From positions 124,001 to 188,000 of the forward strand of contig CAJVYC010000002.1 of the NCBI GenBank assembly GCA_913009205.1: a stretch of 64,000 bases of DNA, in the 5' to 3' direction. Of the stretch, positions 1-64,000 are shown one piece after another. This stretch comes from an uncultured Fluviicola sp. (GTDB lineage: Bacteria; Bacteroidota; Bacteroidia; Flavobacteriales_D; Crocinitomicaceae). The stretch's first letter is position 1. Each line of letters starts with the position of its first letter. The position numbers and the translations under genes are program-made. The notes under the pieces are model-generated. The model made no database searches, had not been told where the DNA came from, and saw only the letters and a program-made list of their open reading frames with translations.

Positions 1-1136
1 GTAATAACTAGTAATGGCCATTTTATTCCACTTTTTATAAAAACAAGTCCTAAAAATGCGAGTAACACAACAACAATCCCTAAATATGTTGGTCCTCCTG
101 TACCTGGTTGTTCCCCCCAATAAGGTCGCATCTCCATTAGCGCTCTTTTATCAGGCTCCGTAAATTCAGAATTGGTTACAGTTTCTTCAAATTGGCTATT
201 TAATATAGGGAAGCTTCCTCCTCCCATAACACTTGGAGACATCATATTAAATGACTCTCCCAGTCCATAAGACCAGTAAGTAATATAATCTCTATCAAGT
301 CCTAAAGACTGCGTTGAAGCAGCAGGCTCACCATTCGCCTTAACTTTTACATCATTCGCTCCCCTAATTGTATGAGACGCATAATCTGAAGTAAGAAGAA
401 TATTTCCAAGGTTGATTACTGCTGCCATCGCAATTGCGACCACTAGCCCCCCTGAGGTTATGAAAAAGGGTTTCAATTCCTTTTTCTTGTAAGCTGCGAT
501 CATAAATGAAACACCAATAGCAAATAAAAGGAAGAGTAAATAGTATGTTATTTGGAAGTGGTTGGCCGAAAATCCAAAACCCATAAAAATTATGGTCCAG
601 AGTATTCCCCAGACTCGATGGGTTCGAAAGGCATAAATAAAGGCTCCTAAAGCAGGTGCCATGAATGCAAAAGCTACCGATTTAGTGGTATGGCCTGCCT
701 GTAGTATTAAGATTTCATAGGTTGAAAAAGCCAACGCCACTGCCCCAACAACGCCTAGAAGAGGTTTAATCCGAAGGAATATAGCGAAAATATAAAAGCC
801 TAGCATGTGGAGCAATAAGTGTCCTCTTGCTCCAGGAAAAGACTTCGTATACCAAGTTCTTATTTCAAGAAAAACATTCCCGGGGTAATTCACCGAAATT
901 TGAGCGGCGGGCATCCCTCCAAACATGGAATTGGTCCAAAGTACTTCTTCACCAGTATCAGCACGATAAGCTCTTGCCTCATGAGCCATACCTTGCCATT
1001 GCTCGATATCATGTTGCTTTAATTTCATTCCATTCATCTGTGGTTGGTAGAAAGCTACAGCCACTAGAATAAAAAATGCAATTGCCGCAAAATGCTGCCA
1101 GTTTCTGATAAAAAATGCCTTGATATCGAATTTCAT
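1..1136 (-). CDS. YfhO-like multi-spanning membrane protein (5' part, runs off window)
   Basis: Reading the minus strand from an ATG at 1134-1136 gives an open frame of 378 codons that leaves the window at base 1. The protein starts with a short basic stretch and a first membrane segment at about residues 14-28. A large extracytoplasmic loop follows with an aromatic/Gly-rich stretch (FGGMPAAQI near residue 72), then several hydrophobic spans. This pattern of N-terminal span, first-loop GGxP motif and repeated spans fits the large YfhO family of Bacteroidota, which in Gram-positives is linked to glycosylation of cell-wall polymers. The family is usually about 800-1000 residues, so less than half is visible. 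The role in this organism is unknown. It is divergent from the secreted protein at 1330. Confidence 0.6.
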   Translation of the reverse strand, partial: MKFDIKAFFIRNWQHFAAIAFFILVAVAFYQPQMNGMKLKQHDIEQWQGMAHEARAYRADTGEEVLWTNSMFGGMPAAQISVNYPGNVFLEIRTWYTKSFPGARGHLLLHMLGFYIFAIFLRIKPLLGVVGAVALAFSTYEILILQAGHTTKSVAFAFMAPALGAFIYAFRTHRVWGILWTIIFMGFGFSANHFQITYYLLFLLFAIGVSFMIAAYKKKELKPFFITSGGLVVAIAMAAVINLGNILLTSDYASHTIRGANDVKVKANGEPAASTQSLGLDRDYITYWSYGLGESFNMMSPSVMGGGSFPILNSQFEETVTNSEFTEPDKRALMEMRPYWGEQPGTGGPTYLGIVVVLLAFLGLVFIKSGIKWPLLVI

Positions 1137-1329
1137 ACTTCAAATGTTATTTGCGTGAATTTAATAAATCCAATTATCAACGGCAGCATTATTCTCTTAA
1201 AATATGTGGTTCAACAAAATTCTAGACTCCATATTCTCTGCTCAATGTTTAGAAGGTAATTTCAATATTAGTTTTATGAAATCGTGAACTATTTGGCATC
1301 TTCATTTTACAGAAGTTCACCTTAAAAAC

Positions 1330-2079
1330 ATGACTCTGAAGTTCACCTTACTATTCCCAACATTACTAGGTCTAAATTCATTTGGTGGAATTGAATTAAG
1401 AAGAATGGCACCTCAATTTCGATTGGACTCTTCAGAGAAAAAAGTCGGCCTTTCGTGCTCAGAAGCTATTTATAAATTTAAAATAAAAAATGTCTCAGAT
1501 AATACTCAATCAATAGATGTCCAATATAGCATAGATGTTGCTGAATCTAGAGTCAATTTAGAAGACTATACTTTTGAAGTTAAAGTATACCCAGTTGGTG
1601 AAATGTTTTTTACCTATCCAAGTTGTAATGATGGATGGAATGTGAAGGCTACTCCTGAAGGAACAATTAAGCACAATGGTGAGACTTTCAATTATCTTTT
1701 TTGGGAAGGTGAAGATCAATTCAATACTACGAAACTAGATAGAAATCAAGGAGTTATTATTCCACAAAATGAGTTGATTTCATATCTTGAGGGCGCGTTA
1801 ACGAAGTTTGGGTTTACCTCAACAGAGAGAGCTAATTTTATAACATATTGGTTTCCAAACATGAAAGACGTAACAAATTTGTATATTTACTTCCTGTTTA
1901 ATGGAGCATGCGATGAATTTACGACCTTAAACATAAGCCCTGAACCATCCCAAACAGCGCATTTTTACATGCTTTGGGCAGACTCTGGAAACGACTTCAA
2001 CAAGATTGGATTGCTCCCACAGGAGATTCCAACCTTCAAAAACGACGGATTCACAGTTTTAGAATGGGGAAGAGCTTAA
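1330..2079 (+). CDS. secreted hypothetical protein with YLFWEGE motif
   Basis: A 249-residue protein with a probable signal peptide (hydrophobic residues 4-19). The middle carries GWNVKATPEGTI followed by YLFWEGE (about residues 94-128), then a segment with FxxYWFPNM (about 170-180) and a C-terminus ending in TVLEWG-RA. I recognise the GW-V-A-P-G / YLFWE / YWFP pattern from a widespread uncharacterised bacterial family that often begins with a KPVIYLYP motif; that motif is absent here. No catalytic residues can be assigned. The start at 1330 is the first ATG and sits directly before the hydrophobic segment. The next gene begins 36 bp downstream on the same strand, so the two may be co-transcribed. 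Confidence 0.6.
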   Translation: MTLKFTLLFPTLLGLNSFGGIELRRMAPQFRLDSSEKKVGLSCSEAIYKFKIKNVSDNTQSIDVQYSIDVAESRVNLEDYTFEVKVYPVGEMFFTYPSCNDGWNVKATPEGTIKHNGETFNYLFWEGEDQFNTTKLDRNQGVIIPQNELISYLEGALTKFGFTSTERANFITYWFPNMKDVTNLYIYFLFNGACDEFTTLNISPEPSQTAHFYMLWADSGNDFNKIGLLPQEIPTFKNDGFTVLEWGRA

Positions 2080-2115
2080 ATTGAGACGAATACTAAAACC
2101 GTTGATTAGAAAAAC

Positions 2116-2643
2116 ATGAAATTACGCTTGTTAACTTTATTTTCGATTATCGTTGCCTTAGCTATTAAGACGTATTCGATCAATGCTCAAGATGGAGTTA
2201 TTGATGACGAGGATGTTGAGCTTTTGACGAAATGGGAATTGAAGAACAAAAGTGATTCTGTTTACCATGAAAAGCACGTGCATCGAATTGTAAGTACTTT
2301 GTCCAAATCGCCATATATAGCAGAAGATAAAATTACTGTGGTTGCTTCAAGTGAAATTTACCATGAGTACAGTAAACTTAAAAAAGTCGCTAACGCCCAC
2401 GAATTGAATAAATTATTGATTCACCCTTCTCCAATTATTCGTGTTTATTCACACCGAGCTTTAATGGAAAATAACTATGAGCCAAACACTCTTCACCTTG
2501 AATTAATTTCGAGCGATTCTACAGATATAGAATGGATGGATGGCGATCTAATGGTTAAAACAACCGTAATGGAAATGGTGACTAAAAATATATTCCAATT
2601 GCAAGAAAAGGATACCTTCGTTGCCGAAAACATCCTTTTTTAA
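2116..2643 (+). CDS. small secreted hypothetical protein
   Basis: A 175-residue protein with a signal peptide: basic MKLR, hydrophobic residues 5-18, then SINAQD, a typical flavobacterial signal peptidase site. The mature part is acidic at first, then helical, with a run at about residues 85-120 (LNKLLIHPSPIIRVYSHRALMEN) that resembles a single HEAT/ARM-type helical repeat. No enzyme motif is visible. It follows the gene at 1330 closely on the same strand. Function unknown. Confidence 0.55.
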   Translation: MKLRLLTLFSIIVALAIKTYSINAQDGVIDDEDVELLTKWELKNKSDSVYHEKHVHRIVSTLSKSPYIAEDKITVVASSEIYHEYSKLKKVANAHELNKLLIHPSPIIRVYSHRALMENNYEPNTLHLELISSDSTDIEWMDGDLMVKTTVMEMVTKNIFQLQEKDTFVAENILF

Positions 2644-2986
2644 CTTACCAATACTACTCTTTAGTTATACTTTTTTTGGGGATTCTCCCCATACAAAGCA
2701 AGATGCTAGAACTAAAACCACTCCTAAAGTGTAGCTGGAAATTCACAATCTAAGACTGCTACGTGAGCACTAACTGCCAAAAGAAGGTTGAAGAAAATTC
2801 CGGCATATGCCATTTCTGTTAAACTTTAATTTAATTTCCTCAATACAGCTAATAATTTTGTTATTGCCATTGGATAGATCAACTATTCTTGGAATCCCAA
2901 TTTCGCCAAGTTTCTTACAACCGTTTCATGGTAAAAGATTTACATACTTGCCCACTTATTAACAAAAAGACAAGTAATCTTAAAAT
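2644..2986. other. 343-bp intergenic region, no gene seen
   Basis: Lies between the stop of the secreted protein at 2643 and the stop of the response regulator at 2987, which converge. A short GGGGA-TTC-TCCCC hairpin at about 2679-2691 follows rather than precedes a T-run, so it is not a convincing terminator. No conserved coding sequence or RNA gene recognised. Confidence 0.5.
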
Positions 2987-4165
2987 TTATTTTGCTGTAA
3001 CCGGTGGATTTGCGAACAGTCGAACTTCTTCTGCAGAAATAATATCTCCTCCAAGGATAATCAAACGCTCAATAATGTTTCTCAATTCACGTATATTACC
3101 TGACCAATCTGTCTTTTGTAATTGTTCCAGCGCCTTATCATCAAACGATTTTCTCGCGATACCATGCTCAGAACAGACCATCGACATAAAATGATTTGCT
3201 AGCAATGGTATATCATCCCTCCTATCGTTTAACGAGGGAACGTGAATTAAGATCACTGCTAAACGGTGGAATAAATCCTCACGGAAGTTTCCTTTATCAA
3301 TCTCTTTTCGGAGGTCTTTATTTGTGGCAGCAACAATTCTAGCGTTTACTTTAATGTCTTTCTCTCCACCGACGCGTTGAATAACGTTTTCTTGAAGTGC
3401 TCTAAGAACTTTGGCTTGAGCACTTGCCGACATATCTCCAATTTCATCCAAGAACAACGTTCCACCAGATGCCAATTCAAACTTTCCTTTCTTTTGCTTA
3501 ATTGCCGATGTAAAAGCTCCTTTCTCGTGGCCAAACAACTCACTTTCAATCAATTCAGCTGGAATCGCCGCACAATTGACCTCAACGAATGGATTTCCTT
3601 TTCTCTCACTTAAATCATGTAACGATTGAGCGACAAGTTCTTTTCCCGTTCCATTCTCTCCAGTCACAAGCACTCTTGCATCCGAAGGAGCGACTTTTTC
3701 GATCATCTCTTTGATTTTGATGATCTCATCTGTTTCTCCAATAATCGAAGAACCTCTGAATTTCTTAACCGTTTTCTTAAGGACTTTCTTCTCCTCAATC
3801 AAAACGTTTTTATCTTTTGCGTTACGAATTGTAACTAGAATTCTATTTAAATCAAGTGGCTTCTCGATAAAGTCAAATGCACCTTTTTTAATGGCTACAA
3901 CAGCTGTTTCAATATTCCCGTGACCACTAATCATGATTACAGGAGATTCAACATTGGCTTTTTGTAAACCATCGAGAACTTCCATTCCATCTATTTCTGG
4001 CATTTTAATATCACAAAATATGATGTCGTAGTTTTCGGCTTTGGCCATACCCAAACCAATTTTACCGTTCTCTGCTTCGTCAACTTCGAATTCTTCAAAT
4101 TCAAGGATCTCTCTTAAAGCTCTTCGAATCGCACGTTCGTCATCGACTATCAATATTTTACTCAT
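2987..4165 (-). CDS. sigma-54 activating response regulator lacking a Fis/HTH domain
   Basis: A 392-residue two-domain protein. Receiver domain at 1-115 has acidic pocket D8/D9, phosphoacceptor D52, S80 and K102. An AAA+ sigma-54 activation domain follows at about 140-385: Walker A GENGTGKE (169-176), GAFTSA loop (216-221) in place of the usual GAFTGA, Walker B GGTLFLDE (234-241), and arginine-finger region FREDLFHRL (294-302). The chain stops at 392, just after the sensor II helix (NIRELRN), with no C-terminal helix-turn-helix, whereas NtrC-type proteins are usually 440-480 residues. It should use ATP to remodel sigma-54 polymerase without its own DNA-binding domain. No histidine kinase gene is adjacent. 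A TATCTTTA -7 box lies 17 nt upstream of the ATG. Confidence 0.9.
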   Translation of the reverse strand: MSKILIVDDERAIRRALREILEFEEFEVDEAENGKIGLGMAKAENYDIIFCDIKMPEIDGMEVLDGLQKANVESPVIMISGHGNIETAVVAIKKGAFDFIEKPLDLNRILVTIRNAKDKNVLIEEKKVLKKTVKKFRGSSIIGETDEIIKIKEMIEKVAPSDARVLVTGENGTGKELVAQSLHDLSERKGNPFVEVNCAAIPAELIESELFGHEKGAFTSAIKQKKGKFELASGGTLFLDEIGDMSASAQAKVLRALQENVIQRVGGEKDIKVNARIVAATNKDLRKEIDKGNFREDLFHRLAVILIHVPSLNDRRDDIPLLANHFMSMVCSEHGIARKSFDDKALEQLQKTDWSGNIRELRNIIERLIILGGDIISAEEVRLFANPPVTAK

Positions 4166-4182
4166 TCCGTGATGTTTTATGG

Positions 4183-4190
4183 TAAAGATA
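4183..4190 (-). promoter_or_regulatory. -7 promoter box for the response regulator
   Basis: On the minus strand this reads TATCTTTA, matching the Bacteroidota -7 consensus TAnnTTTG/A, with 17 nt between it and the start codon at 4165. The -33 element is not clear. Confidence 0.45.
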
Positions 4191-4483
4191 CAGAAAAAGG
4201 GAAAGTGACCTATTCCGTTTGCAAATCAGAATTCCACATTTAATTGCATTCTACGAAATATGTTCAACGTTCAACGAAATGTTTAAATCTGCCGAATAAT
4301 ATACCCTGAAGTTTGTTCTAGAAATCTTAAAACGAAGACTACTTGTCAAAATCTAAATGGACACCAACCACAACATAGACAAGCACTCCCAAGAATTAAA
4401 AGTAACTCAAGTATAAATTCCCGTTGTTTTGAACCACCATCTCCATATTCTGTGCTAAACTGAATGAAACAAGCCCGTCTTCC
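4191..4483. other. gene-free stretch between ppx and the response regulator
   Basis: Together with the promoter next to it, this makes a 318-bp gap (4166-4483) between two minus-strand genes. It contains a short tandem TTCAACG TTCAACG (about 4264-4277) and otherwise AT-rich sequence. No coding or structured RNA signal was recognised. Confidence 0.4.
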
Positions 4484-5371
4484 TCACTCCAAAAAAGCGC
4501 CCTCCTTCAATGAATAAGGACAAACAAAGACATTTTTGATGCCCATCTTTTCTATCACCCATTTGATCATATAAGCAGCGATTGGAAGCATCTGCTTTCG
4601 CATTGGAATGATCCATTCATTGTTCATTCTGTCTTCGTAACGTGAATCAATTAACCATTCTATTTTTTCCATCAAGGGATTCATTGGAAGTCTTTCGATA
4701 CTGTTGTGGCTTGAAAAGCGCTTTTGGTAGATCATTTCGTAGAACGTTTCAAAACTTCCTGAAGCACCAATTAAAGTTTCGGATCTGTTCGCATCAAAAA
4801 AGCCGCTCAATCGGGCGTCAAAATAACCTTGCAAGAACTTATAGTTTTGGACAGTTAAGTTGTTGTTCTTTCCCAATTCTTGATACAATCTAGAAACGCC
4901 AACATCAAAGCTTGACGCAGTTTGGACACCCGAACTATCTGCTAAAATAAATTCTGTACTTCCCCCACCAATATCCATGATCATTCCCGGTTTTTGAAAA
5001 TCGTACAACAATCTTACGCCTTGATAAATAAATTTGGATTCGGTTTCTCCCGAGATAATTTCAATCTGGATTCCCGTTTGCTCTTTGGCTTCTTGAACGA
5101 ACAAATCGCCATTCTTCGCACTTCTCAATGCTGAAGTGCCGAAGCCAACAATATCAGTAACTCCTTCCTCAACACAGTGCGCCTTGAACCTTAATAAGCT
5201 TTGCAAACCCCGAAGCCATGCTTCTTCGGCAATTGTTCCATGATTGATGCCATTCATTCCCAATAAAACAGCTTCTTTTTCAGTTCGCAAGCGGTTCAAA
5301 TGTCCGTTGTCGAACTCTCCAATTAAAAGATTAAAAGTGTTTGTACCAATATCAATAACGGCTCTTTTCAT
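4484..5371 (-). CDS. ppx: Ppx/GppA-family phosphatase (exopolyphosphatase)
   Basis: A 295-residue member of the ASKHA fold family. The phosphate-1 motif DIGTNTFNLLIG is at residues 7-18, ISGETES at 106-112, and the phosphate-2 motif DIGGGSTEFIL at 133-143. Known family members remove terminal phosphate from polyphosphate or convert pppGpp to ppGpp; which reaction applies here cannot be read from the sequence. It is the short, two-domain form common in Bacteroidota, without the C-terminal HD-like domain of E. coli Ppx (about 510 residues). The start codon lies one base after the stop of the ABC permease (5373), so the ATPase, permease and ppx form a tight minus-strand operon. Confidence 0.85.
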   Translation of the reverse strand: MKRAVIDIGTNTFNLLIGEFDNGHLNRLRTEKEAVLLGMNGINHGTIAEEAWLRGLQSLLRFKAHCVEEGVTDIVGFGTSALRSAKNGDLFVQEAKEQTGIQIEIISGETESKFIYQGVRLLYDFQKPGMIMDIGGGSTEFILADSSGVQTASSFDVGVSRLYQELGKNNNLTVQNYKFLQGYFDARLSGFFDANRSETLIGASGSFETFYEMIYQKRFSSHNSIERLPMNPLMEKIEWLIDSRYEDRMNNEWIIPMRKQMLPIAAYMIKWVIEKMGIKNVFVCPYSLKEGAFLE

Positions 5372-5372
5372 A

Positions 5373-6665
5373 TTAACTTCTTCTCAGCCATTTTATAATG
5401 TGGCGCAGTCGAACACGGTGTCCGAATTGAAGGATGCCATTTTTGTACAAGCGCCCTGCAATTTTGAGGAATATAGCCGCGCTGACAATTAAGATGAAGA
5501 GCGATAAGAAGGTTTCGTAGCCCGGTGAATCAGACTGAGCTAGGTCAATCATAACTGCAACGGGAGATGTGAAAGGCAAATAATAAAACCAAATTGCCAA
5601 GTCGCTTTCTGGATAATTGACGACGTAATATCCCGAATACAATCCAAAGCCGAGCAGGAATATTATTGGAATAACAAATTGCTGCCCATCACTTTCGGTT
5701 CCCATCGTTGCTCCAATTCCAGAGAATAATGCACCGTAGAACAAATAACCTACAATGAAGAACAAGATGAAAAACGGAACCATTATTCCGTAATCAATGC
5801 CTCTATAAATCAACTCTACAAAACGGTTGTATTCTGCCGAAGCAAATAACTCTTGATCAACAACATTTTGAGGGTCCAGCATGTCTGGAAATAGATTTTC
5901 TCGCATGAAATATAACCCAAGTCCAATGAACAAGCACCAGATTAAAAATTGAATGATCGCAGCCAATCCAATTCCAATAATCTTTCCAGACATCAGTTGA
6001 TTCGGAGAGACAGATGCAAGAAGGACCTCAACAATACGGTTGCTTTTCTCGCCTGCAACGCTTCTTAGAATGGTCATCCCGAAGAGAAAAATAAAGACAA
6101 ATATTAGTGCTCCATAAGAGAACCCTACCCAACCTCGAAGGTCTGTTGCTTTGTCGTAAGGATCGTAAACATTGTGAAATCCTAGTACTAATTCTTGCTT
6201 AATTTTTAAATACTCTCCAATTGAAAAGTCTGTAAATTGCCCGACCATTACTTCTTCGAGCCGCCGTTCTACGTGATAATGAACAGTGGTTTGCATCCTT
6301 GTAGATGGCTCTGAGCGGTAAAAAACATGGCTGACTTTATTTTGCAGCACCTTGCCATTGATTTCGACCATCGCATCAAACTCCTGATACGCTTTACCGT
6401 CTCGGAAATCCTCATGTTCGATGTAGTCATTGGCAAATGAGTACGTGACGCGACTGCTCCCATGAGAATTGATTTTACCATCCATTATTCCAGCGGGATC
6501 AGTAATAAGAACGTTCCATTCCTGTTTACCATTGTCACCAAAAACGAACAACAGATAAGTCAACGCTAAAATGACGATTGGCCCAATGATGGACATTACA
6601 ATAAAAGATCTAGAGAACACTCTAGCCTTCCATTCTCGTATTGCGATTAATAAACTATTTCTCAT
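5373..6665 (-). CDS. ABC-2 type transporter permease (NatB-like)
   Basis: A 430-residue permease with an N-terminal membrane span (about 20-42), a large extracytoplasmic domain (about 45-175), and then at least five spans, including one around GWVGFSYGALIFVFIFLFGM and a C-terminal block. This is the NatB / ABC-2 layout. The sequence SVAGEKSNRIVEVLLASVSPNQLMSGK just after the second span is the hallmark of the family. It presumably pairs with the ATPase encoded immediately upstream; the start codon overlaps the end of that gene by 11 bp (6655-6665). Substrate unknown: relatives export sodium, drugs or other small molecules. Confidence 0.85.
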   Translation of the reverse strand: MRNSLLIAIREWKARVFSRSFIVMSIIGPIVILALTYLLFVFGDNGKQEWNVLITDPAGIMDGKINSHGSSRVTYSFANDYIEHEDFRDGKAYQEFDAMVEINGKVLQNKVSHVFYRSEPSTRMQTTVHYHVERRLEEVMVGQFTDFSIGEYLKIKQELVLGFHNVYDPYDKATDLRGWVGFSYGALIFVFIFLFGMTILRSVAGEKSNRIVEVLLASVSPNQLMSGKIIGIGLAAIIQFLIWCLFIGLGLYFMRENLFPDMLDPQNVVDQELFASAEYNRFVELIYRGIDYGIMVPFFILFFIVGYLFYGALFSGIGATMGTESDGQQFVIPIIFLLGFGLYSGYYVVNYPESDLAIWFYYLPFTSPVAVMIDLAQSDSPGYETFLSLFILIVSAAIFLKIAGRLYKNGILQFGHRVRLRHIIKWLRRS

Positions 6666-7587
6666 CTTCGTTCTCCTTTCTTGGTTGTACTATGTCAATA
6701 AAAACATCTTGCATCGAAGGCAATACTTCCCATGCGGATTCAATTTTCACTTGACCAATTAATACTTTGAGTAAATCATCAAACGAACTTTCGTTTCTCA
6801 TTTTCAAACGAACGGTAAACTTGTCTCCTCCGTGAATGTCTTTATCTACGACTTCAAATCCAGTCCATAGCGCATTGACAAACGCAATCATGCTCCCTCG
6901 GAACTTAACGGCATACAACCCAGCCTTCCGTTCTTCCTGGAGCTCTGCGATTGAGCCTTCTGCGACTTTTTTCGCTTTATCTATCAAGACCACGCGATCA
7001 CAAATCTCTTCCACACTTTTCATATTGTGCGATGAAAGGATGATTGTTTTCCCTGCGGCTTTCATTTCAATTAATTCTTGCTTGATCAATTCTACGTTCA
7101 CCGGATCGAATCCGCTAAAGGGTTCATCGAGGATGAGCAATTTAGGTTCGTGTAAGACTGTACAAATAAATTGAACCTTTTGGGCCATTCCTTTTGAAAG
7201 TTGCTCGATGCGCTTCTTTCTCCAATCGTTGATTTCAAAACGGCCAAACCAATAATCAATTTTCGTATTTACATCCGCTTTGGAAAGTCCTCTCAACCGG
7301 CCAAGAAACATGGCATGCGCTTCAACAGTCATGTTTTTATACAACCCGCGTTCTTCGGGCAGGTATCCAATCTGTTTTAAATCATCGTTGACCATTAAGT
7401 CGCCGTTGATCCGAACAGATCCGCTGTCGGATTCTACAATTCGGTTTATAACACGAATCATGGTTGTTTTACCAGCACCATTTGGACCTAGGAGGCCAAA
7501 AATCTCGCCTTTTCCCACCGTAAACGAAACGTCGTTGAGCGCTTCTTTTCGATAAAATGATTTACTAATGTTTCTTACTTCAAGCAT
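6655..7587 (-). CDS. ABC transporter ATP-binding protein (NatA-like)
   Basis: A 310-residue nucleotide-binding subunit. Walker A GPNGAGKTT at residues 34-42, signature LSKGMAQ at 130-136 (a variant of LSGGQ typical for the NatA/CcmA group), Walker B LLILDEP at 150-156 followed by the D-loop SGFD, and the switch histidine in LSSHNM near 184. A C-terminal domain of about 90 residues follows, as in ABC-2 exporters (DUF4162 type). First gene of the ATPase-permease-ppx operon on the minus strand. Transport direction is inferred to be export. Confidence 0.88.
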   Translation of the reverse strand: MLEVRNISKSFYRKEALNDVSFTVGKGEIFGLLGPNGAGKTTMIRVINRIVESDSGSVRINGDLMVNDDLKQIGYLPEERGLYKNMTVEAHAMFLGRLRGLSKADVNTKIDYWFGRFEINDWRKKRIEQLSKGMAQKVQFICTVLHEPKLLILDEPFSGFDPVNVELIKQELIEMKAAGKTIILSSHNMKSVEEICDRVVLIDKAKKVAEGSIAELQEERKAGLYAVKFRGSMIAFVNALWTGFEVVDKDIHGGDKFTVRLKMRNESSFDDLLKVLIGQVKIESAWEVLPSMQDVFIDIVQPRKENEDEK

Positions 7588-7744
7588 AGAAATGATAATA
7601 CTGTGAATATAATAAAAGTGTAATGAATTAACGGGATAAAGTAATTTGGTTAATAGTCGATTGAAAACGACTCGTTTTTTGCATTTAACATGTATTGTCG
7701 TGCTTTGTATTAAAAGAATGTCAAATCTTCTTATTTCGGAAGTA

Positions 7745-8330
7745 ATGAAAGTTTGGCTGATCTTCTTAATGTTTCCACTATCACTCTTTGCTCAAGTTCT
7801 TGACAAGGCTGATGTTGATGCTTATGTCCATACAATTAATTCATTGCTAAAGGAAGATCACCTAGAGAAATTCAGTTACGTCGATAGGTCTATGGTTGGC
7901 GGACATCTCAGTGGATAATACAGGGATGGAGAATTGGTAAGAGATTAATTACGACGCATACATTTCATTCATTGAGTTCAGAGGCTACTCAATACGAATG
8001 GTTCAATTCAGATTTTATGATTTTCACAAAGTTGAAAGGATATTCATATTCGAGAATATCGGCTTATGATGCAGTAAATCACAGTAGATTGCATATTGAA
8101 ATATCAGGATCTTATTTTAAGGTTTATGTTGATTTCAATAGTGTAACACCAACTCCTAGAACGACTTTTCAATTAAAATCAGAAGTTTTAGTACTGGACG
8201 AAGAAGCTCAATCTCAAGGAATTCTAAAAGGAAGTTTGATTTCACCTTTGAGAATACATTGGATTCTAAAGTTCCATTGACATGGAAAGGAACGTTTTAT
8301 AGTGAAGCGGACCAGATTAAAGGCCTATGA
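7745..8330 (+). pseudogene. frameshifted gene for a small secreted protein
   Basis: An ATG at 7745 opens a frame with a clean signal peptide (MKVWLIFLMFPLSLFAQ) and about 40 further residues, ending at a stop at 7916-7918. Protein-like sequence continues in two other frames: frame 3 gives INYDAYISFIEFRGYSI over about 7944-8000, and frame 1 is open to 8280 with SGSYFKVYVDFNSV. After another one-base shift near 8233 the text reads FDFTFENTLDSKVPLTWKG and ends at a TGA at 8328-8330. At least two frameshifts are therefore needed. Either the gene is dead or the assembly has indels. The protein is not recognised. Confidence 0.5.
7930..7954. repeat. 25-bp inverted repeat, left arm
   Basis: The 25 bases here are a perfect reverse complement of 8368-8392. 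The core of the left arm is GGTAAGAGATTAATTACGA. The arms are 413 bp apart and enclose most of the frameshifted gene. Confidence 0.75.
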
Positions 8331-8367
8331 TTTTTTTATCTTCACTTAGTTGGATTTAACATTTGAA

Positions 8368-8392
8368 TCGTAATTAATCTCTTACCAATTCT
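8368..8392. repeat. 25-bp inverted repeat, right arm
   Basis: Perfect reverse complement of 7930-7954 with no mismatch. Matching stops abruptly on both sides. The arm lies between the frameshifted gene and the convergent lipoprotein gene. A 12-base part (TCTTACCAATTC) recurs in the arsM-arsS gap near 10620. Confidence 0.75.
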
Positions 8393-8423
8393 ATAATCAC
8401 AACAAAGTCTAACACTCCAAAGA

Positions 8424-9374
8424 TCACTCCTCATCAACACGAATTCCTGCGCTTTCCTGCAGCTTTCTCAGATAAATTTTCGCGTTGGTGTTTTTACAAT
8501 TGTATGCAGAACGTTCAGCGAGTTCAATTGCTTGATCCAAATTCCCTTGTGCTTCTTGCACCATCGCCATATTGAACAATTCCTTGCCTCGTTTGCTCGG
8601 TTTTCCATCGTCCATGGTTAGAACGAGAACCGCTGAGGCTTCTGCCCATTGTCTGTTCGCTATAAACCTGCGTACTTCATTGATGGACTTACTTCCGTAC
8701 TTATAGTATTGTCTGTTTACAGTAACAACGTGTGGAAATACCAATTCTGAAGCCTTAAACCCCAATTGATAGCCCACTCTTTCAACTGCCGCTCTTTTAC
8801 TTCTGGCATTATTCTTAGCTTCCAATGGGTTCAATGAAATAGGAAATTCTTCATCGTGTTTCACGGTTAGTAATTCCTGAACGAAGTGTAAATCTAAATC
8901 GTAAAATGAAACATACATCAGTCCATTTAACTTTTGTCGCACCTGACTAGATTGCCCTGTGATTAAAGCGACTAAAGAACCTGTACCCCCTGTTTTAAAT
9001 TCGATACTCCCCAATTCAATAAAGAAATCCAAAGAATCTGCTCTTCCTAAAGAATCCAAAATATCCCAATCAAACCCTACAATCATTCCGATAGAATCCA
9101 TATCGTATTCCTGCACCCAAATGTTGTTACGAAGCATTGAGTTAAAAGCACCATCAATTGATGTCTGTACAGCAACGTTGTTGTTTTCAATAATCGTTTT
9201 ATTACTCACTCCAGGTCGATTCGGATCTTGTCTCGTTCTGTTAAACACACCAACTCTTTGAAAGCCTTCATTCGAAGTGGCCTTCGGGTCCTCATCTATA
9301 ACGACTTTGATATAGGCTGTACAACTTGTGCAAAAAACAGCTAGTAATAGAATTGGTAGTAATCGGAAAATCAT
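8424..9374 (-). CDS. outer-membrane-type lipoprotein with TPR-like C-terminus (possibly DUF6340)
   Basis: A 316-residue protein with a lipoprotein signal: hydrophobic residues 2-14 and a lipobox ending at Cys18 (FCTSC). The middle (about 60-200) is a mixed alpha/beta domain. The C-terminal 80 residues look like a tetratricopeptide pair: KGKELFNMAMVQEAQGNLDQ is a good TPR helix A/B signature. The whole layout resembles the Bacteroidota lipoprotein family DUF6340, an assignment from memory and not certain. No enzyme motif is visible. It is followed downstream by the 25-bp repeat arm and faces the broken gene. Confidence 0.7.
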   Translation of the reverse strand: MIFRLLPILLLAVFCTSCTAYIKVVIDEDPKATSNEGFQRVGVFNRTRQDPNRPGVSNKTIIENNNVAVQTSIDGAFNSMLRNNIWVQEYDMDSIGMIVGFDWDILDSLGRADSLDFFIELGSIEFKTGGTGSLVALITGQSSQVRQKLNGLMYVSFYDLDLHFVQELLTVKHDEEFPISLNPLEAKNNARSKRAAVERVGYQLGFKASELVFPHVVTVNRQYYKYGSKSINEVRRFIANRQWAEASAVLVLTMDDGKPSKRGKELFNMAMVQEAQGNLDQAIELAERSAYNCKNTNAKIYLRKLQESAGIRVDEE

Positions 9375-9542
9375 AATTTCTTCTTTGTATTAATTCACCC
9401 TATTGATTGCAATTATCATTCCATATTTAATAAAAACTACAGTCTAAAAAATTGGTTTTAAAAACCTTGATCTAAAGTTATTTGAAAAAGTGTTAGGTTG
9501 TGTAAGAACGCCAATTAAATTGGTGATTGATTACTAGAAGCA

Positions 9543-9577
9543 AAAAAAGCGCCTTGGATGAACCAAGACGCTTTTTT
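9543..9577 (-). terminator. rho-independent terminator after arsM
   Basis: AAGCG-c-CTTGG / CCAAG-a-CGCTT stem with a GATGAA-like loop, flanked by A and T runs so that it can work on both strands. It lies 25 bp beyond the arsM stop. Confidence 0.8.
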
Positions 9578-9601
9578 AATCATTTATAATTCTCCAATCA
9601 A

Positions 9602-10573
9602 CTAGCAGCAACCGCCACCATCATAGTAGAATGTAGATTCCGAAATGTAAATATCTTTTCGATTCAATTTCGCAAAAGCACCTGCTGTTTTATCACAAAC
9701 TGCCAACGGTGAATTTTGCATAAGTGTATGCCCTTCTCCATCATCGAAGTATTCATCATCACCATAATAGATCGCTGTTTTCCCAGTAAAGACACAAGGT
9801 CCATTTTCTGGCATTGGATCTTTAATTGCGGCAACCTCAACGCTTTCTAAGTAGATTAATTCATCCGTGTTATAATGGCCCGGGTCTAAAACTCTATATG
9901 GACGTTTCGCTCTAATTTCAATAGTTCCGAAACCGGCATCGGTAAGCATTTTGATGTATTCATTCAATGGCAATGAACCACTCAAACACAAAGCTCTCAA
10001 ATGTTCGTCATTTTTCAATGATTCTGGCATTGGATCTTCCGTAACAGGATCAGACAAAACCAATCTCCCGTTCGGTTTAAGAACGCGGTACATTTCGTCA
10101 ATCGCTTTCTTTAAATCTTCTTTGTCAAAAATGTTGAACAAACAATTTTGTGCAGCAACGTCAATTGAGTTATCGTCAACTGGCAAGTTCAAAGCATCTC
10201 CTTTACGGATATCAACATACTCAGATTTAAACCATGAATTAGTTGCTTCAGCTTCCTTTAAATTGGTATTACAAGCGTCAATCATTTCATCAACGACATC
10301 CAGTCCAATTACTCCAGCTGTCTTTCTACTGAAATAAGAAAATTGGAACACTTCCATTCCACCCCCTACTCCAACGTAAAGTACAGTTGGTTGATTGACT
10401 AAATCACGTGGATTCACAGTGCTTCCACATCCGTAATTCATCTCCAACATGATGCTTGGCATATTTAAATCTGGCAATGCCCAAACGGGTGTTGTAGTGC
10501 AACACAAACCTACATCAGGCTTTAATGCCGCTTCTCTATAAACATCTACCGTTGTATCTAAATATGACTTCAT
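9602..10573 (-). CDS. arsM: arsenite S-adenosylmethionine methyltransferase, arsenosugar-pathway type
   Basis: A 323-residue class I methyltransferase. SAM-binding motif I is VGVGGG (67-72), followed by acidic DVVDEM (92-97). Cysteines that could bind As(III) are C24/C25 (LCCTTT), C49 (NYGCGST) and C144 (AQNCLFN); the chain ends GGGCC. The LCCTTTPVW and NYGCGST motifs and the neighbouring radical SAM gene fit the ArsM type that works with ArsS in arsenosugar biosynthesis. The known pathway has ArsM make dimethylarsenite and ArsS transfer the 5'-deoxyadenosyl group to it. It lies 77 bp after arsS on the same strand with no terminator between them and a strong one after it. Confidence 0.85.
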   Translation of the reverse strand: MKSYLDTTVDVYREAALKPDVGLCCTTTPVWALPDLNMPSIMLEMNYGCGSTVNPRDLVNQPTVLYVGVGGGMEVFQFSYFSRKTAGVIGLDVVDEMIDACNTNLKEAEATNSWFKSEYVDIRKGDALNLPVDDNSIDVAAQNCLFNIFDKEDLKKAIDEMYRVLKPNGRLVLSDPVTEDPMPESLKNDEHLRALCLSGSLPLNEYIKMLTDAGFGTIEIRAKRPYRVLDPGHYNTDELIYLESVEVAAIKDPMPENGPCVFTGKTAIYYGDDEYFDDGEGHTLMQNSPLAVCDKTAGAFAKLNRKDIYISESTFYYDGGGCC

Positions 10574-10650
10574 TCTCTTTTTATTAGGAATTAAAAATGA
10601 TAAAATAGGAAATACCCGATCTTACCAATTCATAATTTTACAATTAATAA

Positions 10651-11697
10651 TTACACTGTTGCCCCTCCACAGCTAGACCCTGCTCCTGCAGTGCATCCGT
10701 AACAATGTTGATTGACGATTATGTTTCTTTCTTCTAATTCTTTCAAGTTGAAATCGGAAAGGTGTTGTCCTTTAGCGGCTACTTTCAAATCTAACATTTG
10801 ATTAAAATCGCAATCAAAAATATATCCATCCCAACCAATTGAAATTGTATTTCTACACATCACTTCAGAGGCTGCTGATGGATTGTAGGCGTTCACCAAT
10901 TTCTCCATGTAGCCTTCATAGTTATCACTAGCAACTAAATACTGCAAGTATCTACTAATTGGAAGGTTGGTAATTGTAAACAGGCTGTTGAATTCGATAT
11001 CGAAGTTCTCTTTCAGTTCACGTTTGTAGTCAAGCTCAAGTTGCATTTGATCTCCCGGCAAGCTTGCTCCCGTTGGATTGAAAACTAGATTCAGTGTTAA
11101 ACCAGAGTCTGGCATACCGTATCCTACTTCATTCAGCATTTTAAGCGCTGTAATACTTTGGCTGAAAACACCATCTCCACGCTGTGAATCTGTGTTTCCT
11201 TCTGTATAGCAAGGCAATGACGAAACGACTTCAACATTATGTTTCTTAAAGAATTCAGGCAATGTATGGTACTTTTTGTTGGCAACAATGATCGTTAAAT
11301 TACAACGAACAAGAATCCTCTTTCCAAGCGCTGTCAATTGTTCAACAAACCATCTGAAATCAGGATTCATTTCTGGAGCTCCACCTGTCAAATCAACTGT
11401 GGAACAATTTGATTTCTCAATTGCATCCAAACAAATCACCATTGTGTCTCGTAACATTACCTCTTTGCGGTCTGGTCCTGCATCAACGTGACAGTGATTG
11501 CAAACCTGATTACACATCTTCCCCATGTTAATTTGGAAAGTGTCGATCCCAATAGATGGAAGCGGATAGAGACCCGTTTGCGTTAATTTATCTTGGAATC
11601 TTTCAAGTCCAGTTTTATCAATAAGGTCTAATTGCTTTTTCGTCTCAGAAAGTTCGTGCTTTTGAGCAACTAAAGATTTATGCGCTAATACGGCCAT
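10651..11697 (-). CDS. arsS: arsenosugar biosynthesis radical SAM protein ArsS
   Basis: A 348-residue radical SAM enzyme. The iron-sulfur motif CNQVCNHC is CX3CX2C (C62, C66, C69). The HVDAGPDRKE sequence after it and DLTGGAPEMN are characteristic of the ArsS family, as is the C-terminal DUF3641-like domain ending in HCYGCTAGAGSSCGG with C332, C335 and C343. Some family members carry selenocysteine; here the C-terminal motif is all cysteine and the reading frame needs no UGA recoding. Expected reaction: addition of the 5'-deoxyadenosyl radical to dimethylarsenite. It follows the CPBP protease gene after 67 bp. Confidence 0.88.
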   Translation of the reverse strand: MAVLAHKSLVAQKHELSETKKQLDLIDKTGLERFQDKLTQTGLYPLPSIGIDTFQINMGKMCNQVCNHCHVDAGPDRKEVMLRDTMVICLDAIEKSNCSTVDLTGGAPEMNPDFRWFVEQLTALGKRILVRCNLTIIVANKKYHTLPEFFKKHNVEVVSSLPCYTEGNTDSQRGDGVFSQSITALKMLNEVGYGMPDSGLTLNLVFNPTGASLPGDQMQLELDYKRELKENFDIEFNSLFTITNLPISRYLQYLVASDNYEGYMEKLVNAYNPSAASEVMCRNTISIGWDGYIFDCDFNQMLDLKVAAKGQHLSDFNLKELEERNIIVNQHCYGCTAGAGSSCGGATV

Positions 11698-11764
11698 TCG
11701 TTATTCTTCCTTTGTTTATTTTAAAGACGAAATATGATTCCATCCCTTACAATTATAACGCAAA

Positions 11765-12691
11765 TTACTTCATTAATTTTTCTTTGACACCTTTCCATTT
11801 GTAAATTTTATAGAAAAGGAAGATAATTAAAGGTTGAAGAACAATAAGCGAAAGAATCAAATCCCAACCAAAAGAAGGAGGCGAATGATCAATAAATACT
11901 GAATTGGTTTGAAAAACTTGCCAATCCGTTGAAAGGATAAGTACACCGAATAGATTATTTGCTGCATGGTATCCCATTCCAAGTTCAAGGCCGTCGTCAA
12001 GATGGGTTAAAACGCCCATAAATACTCCTGTTGAGATGTAATACACTACGATACCCTTCCCAAGTAAAAGAACTTCTGGATTACCGATATGTAGGTAACC
12101 GAATAGCCCTCCGAGAATCAAGATTCCAGTCAATCCACTTTTAGACAATGATGCAAAGGGAAACTTACCGAAGATGCTGATCTTACCTAATGTGGCAAAT
12201 CCTTGAAACAGGTAACCTCTAAACATTAAATCTTCAGTGGTAGTTTGAATTGGAATTAGAATCAGTGCAATAAGAAGAAGTGGGAAAAATTTACTTGAAT
12301 TAAATTGCAGTTCTATAGGATCTTGCATGGCGAAACCAACACACAGAAAAATAGTAAGAATCCCCCCCCAAAGCGCAAACATTGCGAAAAACCGCTTCCA
12401 GTCAAAACGTTCTCGTATTGTAAAAGAGGATCGAATGGGGCGCTTATTTAAAAATTTTATACTGAGTAAAAGAATAGCAAATCCAAAAACGAATGGCAAC
12501 AATTGAAGTCCAAATGCAATCGCCTCTTGACCTTCAGGAATTTTCTCAAGGAGAGAATATCCCAAGTGCCCTTCAGCAATATATGCGCTTGTATACATTC
12601 CATATAGAAACGAGAGAAAGACAAGAATTAAGGTAAGCAGATACATTGCTCCATCCCTCTTGTCTTTTTTTCCTTGATCTAGAAAGTTCAT
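11765..12691 (-). CDS. CPBP (CAAX-like) intramembrane metalloprotease
   Basis: A 308-residue polytopic protein with about eight membrane spans. The conserved glutamate motif is present as TTEDLMFRGY (E153, D154, R158); the usual EExxxR has Asp instead of the second Glu. Motif 2 is FGYLHIGNP with H201 and motif 3 is YHAANN with H242 and N245. Such proteins are Rce1-like proteases or immunity-type proteins; the substrate is unknown. The gene starts only 3 bp after the dnaJ stop, so it is very probably co-transcribed with grpE-dnaJ, which would make it a stress-induced membrane protease. Confidence 0.8.
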   Translation of the reverse strand: MNFLDQGKKDKRDGAMYLLTLILVFLSFLYGMYTSAYIAEGHLGYSLLEKIPEGQEAIAFGLQLLPFVFGFAILLLSIKFLNKRPIRSSFTIRERFDWKRFFAMFALWGGILTIFLCVGFAMQDPIELQFNSSKFFPLLLIALILIPIQTTTEDLMFRGYLFQGFATLGKISIFGKFPFASLSKSGLTGILILGGLFGYLHIGNPEVLLLGKGIVVYYISTGVFMGVLTHLDDGLELGMGYHAANNLFGVLILSTDWQVFQTNSVFIDHSPPSFGWDLILSLIVLQPLIIFLFYKIYKWKGVKEKLMK

Positions 12692-12694
12692 GGC

Positions 12695-13816
12695 TTATTG
12701 AAACATGTCTTTCATTCGTTGGAAGAATCCTTTGTCGTGGTAATCTGGAGTTGGCTCAAAGTTTTCACTTTCTTTCAATTTTTCCAATATTTCTTTTTCT
12801 TCATTTGATACTTTCTTAGGCGTCCAAACATTGATATGAACGAAAAGGTCTCCTTGACCATAACGTTGTACCATTGGAAGTCCTTTGCCTTTCAAACGAA
12901 GCACTTTTCCACTTTGCGTTCCCGGATCAACCTTTATTTTTGCTTTTCCAGAAACGGTAGGAATTTCAATTGTTTCTCCTAGAACAGCGTCAACGAAGTT
13001 TACATAGGCATCGTAATGCAAATGTTCACCATCCCGTCTTAGGTTTTCATCTTCGAGTTCTTCAATAACAACGATCAAATCACCAGGGATTCCGTCAAAC
13101 GGGCCAGCATTTCCTTTTCCAGATACGCTCAATTGCATTCCTTCCTCAACTCCTGCGGGAATTTCAATTTCAACAACTTCCTCTTTACGAGTTAATCCTT
13201 GATCATCAACTTCTTTAGGCTTTTTATCAATCATTTTCCCAGCACCGCGACACACATTACATGTAGATTGTGTTTGCATGGCACCTAAGAAAGTTTGAGA
13301 AACTCGTGTGATACGACCTGTACCATTACATGTTCCGCAATCTTTATACGTCACACCGTGGGCATTCACCAACTTGTTGACTTTTATTTTCTTTTGAACA
13401 CCTTCAGCAATTTCCTGAAGCGTTAATTTCATTTTAACACGAAGGTTGGAACCTTTGATAACTCTGGATCCGCCGCGAGCTCCACCGAAACCGCCACCGC
13501 CACCGCCACCGCCAAAGATGTCGCCGAATTGAGAGAATATGTCATCCATATTCATTCCTCCACCGCCTCCACCAAAGCCTGAAGCGCCGCCCATTCCAGC
13601 ATGACCAAACTGATCATAGCGAGATTTCTTTTCAGCATTACTAAGTATTTCGTATGCCTCGGCAGCTTCTTTAAATTTATCTTCCGCAGCCGTATCATCT
13701 TCGTTTTTATCGGGATGATATTTCAACGCAAGTTTGCGGTATGCCTTTTTAATTTCTGCTGTATCCGCACCTTTGGAAACGCCTAATACTTCGTAATAAT
13801 CTCTCTTATTGCTCAT
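12695..13816 (-). CDS. dnaJ: chaperone DnaJ (two-motif zinc finger form)
   Basis: A 373-residue type I J-protein. The J domain has HPD at 34-36, followed by a Gly/Phe-rich linker (about 71-117) containing two long glycine runs. The cysteine-rich region has only two CxxCxGxG motifs, CGTCNGTG (160-167) and CNVCRGAG (186-193), instead of the four in E. coli DnaJ. The beta-sandwich client-binding domains follow. It stimulates DnaK ATPase and delivers clients. It starts 9 bp after grpE. The reduced finger can bind only one zinc and I believe it is normal for flavobacteria. Confidence 0.96.
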
Positions 13817-13825
13817 GTCATCTTG

Positions 13826-14368
13826 TTATTGCCCTACAACCACTTTAGCGTAACGAATTACTTTATCGTTTAGGTAATATCCTTTTTCTACTGCTTCGAT
13901 TACCTTTCCTTTCATTTTCTTACTTGGCGCGGGAACATTAGCAAGTGCTTCATGAATTTCACTATCGAACACTTCTCCCTCTGCTTTCATCTCTGTTAAT
14001 CCTTTCGCTTCAAGAACAGCGTTAAGCTTATTAAAAATAAGGTTAAACCCTTCTTTAACACTATCAATATCGTCAGCAGTTTCATTGTTGACTTTCGCTC
14101 TGTGCAAATCATCCATCACTGAAAGCAAGTCTCTCATCATTCCAGCATTTGCCGTATTTATGATGTCCACTTTTTCTTTGTTTGTTCTTTTTCTGTAATT
14201 ATCGAATTCAGCGTGAATTCTCATGTATTTGTCATTAAGCTCATTGAACTTGTCTTCAACAGTTGGTGCTTTTGGCGCTTCCTGCTCTTCAACAATTTGC
14301 TCATCCATAACTTGATCGTTAAGCTCTTTTTCGTTTTGATCGTTTTTCAAACCTTTTTCCTCTGACAT
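13826..14368 (-). CDS. grpE: nucleotide exchange factor GrpE
   Basis: A 180-residue protein from the ATG at 14366-14368. The frame stays open upstream to 14548, but that part is unlike GrpE and contains the promoter, so the start at 14368 is preferred. An acidic N-terminal tail leads into the long helix (EDKFNELNDKYMRIHAEFDNYRKRTNKEK), and the C-terminal beta domain ends in GYYLNDKVIRYAKVVVGQ, both diagnostic. GrpE releases ADP from DnaK. First gene of grpE-dnaJ-CPBP. A sigma-54-like promoter lies 30 nt before the start. Confidence 0.95.
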   Translation of the reverse strand: MSEEKGLKNDQNEKELNDQVMDEQIVEEQEAPKAPTVEDKFNELNDKYMRIHAEFDNYRKRTNKEKVDIINTANAGMMRDLLSVMDDLHRAKVNNETADDIDSVKEGFNLIFNKLNAVLEAKGLTEMKAEGEVFDSEIHEALANVPAPSKKMKGKVIEAVEKGYYLNDKVIRYAKVVVGQ

Positions 14369-14397
14369 GCTAATAATATTTTCTGGATTAGTCGAAC

Positions 14398-14412
14398 ACA
14401 AAGATTCTGCCA
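14398..14412 (-). promoter_or_regulatory. sigma-54-like (-24/-12) promoter of grpE
   Basis: On the minus strand: TGGCAGAATCTTTGT. The -24 TGGCA and -12 TTG are separated exactly as in the consensus TGGCAC-N5-TTGC, with T replacing the final C. The element ends 30 nt before the grpE ATG, leaving room for a 5' UTR of about 18 nt. The htpG promoter has the same geometry. Confidence 0.6.
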
Positions 14413-14488
14413 TTAGTACAAATAGGACATGTTGGCAGTTAATTTTTTGAAAGGTGTGAAAAGTTGGCAGAGAACCTTGCCAAAACAG

Positions 14489-14509
14489 GACATTCGGTGT
14501 TCGAATGTC
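14489..14509. promoter_or_regulatory. palindromic operator or upstream activating site of grpE
   Basis: A perfect 8-bp inverted repeat with a 5-bp spacer (GACATTCG-N5-CGAATGTC), about 85 bp upstream of the predicted -24 element, a usual place for a sigma-54 activator site. A second imperfect repeat, TTGGCA-N8-TGCCAA, lies at about 14464-14483 between it and the promoter. Confidence 0.45.
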
Positions 14510-14573
14510 TACTATATTTGAAGTGAATATGAATGAGGGAAACAACAAAAAATTAACTAGGTGAAGGGTGCTT

Positions 14574-15098
14574 CTACTTCCTTAACAGATTATCCAACGC
14601 CATGTGGAGCTTGAGTCCACGAACATTAGTACCTGATGCAATTATTTTTCCTTCACCGTCAATTAGGAAAGCAGTAGGAATAGATTTCACACCGTATTGA
14701 GTGGACACTTTTCCTAGGTCATCGATGCAATGATTTTTCCATTTTAGCCCATCGTCCTTGATGGCTTTCTTCCAAGCGTCTGGAGCGCGATCAAGAGAAA
14801 CACTCAATACTTCGAATCCATTTCCCTTCTCAAATTTTGACTTGTTGTATTTGTTGTAAGCTTCAAGCACATTTGGGTTTTCTGCACGACAAGGCCTGCA
14901 CCACGAAGCCCAAAAATCGATTAACACGATCTTCCCTTTCAATTTAGATAATTTTATCTTTTTCCCTTTTGGAGATTTTAATTCAAAATCAGGCGCGATG
15001 GATCCTTTACCAGGAGCTTTAGAAAGTGTCTTTAGAGTTGATTCGAGCGTTGTGAACCCGAGAAATAAGATTCCAATAAAAATGATCGCGTATTTCAT
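14574..15098 (-). CDS. TlpA/ResA-like thioredoxin-fold protein
   Basis: A 174-residue protein with an N-terminal hydrophobic anchor or signal (residues 4-17) and a thioredoxin fold of the AhpC/TSA-TlpA type. IAPDFELKSPKGKKIKLSKL leads to the active site DFWASWCRPCR with C67 and C70, followed by a cis-proline loop in GVKSIPTAFLID. It would act in the periplasm as a thiol-disulfide reductant, for example in cytochrome c maturation; the partner is unknown. It stands between the murA terminator and the grpE promoter region, on the same strand as both. Confidence 0.88.
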   Translation of the reverse strand: MKYAIIFIGILFLGFTTLESTLKTLSKAPGKGSIAPDFELKSPKGKKIKLSKLKGKIVLIDFWASWCRPCRAENPNVLEAYNKYNKSKFEKGNGFEVLSVSLDRAPDAWKKAIKDDGLKWKNHCIDDLGKVSTQYGVKSIPTAFLIDGEGKIIASGTNVRGLKLHMALDNLLRK

Positions 15099-15131
15099 AA
15101 AATAATTTTAATTGACCTAAGATAGGCAAAT

Positions 15132-15165
15132 AAAAAAAGCCCCTCGGCTAAACCGAGGAGCTTTT
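15132..15165 (-). terminator. rho-independent terminator after murA
   Basis: AAAAGC-c-CCTCGG / CCGAGG-a-GCTTTT stem with a CTAAA loop and an A-run on the plus strand that gives a U-run in the minus-strand transcript. It starts 19 bp after the murA stop. Confidence 0.85.
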
Positions 15166-15183
15166 CAATTCTATATTGGATGG

Positions 15184-16491
15184 CTATCCGATTCTTCTAA
15201 TATCAGCGCCCAAATTATTCAATCGGATATCAATATCTTGGTAGCCTCTGTCTATTTGCTCAATGTTATGAATTGTACTCTTACCATCCGCAGAAAGCGC
15301 CGCAATCAATAATGAAACTCCTGCTCTAATATCTGGAGAAGTCATCTGAATTCCTCTTAAAGAGTTCTTTCTGTCCATTCCAATCACCGTAGCTCTGTGT
15401 GGATCACACAAAATAACTTGCCCTCCCATATCAATTAATTTATCGACGAAGAACAATCTTGATTCAAACATTTTCTGATGAATAAGAACACTTCCTTTTG
15501 CCTGTAAAGCTGTCACTAATATAATCGACAATAAATCGGGTGTAAATCCAGGCCAAGGTGCATCTGCAATTGTCATAATTGATCCATCAATGAATGTTTC
15601 AATTTCATAACTCTTCTGTTTCGGGATAAACATATCATCTCCTTTCTTCTCAATCTTAATCCCGAGTCGTCTAAATATTGTTGGAATGATTCCAAGGTTT
15701 TCCCAGCTCACATCTTTAATCGTAATCTCAGACCCTGTCATTGCTGCCAATCCGATAAACGATCCAATTTCAATCATATCAGGAAGGATTCTGTGATAAC
15801 ATCCTCCTAGTTTTTTAACTCCTTTGATGGTCAACATGTTCGAACTGATTCCCGAAATATTTGCTCCCATACTGTTTAACATTTTACAAAGCTGTTGCAA
15901 GTAAGGCTCACATGCCGCGTTGTAAATTGTCGTTTTACCTTCAGCCATTACAGCAGCCATTACAATGTTGGCGGTACCTGTAACAGAGGCTTCATCCATG
16001 TGGATGTATGCCCCTTTTAACTTTTCCCCTTCAACGGCGTAAAAATGTTCACCAGCATCATAGTTGAATTTAGCACCCAGAGAAATCATCCCTGCAAAGT
16101 GCGTATCCAATCTACGACGACCAATTTTATCTCCCCCGGGCTTTGGTAAATAACCGACTCCAAATCGTGCAAGAAGTGGCCCAACAATCATTACAGAACC
16201 TCTTAACGAACCTGCTCTAATTTTAAAATCCTCAGTTTGTAAATACTCCAGATTAATATCTTTCGCTTGGAAGATGTAAGTTCCTTTTTCCACTTTCTCG
16301 ATCTTCACTCCCATTGCTTGCAACAAACCAATTAGTTTGTTTACATCAACAATATCAGGAATATTAGAAATTGTAACTTTTTCAGCGGTAAGAAGCGGTG
16401 CACATAAAACTTGTAAAGCTTCATTTTTTGCTCCTTGAGGAATTAATTCTCCTTTTAAAGGTTTACCACCATAAATTTCGAAAGAGGCCAT
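15184..16491 (-). CDS. murA: UDP-N-acetylglucosamine 1-carboxyvinyltransferase MurA (Asp in place of catalytic-loop Cys)
   Basis: A 435-residue EPSP-synthase-fold enzyme that transfers enolpyruvate from PEP to UDP-GlcNAc, the first committed step of peptidoglycan synthesis, in the cytoplasm. GAKNEAL at residues 20-26 carries the conserved K22 and N23. The flexible active-site loop reads LPKPGGDKIGRRRLDTH, so the residue equivalent to E. coli Cys115 is Asp121. This Cys-to-Asp change is known to make MurA insensitive to fosfomycin. Full family length. It lies downstream of DUF4290, a pairing often seen in Bacteroidota. Confidence 0.95.
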   Translation of the reverse strand: MASFEIYGGKPLKGELIPQGAKNEALQVLCAPLLTAEKVTISNIPDIVDVNKLIGLLQAMGVKIEKVEKGTYIFQAKDINLEYLQTEDFKIRAGSLRGSVMIVGPLLARFGVGYLPKPGGDKIGRRRLDTHFAGMISLGAKFNYDAGEHFYAVEGEKLKGAYIHMDEASVTGTANIVMAAVMAEGKTTIYNAACEPYLQQLCKMLNSMGANISGISSNMLTIKGVKKLGGCYHRILPDMIEIGSFIGLAAMTGSEITIKDVSWENLGIIPTIFRRLGIKIEKKGDDMFIPKQKSYEIETFIDGSIMTIADAPWPGFTPDLLSIILVTALQAKGSVLIHQKMFESRLFFVDKLIDMGGQVILCDPHRATVIGMDRKNSLRGIQMTSPDIRAGVSLLIAALSADGKSTIHNIEQIDRGYQDIDIRLNNLGADIRRIG

Positions 16492-16596
16492 AATAATCGT
16501 TAATTTTATTTACTCCTGTGAAGCTACAGAAACCTTTGGGAGGTCCGATTCATGCTATTGAAAAGTTATTCACTTCGAAACGTGTATGGGTTAAAT

Positions 16597-16632
16597 AAAA
16601 AAGTCGTGCTTGGCTAAATCCTAGCACGACTA
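16597..16632 (-). terminator. rho-independent terminator after the DUF4290 gene
   Basis: AGTCGTGCT-t-GG / CC-t-AGCACGACT stem around a CTAAAT loop with a plus-strand A-run, so it ends minus-strand transcripts. It lies 23 bp beyond the DUF4290 stop. Confidence 0.85.
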
Positions 16633-16654
16633 TATATTCGAATGAGATAAGCGT

Positions 16655-17323
16655 TTATCTTCTACGCTTAAATTGTTTCTTATTCTTGTTATTATTGTTG
16701 GAGTTACTGTGGCGTGAATTCTTTTGATTTCTTTGGTTGTTATTGTTGTTGTTGTTTTGAATCCCAAGCTCTTTCAATACTTGATTCGTACCAATTAAAT
16801 CTTCAGGCTTTTCAATTGTCAATTCACTGTGCGACAATTCGTGTAGTTGATCGGCAATCACCTGGTTCTCAACAGCATTATTATTGTGCAATAGGTATTG
16901 CTTTTTCATAAAATTACCCATTGAATTGGTCATGTAAACACGTTCTCCAACGTCTTTCATACCTTTCGATAATTCTAATATTTTCTGTGTGTATTGACCG
17001 TAATGTCCAAAACGAATTTTCCCTTTTGGATAAGGCATAATATCAGGTCGTTCCGCTAAAGCTTCTCTTTCTGGCTTTTCATAAGGCGAGTCAACGTCCA
17101 ATTGAAAATCAGACATGATGAAAAGGTGCGTCCAAAGTTTGTGTCTATAATCGTCAACATCTCTTAGATGAGGATTCAACTGCCCCATAACCACTATAAT
17201 GGCCTGTACAGCTCTATTACGTTCTTCTCTATTCTCGATTTTATGAGCGTGCATAATCATGTTTTGCACGTTTCGCCCATATTCGGGGAGAAGCATTTTA
17301 CCTCTCGATGTATTGTATTCCAT
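16655..17323 (-). CDS. DUF4290 family protein with Asn-rich basic tail
   Basis: A 222-residue cytoplasmic protein. Residues 1-165 form an all-helical domain beginning MEYNTSRGKMLLPEYGRNVQ and containing GQLNPHLRDVDDYRHKLWTHL, which I recognise as DUF4290, a Bacteroidota-specific family without known function. The last 40 residues are low-complexity asparagine runs mixed with Lys/Arg, ending KKQFKRRR, likely disordered and perhaps RNA-binding. The asparagine run comes from AAC/AAT repeats at about 16690-16760 that could vary in length. Next gene downstream is murA. Confidence 0.85.
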   Translation of the reverse strand: MEYNTSRGKMLLPEYGRNVQNMIMHAHKIENREERNRAVQAIIVVMGQLNPHLRDVDDYRHKLWTHLFIMSDFQLDVDSPYEKPEREALAERPDIMPYPKGKIRFGHYGQYTQKILELSKGMKDVGERVYMTNSMGNFMKKQYLLHNNNAVENQVIADQLHELSHSELTIEKPEDLIGTNQVLKELGIQNNNNNNNQRNQKNSRHSNSNNNNKNKKQFKRRR

Positions 17324-17391
17324 AGTGTGATTTTCGCTCTGCTCGTTCTTAAGATGCAGGCACCGGCATAGCCAGCTAAGTAGTAAATCTA

Positions 17392-19632
17392 CTAATTTTC
17401 AAGATGCTTACCAAGAGCGTTATCAAAAACGTTCTTTGCTTCGTTAATGAATCCGAAGTGTTCGTCGTCAATCATCAACTTACCTTTAGTAACATGTCCA
17501 AGTAATGTGAAGCTAACTCCAGAATCCATCATTGCTCCAATAAAATCATCTTCTTGATCTTCATTTACTGTTACAACAACTCTTCCTTGTCCCTCACCAA
17601 AAAGGAAAGCATCTTCTCTAACTTCTGAATCTGTAACTATATCAAAACCTAAGTTATTCGGCATTCCCATTTCTGCCAATGCAACAAACAGTCCTCCATC
17701 GGCAACATCATGCGCTGCATTAATGCGAGATTCTTGTATTAAGCTTTTTATCTTTTGTTGCATTGTAAACTCTTCTTCTAAATCGAAATAAGGAGCTGGT
17801 GACGCTGAAATTCCATGGTATGAAACTAAGTACTCCGAAGAAGAAATATCATTGTGTGATTGTCCAATTATGAAAATTAAATCTCCTTTAGCTTTAAAGT
17901 CAAGAGACATCGTTTTGTCTTTGTCTTCAACAATTCCTATCATTCCAATAGTTGGCGTTGGGAAAACAGGGATCTCAACTCCATTTTTACTCGTTTGATT
18001 GTAAAAAGAAACGTTTCCTCCAGTTACTGGAGTTTCGAACTTAAGACAAGCTGCAGACATTCCTTTAATTGCACCAACGAACTGCCAGAAAGATTCTGGG
18101 TTGTATGGATTGCCAAAGTTAAGACAGTTTGTAATTGCGCTAGGATTACCCCCTGCACACGTAATATTTCTAGCTGCTTCAGACACTGCAATCATAGTTC
18201 CTACAAGTGGATCTGCGTTCACGTATCTTGAATTACAATCAACGGTCATTGCTAATGCGCGGTTCGTTCCTTTAATATTAACGATTGCAGCATCCGCTGG
18301 ACGGTTTGTTGTAATATTCTTTGTTCCAACCATTGAATCATATTGTTCATAGACCCAACGCTTAGAAGCGATATTTGGATGAGCAAGCATTTTGAAGGCA
18401 ACTTCTTTCAAGTCTTCTGGTTGCTTAACATCATCAATGTTGAATTTCTTGTATTCTTGGAAGTAAGCTGGTTCTGAATATTCTCTTTCGTAAACTGGAG
18501 CTCCACCACCAAGTACTAAAGACTCAGCAGGAACATCTCCAACAACTTCACCTCCCATCATGTAACGTACTCTTCCACCTTCAGTCACTACACCAATTTC
18601 CTCTGCATGTAGATCCCATTTATCAAAGATGTCTTTTACGATTTGCTCTTTTCCTTTTGCAACAACAACAAGCATTCTTTCTTGTGATTCAGAAAGAAGA
18701 ATCTCGTACGGCAACATGTTTTCCTGACGCGTTGGCACTTTATCCAAATCGAGATCCATTCCAACATTATCTCCTGCTGCAGACATTTCATTTGAAGAAC
18801 AAGTAATTCCTGCTGCCCCCATATCTTGCATACCAACTACGGCATCAGAATCTACCAGCTCCATTGTAGCTTCCAATAAAAGCTTTTCCATAAATGGATC
18901 ACCTACTTGAACCGATGGCAAATCGTTTGCCGAATCTTCAGTGATATCTTTTGAAGCAAAAGCCGCTCCTGCAATTCCATCTTTACCTGTTGCTGCTCCT
19001 ACAATGAAAACTGGATTCCCAGGTCCGGCAGAAGTTGCTGAAATAACTTTTGTAGGATCCATGATACCTGCAGAGAAAGCATTTACAAGAGGATTTGTAT
19101 TGTATGATTCATCGAAGAAAACCTCTCCTCCAACAATTGGAATTCCGAACGAATTTCCATAATCACCAATCCCTTTTACAACACCTTTTACCAACCATTT
19201 CGTTCTATCTTCTTCAATGTTTCCAAAACGAAGTGAATTCAATTGTGCAATTGGACGAGCGCCCATCGTGAAAATATCACGATTGATTCCTCCAACTCCA
19301 GTTGCCGCACCTTGGTATGGCTCTAATGCGCTTGGGTGATTGTGGGATTCAATTTTAAATACACATCCAACTCCATCTCCTAAATCAACCAATCCTGCAT
19401 TTTCCTCCCCTGCTTTTACCAACATTTGAGGACCGTCTTTAGGCAATTGTTTTAACCAATGAATTGAGTTCTTATAAGAACAGTGTTCTGACCACATTAC
19501 AGCATAAACTGCAGTTTCTGTGAAATTCGGTGTTCGACCAAGAATTCCTTTGACCATTTCAAATTCGTCCTCGCGGAGACCTAACTCTACTGCTTGCTCT
19601 ACTGTTGCGCCTTGTTGTAATGTACTTTCCAT
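17392..19632 (-). CDS. purL: phosphoribosylformylglycinamidine synthase subunit PurL
   Basis: A 746-residue protein of the small PurL type that needs separate PurS and PurQ. It carries MWSEHCSYKNS near the N-terminus (catalytic His region), the glycine-rich ATP loops (TGVGGINRDIF, GGGAPVYER) and the second AIRS-like half with TGGNVSFYNQT. Reaction: FGAR + ATP + ammonia from PurQ to FGAM, step four of purine synthesis. A TAATTTTG -7 box lies 20 nt upstream. It appears monocistronic, upstream of the DUF4290 gene on the same strand. Confidence 0.95.
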   Translation of the reverse strand: MESTLQQGATVEQAVELGLREDEFEMVKGILGRTPNFTETAVYAVMWSEHCSYKNSIHWLKQLPKDGPQMLVKAGEENAGLVDLGDGVGCVFKIESHNHPSALEPYQGAATGVGGINRDIFTMGARPIAQLNSLRFGNIEEDRTKWLVKGVVKGIGDYGNSFGIPIVGGEVFFDESYNTNPLVNAFSAGIMDPTKVISATSAGPGNPVFIVGAATGKDGIAGAAFASKDITEDSANDLPSVQVGDPFMEKLLLEATMELVDSDAVVGMQDMGAAGITCSSNEMSAAGDNVGMDLDLDKVPTRQENMLPYEILLSESQERMLVVVAKGKEQIVKDIFDKWDLHAEEIGVVTEGGRVRYMMGGEVVGDVPAESLVLGGGAPVYEREYSEPAYFQEYKKFNIDDVKQPEDLKEVAFKMLAHPNIASKRWVYEQYDSMVGTKNITTNRPADAAIVNIKGTNRALAMTVDCNSRYVNADPLVGTMIAVSEAARNITCAGGNPSAITNCLNFGNPYNPESFWQFVGAIKGMSAACLKFETPVTGGNVSFYNQTSKNGVEIPVFPTPTIGMIGIVEDKDKTMSLDFKAKGDLIFIIGQSHNDISSSEYLVSYHGISASPAPYFDLEEEFTMQQKIKSLIQESRINAAHDVADGGLFVALAEMGMPNNLGFDIVTDSEVREDAFLFGEGQGRVVVTVNEDQEDDFIGAMMDSGVSFTLLGHVTKGKLMIDDEHFGFINEAKNVFDNALGKHLEN

Positions 19633-19652
19633 AGTGTAAATAAACTGTGGTG

Positions 19653-19660
19653 CAAAATTA
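19653..19660 (-). promoter_or_regulatory. -7 promoter box for purL
   Basis: Minus strand TAATTTTG, an exact match to TAnnTTTG, 20 nt before the ATG at 19632. Confidence 0.5.
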
Positions 19661-19740
19661 ATGATAATAATGCACTCTGCCTTGGAATTAACCTGAGTTT
19701 ATTCATGTGTTTTTAACATCAGAAAAAAATTAGTTGTTCA

Positions 19741-19920
19741 GAATTTTTTGATGTGGATCCTAGTAAGTTTACGTATGCTTTGATCAATGCGGTTTAAGAA
19801 TAGCAGGAAATGATATAAGGTCAGAAGAAAGAGCTAACTGAGCTGGAAAAAGAGAACGCGATTCAACAAGCAGAAATCGAGGCTTTGAAGGAGATTGAGG
19901 AGTTGTTGGTGGAGAAATAA
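19741..19920 (+). pseudogene. remnant of a tail-fibre / S74-chaperone-type C-terminus with three in-frame stops
   Basis: One frame from 19741 reads EFFDVDPSKFTYALINAV, stop, E, stop, QEMI, stop, GQKKELTELEKENAIQQ and ends EIEELLVEK at a TAA (19918-19920). Each internal stop is one base from the residue expected in an intact copy: TAA from AAA, TAG from CAG, TAA from GAA. The intact text would be the coiled-coil tail that ends many peptidase S74 / tail-fibre-domain surface proteins of Bacteroidota. No upstream part remains: a stop lies at 19714-19716 in the same frame. Confidence 0.55.
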
Positions 19921-19924
19921 CTTA

Positions 19925-20160
19925 AGATCGATTAATGCTTTAAGATTAATTTGCATCGTTGACTCTCCATTTGGAACAAAACGTTCGATCAACTTACCAT
20001 TCAATGAAAGAACTTGAACTTCTTCTGCACCATATGGAAGATCAATAAAGAACTCGCCGTTGGCAGTATTTGGATAAATCGACAATTGAGTTTGAGAAAG
20101 TTCTCCAACGTTGGAAATATCAAAAAGGAAACATTCTGTTGTGTCAACAAAATAAAATAA
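19925..20160 (-). pseudogene. remnant of a T9SS C-terminal sorting domain
   Basis: Minus-strand sequence open from 20160 reads VDTTECFLFDISNVGELSQ, then LSIYPNTANGEFFIDLPYGA and VQVLSLNGKLIERF, and reaches INLKAL. This is a clear type A T9SS sorting domain (YPNP-like YPNTANGEF, then the V-V-N-GK motif). The last 20 or so residues (normally G-Y-V-K) are missing and the frame runs into unrelated sequence. There is no signal peptide and no passenger domain, so this is a fragment. It faces the S74-type remnant, whose end is 5 bp away. Confidence 0.55.
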
Positions 20161-20446
20161 TTACGATGGCTCAATTACTGCTTCTTAAATATTGATGATC
20201 GATACTTCATTTTAATGTTCCTTTGAACATTTACTTTTTAAAGAAACATAAAAATTATCTAGCAAGTTGGCCATAAGCAATAATTAACAACCATTTATTG
20301 TAAAACAGATTTACATTTAGCGACATACTTATCTGTTAATTAAACAGAATACTGAGAACTAAAACTAAGATTATTGGAATCTAGCGAAAGACGTACCAAG
20401 GATTTCAAATTAATCCTTAAATTCGCACCACCAATATTTTGAAAAT
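20161..20446. other. AT-rich leader region upstream of lpd
   Basis: No gene seen. A TAAATTCG box at 20418-20425 is a plausible -7 element for lpd, 21 nt before its ATG. Confidence 0.35.
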
Positions 20447-21838
20447 ATGAGTTACGATATAATTGTAGTTGGAAGCGGACCCGGCGGATATGTTGCTGCG
20501 ATCCGTGCTTCTCAACTAGGACTAAAAACGGCTGTAGTTGAAAAAGAGTCGTTAGGTGGAATTTGTTTGAACTGGGGATGTATCCCAACAAAAGCACTTT
20601 TGAAAAGTGCGAATGTGTTCGAGTATATTAATCACGCCGCTGATTACGGAATTACTGTAAAAGATAGTAAAGCTGACTTCGGTGCAATGGTTGATAGAAG
20701 TCGTGGAGTTGCTGACGGAATGAGTAAAGGAGTTCAATTCCTAATGAAAAAGAACAAGATTGACATTCTTATGGGAACTGGAACTATAATGCCAGGAAAG
20801 AAGGTTTCAGTTAGTGATGACGCGGGTAAAACGACAGAACATTCTGCTGACAAAGCGGTTATTATAGCAACAGGAGCGCGTTCAAGACAATTGCCTAACA
20901 TTCCTCAAGATGGAAAGAAAGTAATTGGATACCGTCAAGCGATGACTTTGAAAGACATGCCTAAAAAAATGGTTATCGTTGGGTCTGGAGCTATTGGAGT
21001 TGAGTTTGCCTATTTCTATAACGCAATTGGTACGGAAGTAACAATAGTTGAATACGCGCCAACTATCGTTCCTATTGAAGACAAAGATGTTTCTAAGGAA
21101 TTGACAAAATCATTCAAAAAATCAGGGATCAAAGTAATGACAGATTCGTCTGTTGAGTCTGTTGATACTTCGGGTAAAGGATGTGTTGTTTCTATTAAGA
21201 CGAAAAAAGGAGAAGAAAAAATCGAATGCGATATCGTTCTTTCTGCTGTTGGAATTGAAGCAAACATTGAAAACATCGGATTGGAAGATGTTGGAATTGT
21301 AACAGATAAAGGAAGAATTATTGTTGGTGATTACTACCAAACAAATATCCCTGGATATTATGCAATTGGAGATATACTTCCAAACGCAGCATTAGCTCAC
21401 GTAGCTTCTGCCGAAGGAATTATCTGTGTTGAAAAAATAGCGGGACAAAATCCTGATCCTTTGGATTACGGAAACATTCCAGGCTGCACGTATTCTTCGC
21501 CTGAAGTGGCATCCGTTGGAATGACTGAGGTGCAAGCGCAAGAGGCAGGATTCGATTTGAAGATTGGTAAATTCCCATTCTCGGCATCTGGAAAAGCAAG
21601 TGCTGCTGGAGCCAAAGAAGGATTTGTTAAATTGGTCTTTGATGCAAAATACGGTGAATTACTTGGAGCTCACATGATCGGTGCAAATGTTACCGAGATG
21701 ATTGCTGAGATCGTTGCGATTCGCAAGCTTGAAATCACTGGTCATGAATTAATTAAAACAGTTCACCCGCACCCGACAATGTCAGAAGCGATTATGGAAG
21801 CAGCTGCGGCAGCTTATGGTGAGGTGATACACTTGTAA
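20447..21838 (+). CDS. lpdA: dihydrolipoyl dehydrogenase
   Basis: A 463-residue FAD/NAD(P) disulfide oxidoreductase, the E3 component of pyruvate/2-oxoglutarate dehydrogenase complexes. The FAD-binding GSGPGGYVAAIR is at 9-20, the redox disulfide GGICLNWGCIPTKA has C40 and C45, the NAD-binding VGSGAIGVEFAYF lies in the middle, and the C-terminal catalytic pair HPHPTMSEAI is intact. Full family length. It is a single gene with a downstream terminator; no E1 or E2 gene is adjacent. Confidence 0.95.
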   Translation: MSYDIIVVGSGPGGYVAAIRASQLGLKTAVVEKESLGGICLNWGCIPTKALLKSANVFEYINHAADYGITVKDSKADFGAMVDRSRGVADGMSKGVQFLMKKNKIDILMGTGTIMPGKKVSVSDDAGKTTEHSADKAVIIATGARSRQLPNIPQDGKKVIGYRQAMTLKDMPKKMVIVGSGAIGVEFAYFYNAIGTEVTIVEYAPTIVPIEDKDVSKELTKSFKKSGIKVMTDSSVESVDTSGKGCVVSIKTKKGEEKIECDIVLSAVGIEANIENIGLEDVGIVTDKGRIIVGDYYQTNIPGYYAIGDILPNAALAHVASAEGIICVEKIAGQNPDPLDYGNIPGCTYSSPEVASVGMTEVQAQEAGFDLKIGKFPFSASGKASAAGAKEGFVKLVFDAKYGELLGAHMIGANVTEMIAEIVAIRKLEITGHELIKTVHPHPTMSEAIMEAAAAAYGEVIHL

Positions 21839-21888
21839 GATCGATTGTTATATCGACTAAGCTCGATTAACAATTCACATGATATAGG

Positions 21889-21920
21889 CGCTGATTCTTT
21901 TTAGGATCAGCGTTTTTTTT
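21889..21920 (+). terminator. rho-independent terminator after lpd
   Basis: CGCTGATTC / GGATCAGCG stem followed by eight T residues, 50 bp after the lpd stop. Confidence 0.85.
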
Positions 21921-21939
21921 GAGTTAGAAATAAAAACAC

Positions 21940-21947
21940 CATTTTTG
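21940..21947 (+). promoter_or_regulatory. possible -7 box for the glycosyltransferase
   Basis: CATTTTTG (one mismatch to TAnnTTTG), 7 nt before the ATG at 21955. It would give a very short leader. Confidence 0.35.
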
Positions 21948-21954
21948 TCTCGCA

Positions 21955-22929
21955 ATGAAAATCTCAATCATTCTTCCTTTTAAAAATGCCGAACCATGGC
22001 TGAAAGAAACCATTGAGTCTATTCTTCAGCAAACATTCACCAATTGGGAATTGATTTGTATCAATGATCATTCAGCGGATAGCGGTGTCGAAATCATACG
22101 TGACTTTAAAGATTCTAGAATCCAAGTCATTCAAAATGACGGAATCGGAATTATCGCTGCGCTGCAATCGGGATTAAAATCATCACAAGGGGAATTTATC
22201 ACAAGAATGGATGCTGACGACCTGATGCCCTTAAACCGGCTTAAAATCATGCATAATAGCTTAATACATACTCCCAAAAAGACAATCGTAACAGGGAAAG
22301 TGAAGTACTTCGCTGAAGGAGAACTTTCAGATGGTTTTCTCAACTACCAAAAATGGGTAAACAACAGGATCGACAAAAATGATCATTACAAGCATATTTA
22401 TAGAGAATGTGTTGTCGCTTCACCAAACTGGTTAACAAGAAAGCAGGACCTTATTGAATCTAACTTATTCGATAAATTACAATATCCCGAGGATTACGAT
22501 TTGGTCTTTCATTGGTTCGAAAACAACTTTAAGATTGAAGCTTTGCACGAAACGACATTGCTTTGGCGGGATCATCCAACGCGGACTTCAAAAAATTCAG
22601 AAGCCTACAACCAAGCAGCCCTTTTCCGATTAAAAATAGAATGGTTCGTTCGATTAATGAATTCTGATAAATCATTAGCACTATTAGGTGCTGGAACAAA
22701 AGGGAAATTATCGATGGCTTTGCTCCAATCCCAAAATGTAAAAGCGACTTGGTACGATTTAAACTACAAGAATTTCAACGCTCCAATCTTAAAAGAAACC
22801 ATTCAAGATTACAATCAAATCAATGAAGATTTATTGTTGATCTCGATCTATCCAAAAGATCAAACGGAATTAATTGAATTCCTAGAAACGAAAGGGTATA
22901 TTATTGGAAAAAATGCGTGGTTTTTATAA
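21955..22929 (+). CDS. family 2 glycosyltransferase
   Basis: A 324-residue GT-A fold enzyme. It starts MKISIILPFKNAEPWLKETIESIL, with the nucleotide-sugar motif CINDHSADSG near 35-43 and the DxD-type metal site RMDADD at 84-89. After about residue 240 comes a second Rossmann-like segment, LLGAGTKGKLSMALL, of the kind found in several Bacteroidota GT2 proteins. Donor and acceptor sugars cannot be inferred, because no polysaccharide locus surrounds it. It is flanked by terminators on both sides. Confidence 0.85.
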   Translation: MKISIILPFKNAEPWLKETIESILQQTFTNWELICINDHSADSGVEIIRDFKDSRIQVIQNDGIGIIAALQSGLKSSQGEFITRMDADDLMPLNRLKIMHNSLIHTPKKTIVTGKVKYFAEGELSDGFLNYQKWVNNRIDKNDHYKHIYRECVVASPNWLTRKQDLIESNLFDKLQYPEDYDLVFHWFENNFKIEALHETTLLWRDHPTRTSKNSEAYNQAALFRLKIEWFVRLMNSDKSLALLGAGTKGKLSMALLQSQNVKATWYDLNYKNFNAPILKETIQDYNQINEDLLLISIYPKDQTELIEFLETKGYIIGKNAWFL

Positions 22930-22936
22930 ATAAAAA

Positions 22937-22971
22937 AAGGTTGAACCTACCGCATGGATCTGCTCAACCTT
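22937..22971 (-). terminator. rho-independent terminator between convergent genes
   Basis: AAGGTTGA / TCAACCTT stem; the plus-strand A-run gives a U-run to minus-strand transcripts from the outer-membrane gene. It may also stop the glycosyltransferase transcript. Confidence 0.7.
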
Positions 22972-22989
22972 CATTATCATTTATTGAGT

Positions 22990-23706
22990 TTACCTCCCGG
23001 TAGAGCCAATTCCAATTTTAATTCCAATATTCCCAACGTAAAGAGCATCATTATAGTTTACTTCTTGCCATTCATTAACCCAAGTATTGTTTTCAAAAAC
23101 TTGTGTCGTATAAAAACTCTTTTCTTGTTGCATACCTATTCCAAAGCCCGCAAAGAAGTCCAAGCTAAATGATTTCGCTAGCCACATTTGATACCCAAAG
23201 TTGAAAAAGAAGTTTGTATTTGTTCTTGCTCCTCTCTGCGTTTCAGTCAAAATGCCAGAGCCATCTTCAAAAATTGAATTCATTAATCTAAATTTCAAAA
23301 CGGGAGAAATGTAGAATCGATTTAAAGCTTCTGTTTCATCCAATGGATAAAATCTATATCCAGCAGAAGCGACAAGCCCTAGCGCACTTTTCTGAATCGC
23401 ACTTGGGTTAAAAGGATCTATAAAATGATTATTCACTCCAAAGCCTATATTTGAAATTGTAGGGCCAAATTCGAAATCAAGACTTCCTTTTTTACTGATT
23501 TGTCTTTCGTAACCTAGGTTAATTTCTCCTGCCAACAATTGCAGAGGCGAGAATTTAATGATTTGCGTGTTATCATTTTTCTTAATGTCGCGACTCTTAT
23601 TTTTCTTGTAATTTTTTCTATCAATAATAATGACTTCATTTTGAGCGTAAGTCGAAACTGTTGCCAATAGCAACACAACGGAGCAGATAGTTTTTAGGGA
23701 TTTCAT
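22990..23706 (-). CDS. outer-membrane beta-barrel-like protein
   Basis: A 238-residue protein with a signal peptide (MKSLKTICSVVLLLATVSTYAQ) and a mature part of alternating hydrophobic/polar strands: FSPLQLLAGEINLGYERQISKKG, ASAGYRFYP, FFFNFGYQMWL, SLDFFAGFGIGMQ, and a last strand YVGNIGIKIGIG. This fits a small eight-stranded barrel of the DUF3575/porin-like type common in Bacteroidota. No ligand can be inferred. It lies downstream of the nucleotidase gene on the same strand with a 57-bp gap, so partial co-transcription is possible. Confidence 0.65.
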   Translation of the reverse strand: MKSLKTICSVVLLLATVSTYAQNEVIIIDRKNYKKNKSRDIKKNDNTQIIKFSPLQLLAGEINLGYERQISKKGSLDFEFGPTISNIGFGVNNHFIDPFNPSAIQKSALGLVASAGYRFYPLDETEALNRFYISPVLKFRLMNSIFEDGSGILTETQRGARTNTNFFFNFGYQMWLAKSFSLDFFAGFGIGMQQEKSFYTTQVFENNTWVNEWQEVNYNDALYVGNIGIKIGIGSTGR

Positions 23707-23763
23707 AGTATTTTTTGTTAATTTAAATTAGGTAACGCAGTATATAAAGGAGAAGTTGGCGTT

Positions 23764-24714
23764 TTATTGTACAACCAGCACATCTTTTTTCGCAAATTTC
23801 TTTGTATCAAACTTAAAATCAATTCTTCCAACGTTAATCCCTCCCCACCCCACTTGATTGATTAACACCGTTTCGCCATCCAAATTAACTTCTTCAACGG
23901 GTTTTTCGAGAAAGGTATGCGTGTGGCCTCCAATAATTAGATGAATATTCTTTGTTTTCTTCGCCAATTGGATGTCTGAAACTCTATCGTCGTCATAAGA
24001 ATACCCCAAGTGAGAAATGCAGATCACCAAATCACAGCCTTCCTCCTTCAATTTCTCAGCTTGTTCATTCGCTTTTTCGATTGGATTTAGAAACTTGGTT
24101 TCGCCGTATTTCAAATCGGGAACTAATCCATCCAATTCAATACCAATACCAAACAATCCAACTTTGATGTTTCCTTTCTGTAAAATCAATCGCTCACTTG
24201 TGAGACCGTCGATAGGCGTATTTGCGAAATCGTAATTCGAACATAAAAACGGAAAATTAGCGTGCTTCTGAGCTCCAACAAAACCTTCCAGTCCTGCATC
24301 GAAGTCATGATTACCCATAGTCGCGGCTTCATATCCCAACTCGGACATTAATTTCATTTCAAGAATTCCACCGTACATATTAAAGTAAGGCGTTCCTTGA
24401 AATATATCTCCCGCGTCGATCAATAAGACATTATCTTCTTGTTGACGCACTTGCTCTATCAACTCGTAGCGTCTTGCTACCCCCCCTTTCCCTGCGTACT
24501 TGGCATGATTGTCTGGAAACGGATCAATATTCGAATGGGTGTCGTTCGTATGTAAAATGGTTAATGTGTTCAATCCTTTTGCAGAATCAGCAACTTCTAT
24601 AGGATTTCCAATCGCAGCAAACAGTGATGGTGCAATCAATGTTCCTCCAGTAAGCAAGGCCGTATTTCGAATAAACGTTCTTCTTTCCATCTTAAAATGA
24701 GATTCGGTTTTCAT
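23764..24714 (-). CDS. 5'-nucleotidase, metallophosphatase half (UshA N-domain)
   Basis: A 316-residue exported protein. The N-terminus has a twin-arginine-like signal (ERRTFIRNTALLTGG) followed by the calcineurin-type metallophosphatase domain: HTNDTHSN (D58, H60), DAGDIFQG, GNHDFDAG, ISHLGYS and GGHTHTF. These supply the two-metal site that splits 5'-nucleotides or cyclic nucleotides. Canonical UshA (about 550 residues) continues into a substrate-binding C-domain; here that domain is a separate gene directly upstream, overlapping by 23 bp (24692-24714). ATG codons at 24714 and 24690 are both possible starts. Likely role: periplasmic release of phosphate and nucleosides. Confidence 0.85.
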   Translation of the reverse strand: MKTESHFKMERRTFIRNTALLTGGTLIAPSLFAAIGNPIEVADSAKGLNTLTILHTNDTHSNIDPFPDNHAKYAGKGGVARRYELIEQVRQQEDNVLLIDAGDIFQGTPYFNMYGGILEMKLMSELGYEAATMGNHDFDAGLEGFVGAQKHANFPFLCSNYDFANTPIDGLTSERLILQKGNIKVGLFGIGIELDGLVPDLKYGETKFLNPIEKANEQAEKLKEEGCDLVICISHLGYSYDDDRVSDIQLAKKTKNIHLIIGGHTHTFLEKPVEEVNLDGETVLINQVGWGGINVGRIDFKFDTKKFAKKDVLVVQ

Positions 24715-25399
24715 TATTCCAAATCAAGGTGTCTTGACTTATAGCTGCGTCCAACATAGCCTCGCGCATTAAAACACCTGCAAAATCTTCTGACAGTCGC
24801 TTTTCAAAAAAGTTCATCTTGTCTCCACCGTTCATCAAGTAATCGGAAGTCACAATCCAGTATGATTTTGTGTCTTTATGGATTCCATCCAATTTCAACT
24901 TGCCACTAATAATTTTAGCTCCTGCAATTGGCTCTCCTCCTGATTTTTTCAAGTAGACCTCAATATCTAGAATTGTCGATAATGGCATTTCTACCATCAC
25001 AATTTCATTATCGAAAGGCATTAATTTATAGATATCTCCGACCGTCACTCCGCCTTTGTTAATTGGATTTCTTAACCCGCCAACATTCAATAAACAAAAA
25101 ACGGGACCTGACTTTGGAATGAGACTCAGCGTTTCACTCAAAATTACATCGGCCGACCAATTGTTCAAAGAACCACCTGGTCTTCCTTTGGTAAAGTCAT
25201 TTGGAGAAAAAGCGATCACCGAGTCCATAATAGCATCCATTCCCACCTTGTACGGCGAAACGATACTATCGATAATATTAGGACTGGCATACCTGTCTGT
25301 TACAGCAACAGAATCACTCTCAACAGTAATTGTATTAACCGCAGAACAGGCCAAAAGGCCTGCTCCGAAAAATAACGCTATGCAATATTTTAATATCAT
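24692..25399 (-). CDS. 5'-nucleotidase, substrate-binding half (UshA C-domain) lipoprotein
   Basis: A 235-residue lipoprotein: hydrophobic residues 2-16 and lipobox LLAC with Cys18. The body is the 5_nucleotid_C domain, shown by NNWSADVILSET, VGGLRNPINKGGVTVGDIYKLMPFDNEIV and SDYLMNGGDKMNFF. It carries the nucleoside-stacking residues but no metal site, so it must act with the metallophosphatase encoded next. Its start overlaps the nuclease stop by 4 bp (ATGA type, 25396-25399). The domain order of UshA is reversed at the gene level. Confidence 0.85.
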   Translation of the reverse strand: MILKYCIALFFGAGLLACSAVNTITVESDSVAVTDRYASPNIIDSIVSPYKVGMDAIMDSVIAFSPNDFTKGRPGGSLNNWSADVILSETLSLIPKSGPVFCLLNVGGLRNPINKGGVTVGDIYKLMPFDNEIVMVEMPLSTILDIEVYLKKSGGEPIAGAKIISGKLKLDGIHKDTKSYWIVTSDYLMNGGDKMNFFEKRLSEDFAGVLMREAMLDAAISQDTLIWNNENRISF

Positions 25400-27669
25400 T
25401 CAACGATAAACTTTCGCTGTACTTTTCCGTATGGAGTCGTTACTTCAATGATATATGAACCTGATGTAAAGCTCGACGCATCAATTTCTAATAAAGACAA
25501 TTCAACTTGTTCAGCACTAAGAATTGATCTTCCTTGCATATCAATCACATGGTATGAATTGATAGTTGTTCCATTCACTTGAACATAAACGATGTCGTTT
25601 GAAGGAACTGGATAGATTACAAAACTGTTTTCCAATTTCTCATCAATTCCAACCAAGCATCCGTTTGCGTCATGCGTATTTTGTTGAAAGTCAATAAAAC
25701 ATGCAAATTCAACTGAATCAATAAATGGATTTCTATTTCCTTGTAGACTGAAAATATATTCTTGACGTGCAATCTCATAGTTATCTGGTAAATCAGCGAA
25801 ATGCCAATCTTTTAATAACTCTTGATCTTGATCGTCTGAATTAAAATTACCAGCCATTTCAAAATTATAGGCAACCGTCATATACAAAATAGCTCTTGCG
25901 GCATTTCCTTTATGAGAGTCTCTCGGCTCGTACACAAGTTGTCCTGATGGATTCTGACCTAGAGTTCCTTCTAAATAAGATTGAGAAACTGCACCCGTAA
26001 CTTCACCTAAAGGCACATTACTTCTTGGTTGGTTTGCTTGATTTAAATTCGTTGGATACAAATTGTGTTGATCCGTATATTCTGGTTCCTCTGGACTATT
26101 TGCTGGCCAAGTGTGCATCCAAGAGTGAGGGAAAGTATGTTCTCTACTGTAACCTGTAGCTGTCCAATCAAATGGATCGTCAAACACTAAGTTCTCACCT
26201 GAGTAAACACACGTAATGAATGACTGACCATTTGTTGTATCTTTTACTTCAAACTCATTCATCATCGTTTGCTTATAAAGGAAATACGACACTTGTGTAT
26301 GCGGATTGATTAAAGAATAAAGATCTGCTGGAAGTGTTGGCGAAGCTGAAGAAATTCCGCTGTAGTACGTTCCAATATCTTCTCCCAAACTTGCTACGTT
26401 TCCAGTTGCAGGAGCCGTTGTTAAATAGTTCTCAAATCCATTCGAACCGTTGAAAGCATAAATTGAGAAATGGTAATCTTGGTTTGCAATAACTCCACGT
26501 GGTGTAAACGATGTTCCAGATCCGATGTAAGCAACTTTAGCATCACCAATCCAGTCACCTCTCATATATGAATTCGCATCAACAGGAACTGCTGTAATTG
26601 GGCTTCCACTTTTAATCAAGACTAAGTAATTCGAAGCACCAGTTCCAGCAGTATATTGACCTCCAAGCGTGTATGCCTCAAGCAATGGAAAAGTCAATGC
26701 AGATGCGCTTGCTGTTGGTTCAGTTGCCAGGTTGTCCGTTCCAACTCCTTCGAAGTAAATCGTGTAAGGGTTTTCATCCGTATCATTCGATCCAATTTCA
26801 ATTGCAGCGAAATAAGAACCTGTCATTGTTGGAGCGAAGTTAACCGTATAGGCTTGTGAACCCAATCCACCAATCGAAGCTGCAGAGATGTTTGAAGTAA
26901 AGGCTGCAGCATTTGCACCTGTAAATGTATGACCAGTAACGTTAAGGTTTGTAGAACCTAAATTCTCGATTGTAACATTAACAACTGAAGAGTTTCCAAC
27001 GAAGTAGTTTCCGTTATTCAATACAGTAGCTCCTTCAACCAAAACATTGATTTCGAAAGCGGGTGCAACATAAGCAACAATATCATTCAGGTCTCTTGGT
27101 ATAGTTTGATAATTCGCATTGAACTGACCGACCAAACCAGTAATCGATATCGGTCCTGTTGGAATTGCTGTTCCAACAAGATTTGTTCCGCTATTGACAC
27201 GAACATCAAGGCTGTTGACACCATCAAAAATTGTATATGTCGAATTTCCAGCGAAATTTCCAACTTCAACAAAGGTCACATTTTGAATTTCCGTTAATTG
27301 TGCTTCCAAAGACTCGTTCACTGAAGTAATAGGAATTTGCAATGGTGTTGGCTGAACATTTGCTGGTCCATGATTGACAACATTTGTCACAGGTGAAACT
27401 TCCAACAATCCAGAAAACTCAATTAGCGGTCCAGTAACTGTAATAGAATCTCCTCTACTAACTGAACCAATTGGTCCACCGTAAGCTGCTAATCCAGCAG
27501 TTCCATCCTGCATGTAACGAATAGGTCCTAGCTCACTACCATTGGTTGCAACACCGGTAATCGTAACTGTTTGACCTATACCAAACGTTCTTGCATTTGC
27601 AATGTCCGTTTGAGCAGAAAGCGTCCCTAAAAAGACGAAAAACCCTAAAATTGATAGTATATTTTTCAT
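25396..27669 (-). CDS. secreted T9SS endonuclease I family nuclease
   Basis: A 757-residue secreted protein. In order: signal peptide (MKNILSILGFFVFLGTLSAQ); an OB-like domain (about 25-200, YMQDGTAGLAAYGG); a choice-of-anchor-D-like beta domain (about 205-315); a linker; the endonuclease I catalytic domain with REHTFPHSWM and TDQHNLYPTNLNQANQPRSN (about 500-560), which holds the H-N metal-binding core of EndA/NucM-type enzymes; and a C-terminal T9SS sorting domain (FVIYPVPSNDIVYVQVN ... YGKVQRKFIVE). It should cut extracellular DNA/RNA at the cell surface or outside. It is 43 bp after the TonB receptor gene and overlaps the nucleotidase. Confidence 0.88.
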   Translation of the reverse strand: MKNILSILGFFVFLGTLSAQTDIANARTFGIGQTVTITGVATNGSELGPIRYMQDGTAGLAAYGGPIGSVSRGDSITVTGPLIEFSGLLEVSPVTNVVNHGPANVQPTPLQIPITSVNESLEAQLTEIQNVTFVEVGNFAGNSTYTIFDGVNSLDVRVNSGTNLVGTAIPTGPISITGLVGQFNANYQTIPRDLNDIVAYVAPAFEINVLVEGATVLNNGNYFVGNSSVVNVTIENLGSTNLNVTGHTFTGANAAAFTSNISAASIGGLGSQAYTVNFAPTMTGSYFAAIEIGSNDTDENPYTIYFEGVGTDNLATEPTASASALTFPLLEAYTLGGQYTAGTGASNYLVLIKSGSPITAVPVDANSYMRGDWIGDAKVAYIGSGTSFTPRGVIANQDYHFSIYAFNGSNGFENYLTTAPATGNVASLGEDIGTYYSGISSASPTLPADLYSLINPHTQVSYFLYKQTMMNEFEVKDTTNGQSFITCVYSGENLVFDDPFDWTATGYSREHTFPHSWMHTWPANSPEEPEYTDQHNLYPTNLNQANQPRSNVPLGEVTGAVSQSYLEGTLGQNPSGQLVYEPRDSHKGNAARAILYMTVAYNFEMAGNFNSDDQDQELLKDWHFADLPDNYEIARQEYIFSLQGNRNPFIDSVEFACFIDFQQNTHDANGCLVGIDEKLENSFVIYPVPSNDIVYVQVNGTTINSYHVIDMQGRSILSAEQVELSLLEIDASSFTSGSYIIEVTTPYGKVQRKFIVE

Positions 27670-27712
27670 TTTACTTTATTTATTTGTGAGCTAAGCCCAC
27701 GTTTTAACTTAT

Positions 27713-30538
27713 TTAAAATTGGAACCCAAGTGAAAGGTTAAATCGAACCCCTTGTCCTACAAATACAGTTGCTGAGTTTGCATCGAAATCAGAAGAACCA
27801 TCTTGATGGCGATTATTTCTAGCATCTGAAATATATCTTGAATTCAATACATTGAAAACATTTGCTCTAAAATTCAATTGACTTTTTTCAAACTTAACGG
27901 TGTACCCTGCGTGCAGACTCATTAACCCGTATGACGGAACAATCCACGAATCTCTTCCTTCTAAATCATCAAAAGCAATAGGGTTTCCAGCCAAATCTTG
28001 GTAACCTAAATCTGGATTCGTATCATCGATCAATTCGTATTTCGTATCATCTGGTGTAGACAACGATGTTGGATCAAAGCTACTATAGTACCTACCGAAG
28101 ACAGAATACTTAAGCTTTACGTAACCATTCTTTACAAATTGGTATCTGATACTTGCTCCTCCGGTAGATTGGGCTGCATTTCCAACATGAACTCCAGTTG
28201 CATAAAATGTAATGATTTCATCATATACTTGAATCTCCTCAGAAGATTGCCAAGTCCAATCACCAAGACTCACCATTCCTTCAATCGTCAATTTATTCGT
28301 TGGCTTGTAAGCAATATCAACCTCAGCCCCCATGTGCAATGCATCCATTCCTGGAACGTTAACTGTAATGAATTCTAATGGATCATTAGGGTCAGGAATA
28401 CTCAAACCAAAGGGAAGTGGTCTGTTTTCCCAACGTGTATAATATGCGTTAAAGTTTGCGCTTAGTTTCTTTGATCTGAATCCATACCCAACCTCGAAAG
28501 CCAAGATATTCTCATTGATCAACTCATCGAACGGTTGATTAATATTGTTGTTGATTACGTTGCTGTATTGAGGCGTTCTGCTTAAATAACCAACGTTCAC
28601 AAAAACATTCGATTTCTCATCGATATTAAAGTTTGCTCCTGTCTTAAATGTAACACCCAATTTTTTAATCCACTCTGTTTGATTGTCGACTAATTCAGGT
28701 GAATTAGCATCGTATGTTTGCCCGTCGTATTCAATAGAAGTTGTATCATCGATAACGAATGTTTCACCGCCCAAAGTAATTTGCTTATTTCTGAAGTAAT
28801 CAATTCCCTTGTAAAAGTTACCTACAACTGAAACGTTCGCAAAAGCAGTCCATTGACCGAAAGAATATTCCGCTTGACCGAAACCACCAGCCCATTGTAC
28901 TAGACCATCTCTGTAGTTTTGATAAGGACGATCCTCCCTTGCAATTTTATCTCCAACAACTTTCATTGTTGTTTCAGCATTCAAATCTGATTCATTAATA
29001 AAGTATTCACCTCCAAGTAAATCCAAGATTTCAGTGAAGTGTGTTCCTTTGTAATATCTATAATCCAATCCACCAGCTATGTTCCACTTCTCACCCAATT
29101 TGTAATCAAACTGAGACAATCCACCTAACCAAAAGTGGTTATTAACAGAAGCGGAAAGGATTTGTGATGATTTTAGCAATGTTGGATCATAAGCAACATC
29201 AGTTGTTGGTAATACCTGCCCAAACAATGTCTTAAATTGATTGTTGTAGACAATTTCATCCCAATCAACTTGACCATTCTCATCTCTTGTGATCGTTGAA
29301 CCTGAACCAAAATAACGTTGTCCTCCACCTCGACCGATAGACATATAAGCCGTATTGGACCATGATAGTTTATCATTGATTTTCCAAAAGTCTTTTAAAG
29401 TAACTTGAGGCTTGTGGTAATAATTTCTTCTTTCAGCGAAAACTTGCTTATCTCCATTTTCATCAGTTCGATATCCCCAATGTTCGTTGTATTGAAGACC
29501 ACGATTACCAAGAGTATCAATATCAGAAGGACGAACCCCAACTGTTTGTGCATAGTCAGAATCCCAATACTCAATCGGTTGAGAATACGAACGTTGACCG
29601 TGTTGTTGAGGTGCTCCAAAACCACTTAAAGAAATAACATGGTTCTTAACTTTTTTCTGAACTTTTAGATAGTAAAACCCGCCTTGCGTGCTCAATCCAT
29701 CAACCCATCCGTCTCCTTGTTTGTAAGAACCTGAGAATAATACTCCCCATCCATTCTTTAAACTTCCTGACTTGTATGACATTGATGTTCTCAGGAAATT
29801 CCCGGTTCCGTATTCTTGTCTGAATTTAATTTGTCTTTTACCTCCGGTGTTCTGAGTTAAAATATTCATTGTTCCTCCAACTGAAGGCATTGCAAGCTTT
29901 GTAGCTCCCAATCCACGTTGAACTTGAATCTGAGAAGTAATTGCATCCAAACCGAACCAGTTTGACCAATACACCGCTCCATTTTCCATATCATTTACAG
30001 GAACTCCATCGATCATCACACCAATATTACGTTGGTCAAATCCACGAATTGTGATTCTTGCATCACCATCTCCTCCACCCTGTTGCGTAGCATGTACACC
30101 GGGTTTTGAATTTAGAATCATTGGCAAATCTTGCGACCCCAATTCCTCTCCAATTTCTTTTGTCCCTATTGTGGTAACAGCAACAGGAGTTTTTCTGTCT
30201 TGTGCTAAATTCCCTATAACACTAACAGCATCTATTTCTTGGCTTCCACCAAGAATAATATCATTCGTAAAATTCGCTTCATCAACTTTAACTGTGAGGT
30301 ATAAAGTATCAAAAGACAACATTGTAATTACTAAATTATATTCTCCAAATGGAACATCTTTGATTTCGTACCCCCCTTCAAAGTCAGTGATTGCTCGATA
30401 TTTTGGAGAGAAAATTACTTTTGCTCCAACAACTGCTTCTTTAGCTCCATTATCTGTAACCGTACCACTTACAGTTGCAGACTGAGCAATAATTGAAAAC
30501 GAACTTGCAAGGGCAAAAATGAGAAGGAATGATTTCAT
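27713..30538 (-). CDS. TonB-dependent receptor with carboxypeptidase-like N-domain
   Basis: A 941-residue outer-membrane receptor. A signal peptide is followed by a CarboxypepD_reg-like domain (ATVSGTVTDNGAKEAVVGAKV), the plug domain (LPMILNSKPGVHATQQGGGDGDARITIRGFDQRNIGVMIDGVPVND as a conserved block) and a long 22-strand barrel ending in NLSLGFQF with terminal Phe. No SusD partner follows, so this is not a SusCD pair. Its place directly before the secreted nuclease and split nucleotidase suggests uptake of nucleosides, oligonucleotides or a linked ion; this is inference. It sits just after a terminator hairpin. Confidence 0.88.
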   Translation of the reverse strand: MKSFLLIFALASSFSIIAQSATVSGTVTDNGAKEAVVGAKVIFSPKYRAITDFEGGYEIKDVPFGEYNLVITMLSFDTLYLTVKVDEANFTNDIILGGSQEIDAVSVIGNLAQDRKTPVAVTTIGTKEIGEELGSQDLPMILNSKPGVHATQQGGGDGDARITIRGFDQRNIGVMIDGVPVNDMENGAVYWSNWFGLDAITSQIQVQRGLGATKLAMPSVGGTMNILTQNTGGKRQIKFRQEYGTGNFLRTSMSYKSGSLKNGWGVLFSGSYKQGDGWVDGLSTQGGFYYLKVQKKVKNHVISLSGFGAPQQHGQRSYSQPIEYWDSDYAQTVGVRPSDIDTLGNRGLQYNEHWGYRTDENGDKQVFAERRNYYHKPQVTLKDFWKINDKLSWSNTAYMSIGRGGGQRYFGSGSTITRDENGQVDWDEIVYNNQFKTLFGQVLPTTDVAYDPTLLKSSQILSASVNNHFWLGGLSQFDYKLGEKWNIAGGLDYRYYKGTHFTEILDLLGGEYFINESDLNAETTMKVVGDKIAREDRPYQNYRDGLVQWAGGFGQAEYSFGQWTAFANVSVVGNFYKGIDYFRNKQITLGGETFVIDDTTSIEYDGQTYDANSPELVDNQTEWIKKLGVTFKTGANFNIDEKSNVFVNVGYLSRTPQYSNVINNNINQPFDELINENILAFEVGYGFRSKKLSANFNAYYTRWENRPLPFGLSIPDPNDPLEFITVNVPGMDALHMGAEVDIAYKPTNKLTIEGMVSLGDWTWQSSEEIQVYDEIITFYATGVHVGNAAQSTGGASIRYQFVKNGYVKLKYSVFGRYYSSFDPTSLSTPDDTKYELIDDTNPDLGYQDLAGNPIAFDDLEGRDSWIVPSYGLMSLHAGYTVKFEKSQLNFRANVFNVLNSRYISDARNNRHQDGSSDFDANSATVFVGQGVRFNLSLGFQF

Positions 30539-30546
30539 AATTTGTC

Positions 30547-30586
30547 AAAAAAAGAGGCCTTCCGATAGAATATCGAAATGCCTCTT
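30547..30586 (-). terminator. terminator/attenuator between the lamin-tail gene and the TonB receptor
   Basis: AAGAGGC / GCCTCTT outer stem with an inner CGATA / TATCG stem; the minus-strand transcript ends in a U-run just 9 nt before the receptor start codon. With so little room for a promoter, the receptor may depend on read-through. Confidence 0.75.
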
Positions 30587-30602
30587 ATTAATATCTAAGT
30601 TA

Positions 30603-31562
30603 TTACTTAATGATTACTCTTCTAGTAACCGTTGAACCGTCTGTAGAGGATAATTTCAGGAAATAAACTCCGCGTCTACCTTCTAGGTCAAATGAAACGA
30701 TTGCACTTGTATTCTTTTCAATTTTTCTTACCTCTTGTCCAAGAGAATTAACAACTACTAATGTTGGATAATTTGCTGCTCCGTTTACAAAGAATTCAGC
30801 ATTTGAAGGGTTTGGGAATACAGATACTTTCGCAGGAACTGCTTGTTCTTCAATTCCAGCAGTCGCACAATCGCAAGTGTGTTCTCCTAAAGAATCCCAG
30901 TTTCCGTATAGTTGTCCACCAATTGTGATCAAAGCAGGAATTGAATCGTACTCTAACAATGGATCGAAATAAGCAATAGTCGGGTTGATTTGTCCTGTTA
31001 AAACACCTGGATTACGAATCAAAGAGTGATCTTTAGTAACTACAACGCCTGCTCCAGTGTAAGGGAAATCACTTGTCCAAGCTTCACCTGGATCTTCTCC
31101 AAGTTTACCGAATAAATCAACTAAAACCGCGTTATTGATATCACCAATACTTCCTTTTGCCAAGGCAACGGCATCATTTCCATTCCAATAAAATGCGTTA
31201 GAACTATTATAATCTGGGCAATAAAACGCATCTGCTCTTGCTTGAAGTGAATCCCAAATTGGAGCTTCTTGTCCAGTACCAGCAGGATCCAATTTTTCAA
31301 GAACAGCAACATGAACTCCTTTTGAAGGAATCATGCCAACTAAAGCAACTGCATTTGCAGGGGTTGCCGATGTAGAACCATTTGAATAACGAATGACGAT
31401 GTACTGACTCAAATCTATATCTGCTCCAGTTGGGTTGTAAATTTCGAGAGCTTTATTGTTTGAAACACCCTCTACATATTCAGAAATGAATAATTCAGAA
31501 CAGTCCTGGGCCATTGTAAATGTACCAACGAATGCACTCAATATTAGTAATGTTTTTTTCAT
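30603..31562 (-). CDS. T9SS-secreted lamin-tail-domain protein
   Basis: A 319-residue secreted protein. Signal peptide (MKKTLLILSAFVGTFTMAQ), then a lamin-tail domain (LFISEYVEGVSNNKALEIYNPTG, a typical LTD opening, to about residue 205), a short linker with CDC, and a T9SS type A sorting domain (VSVFPNPSNAEFFVNG ... RGVYFLKLSSTDGSTVTRRVIIK). Lamin-tail domains are often found with secreted nucleases and phosphatases and may bind nucleic acid or calcium. It opens the minus-strand cluster that continues with receptor, nuclease and nucleotidase genes. A TACATTTG promoter box lies about 210 nt upstream. Confidence 0.82.
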   Translation of the reverse strand: MKKTLLILSAFVGTFTMAQDCSELFISEYVEGVSNNKALEIYNPTGADIDLSQYIVIRYSNGSTSATPANAVALVGMIPSKGVHVAVLEKLDPAGTGQEAPIWDSLQARADAFYCPDYNSSNAFYWNGNDAVALAKGSIGDINNAVLVDLFGKLGEDPGEAWTSDFPYTGAGVVVTKDHSLIRNPGVLTGQINPTIAYFDPLLEYDSIPALITIGGQLYGNWDSLGEHTCDCATAGIEEQAVPAKVSVFPNPSNAEFFVNGAANYPTLVVVNSLGQEVRKIEKNTSAIVSFDLEGRRGVYFLKLSSTDGSTVTRRVIIK

Positions 31563-31716
31563 GTGAAAAAATTTATTTGTGATTAAGAAATTCCATTTAT
31601 AGTAACGTCGATAATAGGTCTGCTGTTACGCTTAATAAACTCATTAAGACGCAATTCCTGATTCTCAATAACCAGTAGTTTTGTAGTACTCATTCTTTTC
31701 TACTTCGACTGTGTGT

Positions 31717-31766
31717 TCAATTTCGTGGTTTCAATCGGATTGATATCAAGGAGGACACGAAATTGA
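31717..31766 (-). promoter_or_regulatory. 5' UTR stem-loop upstream of the lamin-tail gene
   Basis: An 11-bp perfect inverted repeat (TCAATTTCGTG at 31717-31727, CACGAAATTGA at 31756-31766) with a 28-nt loop that itself contains the palindrome TTGATATCAA. It lies just downstream of the predicted start of transcription in a leader of about 200 nt. Confidence 0.45.
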
Positions 31767-31774
31767 TTACATCA

Positions 31775-31782
31775 CAAATGTA
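31775..31782 (-). promoter_or_regulatory. -7 promoter box for the lamin-tail gene cluster
   Basis: Minus strand TACATTTG, an exact match to TAnnTTTG. It would give a leader of about 205 nt for the gene starting at 31562. This and the hairpin account for the 347-bp gap 31563-31909; the rest shows no gene. Confidence 0.45.
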
Positions 31783-31909
31783 TGACAAAAAGTAATCCCT
31801 AAAAGAATAAATTATCAACAAATTGTTAATGTTTTTAACCATTCATTCATAATACGCCGAAACATTTGATTTTTTTTTCCACTTTAGCAGCAAATAACAA
31901 GCACTGTAT

Positions 31910-34153
31910 ATGAAAAAAGGAATCATTTTAATATTCGGAATTATCCTATCAAGTTCGGCTTTGATGGCTCAATCTGGACCACTTAAATCATTGGAAACCT
32001 TATCTCCATTGAAAGAACCAGTTATGCTATTAAGAGCAGAACCCGCATTTGATAAAATCACGGTTGAAAAAATCTGGAAAGATTATGAGTTCTTTGGTAC
32101 TTCTGTAAGTGGCTTTAGGTCAATGAAAGATGGGAATTACTTTTCTAAAATCACAGAGAACGGAGGACAGAAATCAATAACGAAACATCAATTCTCTGAT
32201 TATAGCGGATCCGGCGAGGTTCTTGTTTCATCCGATTTGCTGAAGGGTATAAAGATGGATGACTATTCATTTAACTCAAATGAATCAAAAGTACTGATCA
32301 CGACAAATCAAGTAAGTATTTACAGAAGAAGTTACACTGCCACTTACTACCTCTTGGATTTAGAAACAAAAGAAATGCAGCCTTTGGACGAAAAACGTCA
32401 ACCACAGATGCTGGCTCAATATTCTCCAAACGGAACCAAAGTTTCTTACGTATACAACAACAACTTGTATGTAAAAGACATCGCTTCAGGAAAAGTGAAA
32501 CAATTAACCAAAGACGGTGAGGCAAACAAAATCATTAACGGAAGCACGGATTGGGTTTACGAGGAAGAGTTTTCAATTACGCAAGCCTATGCTTGGTCAC
32601 CGGACAGTAAACACATCGCTTTCTTAAAATTTAATGAAGATAAGGTTCGAGAGTTCACATTGACCTACCATTTCGAGCTGTATCCAAAATTATACCCGTT
32701 CAAATATCCAAAAGCGGGAGAAGACAACTCAGTAGTCACAGCACATCTCGTTGCAGCGAAAGGTGGAAAAGCAAAATCAATTGATTTGGGTGAATACGAA
32801 TACATTCCAAGATTAAAGTGGTCGAATACAGACAACAACTTGATCATTCAAACAATGAATCGCCATCAGAGTAATTTAAAATACCACTTGGTTGCGATGA
32901 ACAAGAAGAAATTCACATCGAAAGTATTCTATGAAGAGCAGTCAAAAACATACATTGACGTTGATGACAACCTTTTGATACTTAAAGATGGAAAAACAAT
33001 TTTAAGAACAAGTGAAAAAGCTGGCTACAACCACATTTACAAATTGAACTTTGACGGAACATCGAAAGAAATTACTCAAGGTAAATGGGATGTAATTGAA
33101 TTCTTAGGAATAGATGAAGATAATGGAATCGTTTACTACTCGGCGGCAACTCAAGGACCGATTAACAAAGGAATTTATAAGATTGGAATGGACGGTTCGG
33201 GCAACACGGCAATAAGCTCAGGAACTGGGAGTAATGGTGCAAAATTTTCAAATGGAATGAAGTACTTCATCAAAAATTATTCAGATGCGAATACGCCTCC
33301 AGTTTATTCTTTATGCGACAACACAGGAAAAGAACTTAAGGTCTTAGAAGATAATTCTGATCTGAGAATTAAATTAAATAGTTACAATCTTTCGGATAAG
33401 AACTTTGTCACGTTCAAAGGGCACGAAACGGAATTGAATGGATGGATGATAAAGCCACCAAATTTTGATCCTTCTAAGAAATACCCTGTTTATGTTAATA
33501 TTTATGGTGGACCTGGTTCGAACATGGTTTCAGATTCATGGGGAGGTGTCAACTTCATGTATCACCAATTATTAGCGCAAGAAGGATACATTATTGTTTC
33601 AGTGGATCCAAGAGGAACGATGTACCGAGGAGCTGATTTCAAAAAAAGCACCTATTTGCAATTGGGCAAATTGGAAACTGAAGATTTCATTTCAGTAGCA
33701 AAAGAACTAAAAGGATATGATTATGTTGATGGAAGACGAATTGGAATCATGGGATGGAGTTATGGTGGATTCATGACATCTTTGGCAATGACGAAAGGAG
33801 CGGATCAATTCAAAATGGGAATCGCAGTTGCCCCAGTCACAAATTGGAGGTATTACGATAATATTTACACAGAGCGTTTTATGAGAACTCCTGCTGAAAA
33901 CGCAAGTGGATATGATGACAATTCACCTATTAACTTCGTTGACAAATTAAAAGGTAAATACCTATTGATTCACGGTTCAGGAGACGATAACGTCCACTAC
34001 CAGAACACAATGGAGATGATAAACGCTATGATTTCTGCAAATAAACAGTTCGATTTGTTTATCTATCCAAATAAGAATCACGGAATATACGGAGGCAATA
34101 CTCGTAATCATTTATACAACATGATGCTTGATTATACTTTGAAAAATTTATAG
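31910..34153 (+). CDS. secreted dipeptidyl peptidase IV-type S9 peptidase
   Basis: A 747-residue serine peptidase. A signal peptide (hydrophobic 5-20, LMAQSG) is followed by the eight-bladed propeller of the DPP4 N-domain (about 40-490, with DWVYEEEF as the EE motif that binds the substrate amino terminus) and the alpha/beta hydrolase domain with the triad S617 (GWSYGG), D692 (HGSGDDNVH) and H724 (KNHGIYGG). It removes X-Pro/X-Ala dipeptides from peptides in the periplasm. It stands alone, divergent from the lamin-tail gene, and is followed by gltA after 99 bp. Confidence 0.93.
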   Translation: MKKGIILIFGIILSSSALMAQSGPLKSLETLSPLKEPVMLLRAEPAFDKITVEKIWKDYEFFGTSVSGFRSMKDGNYFSKITENGGQKSITKHQFSDYSGSGEVLVSSDLLKGIKMDDYSFNSNESKVLITTNQVSIYRRSYTATYYLLDLETKEMQPLDEKRQPQMLAQYSPNGTKVSYVYNNNLYVKDIASGKVKQLTKDGEANKIINGSTDWVYEEEFSITQAYAWSPDSKHIAFLKFNEDKVREFTLTYHFELYPKLYPFKYPKAGEDNSVVTAHLVAAKGGKAKSIDLGEYEYIPRLKWSNTDNNLIIQTMNRHQSNLKYHLVAMNKKKFTSKVFYEEQSKTYIDVDDNLLILKDGKTILRTSEKAGYNHIYKLNFDGTSKEITQGKWDVIEFLGIDEDNGIVYYSAATQGPINKGIYKIGMDGSGNTAISSGTGSNGAKFSNGMKYFIKNYSDANTPPVYSLCDNTGKELKVLEDNSDLRIKLNSYNLSDKNFVTFKGHETELNGWMIKPPNFDPSKKYPVYVNIYGGPGSNMVSDSWGGVNFMYHQLLAQEGYIIVSVDPRGTMYRGADFKKSTYLQLGKLETEDFISVAKELKGYDYVDGRRIGIMGWSYGGFMTSLAMTKGADQFKMGIAVAPVTNWRYYDNIYTERFMRTPAENASGYDDNSPINFVDKLKGKYLLIHGSGDDNVHYQNTMEMINAMISANKQFDLFIYPNKNHGIYGGNTRNHLYNMMLDYTLKNL

Positions 34154-34252
34154 TTGTCAGGGTAACTTAATCCGTGAAATACTTGATAGAACGCAAAGGA
34201 AGTGGTACTTTAGGCGTCCGAATAGGACATCACATACTGTATTTACGAGAAA

Positions 34253-35542
34253 ATGAGTGAAATAGCTAAGATAGAATTGGGGGGTACTTCGTACGAACTC
34301 CCTGTTATAGAAGGAACAGAGAACGAGAAAGGAATTGACATTAGTAAACTGAGAGGTGCGACTGGTGGTTATATTACTATCGATCCAGGATTTAAAAATA
34401 CTGGAAGTACGAAAAGTGCCATTACTTACTTAGATGGTGAAAATGGAATACTACGTTACCGTGGATATCCGATTGAACAACTTGCTGAAAAGGCGACATT
34501 TTTAGAAGTTTCTTATCTATTGATTTATGGTGATCTTCCAAATTCTGAAGAGTTAACATCTTTCACAGAGAGCATTACCAACCATACATTGGTTCATGAA
34601 GACATGAAGCAATTCTTCGAAGCATATCCGCCAAAAGCCCACCCTATGGGAGTACTGGCATCAATGGTATGTTCACTTTCAACTTTCTATCCTGAATCAT
34701 TAGACCACGACAGAGGGACAGAAGCGAAAGATTTAACGATTCATAGACTAATTGCAAAATTACCAACACTAGCAGCTTGGTCGTATAAAAATGCAATGCG
34801 TCACCCATTCATGTATCCAAAAAATAATTTGGATTATTGCGAGAACTTCTTGCACATGATGTTTGCGATGCCAACTTCGGAATACCAAATTGATCCAGTT
34901 GTCGTTTCAGCATTAAATACTTTATTGATCCTTCACGCTGACCACGAGCAAAATTGCTCAACGTCTACTGTACGTATTGTTGGTTCATCTCATGCTAACC
35001 TTTATGCTTCAATTTCTGCTGGTATTTCAGCACTTTGGGGACCACTTCACGGTGGAGCGAATCAAGCTGTAATTGAAATGCTTGAGCAAATCGCTAACGA
35101 TGGTGGAGATGTTGACAAATGGGTAGCAAAAGCAAAAGACAAAAGCGATTCCTTCCGTTTAATGGGATTCGGACATAGAGTTTATAAAAACTTCGATCCT
35201 CGTGCGACAATAATCAAGAAAGCTTGTGATGACGTATTAGAGAAATTAGGAGTTGATGATCCAATGTTGGAGATTGCTAAAAAATTAGAAAAAGTAGCTT
35301 TGGAAGATGAATACTTCAAAGAACGCAACCTGTATCCAAATGTTGATTTCTATTCTGGAATCATCTACAAGGCAATCAACATTCCAACCGAAATGTTTAC
35401 GGTAATGTTCGCTATCGGACGTTTACCAGGATGGATTGCTCAGTGGAAAGAAATGATTGAGAACAACGAACCAATTGGTCGTCCTCGTCAAATCTACACT
35501 GGAGAAAACGAAAGAGGTTACGTTTCAGTTGAAAAACGATAA
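34253..35542 (+). CDS. gltA: citrate synthase
   Basis: A 429-residue type II (hexameric) citrate synthase: the N-terminal beta domain (MSEIAKIELGGTSYELPVIEGTE) is present. The catalytic residues lie in HADHEQNCSTSTVRIVGSSHAN (first His), GPLHGGANQAV (second His), GFGHRVYKNFDPRA and the Asp in VDFYSGI. It condenses acetyl-CoA and oxaloacetate in the TCA cycle. It is a single gene closed by a strong terminator. Confidence 0.96.
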   Translation: MSEIAKIELGGTSYELPVIEGTENEKGIDISKLRGATGGYITIDPGFKNTGSTKSAITYLDGENGILRYRGYPIEQLAEKATFLEVSYLLIYGDLPNSEELTSFTESITNHTLVHEDMKQFFEAYPPKAHPMGVLASMVCSLSTFYPESLDHDRGTEAKDLTIHRLIAKLPTLAAWSYKNAMRHPFMYPKNNLDYCENFLHMMFAMPTSEYQIDPVVVSALNTLLILHADHEQNCSTSTVRIVGSSHANLYASISAGISALWGPLHGGANQAVIEMLEQIANDGGDVDKWVAKAKDKSDSFRLMGFGHRVYKNFDPRATIIKKACDDVLEKLGVDDPMLEIAKKLEKVALEDEYFKERNLYPNVDFYSGIIYKAINIPTEMFTVMFAIGRLPGWIAQWKEMIENNEPIGRPRQIYTGENERGYVSVEKR

Positions 35543-35558
35543 TAAAATATAGAATTGA

Positions 35559-35590
35559 AAAAATGGAGCCAATTGGCTCCATTTTTTTTT
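35559..35590 (+). terminator. rho-independent terminator after gltA
   Basis: AATGGAGCC-aatt-GGCTCCATT stem followed by a run of T, 17 bp beyond the gltA stop. Confidence 0.9.
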
Positions 35591-35707
35591 GCTTCATATT
35601 TTATATAATGGATTTGCGCTATCTATTCGTCTGTAAATTATATTTCGAAAGCCTCATAAAGCTTGCTCTTCTTTCTAAACTGAAATTTGTTTTCCATTAA
35701 CAAGTGT

Positions 35708-35986
35708 TCAAGCTTTAGAGCTTGTAGAGGAAAAGTAAACTGCTCTGCTGCCTTTGACACTTAGGCGGGCGTGAACCTCAGTGATTCCTTTAGCGTTTAT
35801 TTGAATTTCATTTTCAGGATCTGTTCCAATTTTTTTACAATCGTTCTCATAACTTTCAGCTCCGATAGCATTCGACAAAACTAAAGATATAGAATTCAAA
35901 GACTCCTGCACGGAAATCTCATAAAAACGTGAAAAGCATGAAAAATTACCTATACTAAGAATTTGTTTCCTCTTGCTCTTTATCAA
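35708..35986 (-). pseudogene. possible FHA-domain fragment
   Basis: A 92-codon open frame whose second half reads KKIGTDPENEIQINAKGITE followed by VHARLSVKGS, a close match to the start of a forkhead-associated domain (IGRDPxNDI ... VSRxHARL). The Arg of IGR and the Ser of VSR, both needed for phosphothreonine binding, are Thr and Thr here. The frame stops before the second half of the fold, and the N-terminal part is unlike a protein. It overlaps the methyltransferase end by 32 bp. Probably a remnant; a GTG near 35910 is the best internal start if it is expressed. Confidence 0.35.
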
Positions 35987-37205
35987 GATCTTGATTCTGA
36001 TCGTTGTCTAAATCCTGAACTTGATCTCCTTCTTGGTTTTGAAATTTCGTTTTCTTCGATCCTTCATAAATCGAATACTTTCTGAAAGAACATTCCAAAC
36101 TTCCGTTATAAACCTTAATCTTTCGATCAGGTCGAAGTCCAACAAATTTGAAAGCTTCAAGATTCGATGAAATTATCCAGCAATCATAGCCTTTCATTTC
36201 AGTCTTCATCCAATTTCCGAGATCTTCATACATTTCTTCGATCTCCTCTCCCATTCGTTCCCCATAAGGTGGGTTTGTAATAACGATTCCGGTAGGTGTA
36301 GGTTTTTTTATATCAGCAAAGTCGTCAACGATTGTTTCTACAAAACGTCCAACTGACAATCCACTTAAGTTTCTTCTTGCCTTTGTAACCATTTCGGCAC
36401 TAATATCAGATCCTTTAATAATGCAAGGCAATTCTCGGACTCGATCATTGATATCTTCTTGGATTTTATTCCAAGCCTCTTCATCGAAGTTGGCAAAATT
36501 CTTAAATGCGTAATGTTGTCTTTCAATTGAAGAAGGAATTTCAGCCGCCATAAGTGCCGCTTCAATCAACAATGTTCCCGAACCACAAAATGGATCCACG
36601 ATTGTCGATTTTTTATCCCAACCTGTCAAACGAAGCAATCCTGCAGCAACAACTTCATTCATTGGTGCCAATCCCGCTGCTTGACGATACCCTCTTTGGA
36701 ACAAAGGAGCGCCAGAAGTATTCAAAGAAACCGTTACGTCGTTTCTATTGATATAAACATCGAATAAAATTGCAGGACGTTTGATATTTACATCCGGACG
36801 ATCGTTGTGTTTCTTTCGAAACGTATCAGCGATAGCATCCTTTACAACTAAAAATGGATATTGAGTATGACTAAACAAGTCAGAAAAAACAGCTCCTTTA
36901 ACCGCAAATGTCTTATCAAGTGTAAAATATTTCGTCCAGTCGATTTTCATACTTTGCTTGTACAAATCGTCTTCGTTGCGAATTCTAAAGGTTTCAATCT
37001 GAACTAAAACAGAAATCGCACAGCGTAAATGAACATTCAAATAATAAACATCATTCCACGTCCCTTTGATTTGAACGGCTCTATTAAGAATTTTAGAATC
37101 CTTATAACCAAGTTCTGCTAGCTCTTCCACAAGAACTTCCTCTAAACCAAAAACGGTCTTTAGAGTAATAATCAACTTCTTCCCTTTTGCTTCCTCTTTA
37201 TTCAT
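35955..37205 (-). CDS. THUMP-domain class I RNA methyltransferase (RlmL/TrmN-like)
   Basis: A 416-residue protein from the ATG at 37203-37205. The frame is open to 37304, but that extension overlaps the divergent gene and lies upstream of the conserved KLIITLKTVFGLEEVLVEEL start. THUMP domain at about 40-160, then the methyltransferase with DPFCGSGTLLIEAALMA (motif I) and NPPYGERMG (motif IV, N2-guanine type). It corresponds to the first half of E. coli RlmKL, which modifies 23S rRNA G2445. The C-terminus adds about 30 acidic/Gln-rich residues with repeated DLDNDQNQDLDKEQ units, likely disordered. Confidence 0.88.
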   Translation of the reverse strand: MNKEEAKGKKLIITLKTVFGLEEVLVEELAELGYKDSKILNRAVQIKGTWNDVYYLNVHLRCAISVLVQIETFRIRNEDDLYKQSMKIDWTKYFTLDKTFAVKGAVFSDLFSHTQYPFLVVKDAIADTFRKKHNDRPDVNIKRPAILFDVYINRNDVTVSLNTSGAPLFQRGYRQAAGLAPMNEVVAAGLLRLTGWDKKSTIVDPFCGSGTLLIEAALMAAEIPSSIERQHYAFKNFANFDEEAWNKIQEDINDRVRELPCIIKGSDISAEMVTKARRNLSGLSVGRFVETIVDDFADIKKPTPTGIVITNPPYGERMGEEIEEMYEDLGNWMKTEMKGYDCWIISSNLEAFKFVGLRPDRKIKVYNGSLECSFRKYSIYEGSKKTKFQNQEGDQVQDLDNDQNQDLDKEQEETNS

Positions 37206-37231
37206 CATTTCAACGTTACGAGATAAACTCT

Positions 37232-37239
37232 TACTTTTG
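37232..37239 (+). promoter_or_regulatory. -7 promoter box for the patatin gene
   Basis: TACTTTTG, an exact TAnnTTTG match. It overlaps the first possible TTG codon (37237), so translation more likely starts at the TTG at 37255. Confidence 0.5.
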
Positions 37240-37254
37240 TACAAAAGAACAAAT

Positions 37255-39540
37255 TTGAAAGCAAACAAGCTATACATACTTCTTTTTAGTTTACTTCTCG
37301 TCAATCATGCTTACACCCAGCAAAAAATCGGTTTGGTGTTAAGTGGTGGTGGCGCGAAAGGGCTTTCTCATATCGGTGTCTTAAAGGCGCTCGAAGAAAG
37401 TGGGATTCCAATTGATTATATCACTGGAACTTCTTCCGGAGCTTTGGTGGGAAGTTTATACTCTGCGGGCTATAGTCCAGAGGAGATTGAAGCGATTTTT
37501 TTATCGGAAGAATTTCAAATAATGGTGGCAGGTGAAATGAAAGCCGAACAGCGCTTTCTGATTCGTAATGAAGTTCCCCACCCAGGAGTTGTTAGTGTTT
37601 CATTTTCAAAAGACAGCCTCTTGAAAAGATCATTGCCTACCAATTTCATATCCTCTGCTTATTTGGATTTTGAAATGATGAAATTATTAGGAACAGTTTC
37701 AGCGTCAAAAAGCAAACACTTCGACAGCCTCTTTGTTCCATTTAGGTGTGTTGCGTCTGATATTTCGGACAAAAAATCCGTAGTACTCGATGATGGAAAT
37801 CTCAATGCAGCTGTTCGTGCTTCGATGACTTATCCGTTCTACTTCAATTCAATTCGCATCGATGATGTCTTATTATTCGATGGCGGACTCTACAACAACT
37901 TCCCGGCTGATGTGATGTACAACGATTTCGGTCCTGATTACATCATAGGAAGTAATGTGTCTTACAATGCAGCCCCACCAGATGAAGATGATTTAATTGG
38001 ACAATTAACAAACATGCTTGTGAGCCACTCCGACTTCACTTTGCCTTGTGAGGAAGGTTTTATTATCAGTCCAGATAGTTACTGTTCTTCGTTTGATTTT
38101 ACACGCGTGAAGCAATTGATCGAAGACGGATACAATTCTGCGATGGCCTCGATGGATTCTTTAAAGTTGTATATCAAAAAAAGAATTCCAAAAGAGGAAA
38201 TTGATGCGCGTAGAGTCAAATTCAGAAAAGACATCGTGCCGATTAATATTGGACAAGTAACGAGCACGTCAAAGGACAAAGAAGTTGAGTTCGCTAAGAA
38301 ATCGCTAATTAGAAGCAAAAGAAAAGAGCGCATTAACATCTCTGAATTGGAGAAACGCTATTTTCGATTGCAGGCTTCTCCTCAAATTGAATTTTTATTC
38401 CCGACTTTAACCCTAATCAATGACTCTACCTATAGTTTGGAGGTTGAGATTCGAAAGGCGCGTGATTTTAAAGTTGATATTGGTGGACATCTTTCTTCAC
38501 GACCTGTCAATACTGGCTACTTCGGAATCACCTATCAAACAGTCAATAAAATAAGCACCATAACAAAGCTTGAGTCTCATTTCGGTAAATTCTATGGAGC
38601 CGCGAAAGCATCATTTAAATTAGATTTACCTGCTGTATACCCATTTTCGATAACAGGCTATTTCGCATTGAATCGTTGGGATTACTTCAGAAGTTTCGCA
38701 ACGTTTTTTGAAGATGTTAAACCATCTTTTCTGGTTCAAAACGAAATCTACGCAGGAGCGCAATTCTGTCAACCAATTGGGAATAATATCACAAGCACAA
38801 TAGACGCTCGAGGTTTTCAACTAAACGATAATTATTACCAATCCGAGCAATTCACAAATTCAGACACGGTTGATGTCACAAACTTTGATGGGTATTCATT
38901 GAGTTGGAGTCTTACACAAAACACGTTGAATAGAAAACAATTTGCAACGAGTGGCAACTATTTTAGGTTTAAAGCGCGGTATGTTAGCGGTAGTGAGCAT
39001 ACTGATCCAGGTTCAACATCTATCAATCCAATCGAGGTTTTCAAAGACCACAGCTGGATTAATCTAAGCCTCGATTATCAATCGTTTTTAATTGACAAAC
39101 CCTATTTCCACCTTGGTATCCAAGGGCAAATGGTTTTTAATAGCCAAACTTTATTCGCTAATTACACCGCTTCAATTCTATCTATGACTGAGTTCTCTTT
39201 GGTTCCAGATGCTAAAACTTATTTTCTCAGAGAATACCGGTCGCCTCAATTCGTTGGTGGTGGATTGAATACCATTTTCACGATAAAGAAAAAGATTGAC
39301 CTTCGGATTGATGCCTTTCTCTATCAACCTTTTATTCAAGTGATTCAAAACACGGATGGAACTTTAGAGCTCTCCCAGCCTTTCAACGGGGGAGCTTTTA
39401 TGTCTTCTGCCTCAGCAATTTACCACAGTTTCATTGGACCAATCCGTTTTACATTCAATTATTTTCCAAGACAGAATAACCCATACGCATTGCAATTTAG
39501 TATTGGACATGTGATCTTCAACGAACGTGCAATTCGCTAA
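37255..39540 (+). CDS. patatin-like phospholipase with outer-membrane barrel
   Basis: About 761 residues from a TTG start at 37255, chosen because the promoter box covers the earlier TTG at 37237 and because the signal peptide (LKANKLYILLFSLLLVNHAYTQ) begins here. Patatin domain at about 28-260: oxyanion hole GGGAKG, nucleophile GTSSG and catalytic DGG. A POTRA-like segment and a C-terminal surface-antigen/BamA-type barrel follow (about 390-760), ending FSIGHVIFNERAIR. This is the PlpD-like type V layout in which a phospholipase is linked to an outer-membrane barrel. No ATG precedes the conserved part, so an unusual start codon is certain. Confidence 0.85.
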   Translation: MKANKLYILLFSLLLVNHAYTQQKIGLVLSGGGAKGLSHIGVLKALEESGIPIDYITGTSSGALVGSLYSAGYSPEEIEAIFLSEEFQIMVAGEMKAEQRFLIRNEVPHPGVVSVSFSKDSLLKRSLPTNFISSAYLDFEMMKLLGTVSASKSKHFDSLFVPFRCVASDISDKKSVVLDDGNLNAAVRASMTYPFYFNSIRIDDVLLFDGGLYNNFPADVMYNDFGPDYIIGSNVSYNAAPPDEDDLIGQLTNMLVSHSDFTLPCEEGFIISPDSYCSSFDFTRVKQLIEDGYNSAMASMDSLKLYIKKRIPKEEIDARRVKFRKDIVPINIGQVTSTSKDKEVEFAKKSLIRSKRKERINISELEKRYFRLQASPQIEFLFPTLTLINDSTYSLEVEIRKARDFKVDIGGHLSSRPVNTGYFGITYQTVNKISTITKLESHFGKFYGAAKASFKLDLPAVYPFSITGYFALNRWDYFRSFATFFEDVKPSFLVQNEIYAGAQFCQPIGNNITSTIDARGFQLNDNYYQSEQFTNSDTVDVTNFDGYSLSWSLTQNTLNRKQFATSGNYFRFKARYVSGSEHTDPGSTSINPIEVFKDHSWINLSLDYQSFLIDKPYFHLGIQGQMVFNSQTLFANYTASILSMTEFSLVPDAKTYFLREYRSPQFVGGGLNTIFTIKKKIDLRIDAFLYQPFIQVIQNTDGTLELSQPFNGGAFMSSASAIYHSFIGPIRFTFNYFPRQNNPYALQFSIGHVIFNERAIR

Positions 39541-39574
39541 GATAAATGTATATTTACCTTCTTTAAATTGAGGC

Positions 39575-40642
39575 ATGGAAAAAATTATCTGCGGTATTCA
39601 GCAAATGGGAATTGGAGTTCCAGACGTACAAGAAGTATGGAAATGGTATAGAAAGTTCTTCGGAGTAAACGTTCGCGTTTTCGAAGAAGCTGCCGATGCA
39701 CCTTTAATGACCCGTTATACTGGAGACACTGTTCATTCTCGAACAGCAACATTGGCCTTAAGTATGGAAGGTGGCGGTGGATTTGAGATTTGGCAATTCA
39801 CATCGCGTCCAACAGAAAAATCAAAATTTGATATCCTACTTGGTGATTACGGACTTTACAGTTGTAGAATCAAATCTAGAGATGTTGAAGCTTCCTACAA
39901 TTATTTCAAATCAAATAGTGCTGAAATTTTAGGAGAATTGGGGACGACTCCTTCAGGCGAAAAAACATTTTTCGTCAAAGATCCGAATGGGAATATTTTC
40001 AATATCGTTGAAGGAAAAGGATGGTTTAAGAACACCAAACACCCATCTAAATGCGGAGCTGTTGCTGGCACAATGATAGGAGTAAGCGATATGAACAAGG
40101 CACTTCCATTGTATCAAGACATTCTTGGCTACGAAACAATTGAATACGACGAAACAGGAACTTTTGATGATTTAAGTGGATTGCCTGCAGGAAACAAAAA
40201 AGTGCGCCGTGTATTATTATCCCACAAACAAGAAAGAAAAGGCCCTTTTGCTAGATTATTAGGTCCTTCTCAAATAGAATTAGTTCAGGCAATAGAACGC
40301 GAAGATTGCCAGTCTATTTTCAAAGATAGGTTTTGGGGAGATTGGGGATTCATCCACTTGTGTTTTGACGTTCAAGGAATGGATCAATTGCAAGCAGAGT
40401 GCGAAGCGAAAGGTTTCTCGTTTACTGTCGATAGTTCAGATACATTCGATATGGGTGAGGCTGGCGGTCGTTTTTCGTACATTGAAGACCCCGATGGAAC
40501 TTGGATAGAATTTGTTGAAACACACAAGGTACCTGTTATGAAAAAAATGGGATGGTACATCCATTTAAAAAACCGAAAACCAGGCAAACATTTGCCAAAT
40601 TGGATGCTTCATGCTATGGGAATGAATAAGGTAAAAGACTAG
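39575..40642 (+). CDS. two-domain VOC (glyoxalase/HPPD-fold) family protein
   Basis: A 355-residue cytoplasmic protein with two VOC modules. The first (about 5-145) begins IQQMGIGVPDVQEVWKWYRKFFG and ends FFVKDPNGNIFNIVEGKGWF. The second (about 160-320) begins GTMIGVSDMNKALPLYQDILGYE and ends YIEDPDGTWIEFVETHKVP. The terminal E of each module is the usual metal ligand position. The overall size resembles 4-hydroxyphenylpyruvate dioxygenase, but the HPPD C-terminal motifs are not seen, so no reaction is assigned. It follows the patatin gene after 34 bp on the same strand. Confidence 0.75.
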   Translation: MEKIICGIQQMGIGVPDVQEVWKWYRKFFGVNVRVFEEAADAPLMTRYTGDTVHSRTATLALSMEGGGGFEIWQFTSRPTEKSKFDILLGDYGLYSCRIKSRDVEASYNYFKSNSAEILGELGTTPSGEKTFFVKDPNGNIFNIVEGKGWFKNTKHPSKCGAVAGTMIGVSDMNKALPLYQDILGYETIEYDETGTFDDLSGLPAGNKKVRRVLLSHKQERKGPFARLLGPSQIELVQAIEREDCQSIFKDRFWGDWGFIHLCFDVQGMDQLQAECEAKGFSFTVDSSDTFDMGEAGGRFSYIEDPDGTWIEFVETHKVPVMKKMGWYIHLKNRKPGKHLPNWMLHAMGMNKVKD

Positions 40643-40702
40643 TTATTGATTTAACAATCCAATTTATTGATTAAACTGTTTTTTTTGAATGGCTTAATTC
40701 CA

Positions 40703-40710
40703 TACCTTTG
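40703..40710 (+). promoter_or_regulatory. -7 promoter box for the lipoprotein gene
   Basis: TACCTTTG, an exact TAnnTTTG match, 13-19 nt before the two candidate ATGs at 40724 and 40730. A TTG at 40685 is a possible -33 element, though the spacing is short. It excludes the upstream ATA/ATG frame extension beginning at 40667. Confidence 0.5.
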
Positions 40711-40729
40711 GGATATACTTAGAATGAAA

Positions 40730-41845
40730 ATGAAAAACTATATACTTGGCTTATTCTCCATAGCCCTCCTCGTAGCATCATTGCAATCTTGTAATCAAGA
40801 TATTGATATCACAGGTGATTTTGAAGAGACAGCTGTTGTCTACGGATTAATTGACCAAGCGGACTCGGTTCACTTGATCAAAATTACAAGAGCATTTATT
40901 GGTCCTGGAAACGCACTAGAGATTTCTACAATTCCAGATTCAAATTATTTTGAAACGGTTCAGTCAATTATCACTGAGAAAATCAATGGTTCTGCGGCGC
41001 GCACTTGGACTTTATACGATACAATTGTAGCGAAAGATACAGACGGTATTTTCTATTCTCCAAATCAAAAGCTTTATGCTTTCAAAACGGGCGTTCATGA
41101 TAACAGCAATTCACCAACAGGTCAGCCTATCTTAGCCAATGCTATTTATCACTTGGACATCAATGTAAACAATGGAGAATTCAGTGTTTCCGGCGAAACT
41201 GAAGTTATTTCAGGTATTAATTCAAGTCAAGGTCAGGTAACAACCCATTTCAATTTTGCAAAGGGAGCAAATACGACTGGAGAATTTCAAACAACAGGGT
41301 TAAATGTTACTCCTGGGAATTCATCACTGATAAACGCTACTCTTGTTTTAAGCTATAAAGAATTTATCGGTACTGCAGAAACAGATGCTTCAGTTACTTG
41401 GGAGCTTGGAGAGAGAGAGGTTGATGTCGTGGATGAGACTTTCACAATGAATGGCGAAGTTTTTTACAACATTATTGCCTCGGATTGTGAGGATGCTGAT
41501 CCCTTAATTGACAAAAGAAATTTCAAGTCAATAACACTTTCAATCGTTGGTGGTTCTGCTGATTTGTTGAATTACATCTTAGTGAACCAACCAAGTTCTG
41601 GTTTGGCTCAAAACAAACCAACATTTACAAACTTAACCGCTTCTGGAGACCGAAAAGTAGTGGGATTGTTTTCGTCTCGATACACATACGAAAGAACAAT
41701 TCAATTCACCGATCCAAGCAGTCAGTTTGTTAGATGTATTGATGCAACGTCTACTCAAGAACTTTGTATCGGAGCAATTACTGGATCTTACTTGTTCTGT
41801 AGCCATCATGTTTTGGATATTCCCAAGGCATATTATTGCAACTAA
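40730..41845 (+). CDS. lipoprotein of DUF4249-like type
   Basis: A 371-residue lipoprotein from the ATG at 40730 (40724 is also possible). Hydrophobic residues 4-17 lead to the lipobox LQSC. The mature part starts with ETAVVYGLIDQADSVHLIKI and FIGPGNAL, a pattern I associate with DUF4249-like surface lipoproteins of Bacteroidota, which often accompany TonB receptors. Beta-rich throughout, with five cysteines near the C-terminus (DCEDAD, VRCIDA, ELCIGA, LFCSHH, YYCN) that could form disulfides. It ends 25 bp before priA. Function unknown. Confidence 0.65.
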   Translation: MKNYILGLFSIALLVASLQSCNQDIDITGDFEETAVVYGLIDQADSVHLIKITRAFIGPGNALEISTIPDSNYFETVQSIITEKINGSAARTWTLYDTIVAKDTDGIFYSPNQKLYAFKTGVHDNSNSPTGQPILANAIYHLDINVNNGEFSVSGETEVISGINSSQGQVTTHFNFAKGANTTGEFQTTGLNVTPGNSSLINATLVLSYKEFIGTAETDASVTWELGEREVDVVDETFTMNGEVFYNIIASDCEDADPLIDKRNFKSITLSIVGGSADLLNYILVNQPSSGLAQNKPTFTNLTASGDRKVVGLFSSRYTYERTIQFTDPSSQFVRCIDATSTQELCIGAITGSYLFCSHHVLDIPKAYYCN

Positions 41846-41858
41846 CCTTCTCAATCTC

Positions 41859-41866
41859 TACCTTTA
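41859..41866 (+). promoter_or_regulatory. -7 promoter box abutting priA
   Basis: TACCTTTA, 4 nt before the priA ATG; a TTG at 41836-41838 is 20 nt upstream, suitable for a -33 element. This predicts a leaderless mRNA. Confidence 0.5.
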
Positions 41867-41870
41867 GCGG

Positions 41871-44354
41871 ATGTCAGAAAGGAAAACGCTTTTTGTAGAC
41901 GTTATTCTACCAATACCTATTCGTAAAGAGTTCACTTATCGCGTACCTTTTGAGCTCAATGACGCCATTTTTACTGGCGCAAGAGTGGTCGTTCCATTTG
42001 GGAAGTCGAAGTTGATTACGGGCATAATAACTTCGGTTCATGAAAACATTCCTCAAGAATATCAAGCCAAATTTATTGAACACTTTTTGGATGAAAGGCC
42101 AATCATTAATCCAAATCAATATACGTTTTGGAAATGGATCTCGAGCTATTACATGGCGCCAATAGGTGATGTAATGAACGCAGCACTTCCCGCCAACTTC
42201 AAACTGGCAAGTGAAACTAAAATCGTTATTCATCCTGACTATAAAATCGATCAAAAATTATTGACAGATAGAGAATATGAGATTGTTTCTGCATTAGAAA
42301 TGAAGGAGGTTCTCGATCTTAAAGAGATCTCCGAAATTATTGGAATCAAAACGGTCCAACCGATTATCAAAGCATTAATTGATAAAAAAGCAGTTCTTTC
42401 CCTTGAAGAGTTGAACGAAAAATTCACGCCTAAAACAGCAGTTCACATTCGTTTATCCAACCAATACAACAATGAAAACAAACTAACCGATTTCATAGGA
42501 AGTATCGATGGAATCAAAAGTAAAGAGAAGCAAATGAACGCTCTTCTTTCTTTATTGCGCCATGTCGATTTACAAAGCGAAATTCCCGATTCTGTCTTGC
42601 GGAACTTAATCATGCAAGATGATATTTCAATGTCATCTCTGAATACATTAGAAAAGAACGGAATCATCGTTCAAGAAAAATTAGAAATTTCAAGATTTGA
42701 ATCCAACGATTACGAGGGAAGTGAATTCAAAGAATTATCTGAATCACAGAAAGTAGCGTTGGATGAAGTGCACAAAGGATTTGATCACGGAAAAGTAGCG
42801 CTACTTCATGGAGTTACAGGATCTGGAAAAACAGAAATCTATGTTCAATTAATTCAAGAACAACTGGACTTGGGTAAACAATCGTTGTTTTTGCTGCCTG
42901 AGATAGCACTAACGACACAATTAATCCAAAGACTTTCAGCTTACTTCGGAGAACAAGTTGGGGTTTACCATTCGAAGTTCAATCAAAACGAGCGGGTTGA
43001 GATCTGGAACCATGTCCTCAACAATGATCCCAATAAATACAAGATTGTTTTAGGAGCACGTTCTTCTATCTTTCTACCCTTCAGCAATCTAGGACTTATC
43101 ATTGTTGATGAGGAACATGAATCGTCATTTAAACAATATGACCCTTCTCCAAGATACAACGCCAGAGATTGCGCAATCGTTCTAAGTAAATTACACAAGG
43201 CAAATATCCTCTTAGGTTCTGCCACGCCTTCGATCGAGAGCTATTACAACGCTGTTACGGAAAAATACCATCTGGTAACTTTAAGGGATCGTTTCGGTGC
43301 CAATCAACTCCCGGAGATTTTTTGTGCAGACCTTCGAAAGGAGCGTCGCCAAAAAAGTATGCAATCACATTTCACTTCTTATTTGATGGAAAACATCAGA
43401 GAAAGTTTGAATTTAGGCGAGCAAGTTATTTTATTCCAAAACAGACGAGGGTATACGCCGCTTTGGATGTGTGAAATTTGCAATTGGACGCCAAAATGTG
43501 TCAACTGCGACGTGTCATTGACCTACCACAAACACAGTAATAATCTCAAATGTCATTATTGTAGCTACACGACGAAACCGGTTGGCTCTTGCAAAGCATG
43601 CGGAAGTAATCGGTTGAAAATGCTTGGGTTTGGAACGGAAAAAATTGAAGATGAACTCTCAGTGATTTTCGAAGACAAAACAATAAAGCGTTTGGATCTT
43701 GATACTACGCGTTCTAAAAATGCGTACGCGAACATCTTAAATGATTTCGACAATGGAATGATCGATATTCTTATTGGAACTCAAATGATAACAAAAGGAT
43801 TGGATTTTGACAATGTCAATCTTGTAGGGATCTTGGACGCTGACATGCTATTGAACAGAGCTAATTTTAGAGCTTTTGAACGCTCATTCCAGTTAATGAC
43901 GCAAGTTGCGGGTCGTTCGGGACGTCGAGAAAAAAGAGGCAAAGTAATCGTTCAAACGGGGGATCCAGATCATTGGGTAATTGAAAAAGTAATTGGACAC
44001 GATTTCGTTGGGTTTTATAATTCTGAAATCATTGAACGAAAGAATTTTTTCTACCCTCCCTATTTCAAAATCATAGAAATCACCCTCAAACATAAAAATG
44101 AGAACGAGTTAAATAGAGCTGCAGCCGAATTAGCAGAAAAACTTCGAGGAACATTTAAGGAGCGTGTATTGGGGCCTGAATTCCCTTCAGTAAAAAGAAT
44201 TTACAATTTGTTTCTTAAGAAAATTACGATAAAAGTTGAAAGAGACGCTAATGATAAAAAAGTTAAGGAGCGCATTCACCTAATAATGGATGAGTTTTTT
44301 AGCGCTCCTTTAAATAAATCAATTCGTTCTATTGTCGACGTAGACCCTGCTTAA
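41871..44354 (+). CDS. priA: primosomal replication restart helicase PriA
   Basis: An 827-residue superfamily 2 helicase. N-terminal 3'-OH-binding domain (about 1-110), then the helicase core with Walker [12 protein letters not shown] (about 315-325) and DEEH box. Four CxxC pairs ([21 protein letters not shown]; about 540-585) form the zinc domain. The rest of the helicase ([18 protein letters not shown]) and C-terminal domain complete the chain. It reloads DnaB at stalled forks. Its TAA shares a TTAA tetranucleotide with the stop of the convergent rpoD gene. Confidence 0.95.
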
Positions 44355-45220
44355 CCGAGGTATGACTGAAGTATCCGGCTTCGAGAAGTATGTTTAAGAC
44401 GACGAATTGCCTTTTCTTTAATTTGTCTAACTCTTTCACGAGTTAATTCAAATCTTTCTGCTATTTCTTCAAGCGTCATTGGATGAATTCCGCTTAATCC
44501 GAAATACAATCTTACCACGTCTCCTTCTCTTGAAGTCAATGTTGATAAGGATCGCTCGATATCTTTTCTTAATGATTCAACTACAAGGTTCTTTTCAGGG
44601 CCGGGTAATGAATCGTTTGGAAGTATGTCGTACATGCTCGAAGAGGAATTGTCATTCTTAATTAAAGGCGCATCCATTGAGACATGACGTCCACTATTTT
44701 GCAAAGATTGTTTAACGTCACTAACTGAACATTCTAAGAAGTCAGCCATCTCTTCTGCCGAAGGTGGTCGCTCCAAACGTTGTTCCAATTCAGAATACGC
44801 CTTATTGATCTTATTAATTGTACCAATTTTATTTAGTGGCAAACGAACAATTCTAGCTTGTTCCGCCAATGCTTGCAATATAGCTTGTCGAATCCACCAT
44901 ACCGCATAGGAAATAAATTTAAATCCTCGCTTTTCGTCAAAGCGTCTCGCAGCCTTAATTAATCCCAAGTTCCCTTCGTTAATTAAATCCGGTAAAGACA
45001 AGCCTTGGTTCTGATATTGTTTGGACACAGAAACAACAAATCTTAGGTTTGCTTTGGTCAATTTCTCCAAGGCTTCCTTATCACCTGCTCGGATTTTTTG
45101 TGCCAAAACCACCTCTTCCTCTGCTGTAATAAGCTCTACCTTTCCTATCTCTTGTAAATACTTATCAAGAGATGCCGTTTCACGATTCGTGACTTGTTTT
45201 GCAATTTTTAATTGTCTCAT
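44351..45220 (-). CDS. rpoD: primary sigma factor RpoD (sigma-70 / sigma-A)
   Basis: A 289-residue sigma factor, much shorter than E. coli RpoD because region 1.1 and the non-conserved insert are absent. Region 1.2 ([27 protein letters not shown]), region 2 ([45 protein letters not shown]), region 3 and region 4 (RLYFGLSG ... [20 protein letters not shown]) are all present. The Bacteroidota primary sigma reads the unusual TAnnTTTG -7 / TTTG -33 promoters, many of which appear in this window. The stop overlaps priA by 4 bp tail to tail. Confidence 0.95.
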
Positions 45221-45362
45221 GCGCTTACGTATTTTATACGTTTGTCTTCACTAACAACGTGTAACTTACTGTCTTCGTTGGGAATAAACCAAAAATTACC
45301 ATGGTAAATGAATATTTCTTACCTTTCATCGAATATTTATAGGTGCAATAAGAATTGAATGG

Positions 45363-45370
45363 TAATTTTG
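45363..45370 (+). promoter_or_regulatory. -7 promoter box abutting the low-molecular-weight phosphatase gene
   Basis: TAATTTTG, an exact TAnnTTTG match, only 4 nt before the ATG at 45375. This predicts a leaderless or nearly leaderless mRNA. Confidence 0.5.
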
Positions 45371-45374
45371 CCAC

Positions 45375-45833
45375 ATGAAAATATTAATGGTTTGTTTAGG
45401 CAATATTTGTCGTTCTCCTTTGGCCGACGGTTTATTAAAAGCCAAGGTTAAAAATGAAGTATTGGACGTTTTTGTAGACTCTGCAGGAACAGCAGGCTTC
45501 CACATTGGAGACGCACCCGATTCAAGAATGAGAGCTACTGCTCGAAGCTTTGGCTTACCAATTGACAATCTTAAGGCGAGGCAATTTATCGTGCAAGATT
45601 TTCAAGACTTCGATTTGATCTATGCAATGGATTCGAGCAACTATAATAATATCCTTTCTTTGGCCAGTTCTTCTGAGGATGAAGCAAAAGTGAAATTAAT
45701 TCTAAATGAGTCACATCCAGGAATGAACCTTGCTGTTCCCGATCCGTATTATGGAGGAGACAAAGGATTTATAGAAGTATACAGGCTTTTGGACGCAGCA
45801 ACAGATGTAATCATCAAAAATTTAAAAGAATAA
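45375..45833 (+). CDS. low-molecular-weight protein-tyrosine phosphatase
   Basis: A 152-residue phosphatase. The N-terminal P-loop VCLGNICRSP is the C(X)5RS signature (Cys7 nucleophile, Arg13), and the general-acid loop VPDPYYGG carries the catalytic Asp. Full family length. Substrates in Bacteroidota are not known; relatives act on tyrosine kinases that control polysaccharide export or on arsenate. The stop codon overlaps the next start (TAATG), so the two genes are translationally coupled. Confidence 0.92.
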   Translation: MKILMVCLGNICRSPLADGLLKAKVKNEVLDVFVDSAGTAGFHIGDAPDSRMRATARSFGLPIDNLKARQFIVQDFQDFDLIYAMDSSNYNNILSLASSSEDEAKVKLILNESHPGMNLAVPDPYYGGDKGFIEVYRLLDAATDVIIKNLKE

Positions 45834-46546
45834 TGGATAAAGGAACTATTTATATGATCCCAACAACTTTGGGTGGTGAATCGACAAGTGATATCATTCC
45901 GGAGGATGTGAAGGCCCAAACAATAGGATTGAGGCACTTTATCGTAGAGAACATTAAATCCGCGCGACGTTATTTGCGTAAGATTGATCGAACGTTTCCA
46001 ATTGATGAATCGACCTTCTTTATTTTAAATAAGAAAACGGAACCGAGTGAATTGAATTCATTCATGTCACCCTTGTACGATGGACACAACATTGGTGTAA
46101 TTTCAGACGCAGGTTGTCCCGGTGTAGCAGATCCAGGTGCGGCAATTGTAAGTTTGGCTCATTCTACAGGGATTAGAGTTCACCCAATGGTTGGACCTTC
46201 TTCGATTCTTCTTGCTTTAATGGGGAGTGGTTTTTCAGGTCAAAAATTTACGTTTCATGGGTATTTACCAAAAGAACGTAGAGACAGAATTAGCGCCTTG
46301 AAGTATTATGAAGGTGATACGAGAAAAACAGGAACAACGCATTTATTTATGGATACTCCATTTAGAAACATGAATGTTTTGGATGATTTATTGAACAACT
46401 TGGCCGACCCTACAATGATTTGCATCGCTTGTGATATCTCATTACCTACACAAGACATACGTACTATGAGTGCTAAGGATTGGCGCGATAAAGCATATGA
46501 TTTGGCGAAACGACCTGCGATGTTTGCAATAGGGATTGGGCAATAG
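45833..46546 (+). CDS. tetrapyrrole-methylase-fold SAM methyltransferase (RsmI-like)
   Basis: A 237-residue protein of the uroporphyrin-III C/tetrapyrrole methylase fold. MIPTTLGGESTSDIIPEDV replaces the usual N-terminal GNLGD of RsmI, while the central ISDAGCPGVADPGAAIVSLA is the RsmI hallmark. RsmI 2'-O-methylates C1402 of 16S rRNA and is usually about 280 residues; this is the shorter Bacteroidota paralog, so the target is uncertain. The start codon overlaps the phosphatase stop by one base. Confidence 0.85.
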   Translation: MDKGTIYMIPTTLGGESTSDIIPEDVKAQTIGLRHFIVENIKSARRYLRKIDRTFPIDESTFFILNKKTEPSELNSFMSPLYDGHNIGVISDAGCPGVADPGAAIVSLAHSTGIRVHPMVGPSSILLALMGSGFSGQKFTFHGYLPKERRDRISALKYYEGDTRKTGTTHLFMDTPFRNMNVLDDLLNNLADPTMICIACDISLPTQDIRTMSAKDWRDKAYDLAKRPAMFAIGIGQ

Positions 46547-46674
46547 GACATTGGATTTTAGATCAGTCGCAAACACCTTTGTAGAATGCTCCGATTTTAA
46601 AACGCCTTTGGGCTCTTGAATATTGGAAACTTGATAGTCTGACATCTAAATTCTAAAAGGTAAAGCCGATCCAA
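46547..46674. repeat. intergenic element between convergent genes
   Basis: 128 bp containing AACACCTTT and ATCTAAATTCTAA, both also found in the convergent gap 51749-51874. GATTTTAGATCAG and CTGACATCTAAATTC form an imperfect inverted repeat. No gene seen. Confidence 0.4.
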
Positions 46675-47457
46675 TCACTTCATCCCCCTACGCGTCTTTA
46701 TCCCTTCGTAAGAATCTTGAATTTGTTGGAATTTCTCCTTCGCTCCTTTTTGATATTCTTCTCCCATTTGAGCCACTTTATCTGGGTGAAATTTTATCGC
46801 CATCTTGCGGTATGCTTTCTTAACCTCTTCGTCTGTCGCCTCTTTCTCCAATCCAAGTACTTTGTAATCAGAATCTACATCGCGGTAGAACATGTTCTTC
46901 ACAGACTCAAAATCGACATTCGATACACCCATCATTCCTGCGATTGACTTGATCACAGAAATCTCAGAATCTGAAACATCACCATCTGCTTTGGCTATAC
47001 CGAATAAATAATGAAGCAATTGAACGCGAACCTCAGGCTGCATTCTCATTTTAATATCTTGACAGATTTTCTGTAATGGAATTTCGTCTGAATCTAAAAA
47101 GCGCTTAAGTGTTTGTAAATGCTGTTGTGAATATTGAGCTCCGAATTGTTGATTGTAAAAGGATTTAACGTAATTCAATTCTGACTTTAAAACCTTCCCG
47201 TCAGCTTTCATTACGGATGCTGAAAGAGCCATAAGCATTGTTGGCACATCGTTTCTCCCTTGAGAACTTGAATGCTGCTGGTAGTATTGAAACATATCTT
47301 CAGCAGTAACTCTTTTTCCACCATTTCGTGAACGCGCCGAGCTACTGACTTTCTGAAAGTTATCAACCATAGAACCAATAAAAAATCCTAGAATTGCGCC
47401 AAAAATACTTCCTTTAAAAAGGAAATAACCACCAATTGCTAATATAACTTTATACAA
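46675..47457 (-). CDS. TerB-J-domain co-chaperone (DjlA-like)
   Basis: A 260-residue protein. An N-terminal membrane segment with glycines ([27 protein letters not shown], residues 5-31) resembles the DjlA dimerising span. A TerB-like helical domain (about 65-180) and a C-terminal J domain (about 192-258) with the HPD motif in [10 protein letters not shown] follow. DjlA-type proteins recruit DnaK to the membrane. It lies 43 bp downstream of htpG on the same strand, separated by a moderate terminator, so partial stress-linked expression is plausible. Confidence 0.85.
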
Positions 47458-47462
47458 ATCAC

Positions 47463-47493
47463 AAAAAAATTAAGGGCGACCATCTGGCCGCCC
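47463..47493 (-). terminator. terminator after htpG
   Basis: In the minus-strand transcript GGGCGGCC pairs with GGUCGCCC (one G-U) around AGAU, followed by a U-run. It lies between htpG and the DjlA-like gene. Confidence 0.65.
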
Positions 47494-47500
47494 GGTAAAA

Positions 47501-49390
47501 TTATATTAATTCGATACTTCTTTCAATAAACTCGTTCAATTCTTCTCCTTTAAGTAATCCCTGAGACAACAAAGCAATATCTGTTAACTGCTTAATCTTT
47601 CGCTCTTGGGACTTCTTTGTCTTCGTATTCAGAATATCACCTACTTTTTCGTGGTTGGCATTTACGACCATATTACGCATGTCTGGAAATGCTCCCATGA
47701 AGCCGCCTCCTCCCATCTTTTGTTGCTCCATCATTCGACGGATAAACTCGGGTTGGGTAATAATTACTGGCGCATCTTCTGAATTCATACTCTCAAACTG
47801 AACCGAGTACTTTTCTTTATTCACAACTTCTTCAAACAATGGTTTCAATTTATCCTCATCTTCTTTCGATAATTTTGAAGGAATTTCTTCGTCCTTCTGG
47901 ATCAATTTATCCAATGTGTCAGAATCAACACGAACAAACATGATGTTGTCATTCGATTGTTCCAATTTAGCAATCCAGTGAGGTGCTAAAGGGCCATCCA
48001 AGTGCAAAACATCATATCCTCTATCGTTCGCTTTCTTCACGAATCCAAATTGTTCCTGAGGATCATTCGTGTAAAGCATTACTATTTTAGCGTCCTTATT
48101 CGTTTGAAGCGCAGCAATTTTTTCTTTGTATTCTTCAATTGTTGCATGCTCACCTTTCGTATTTTTCAACAAAGTGAATTTATCCGATTTCTCAGCAAAC
48201 TTATCATCAGAAAGAGTTCCGTATTGAACGAAGATTTTCAAATCTTCCCATTTTGATTCAAAGTCATCTCTGTCCTTCTTAAACATTTGAGCCAATTTAT
48301 CCGCAACCTTCTTCGTAATGTGAGATGAAATCTTCTTCACGTTGCCATCACTTTGCAAATAAGATCTTGAAACATTCAAAGGAATGTCTGGAGAGTCTAT
48401 TACACCATGTAAAAGAGTCAAAAATTCAGGTACAATCTCTTCAACGTTATCTGTAATGAATACTTGATTTGAATACAAGTTGATTTTGTTCTTTTGAACC
48501 TCAACATTCTCTGAAATCTTAGGGAAATATAAAATCCCCGTCAAGTTGAACGGATAATCCACATTTAAATGAATGTGAAACAATGGATCTTCCATTGTCG
48601 CAGGATACAATTCACGGTAGAATCCTTGGTAATCCTCAATTGTCAAATCAGCAGGAGCTTTTGTCCAAGCTGGAGCTACGTTATTTACTTGATTTGGAAC
48701 TTCAAGAGAGACTCTCTTTACTTTACCATTCTCATCCTTTTCCCCACTTTCGTCATCTTCATAAACTGTTCGCATTCCAAAGAATACCGGTTGAGGCAAA
48801 AATTTACAATACTTGTCCAAAACCCCTTGAACACGTGCTTTTTCTAAAAATTCTTTAGATTCGTCTGAGATAAAAAGAACAATATCTGTTCCTCTTGTCT
48901 CTTTTTCAATTTCTTCAATTGTATATTCTGGATCTCCATTACTCTCCCACTGAACAGCTTTTGAACCTTCGTGACGCGATAATGTTTTGATCTGAACTTT
49001 TTCAGCTACCATAAATGCAGAATAAAACCCTAAACCAAAATGTCCAATGATTTGCTCAGCACCTTCTTTTCCTTCGTATTGCTTAACGAATTCTTCAGCT
49101 CCAGAAAAAGCAATTTGATTGATATATTTATCAATCTCATCTTCAGTCATTCCGATTCCATTGTCTCGAATCGTCAATGTTCCTTCCTTCTTATCAAGTA
49201 TTACTTCAACTTTCAACTCACCCAATTCGCCTTTGAATTCGCCGTTCGATGATAAAAACTTTAATTTTTGTGAAGCATCAACTGCATTCGATACCAATTC
49301 TCTCAAGAAAATTTCGTGGTCCGAATACAAGAATTTTTTAATGATTGGAAATATATTTTCCGTCTGTACATTAATCTGACCTGTTTTCAT
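47501..49390 (-). CDS. htpG: chaperone HtpG (Hsp90)
   Basis: A 629-residue Hsp90. N-terminal GHKL ATPase: ELVSNAVDASQKL (the ELISNASDA motif), DNGIGM, and IGHFGLGFYSAFMVA. Middle domain with the catalytic Arg loop (SRSYLQSDGNVKK) and a C-terminal dimerisation domain ending in GEELNEFIERSIELI. Full family length. Expected to fold or protect proteins during stress in the cytoplasm. The start is preceded by a sigma-54-like promoter 30 nt upstream, as in grpE. The DjlA-like gene follows. Confidence 0.97.
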   Translation of the reverse strand: MKTGQINVQTENIFPIIKKFLYSDHEIFLRELVSNAVDASQKLKFLSSNGEFKGELGELKVEVILDKKEGTLTIRDNGIGMTEDEIDKYINQIAFSGAEEFVKQYEGKEGAEQIIGHFGLGFYSAFMVAEKVQIKTLSRHEGSKAVQWESNGDPEYTIEEIEKETRGTDIVLFISDESKEFLEKARVQGVLDKYCKFLPQPVFFGMRTVYEDDESGEKDENGKVKRVSLEVPNQVNNVAPAWTKAPADLTIEDYQGFYRELYPATMEDPLFHIHLNVDYPFNLTGILYFPKISENVEVQKNKINLYSNQVFITDNVEEIVPEFLTLLHGVIDSPDIPLNVSRSYLQSDGNVKKISSHITKKVADKLAQMFKKDRDDFESKWEDLKIFVQYGTLSDDKFAEKSDKFTLLKNTKGEHATIEEYKEKIAALQTNKDAKIVMLYTNDPQEQFGFVKKANDRGYDVLHLDGPLAPHWIAKLEQSNDNIMFVRVDSDTLDKLIQKDEEIPSKLSKEDEDKLKPLFEEVVNKEKYSVQFESMNSEDAPVIITQPEFIRRMMEQQKMGGGGFMGAFPDMRNMVVNANHEKVGDILNTKTKKSQERKIKQLTDIALLSQGLLKGEELNEFIERSIELI

Positions 49391-49419
49391 TTTTGTTATT
49401 TTTTATATTCCTTTCTTAG

Positions 49420-49434
49420 TCAATCTCTATGCCA
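49420..49434 (-). promoter_or_regulatory. sigma-54-like (-24/-12) promoter of htpG
   Basis: Minus strand TGGCATAGAGATTGA: -24 TGGCA and -12 TTG with exact sigma-54 spacing (consensus TGGCAC-N5-TTGC, final C is A). It ends 30 nt before the ATG, identical to grpE. TGTCA/TGTCC half-sites and a second TTTGGCA lie further upstream (about 49447-49480). Confidence 0.6.
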
Positions 49435-49520
49435 CTGTACAATCTCTGCCAAACTGTCGCAGAATTTGGACAATGTGACACAATCCACTTAATATTGTTT
49501 ATTTTTACGCCAAAAAAAGG

Positions 49521-50990
49521 GTGATAATTTATTCCATTGTGATCTTTATTGCGATCTTCTTATATACTCGGTATTCCAGAGTAATGAGAATCGAAGGATT
49601 GAATAAATGGAGTCTACCTTGGGCTTATGGACTCAAAGTCATCATAGGGCTATTCTTCCTATTCATCTATACGGAGTTTTACGGAAACGGCACCCTAGAT
49701 GCTGATGCGGGTATCTTTATGAGAGAAAGTCGAATCCTAAATAATGTTTTCTCAGAATCACCCATTGACTACTTCAAATTTCTAACAGGGATTGGCGACA
49801 ATACTTATTTACAGCACAAATACCTACTTGAGACACACCTCTGGGATGCAGGAGCCCAATCATTAATTAATGACAATAAAAACATCCTTCGAATTCACAG
49901 TTTACTGCACTTTATCAGTTTTGGACGCCCTGTAATTCATGTTTTGTTTTTCTGCTTAGTATCTACTATTGGAACACGACAATTACTCATTGGTATTGCT
50001 TCCAAAACAGACTTAAATAAGAACATCCTATTTTGGTCTATAATTCTAATTCCTAGTGCACTTTTCTGGACATCTGGGATCTTAAAAGAACCATTTATGT
50101 TCTTGGGAATTGGCTTGCTAGCTAGAGGATTACTAGCTCAAATGAGTCAATTAAAGCGAGGTACATTAATATTTCTGGGAGTCGTTCTACTTTTAGGGTT
50201 TAAGCCATATGTTATATTATCGTTTATTCCAGCCCTATTATTTATCGGATTTCACAAAATCCTTCCGAAATTTAAAATCATTGGCTCCATACTTCTACTT
50301 ACAATTATTACGTCAACATCGCTTCTCATTTTTTCAAAGAAAAGAGAGCAAATGGTTCACTTAATTACTAGAAAACAACAAGATTTTAAGAACGTTGGGA
50401 AGGGGGGGATTTTTGCATGGAACGGTGATGGGTTTTATTATTTCGAACCGAGTCAATTCCCTGATATTATTATTAATGAAGACGATGTTCAGCTCAAAAA
50501 ACCACTTAAAGCTACTCTTATTGACCACGGTGGATTTGAATCTCCAATACCCATTTTAATTCCAAAAGATGGAACCAAATGGCCGATATACTTCATGAGT
50601 GAACAGTCTCAAGGATATATCGAAATTGAGAATATCAATGATTCATTCAGTCAACTATTAATCAATATCCCTGGAGCTATTCGAAATTGCTTGCTTCGTC
50701 CATACATTTCAGACCCGGGAACTTGGATGAAATATCCAGCAATAATAGAAATGTGGTTAGTTCTACTATTTATCGTGTATGTATTTTTAAAACGTCGAAA
50801 AATCAATGAAGGGGTCAGAGTAATTATCGTTTCATTGCTCCTCTTTATATTTACACTTTCTATAATTATTGGCCTGATAACACCTGTCTTAGGTGCAATT
50901 GTAAGATATAGACTTCCAATAACGATTGCTATTGTAATCATTGGTCTCTTAATTATTAAACCCCATTTTAAAAGCAAATCGAAAGTATGA
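49521..50990 (+). CDS. polytopic membrane protein of unknown function
   Basis: A 489-residue protein starting at a GTG preceded by AAAAAAAGG. About ten membrane spans occur: 1-15, 35-53, 130-150, 165-185, 190-205, 215-245, 250-270, then a large soluble loop (about 275-385), then three spans up to 480. The loop at 55-105 contains YGNGTLDADAGIFMRESRIL, with acidic residues facing the same side as in GT-C glycosyltransferases and O-antigen polymerases. I cannot place it in a named family. It overlaps the SDR gene by 4 bp (ATGA), so the two are co-translated. Confidence 0.6.
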   Translation: MIIYSIVIFIAIFLYTRYSRVMRIEGLNKWSLPWAYGLKVIIGLFFLFIYTEFYGNGTLDADAGIFMRESRILNNVFSESPIDYFKFLTGIGDNTYLQHKYLLETHLWDAGAQSLINDNKNILRIHSLLHFISFGRPVIHVLFFCLVSTIGTRQLLIGIASKTDLNKNILFWSIILIPSALFWTSGILKEPFMFLGIGLLARGLLAQMSQLKRGTLIFLGVVLLLGFKPYVILSFIPALLFIGFHKILPKFKIIGSILLLTIITSTSLLIFSKKREQMVHLITRKQQDFKNVGKGGIFAWNGDGFYYFEPSQFPDIIINEDDVQLKKPLKATLIDHGGFESPIPILIPKDGTKWPIYFMSEQSQGYIEIENINDSFSQLLINIPGAIRNCLLRPYISDPGTWMKYPAIIEMWLVLLFIVYVFLKRRKINEGVRVIIVSLLLFIFTLSIIIGLITPVLGAIVRYRLPITIAIVIIGLLIIKPHFKSKSKV

Positions 50991-51748
50991 ACAAATGCAT
51001 ATTTATAACAGGAGCTACGGCAGGTTTTGGTAAAGCATGTTCGCGCCTTTTTGCTGAAAACGGTTGGAACTTAATCATCACTGGAAGAAGGAAAGAACGT
51101 TTGGAAAAATTAGCGAGTGAAATTAAATCTGAATACGGCGTTGATGTTCACACATTGAATTTTGACGTTCGAAATCAAGAAGAAGTCGCACGTGTTGTTT
51201 CTGAATTGCCTCAAAAAATAAAAGATGAAATTGGAATCTTAATCAATAATGCTGGACTGGCTGTCGGCAAGGGACCGATTGACAATGGGATCATTGATGA
51301 CTGGAACCGAATGATCGACACGAACGTGAAGGGATTACTTTACGTATCAAATGCTGTCATTCCATTTCTAAAAGCGAATAAAGGCGGTCACATTATTAAT
51401 ATCGCGAGTATTGCAGGGAAAGAAGTTTACCCCGGCGGAAACGTTTATTGCGCCTCTAAACACGCTGTTGACGCTTTATCAAAAGCAATGCGCATAGACT
51501 TAGTTTCTCACAATATTAAAGTAACAAACATTGCGCCAGGAGCAGCTGAGACGGAATTTTCGGTTGTTCGTTTTAAAGGAGACCAATCTGTAGCCGACTC
51601 CGTTTACGATGGATTTGATCCACTTCAAGCAATTGACATCGCAGAAACTGCCTATTTCGCAGCAACTCGGCCTGCTCATGTGAATTTGAACGATATTGTG
51701 ATAATGCCTGCAGCGCAAGCGAGCAGTCAGGTATTGTATAAGGGTTGA
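50987..51748 (+). CDS. short-chain dehydrogenase/reductase (YdfG-like)
   Basis: A 253-residue classical SDR. Cofactor motif ITGATAGFGKACS near residues 6-18 (TGxxxGxG), NNAG around 88-91, catalytic Ser in INIASIAG, and Y154xxxK158 in YCASK. The following NIAPGAAETEFS is typical for the YdfG group that oxidises serine or 3-hydroxy acids with NADP. The actual substrate is not known. The start overlaps the membrane-protein gene by 4 bp. Confidence 0.9.
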   Translation: MNKCIFITGATAGFGKACSRLFAENGWNLIITGRRKERLEKLASEIKSEYGVDVHTLNFDVRNQEEVARVVSELPQKIKDEIGILINNAGLAVGKGPIDNGIIDDWNRMIDTNVKGLLYVSNAVIPFLKANKGGHIINIASIAGKEVYPGGNVYCASKHAVDALSKAMRIDLVSHNIKVTNIAPGAAETEFSVVRFKGDQSVADSVYDGFDPLQAIDIAETAYFAATRPAHVNLNDIVIMPAAQASSQVLYKG

Positions 51749-51774
51749 TTGAATTCTGGAACACCTTTAAGCGC

Positions 51775-51830
51775 TTAGATATTAGAATTTAAATTGTTAG
51801 AACATTGAACGTCTAAATTCTAATGTCTAA
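51775..51830. repeat. long imperfect hairpin in a convergent gap
   Basis: TTAGATATTAGAATTTA (51775-51791) pairs with TAAATTCTAATGTCTAA (51814-51830) over 17 positions with one G-U in RNA, loop 22 nt. No U-run follows, so it is a repeat element rather than a standard terminator. It shares motifs with 46547-46674. Confidence 0.55.
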
Positions 51831-51874
51831 AAGTGAGGAGCGAACGATCTACCAGCGAAGCGATCTAAATGCTA

Positions 51875-52474
51875 TCAATCCATAAAAGCATCCAAAACCT
51901 CATTGATTGAACCAAACGTATTGCTCCGAATTCCGAGCAGCTCATCTTCCTTCATCCAAACGACTTCTGTAATCTCCTCTTCCAATGCTGGCGTTACTTC
52001 TTTTGAACCATTATATCTTAACATGAACCAAAATGTTTTCTTGAGCGCTTTCTGTCCTTTCCAATTCATAACATGGTAAGTATTCACCAACGGTCTTGTA
52101 ATTTGATGCCCGTCTATTCCGCACTCTTCTGCTATTTCTCTGATACAAGCTACCTCTGGCAACTCCTCTTTTTCAATTTTTCCTTTAGGAATATCCCACA
52201 ATCCTTTGCGCTTAATCACAAGGAAAGATTTCTTTCGCTGAACGATTCCTCCCGCTGCTTCAATATATTTGTAATCTTTGAACAATCGATTAAATTCTTC
52301 AAACGGTTTTTTACTTGTCAAATACAACGGATTGTTAATTCCTGAAACTTCAAGCAAGCCCTTTAAGTCCTTCACGCGTTCAACCTCCTTCGATTTCAAT
52401 TGTAGATTCACTGTTGATAAATCGTTTGTATGAATGAAAACTATAAGCTTATTGTCTATAAAAACTTTGTACAT
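51875..52474 (-). CDS. Nudix hydrolase
   Basis: A 199-residue protein. An N-terminal domain of about 65 residues precedes the Nudix domain, whose box GKIEKEELPEVACIREIAEECGI is complete (GX5EX7REUXEEXGU). AAGGIVQRKKSFLVIKRKGLWDIPKG leads into it. It hydrolyses nucleoside diphosphates linked to another moiety; the substrate cannot be read. It is divergent from pyrE with only 8 bp between the two start codons, so the promoters must overlap the coding regions. Confidence 0.88.
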   Translation of the reverse strand: MYKVFIDNKLIVFIHTNDLSTVNLQLKSKEVERVKDLKGLLEVSGINNPLYLTSKKPFEEFNRLFKDYKYIEAAGGIVQRKKSFLVIKRKGLWDIPKGKIEKEELPEVACIREIAEECGIDGHQITRPLVNTYHVMNWKGQKALKKTFWFMLRYNGSKEVTPALEEEITEVVWMKEDELLGIRSNTFGSINEVLDAFMD

Positions 52475-52477
52475 TTA
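52470..52477 (+). promoter_or_regulatory. -7 promoter box abutting pyrE
   Basis: TACATTTA, 5 nt before the pyrE ATG at 52483 and overlapping the Nudix start codon on the other strand. A TTG at 52452 is a possible -33 element. Confidence 0.5.
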
Positions 52478-52482
52478 CGCCC

Positions 52483-53124
52483 ATGATTTTAAATGAAGAC
52501 CAGGCAATAAAAGTAGCAGAATTTTTGCTTCAAATCAAAGCGATTAAATTAAGTCCTAATGAACCATTTACTTGGGCATCCGGAATTAAATCGCCGATTT
52601 ACTGTGACAACAGGGTGACATTATCTTACCCAACGATCAGAACATATATTCGCCAAGCTTATGCTCAGAGTATCCTAGATCATTATGGTAAACCAGATAT
52701 TATTGCTGGCGTAGCAACAGGTGGAATTGCCTTAGGTGCTCTTGTAGCCCAAGAATTGAATCTTCCTTTCATTTACGTTCGCAGTTCTGCCAAAGAGCAT
52801 GGACTAGGGAATCAAATTGAAGGTTTCTATGAAAAGGGCCAAAAGGTTGTTGTGATCGAAGATCTTATTTCGACCGGAGGAAGTAGCTTGAAAGCAGTTG
52901 ATGCATTAAGGAATGGTGGCCTTGAAGTTAAAGGTCTTATTGCAATTTTCACGTATGGATTCGATGTAGCAAATGCAAACTTCGCCAATTCGGAATGTCC
53001 TTACTTAACATTATCTGATTACGACACGATGGTAAGCATGGCTTTGGATAGCAATTTAATTTCTAAGGACGATTTAGAATCATTGAAAGATTGGAGAACC
53101 GATCCTAAAAAATGGAAACAATAA
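52483..53124 (+). CDS. pyrE: orotate phosphoribosyltransferase
   Basis: A 213-residue type I phosphoribosyltransferase for pyrimidine synthesis (orotate + PRPP to OMP). The PRPP loop VVVIEDLISTGGSSLKAV lies at about 122-139, the flexible-loop region YVRSSAKEHGLGNQIEG precedes it, and TWASGIKSPIYCDNR forms the N-terminal orotate site. Family length. Next gene (SRPBCC) follows after 3 bp and is probably co-transcribed. Confidence 0.95.
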   Translation: MILNEDQAIKVAEFLLQIKAIKLSPNEPFTWASGIKSPIYCDNRVTLSYPTIRTYIRQAYAQSILDHYGKPDIIAGVATGGIALGALVAQELNLPFIYVRSSAKEHGLGNQIEGFYEKGQKVVVIEDLISTGGSSLKAVDALRNGGLEVKGLIAIFTYGFDVANANFANSECPYLTLSDYDTMVSMALDSNLISKDDLESLKDWRTDPKKWKQ

Positions 53125-53127
53125 GTC

Positions 53128-53529
53128 ATGACAATTAAAGGAAATACAGTTGCCGTTAACGCAAGTAAAGCTGAAATTTTCGCATTTCTAGGAGACTCGA
53201 ATAACATTTCTCACCTTTTACCAAAGGACAAGATTTCAGATTTCAAGTCAACAGGTGAAATGTGTTCATTTAAAGTTCAAGGTGGTGTAATGATTTCACT
53301 TATCCAAGATGGTTTAAGCGGAGACAACATTCTCTTTATGAAATCAGGTGAGAAATCGCCATTTCCATTTAGGTTGACGATTAAAGTTGAAAAAGTTGGA
53401 GACACTTCAGAAGGGTATATCCAATTTGATGGCGAAGTGAATGCGTTTCTAAAAATGATGGTTGAACGACCATTGACGAACTTATTCAATTACATGTCTG
53501 ATCGGCTTCAAAAGCAATTCAGCGAATAA
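53128..53529 (+). CDS. SRPBCC/START-like small protein
   Basis: A 133-residue cytoplasmic protein with the helix-grip pattern: NTVAVNASKAEIFAFLGDSNNISHLLP at the start, alternating strands in the middle, and a long C-terminal helix (MVERPLTNLFNYMSDRLQKQF). Proteins of this fold bind hydrophobic ligands; the ligand is unknown. Tightly linked to pyrE (3 bp), which suggests a shared transcript only. Its last 11 bp overlap the convergent birA gene. Confidence 0.7.
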   Translation: MTIKGNTVAVNASKAEIFAFLGDSNNISHLLPKDKISDFKSTGEMCSFKVQGGVMISLIQDGLSGDNILFMKSGEKSPFPFRLTIKVEKVGDTSEGYIQFDGEVNAFLKMMVERPLTNLFNYMSDRLQKQFSE

Positions 53530-54247
53530 ACCGAATCTCTTTAAGTGAATAAAGTAATTCGCGCGTTGATTTCTCAACGCGGAGTTGACCGTTTGCGGCT
53601 ACACCTAAAATAGTTCCTTCAAACGTACCGTCCTTATCTTCAAACCTGCTTTTCACATTCAGCAAATGAAGGTACTTTAGATAATCAGCTTCCAACTTTG
53701 AATTCGTCTCCCCTTCCGCGATTCTATTATTGAATGATTTTATAAAAGAGAAAAGAACATCGTCCATTGAACGGTGAATTCCTGTTTTCAAATACAAACT
53801 CGTTGCCTCAAGGTTTCCAAATTCACTTTGATTGACATTTAGACCGATCCCAATTATTGATTTTTGAATGAATGAACCGCTCACATTATTCTCAATTAAG
53901 ATCCCAGCAATTTTTTTATCATTTACAAATAGGTCATTCGGCCATTTTATCATTGCAGGAATGTTAAAGTTTGCCAAAAAATCGATCAGTGAAACAGACA
54001 CCAGACGAGTTAAAAAGAACTGATTGTCTACTGACAGATTGACGTTGTCAATAAATATAGAAAATGTGAGGTTTTCCCCAGGTTTAACAAGCCATTCAGC
54101 GCCCATTTGACCTCTGCCATTCGTTTGTTCAACTGCCATTATTACCGAGCCATGAACCAATTCGCCGCTCTTTATCAGATTGGCAGTATAATTGTTCGTA
54201 GAATCTACAGATTCCAAACGGACTATTTTACGACCTATTTGCTCCAT
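53519..54247 (-). CDS. birA: biotin-[acetyl-CoA-carboxylase] ligase (no HTH)
   Basis: A 242-residue biotin-protein ligase. It holds the biotinyl-AMP loop as NGRGQMGAEW (variant of GRGRxGR), the catalytic-lysine motif KWPNDLFVNDKKIAGILIE, and a short C-terminal domain. It lacks the N-terminal winged helix of E. coli BirA (321 residues), so it should attach biotin but not repress transcription. Convergent with the SRPBCC gene (11-bp overlap) and divergent from rsfS. Confidence 0.92.
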   Translation of the reverse strand: MEQIGRKIVRLESVDSTNNYTANLIKSGELVHGSVIMAVEQTNGRGQMGAEWLVKPGENLTFSIFIDNVNLSVDNQFFLTRLVSVSLIDFLANFNIPAMIKWPNDLFVNDKKIAGILIENNVSGSFIQKSIIGIGLNVNQSEFGNLEATSLYLKTGIHRSMDDVLFSFIKSFNNRIAEGETNSKLEADYLKYLHLLNVKSRFEDKDGTFEGTILGVAANGQLRVEKSTRELLYSLKEIRFIR

Positions 54248-54327
54248 GCATTTTAACAGTTGGTGAAATCAAACGTAAGGTTTTCTTTAAATATAACGTT
54301 AGATTTGTAAAGGTATAAAAAAGGTAA

Positions 54328-54705
54328 ATGACGAAAGACATAGAAGAGAACGATTCAAAAACCCTATGCGATACAATCGTAGAAGGGATGCAAGAAAATA
54401 AAGCACAAAACATCGTGGTTTTAGACCTAAGAGAAGTAGAGAGCGCCGTATGCGACTTCTTTGTCATTTGCAGTGGGGAATCAACCACGCAAGTTGAGGG
54501 AATTAGCTCAACAGTGATGAGACATACACGTTCAGAATTATCAGAAAAACCATGGAGTGTTGAGGGTAAAACAGCACGAGAATGGATTTTGATGGATTAT
54601 GTTAGTGTTGTGGCCCACGTATTCTACCGTGAAACAAGAGAATTTTTCGATTTGGAAGATTTATGGTCTGACGCCGTCAGAACAGATGTACCAGATTTGA
54701 ATTAA
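54328..54705 (+). CDS. rsfS: ribosomal silencing factor RsfS
   Basis: A 125-residue member of the RsfS/Iojap family. ESAVCDFFVICSGESTTQVEGISS and GKTAREWILMDYVSVVAHVFYRETREFFDLEDLW are the two diagnostic blocks. It binds ribosomal protein L14 and blocks subunit joining when nutrients run out. It stands 21 bp before ftsH, a conserved order in Bacteroidota. Confidence 0.95.
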   Translation: MTKDIEENDSKTLCDTIVEGMQENKAQNIVVLDLREVESAVCDFFVICSGESTTQVEGISSTVMRHTRSELSEKPWSVEGKTAREWILMDYVSVVAHVFYRETREFFDLEDLWSDAVRTDVPDLN

Positions 54706-54726
54706 TAAATGATTTTTTAAATTAAC

Positions 54727-56916
54727 ATGAGCGAAAAGAAAGACAAAAAGAAAAGCCCATTTTCTATATATTGGATCTATGCTGTCATTGGAGTTGCTAT
54801 CATCGGGGTTCAATTATTCATGTCCTCAAACTCTAGTATTACTATAAATACTGAAGAGGCATTCTTTGGAATTGTTGATGAACAAGGCATCGAAGAAGTT
54901 AATTTCATTAACAGAACACGCATAGATTATAAGCTAAATGATGAAGGACGAAAGTTTGTTAAAGAACGATCTGAAACGCGTTATGCTCCTATGAAAGAGG
55001 CCCTAAAGAACAACGTAAAAGGAAATGATGAACTTATTTTTACAACTGACATTAGTAGTCCAGGGACTTTTACTACCCGAGTTGGAAAAGTCAATACAGA
55101 ATTAAAAAAGAATAGCAAACCGATAGTTGATCTCCAAACAAAAACAGAACCTGATTACTTTGGTGGAATATTGAGCTTTATGCTTCCTATAGTTATTCTT
55201 ATCATTATCTGGTTAGTCGTTATGCGCCGTATGACTGGTGGTGGCGGAGGTGGTGGCGGAAGCCAAATTTTCAATATCGGAAAATCAAAAGCCAAAGTTT
55301 ACGACAAAGGGAAGTCAACAAACACTACATTCAATGACGTTGCTGGTCTTGCAGGAGCAAAAGAAGAAGTTCAGGAGATTGTTGAATTCTTGAAAAACTC
55401 TAAAAAATATACTGAACTAGGAGCTAAAATCCCAAAAGGAGCATTACTTGTAGGACCTCCCGGAACAGGAAAAACATTACTTGCCAAGGCCGTTGCAGGT
55501 GAGGCAAAAGTTCCTTTCTTCTCCTTGTCTGGATCTGACTTCGTTGAGATGTTTGTAGGTGTTGGTGCTTCAAGAGTACGTGACCTATTCAAGCAAGCTA
55601 AAGAAAAGGCACCGTCAATTATTTTTATTGATGAAATAGACGCTATCGGAAGAGCTAGAGGGAAAAACAACAGTTTTGGTTCTAACGATGAAAGAGAGAA
55701 TACTTTGAACCAACTATTAACTGAGATGGATGGTTTCGGAACAAATTCTGGAGTTATTATTCTTGCTGCAACAAATCGTGCAGATGTTCTAGATAATGCC
55801 TTGACAAGAGCTGGACGTTTTGACCGTCAAATCTATGTTGATATTCCTGATTTGAATGAACGTAAGGAAATCTTTCAAGTTCACTTGAAGCCATTGAAAT
55901 TGAAAAAAGGATTAGACATTAGTTTCCTATCTAAACAAACGCCTGGATTCTCTGGAGCAGATATCGCTAACTTGTGTAACGAAGCAGCTCTAATTGCAGC
56001 ACGAAACAATAAGAAAGCAGTTGAGAAACAAGATTTCTTGGATGCCGTTGATAGAATTGTTGGTGGATTAGAAAAGAAGAATAAAATTATCACACCAGAG
56101 GAAAAACGTTCAATTGCATTTCATGAAGCAGGTCACGCATCTGTATCTTGGTTATTGGAACATGCAAACCCTTTGGTTAAAGTAACCATTGTTCCCCGAG
56201 GAAATTCATTGGGAGCAGCATGGTATTTACCTGGAGAAAGAAGCATTACAACAACCGAGCAAATATTAGATGAAATGTGTACCTCTCTTGGAGGTAGAGC
56301 AGCTGAATTATTGACTTTCGGGAAAATTAGCACAGGTGCCTTAAGCGATCTTGAAAAGGTAACAAAGCAAGCCTACGCAATGGTTTCAATTTACGGATTG
56401 AATGACAAAGTTGGTAACCTTTCGTTCTATGATCCAAATGGAAATCAATTTACAAAGCCTTACTCTGATGTAACTGCAAGAGTGATTGATGAAGAAGCAA
56501 GTAAAATGATTGAAGCTCAATACCAAAGAGCGATAAAAGTTCTTACCGAGCATAAGGATCAATTGAATCAATTGGCAGAGAAGCTTCTTGAAAAGGAGGT
56601 AATCTTTAAGGAGGACTTGGTTGCCATTTTCGGAGTGCGTCCTTGGGATAAAGATGACGAAGACTCTGAACCCGTTTATGCTGAGGAATCAACAAACGAG
56701 GCTACAATCAAAGAAAACTCTGCCGAAACTAGCGAAACGAAGGCTTCTGATGAGGAATCAAAAGAAGACACGGACAACGTTGTTGCTGCGAAGAAACCTA
56801 AAACAACTAAGCCAGCGCCAAGTGTTGATGAAACGCCAGCTGTAGAATTAGTGAAAACGGAAATCAATAAAACTGATTCGTCGACTGCGGAACAGACTGA
56901 AAAGCCTAAGGGTTAA
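54727..56916 (+). CDS. ftsH: ATP-dependent membrane zinc protease FtsH
   Basis: A 729-residue protease. Spans at about 14-32 and 143-163 flank the periplasmic domain; a GGGGGGGG linker follows. The AAA+ domain has Walker A GPPGTGKT (243-250), Walker [10 protein letters not shown] and the SRH. The M41 zinc site HEAGH is at 466-470, with the third ligand Asp in the following helix. After about residue 640 the chain ends in an acidic, Lys/Glu/Thr-rich tail of some 90 residues, likely disordered and longer than in E. coli (644 residues total). It degrades unassembled membrane proteins and regulators. Confidence 0.97.
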
Positions 56917-56951
56917 GCTCCTAAAGGAGCCTAGTTGGGAGTCTGTTTTTT
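56891..56951 (+). terminator. branched terminator after ftsH
   Basis: AACAGACT (56891-56898) pairs with AGTCTGTT (56940-56947), enclosing an inner GCTCC-TAAA-GGAGC hairpin, and is followed by T residues. The left arm lies inside the ftsH coding end. Confidence 0.6.
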
Positions 56952-57115
56952 AAACAAGTAATGAATAAGAATAAAGAAGCTTCTATTAGAGGACGAAAAT
57001 ATTCCCGTTATGATCTTTGATCAGCGGGATTCGTCTTATAATGCATTTGGTTATCTTTATCTCGATCTTAGAACTATAGACCTTGAAAAAGCCAGAAAAA
57101 TTTTAAATACAGATC

Positions 57116-57973
57116 ATGAACAACCTGATAGTTAGAGCGATTTCTGGAGCTGTATTTGCCTTTTTAATAATCGGGTCAATCATTTTTGATGACCTTGCAG
57201 CTACTGGAGTTTTATCAGTTGTAATGCTTATCGGTTTAATTGAATTCTACTCGCTTTTTAAAAACCATACTACCATTGATATCGATTGGCGGATTGGAAC
57301 AACAGCAGGTCTTTTAATATTCGGTATTGCCGTAAGTTCATTATATGAACAGCTTCCTTCCTACTTATTATGGTTTGTTCTTCCTATCATTTTCTTAATG
57401 CTTTTAACAGAGCTTTGGAGAAAAAAAAAGAATCCAATCATTAATGGTGCACTATTAATTACGGGTTTGATTTATATTGTTCTACCGTTTTTCTTGCTGA
57501 TCTATATTAACTACCTTGATCAATTCCTTGCTGTGACAAATGATATCGACACGTTTCAATTCCCACTAATCGCTGGTATGTTTTTAATGATCTGGGCTAA
57601 CGACACATTCGCTTATTTGACAGGACGTCTGTTTGGTAAAACAAAATTGATCGAACGTATTTCACCAAATAAAACGTGGGAAGGAACAATTGGCGGAATC
57701 ATATTCACAATAGGCGTTGGATGCCTTTTTGCATTTGCTATTAATACCCCCAACTATTCACCTCTCTTTTGGATCGTTTCAGCATTAATCATTGCGCCTT
57801 GTGCAATTTTAGGTGATTTGCTAGAATCTCTTTTAAAACGATCTCTAAACATCAAAGATTCTGGAAACATTATGCCCGGACACGGTGGAATTCTGGACCG
57901 TTTCGACGCCGCGTTATTCACAATTCCATTTTTTGTGGCTTGGACATCTATTTATCTCTATTCTTTAGCGTAA
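57116..57973 (+). CDS. cdsA: phosphatidate cytidylyltransferase CdsA
   Basis: A 285-residue inner-membrane enzyme with about seven spans. The signature near the C-terminus is LLKRSLNIKDSGNIMPGHGGILDRFD, matching the CDP-alcohol family pattern SxxKRxxxxKD-PGHGG-DRxD, and SPNKTWEGTIGG precedes it. It makes CDP-diacylglycerol from phosphatidate and CTP, the branch point of phospholipid synthesis. psd follows 9 bp after the stop, which matches the pathway (PE synthesis). Confidence 0.94.
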   Translation: MNNLIVRAISGAVFAFLIIGSIIFDDLAATGVLSVVMLIGLIEFYSLFKNHTTIDIDWRIGTTAGLLIFGIAVSSLYEQLPSYLLWFVLPIIFLMLLTELWRKKKNPIINGALLITGLIYIVLPFFLLIYINYLDQFLAVTNDIDTFQFPLIAGMFLMIWANDTFAYLTGRLFGKTKLIERISPNKTWEGTIGGIIFTIGVGCLFAFAINTPNYSPLFWIVSALIIAPCAILGDLLESLLKRSLNIKDSGNIMPGHGGILDRFDAALFTIPFFVAWTSIYLYSLA

Positions 57974-57978
57974 ATTCG
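57971..57978 (+). promoter_or_regulatory. possible -7 box abutting psd
   Basis: TAAATTCG, 4 nt before the psd ATG and overlapping the cdsA stop codon. It could be a weak internal promoter or chance, because psd can be read from the cdsA transcript. Confidence 0.3.
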
Positions 57979-57982
57979 CAGA

Positions 57983-58660
57983 ATGAAAATTCACAGAGAA
58001 GGTTACGTTATTATCCTTGTAGCATTTTTAATCCTTTCCGCTATTCAGATCGGAAACTACCTTTTGTTTACTTATACAGAGTGGCTTTGGCTTTACGCTT
58101 TGTTTTCATTAGGCGCAGTGGTAATGATGTATTTGATCGTTCAATTCTTTCGTGTTCCTAAAAGAGAATGCGTTTTTTCTGAAAATGATATTATGTGTCC
58201 AGCGGATGGAAAAGTTGTCGTGATAGAAGAAGTTGAGGAAACGGAATATTTCAAAGACAAGAGAATTCAAATTTCGATTTTCATGTCTCCAATGAATGTT
58301 CACGCGAATTACAATCCAATTTCTGGAATTGTCAAATACGTGAAATACCACAAAGGACTTTTCTTAGTTGCATGGCACCCAAAAAGCAGTACCGATAACG
58401 AAAGATCAACATTCGTTACGCAGCACAAAAATGGGCAGGAAGTTTTGTTCCGCCAGATCGCTGGAGCTGTAGCAAGAAGAATTTGTTATTATGCCAAGCC
58501 GGATCAGAATGTAACTACCGGCGAAGAATTCGGATTCATAAAGTTCGGGTCCAGAATTGATCTAATGCTTCCAATAGGAACAAAGATTGACATCCAAATC
58601 GGCGATAAAGTTCAAGCCAAATTAACAAAGATTGGAGAGTTAAAATCTTCAATGACTTAG
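57983..58660 (+). CDS. psd: phosphatidylserine decarboxylase (archaeal-type proenzyme)
   Basis: A 225-residue proenzyme of the short type (about 220 residues). Two N-terminal membrane helices (10-30, 35-55) precede the catalytic part: CPADGKVVVIEEV, IFMSPMNVHANYNP, and near the C-terminus KFGSRIDLMLP with the Gly-Ser site where the chain self-cleaves to form the pyruvoyl group. It makes phosphatidylethanolamine. Co-transcribed with cdsA. Confidence 0.93.
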   Translation: MKIHREGYVIILVAFLILSAIQIGNYLLFTYTEWLWLYALFSLGAVVMMYLIVQFFRVPKRECVFSENDIMCPADGKVVVIEEVEETEYFKDKRIQISIFMSPMNVHANYNPISGIVKYVKYHKGLFLVAWHPKSSTDNERSTFVTQHKNGQEVLFRQIAGAVARRICYYAKPDQNVTTGEEFGFIKFGSRIDLMLPIGTKIDIQIGDKVQAKLTKIGELKSSMT

Positions 58661-58715
58661 GATAATCTCTAATTTTAAAGTAAATTGATCATCTGAATCA
58701 AATTAACCCATAGAT

Positions 58716-58907
58716 ATGAAAAAAGTATTTTTAGCACTTTCTCTAACATTATTCGTTGGAACTGTGACAATGGCAAACTATTCTTCAACTGACAAAACAA
58801 TTAAAACTGAAGTTGAAAAGAAAGAGAAGAAAAAGAAAAAGAAAAAGAAAAAATCGAAGAAGAAAAAATGCGCTTCTTCATCATGTTGTTCTAAGTCAGT
58901 AGCTTAA
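58716..58907 (+). CDS. small exported lysine-rich protein with Cys-rich tail
   Basis: A 63-residue protein. The N-terminus is a signal peptide (MKKVFLALSLTLFVGTVTMA). It is followed by NYSSTDKTIKTEVEKKE, a stretch in which almost every residue is Lys (about 37-51), and a tail CASSSCCSKSVA with three cysteines. The Lys run is coded by alternating AAG/AAA, a place where polymerase slippage could occur. It lies 56 bp after psd and ends in its own terminator. I do not recognise a family; the cysteines might bind metal. Confidence 0.55.
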   Translation: MKKVFLALSLTLFVGTVTMANYSSTDKTIKTEVEKKEKKKKKKKKKSKKKKCASSSCCSKSVA

Positions 58908-58928
58908 TTTCTTTTATGAGATATTATC

Positions 58929-58959
58929 AAGCCGCATTCTTTAATAGATGCGGCTTTTT
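58929..58959 (+). terminator. rho-independent terminator after the Lys-rich gene
   Basis: AGCCGCAT / ATGCGGCT stem with a 10-nt loop and a T-run, 22 bp beyond the stop. Confidence 0.9.
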
Positions 58960-59040
58960 CACTTTTTACTCTCTAGAAAGTTCACACAATTTCCTAATCC
59001 AGCCTCTTAATTAAAACCAACCTTCGCAAATTAACTAGTT

Positions 59041-60060
59041 ATGAAGATATTGCTACAAATTCTAATCATTGGTGTGAGTTCAATTAGCCACTCGCAAACG
59101 ACTGATAATTTGATACACAACGGAATCAATCGTAATTTTATCTATTACACACCCACTTCATGGACACAAAGTGAATCTTTACCCATTCTATTTGTGCTGC
59201 ACGGATTAACACAAAATGGAAATGGAATAATGAATATTACCGGTTTCAATGCAATTGCAGAAGAAAACAACTTTATAGTTTGCTACCCTGATGGAATTAG
59301 TGCTGCGTGGAATGCTAATATGAATGTTACTGTATCTCAAGCAGACGATATAGGTTTTCTGGAAATTCTGGCCTTATATATGCAAAACAATTTTAACACT
59401 AATCCCAACAAACAATACCTTTGTGGTTTTTCAAATGGTGGTTTTATGAGCCATAAAATGATTTGTGAATCAAATCAATGCTTTGCGGCAATAGCTACTT
59501 TATCTGGAACGATGAGTGACACCGTTTACCAAAATTGCAATCCTCAATATGCCCCAGACATCTTACACATCCATGGAACCTTAGATGGAGTTGTCAACTA
59601 CAATGGATCGGCATCTACAGGGATTTCTGTTGATATTTTAATGGAGAAATGGAGATCTTATTACAATTGTGATTTTACTCCTACTTTGACTTCAATGCCC
59701 AACCCAAGCGTTTTAGACTTCTCTTATCCTGAACTATATACTTTCACGAATTGTAACAGCTCAATTCTTGAACATATAAAAGTTGTAGGAGGTGGACATC
59801 AATGGCCTGGTATACCAACAGTTTGGGGCGGTCTGGGAACAATCAATATGGACTTTTACTCTCCCCAAATTATTTGGGATTTTCTAGAAGGAAAACAATG
59901 CCCTTCATCTGCTGAAGTTCAAGAGTTCTCAAACGATAAACCCAAAGACCTTATCAAAATCATTGATCTAATGGGACGAAAAACAGAGATGAAATTTAAT
60001 ACCCCGCTGATTTTTATTTATAGCGACGGAACACGAAAGAGAATTCTGCAATTAGAATAG
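59041..60060 (+). CDS. secreted polyhydroxybutyrate depolymerase/feruloyl-esterase-type hydrolase with short sorting tail
   Basis: A 339-residue alpha/beta hydrolase of the LpqC/PHB-depolymerase group. Signal peptide to SHSQ; oxyanion region PILFVLHGLTQNG; nucleophile in LCGFSNGGFMSH (GxSxG); acid in HIHGTLDGVVNY; histidine in GGGHQWPG. The chain ends LIKIIDLMGRKTEMKFN ... PLIFIYSDGTRKRILQLE, a short tail like those on many T9SS proteins of Crocinitomicaceae-type bacteria, which replaces the usual longer sorting domain. Substrate unknown: polyesters and feruloylated polysaccharides are both possible. Confidence 0.8.
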   Translation: MKILLQILIIGVSSISHSQTTDNLIHNGINRNFIYYTPTSWTQSESLPILFVLHGLTQNGNGIMNITGFNAIAEENNFIVCYPDGISAAWNANMNVTVSQADDIGFLEILALYMQNNFNTNPNKQYLCGFSNGGFMSHKMICESNQCFAAIATLSGTMSDTVYQNCNPQYAPDILHIHGTLDGVVNYNGSASTGISVDILMEKWRSYYNCDFTPTLTSMPNPSVLDFSYPELYTFTNCNSSILEHIKVVGGGHQWPGIPTVWGGLGTINMDFYSPQIIWDFLEGKQCPSSAEVQEFSNDKPKDLIKIIDLMGRKTEMKFNTPLIFIYSDGTRKRILQLE

Positions 60061-60307
60061 TCAAAAATAAATTATCGCAGTAAGAGAGTCTATTGCTTCT
60101 TCTATCGGCGATTGTATTGGCAAATACTTCTGTATATAAATTACACCCAGAAAAGATTTAAATAGAAATTCTATTTAACTTAGAATTTGTTATTCCAACC
60201 ATGTTTTCCTTCTAATTCGAAAGAGTAAAATTCCTAAAATTACAACTAGCCGATTACCATTACAATGATTGTAAGCTTCATTCTAACCAATGACGAAAAG
60301 CTCTTTA
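60061..60307. other. 247-bp gap between convergent esterase and msrA
   Basis: AT-rich. No gene, terminator of note or repeat recognised. Confidence 0.35.
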
Positions 60308-60805
60308 TTAAAGTTGTAAAAACGATCCGAACCGCTCGAAGTGGCAAGTGTATCCATTCGGAATTCGAACTAGATAATCCTGATGCTCCGGCTCTGCTGG
60401 CCAAAACTGATCAAAAGGTTCTAAAGTTGTTGCGATCTTGCCCTCCCATTTATTTGTTGCATTTACCAGTTTTATTATTTTGAGTGAAATCTCTTTTTCT
60501 TCTTCATTTTGAAAAAAGATCGTAGATCGATAGCTCGAACCTCTGTCGTTTCCTTGCCTATCAATTGTTGTTGGATTGTGGATGCGGTAGAAAAAATCTA
60601 AAATTTCTTCAAAAGTTGTCTCATCTGAATGATATGTAAGTTCAATTCCTTCAGCGTGTCCAGGGTGGTTTTTATACGTCGGAGAATCATTATTTCCTCC
60701 CAAATAGCCCACTTCAGTATCAATGATCCCTTTTCTTACTCTAAAAAGATCTTCCATACCCCAAAAACAACCTCCAGCGATATATGCTTTCTTTAAATTT
60801 CTCAT
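60308..60805 (-). CDS. msrA: peptide methionine sulfoxide reductase MsrA
   Basis: A 165-residue enzyme. The active-site motif GGCFWGMEDLFR lies at 12-23 with the catalytic Cys14; VGYLGG and the NPTTIDRQGNDRGSSYRSTIFF block are intact. It reduces methionine-S-sulfoxide in oxidised proteins. The C-terminus lacks the resolving cysteines of longer MsrA forms, so thioredoxin may act directly. Single gene. Confidence 0.95.
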   Translation of the reverse strand: MRNLKKAYIAGGCFWGMEDLFRVRKGIIDTEVGYLGGNNDSPTYKNHPGHAEGIELTYHSDETTFEEILDFFYRIHNPTTIDRQGNDRGSSYRSTIFFQNEEEKEISLKIIKLVNATNKWEGKIATTLEPFDQFWPAEPEHQDYLVRIPNGYTCHFERFGSFLQL

Positions 60806-60968
60806 CCTTCATTTATTTAATATTTTCTCATGTCTGAAACCACTTTTTCAAATTACAAATTTATGATTGTATTTCATTTATTGTTTCAAAAAAAACAATA
60901 TTTAGACCATATTTGCTTGAAAAGCTTACGTTAATTAACAGCTATAAAACTCTGCAACGATCAAATTA

Positions 60969-61739
60969 TCAAAGTTTTTTAACAACAATCCCAACCGGAC
61001 AATGATCCGACCCGTGAACATCTCCCAAAATGAAAGCATCCTCTACTCGATCCATCAGTGATTGTGAAACAAGGAAATAATCAATCCGCCAGCCAACATT
61101 TCTGTCTCTGGCGCCACCTCTATAACTCCACCATGAGTAATTTTCTCCTTCCGATGTCTTCGCTCTAAACGTATCGACCAATCCATTCGAAGTATAGGCG
61201 TCCATTCCATTGATTTCCTCTTGCATGAAGCCTGCAGATTTATTGTAGTTCGGTTTTGGCCGCGCAAGATCAATCTCTTTGTGGGCAACATTGAAATCAC
61301 CGCAAACAATTACGGGTTTAGTTTTTTCAAGGTTCTTCAAGTAAACCAAAAATGATTTGTCAAAATTTTGTCTATATTCCAAACGACGTAAATCGTTTCC
61401 AGAATTTGGAACGTAAGCGGTAATAACATAGTAGCCTTCAAATTCCAGGCATGTTACCCGCCCCTCCTGATCATGCTCACTAATTCCAATGTCAATTGAA
61501 TTTGAAATTGGTTCAACTTTAGATAAAATGGCCGTCCCAGAATATCCTTTACGCGCCTTTGAATCGTTTCCATAAAAATGATAACCTGCTAACTCATTCG
61601 CGACTTCCCGCGCTTGATCAACGGTTGATTTTGTTTCTTGCAAACAGATGATGTCTGCATTTACAGTTCTCATGTCCTCGTGAAAGTTTTTTTTCGCGAT
61701 TGCTCGGATTCCATTTACGTTGAACGATATAATTTTCAT
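60969..61739 (-). CDS. xth: exodeoxyribonuclease III (Xth, AP endonuclease family)
   Basis: A 256-residue EEP-fold nuclease. MKIISFNVNGIRAI (Asn7 region), QETKS (metal Glu), GDFNVAHKEIDLARPK, and WRIDYFLVS ... GSDHCPVGI (catalytic Asp/His) are all present. It nicks DNA at abasic sites and trims 3' ends during base-excision repair. Divergent from the pirin gene; a TACATTTG promoter box lies 19 nt upstream of the start. Confidence 0.95.
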   Translation of the reverse strand: MKIISFNVNGIRAIAKKNFHEDMRTVNADIICLQETKSTVDQAREVANELAGYHFYGNDSKARKGYSGTAILSKVEPISNSIDIGISEHDQEGRVTCLEFEGYYVITAYVPNSGNDLRRLEYRQNFDKSFLVYLKNLEKTKPVIVCGDFNVAHKEIDLARPKPNYNKSAGFMQEEINGMDAYTSNGLVDTFRAKTSEGENYSWWSYRGGARDRNVGWRIDYFLVSQSLMDRVEDAFILGDVHGSDHCPVGIVVKKL

Positions 61740-61758
61740 AGCTAAAAAATGTTGTATT

Positions 61759-61766
61759 CAAATGTA
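61759..61766 (-). promoter_or_regulatory. -7 promoter box for xth
   Basis: Minus strand TACATTTG, exact TAnnTTTG match, 19 nt before the ATG at 61739. Confidence 0.5.
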
Positions 61767-61788
61767 GTCAAAGCTGACAAAATATCAT

Positions 61789-61796
61789 TATATTTA
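61789..61796 (+). promoter_or_regulatory. -7 promoter box for the pirin gene
   Basis: TATATTTA, matching TAnnTTTA. It lies 2 bp before the ATG at 61799, so translation more likely begins at the ATG at 61820. Confidence 0.45.
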
Positions 61797-61819
61797 CCAT
61801 GGTAACAAAAAAAACCGAA

Positions 61820-62962
61820 ATGAAAGAAAAGAAAAACAAGAGACGTGCATTTTTAGGGAAAATGGCTCTTGGCTTTTCATCAGTTTTAGCATTACCTTTT
61901 TTATTCAGTAGTAAAACAAAAGACGAAGACGATATGGAACAAGTGCATCCAGTTAAAAGTATTAAGGCTCTAGGGTTTCAATGGAAAACGGCCGATCCTT
62001 TTTTATTCTGTGTTCATCACGAAGACAAATATCCAAAAGGAAATGATGCGATGGGGCCTGACGCTTCATTGGAAGGAAGAAATTTAGGACAAGATTTCAT
62101 TATAAAAGACGGATGGAGAATGTACCACGGAGGAACGGTTCCTGGGTTCCCCGGTCATCCGCACAGAGGATTTGAAACGATCACCATTGTTCGAGAAGGA
62201 ATTGTAGATCATGCGGATTCGACTGGTGCTTCTGGGCGTTATGGAAATGGTGATGTTCAATGGATGACTGCTGGAAAAGGAGTTCAGCACTCCGAAATGT
62301 TTCCGCTCGTTTCGAAGGAAAAAGAAAATCCGATGGAATTGTTCCAAATTTGGTTGAACCTTCCGAAGAGAAGTAAAATGGTAGAACCTCATTTCGCAAT
62401 GCTGTGGAACGATACAATTCCAGTTATTGAGGAAAAAGATCTTTTGGGGAAGTTATCTGCAACAATTGAAATTATCGCTGGTACTTTGAAAGAAGAAAAC
62501 GCTCCAGCTCCACCACCCGATTCTTGGGCAAATGAAAAAGTCAACCATGTTGGAATCTTCAACATTAAATTGGAAGCAAATTCTACGTTTGAACTGGAGG
62601 AGAGCGTTGAAGGCGTAAACCGTACAATTTATTATTATGAAGGAAACGACTTGAAAATTCAAGATTTAGAAATTCCATTTTACCATGCTGCGGAAGTTGA
62701 TCCAACGAAAAATTTGGTCATCAAAAATGGAGATACAGTTTCAAAAATTCTTGTTCTTCAAGGAATGCCAATTGCAGAGCCCGTTGTACAACATGGGCCG
62801 TTTGTTATGAATACACGTGAAGAAATTCAACAAGCATTCGAAGATTACCACGCAACGCAATACGGTGGATGGCCTTGGGAGAAATACGATATGGTTCATG
62901 CCCGCGAGAAAACACGCTTTGCAAAACACGCGGATGGAATAGTTGAGTTGAAAGAAGGCTAA
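61820..62962 (+). CDS. pirin family protein with export signal
   Basis: About 380 residues from the ATG at 61820 (the ATG at 61799 is closer to the promoter than a start should be). The N-terminus is a twin-arginine-like signal: KKNKRRAFLGKMALGFSSVLALPFLF. A two-cupin pirin body follows: GFPGHPHRGFETITIVREGIVDH gives the metal-binding His residues, then GDVQWMTAGKGVQHSEMFP and the C-terminal cupin with VLQGMPIAEPVVQHGPFVMN. Pirins of this type can act as quercetin dioxygenases; most are cytoplasmic, so an exported one is unusual. Confidence 0.82.
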   Translation: MKEKKNKRRAFLGKMALGFSSVLALPFLFSSKTKDEDDMEQVHPVKSIKALGFQWKTADPFLFCVHHEDKYPKGNDAMGPDASLEGRNLGQDFIIKDGWRMYHGGTVPGFPGHPHRGFETITIVREGIVDHADSTGASGRYGNGDVQWMTAGKGVQHSEMFPLVSKEKENPMELFQIWLNLPKRSKMVEPHFAMLWNDTIPVIEEKDLLGKLSATIEIIAGTLKEENAPAPPPDSWANEKVNHVGIFNIKLEANSTFELEESVEGVNRTIYYYEGNDLKIQDLEIPFYHAAEVDPTKNLVIKNGDTVSKILVLQGMPIAEPVVQHGPFVMNTREEIQQAFEDYHATQYGGWPWEKYDMVHAREKTRFAKHADGIVELKEG

Positions 62963-63062
62963 TAATTATGGAATAATAATTAGGAATTTTAGAGTTACTC
63001 CTATCATTAACATTAGATCTTCAATAATTCATAATTATCAATTCATAATTACAAATTAGGTT

Positions 63063-63070
63063 TATCTTCG
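63063..63070 (+). promoter_or_regulatory. -7 promoter box abutting mutS2
   Basis: TATCTTCG (TAnnTTYG), 4 nt before the ATG at 63075; predicts a leaderless mRNA. Confidence 0.4.
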
Positions 63071-63074
63071 CGGC

Positions 63075-64000
63075 ATGTCAATAGATGTACAAACCCTCGC
63101 CGATCTTGAATTCGATACTATTCGCTTATGGTTGGCGGAGTATGCGAAAGAATCTACGGCTAGAGAACGCTTGGAAAAGCTTGCTCCAATTTCCAACTTT
63201 GATGAGATCACGTATCAGTTGGATAAAACCAATGAATTTCTTGAAATTAGAAGTGTTGGAGAAACTTTTCCTCACCTCGATTTTGAGGAGCTGAAAAACG
63301 AAATAAAAATGCTTCCAATTGAGAATGCATCAATTTCTTTGGATGGGTTTATGAAGGTGCATCAAGCGTCAATGCTAGTGAATTCACTTCTAGTTTTCTT
63401 TGACAAACGTGAATCTGAGTTCCCTCTTTTAAACGGAACTTTAGAAAATGTTTACTATACTAAAGAGATCGTTGAAGCCATTGAAAAAGTATTTGACAGC
63501 ACTGGAAATGTGAAGGACAAAGCTTCAGAACTTCTTGCTAAAATCCGCACTAATATGCACGGATTGAAAAGGCAGATCAATAAAAATTTCGATCGTGAAT
63601 TGCGCAAGCTTGTTAAAGACAATATTCTTGGTGATACGAGAGAAACGTTCATCAACGACAGACGTGTTCTTTCGATTTTATCTTCGCACAAGCGAAAGGT
63701 CTCAGGAGCGGTTACCGGTTCAAGCAATACTGGAACGTTTACGTATATCGAGCCGCAAGTCAATGTTCAATTGAACAACGAATTGGAATTGCTTCAAGAC
63801 GACGAACGAAAAGAAATTTTCAGAATCCTTCAAATTTTACGCCGCGAGCTTAAAGATCATTTATCGCTCATTAAGGGCTATCAAGAAGTCTTAACTGAAT
63901 TTGATTTCATCAATGCAAAAACGCGATTGGCCACAGCATTGGATTGCAAACTTCCAAAAATTTCCGATGAACTAAAAATCGAATTAATAGATGCCTACCA
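63075..64000 (+). CDS. mutS2: endonuclease MutS2 (5' part, runs off window)
   Basis: The first 308 residues of a MutS2-type protein. It begins MSIDVQTLADLEFDTIRLWLAEYAKEST, the usual helical opening, then the lever/clamp coiled coils, including ERRELKDH-type helices and the conserved block DRRVLSILSSHKRKVSGAVTG followed by STGTFTYIEP (compare VPVKAEYR-KV-G-VHDxSASGxTxFIEP). The ATPase and the Smr nuclease domain would lie beyond base 64000. MutS2 splits collided ribosomes or limits recombination in other bacteria. The region 62963-63074 upstream is AT-rich with repeated AATTCATAATTA-type motifs. Confidence 0.85.
   Translation, partial: MSIDVQTLADLEFDTIRLWLAEYAKESTARERLEKLAPISNFDEITYQLDKTNEFLEIRSVGETFPHLDFEELKNEIKMLPIENASISLDGFMKVHQASMLVNSLLVFFDKRESEFPLLNGTLENVYYTKEIVEAIEKVFDSTGNVKDKASELLAKIRTNMHGLKRQINKNFDRELRKLVKDNILGDTRETFINDRRVLSILSSHKRKVSGAVTGSSNTGTFTYIEPQVNVQLNNELELLQDDERKEIFRILQILRRELKDHLSLIKGYQEVLTEFDFINAKTRLATALDCKLPKISDELKIELIDAY

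Follow-up and report, generated by a model that had tools for sequence, protein, structure and literature searches.

Introduction

In the related fish pathogen Flavobacterium psychrophilum, the mapped starts of groESL, lon, dnaK, grpE-dnaJ and htpG carry a sigma-54 motif named SM4, and these genes form the co-expression cluster B254. The exported-protein genes of that organism are mostly in another cluster, and the authors propose distinct activators, a matter that they left open (ISME Commun 2021, PMC9723704). A 2025 survey (Carrera-Reyna et al., PMC12316311) predicts sigma-54 phylum-wide for GroEL, GroES, GrpE, DnaJ, DnaK and IbpA, with the predicted control of chaperones showing enrichment in Bacteroidota and reaching its highest level in Flavobacteriia. 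Sigma-54 control of these chaperones is, then, already published and is not new. The survey is based on -24/-12 matrices. The main text of PMC9723704 contains no palindrome or activator site, and that of PMC12316311 no palindrome or upstream activating sequence. Our own literature search found neither an upstream palindrome nor a named activator; supplements and most subscription papers were outside its scope, and for this reason it is unproven that the repeat is new. The sigma-32 of E. coli and the HrcA/CIRCE system coordinate the same chaperone genes, whereas here there is a sigma-54 core and no CIRCE near grpE, htpG or groES.

The window analyzed here is a stretch of 64,000 nucleotides from an uncultured Fluviicola sp. 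(GCA_913009205.1, contig CAJVYC010000002.1) that includes grpE-dnaJ and htpG. The genome is like F. psychrophilum in having the same motif with the same genes, three PF00158 proteins and exported-protein targets. The starts in F. psychrophilum were mapped, whereas those in this organism are predicted. TGGCA-N6-TTG is carried by grpE, htpG, dnaK and lon, and a variant of it by groES, which corresponds to the SM4/B254 gene set. What the present analysis adds is an inverted repeat near -45 and a named candidate for the activator.

Results

A sequence-only reading of the window had singled out two 15-mers, one upstream of grpE and one upstream of htpG, as sigma-54-like promoters with exact spacing. 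Both are found on the minus strand where that reading had placed them (Table 1). The spacing is indeed that of sigma-54 promoters, as both sites read TGGCA-N6-TTG, with the GG at -25/-24 inside TGGCA and the G at -13 at the right distance. The scan pattern that had been offered with them, TGGCA-N7-TTG, has the wrong spacing and matches neither site; the correct spacer is N6. The invariant C at -12 is absent from the two window sites, where it is T (grpE) and A (htpG). Among relatives, C is common at this position in grpE. In a wider htpG set (80 named GTDB genomes, mostly Bacteroidota of the Flavobacteriales and Bacteroidales), 41 of the 52 aligned promoters have A at -12, and 51 of the 52 have the G at -13. 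The nearest named relative of htpG is from a Fluviicola MAG (82% identity), which makes the organism Fluviicola-like and a member of the order Flavobacteriales. An in-frame ATG at 14413-14411 (minus strand) lies within the -24 element of grpE and would give GrpE a 15-residue N-terminal extension. This upstream ATG is probably not the start codon, and automatic annotation may wrongly pick it.

Table 1 Features of the window and the three bEBPs of the genome
Feature	Position	Strand	Remarks
bEBP A, receiver and sigma-54 AAA+, no C-terminal HTH, 392 aa	2987..4165	-	~10 kb from grpE
dnaJ	12695..13816	-	Same operon, downstream of grpE; ORF list and sequence reading
grpE, 180 aa, conserved start MSEEK	13826..14368	-	Pfam GrpE; relatives begin at equivalent MSEE
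grpE predicted +1	14386	-	Inferred from sigma-54 geometry, 12 nt past -12; leader ~18 nt
grpE-dnaJ sigma-54-like promoter core, -24/-12, TGGCAGAATCTTTGT	14398..14412	-	Sequence scan
grpE proximal inverted repeat, GCCA-ACA-TGTC	14426..14436	-	13 bp upstream of TGGCA, centre ~-45
grpE second, degenerate copy, GCCA-ACT-TTTC	14458..14468	-	Register 45; conserved in same-genus grpE
htpG, Hsp90, 629 aa	47501..49390	-	Pfam HSP90
htpG predicted +1	49408	-	Inferred from sigma-54 geometry; leader ~18 nt
htpG sigma-54-like promoter core, -24/-12, TGGCATAGAGATTGA	49420..49434	-	Sequence scan
htpG proximal inverted repeat, GACA-GTT-TGGC	49448..49458	-	13 bp upstream of TGGCA
htpG second inverted repeat, GTCA-CAT-TGTC	49469..49479	-	Register 34
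bEBP B, AAA+ and HTH_8 (Fis-type), no receiver			3 kb upstream of groES
bEBP C, receiver and AAA+, C-terminal extension past the AAA+ lid			Beside a histidine kinase gene

The distance of 30 nt from the end of the site to the A of the start codon, which the same reading took as shared geometry, is correct for both genes (ATG at 14368 and at 49390). As a ground for sigma-54 it fails in relatives, where the distance from TGG to ATG varies between about 38 and 65 nt for grpE and htpG and between about 39 and 85 nt for groES; because of this variation, the equal distances in the window are a coincidence. The bare motif within one genome is likewise weak evidence, not significantly above chance. 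TGGCA-N6-TTG occurs 4 times in the window with 2.6 expected, and 113 times in the genome compared with 82 for the reversed pattern. The significance of the motif derives from its conservation at orthologous promoters, and not from counts in a single genome.

We compared the regions upstream of grpE, htpG, groES and dnaK in 30 genomes (this one, 18 of the same genus and 11 of other families), with shuffles preserving dinucleotide frequencies as the null model. A core score of at least 11.5 is seen in 19 of 28 grpE and 20 of 26 htpG upstream regions, compared to 0.4% of shuffles. For groES, 24 of 28 regions score at least 10.5 (2.7% of shuffles), and the same threshold is reached for htpG in 67 of the 80 genomes of the wider set (2.8% of shuffles). 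All 28 dnaK promoters that could be located have TGG(C/T)A-N6-TTG. The core of same-genus grpE is mostly TTGGCAGTATCTTTGC, and TGGCA-N6-TTG is present in most other families. Relatives have TGGCAYAGAGATTGAC before htpG and TGGCAYAAAGATTGAC before dnaK, the C at -12 being usually A or T in these two genes, while groES has the variant TGGCAYAAAATTSG with a degenerate -12 element. The expectation that the motif would also precede other chaperone genes is thus borne out in the genus and the order for dnaK and, in variant form, for groES. The clpC/gyrA region served as an accidental control, with scores mostly within the chance range; the ClpB_D2-small route to clpB mostly gave clpC beside gyrA, and a repeat attempt placed few clpB starts. 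This genome has only two ClpB_D2-small matches (ClpC- and ClpX-like), and most relatives have an extra ClpB-sized protein.

A single rpoN gene is present in the genome (2.82 Mb), along with three sigma-54 activators (bEBPs), all of full length. The RpoN protein is complete, with the AID, CBD and DBD Pfam domains all present. In the order, rpoN is found in 245 of the 245 members searched, and members without the gene, which we sought as natural controls, were not found among them.

Alignment of the promoters on TGGCA reveals a further common element, an inverted repeat of the form GACA-N3-TGTC, or more exactly GNCA-N3-TGNC, located 13 bp before TGGCA. At register 13, the same-genus promoters match 7.5 of 8 positions for grpE, 7.0 for htpG and 5.4 for groES, where the mean over all registers is about 2. 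A second peak is seen for same-genus grpE at register 45 (5.1 of 8). The proximal repeat in the relatives of htpG reads GACA-N3-TGTC, and at least 6 of 8 matches at registers 12-14 are seen for 64 of the 73 loci in the wider htpG set, compared to 1.2% of shuffles. The best register for dnaK is 23, with a 4-bp spacer, and this places the centre at about -55, one helical turn further; register 23 is likewise the best for groES of other families. The composite pattern CA-N3-TGTC-N13-TGGCA-N8-G, run over the 30 whole genomes with the reversed pattern as control, gives 47 matches versus 6, and 40 of the 47 are before grpE, htpG, groES, dnaK or trxA. Its only two matches in this genome are those of grpE (G000:C2:138399-138434) and groES. 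As the composite pattern was derived from these genes, their recovery is expected, and the weight lies in the small number of other matches. In two Chlorobiota MAGs (L513 and L516), htpG has the core TGGCACATCATTTGAT without the repeat at the expected register. A hairpin TGTCA...TGACATTTTTT upstream of groES in L086 and L135, which resembles a terminator for the preceding gene, has TGTCA arms in common with the repeat.

Within this genome, 100 TGGCA-N6-TTG sites were placed; 23 are intergenic, and of these 18 face a gene and 4 face only away. Among the genes faced are lon, trxA, dnaK and htpG, together with many exported or lipoprotein genes. With registers 12-14 or 22-24 allowed, the repeat is present at 5 or 6 of its 6 conserved positions in all six proteostasis promoters (lon, trxA, dnaK, htpG, grpE and groES). 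The level of 5 of 6 is reached by 0 of the 14 other sigma-54-like sites and by 1.5% of shuffles. Four of the six scored genes also defined the repeat, and the independent ones are lon and trxA, which were named by reading the protein sequences and not by a family search. The repeat splits the sites of this genome as the clusters of F. psychrophilum do, with the exception of trxA, which carries the repeat here, whereas a thioredoxin-family gene of F. psychrophilum sits in the other cluster. A sigma-54-like site is also seen 40 nt before a gene for an M48-family-protease-like lipoprotein (L137 6142, G000:C11:82142), two genes past rpoN.

The three bEBPs differ in their domain layout (Table 1). 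bEBP B precedes groES by 2.6-3.7 kb, in the same orientation, in 22 of the 22 genomes that have both on one contig. The 24 groES-linked bEBP sequences that we compared were picked by a search with the recognition helix, which makes the invariance of this helix partly a result of construction. The layout of bEBP B, an AAA+ domain and an HTH with no regulatory domain, is that of the PspF-type bEBPs, and the likeness is one of layout only.

Discussion

Judged from sequence and its conservation, grpE and htpG are very likely transcribed from sigma-54-type promoters. The broader proposal of the sequence-only reading, that chaperone transcription in this lineage relies on sigma-54, draws support from the conservation of the core, from the presence of rpoN in every order member searched and from the mapped starts of F. 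psychrophilum (PMC9723704). It is scarcely credible that the sites are chance matches in AT-rich intergenic DNA. The bare motif is insignificant in a single genome, but orthologous promoters, both within the order and in the wider set of mostly Bacteroidota genomes, keep it far more often than shuffles do, while the clpC/gyrA control mostly stays at about chance. Transcription of grpE by the housekeeping sigma-A from a TAnnTTTG -7 box, which several relatives have as TATCTTTG, with TGGCA as an incidental feature, is very improbable, even though the box and the core overlap in the grpE promoters of at least 10 same-genus members. The earlier remark that no clear TAnnTTTG box is present is correct for the grpE site of this genome, which reads GAATCTTTG, but not for several same-genus grpE promoters. 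In grpE of other families, TAnnTTTG is mostly lost and TGGCA-N6-TTG is mostly kept; in htpG and groES the box is at chance level; and in F. psychrophilum it is the sigma-54 motif, and not the sigma-A motifs, to which the mapped starts were assigned (PMC9723704). We rejected the sigma-A box because it occurs only in a subset of grpE promoters and is not conserved across orthologues. Control by CIRCE/HrcA was also rejected. In agreement with the sequence-only reading, which saw no CIRCE, the repeat TTAGCACTC-N9-GAGTGCTAA with up to 4 mismatches is absent from the 130 bp upstream of grpE, htpG and groES in the genomes compared.

The GNCA-N3-TGNC repeat is probably the site of an activator. The centre at -45 is unusually close for the enhancer of a bEBP, nearer than is typical and adjoining the polymerase, and the repeat could belong to another regulator. 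That it serves as operator for some separate regulator, a repressor or a conventional activator and not a bEBP, with sigma-54 activation coming from elsewhere, seems unlikely to us: the shift by one turn that dnaK shows, as does groES outside the genus (23 instead of 13 bp), fits a factor obliged to face the polymerase, sigma-54 promoters require a bEBP, and no other strong common element was found near the core. Counted against a separate regulator is also the resemblance of GNCA-N3-TGNC to the NorR site, GTCA-N3-TGAC. It is more doubtful still that the activator of the chaperones is bEBP A, the NtrC-like protein of the window, acting from solution like FlgR of Helicobacter. Its length of about 390 aa is conserved in the genus, and in many genomes it is found 5-16 kb from grpE on shared contigs, often in a syntenic arrangement; but it has no recognisable DNA-binding domain and, for that reason, cannot alone account for the conserved repeat. 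The simplest owner of the conserved palindrome would be bEBP B, and whether this groES-linked protein is the activator appears to us evenly balanced.

In the mechanism that we propose, sigma-54 RNA polymerase would use -24/-12 promoters to transcribe grpE-dnaJ, htpG, dnaK, groES(EL), lon and trxA. A dedicated activator probably binds the repeat at about -45 (about -55 in dnaK), both positions sharing one helix face. This activator would most likely be the groES-linked AAA+ protein with the Fis-type HTH_8 and no receiver, and it would remodel the closed complex upon protein misfolding. More tentatively, and with slightly less conviction than for the activator itself, this arrangement may represent a switch of the whole phylum, in which a receiver-less, groES-linked bEBP on the -45 palindrome, beside the polymerase and not at a remote enhancer, would place these genes under the control of chaperone availability, with sigma-54 replacing sigma-32/HrcA in heat-shock control.

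The manner in which chaperones are switched without sigma-32 is poorly understood in Bacteroidota, a phylum whose members abound in guts, soils and the sea and include fish pathogens. The palindrome and the candidate bEBP provide a specific and testable wiring for this control, and such a wiring would explain the separate co-expression clusters of the sigma-54 genes of F. psychrophilum.
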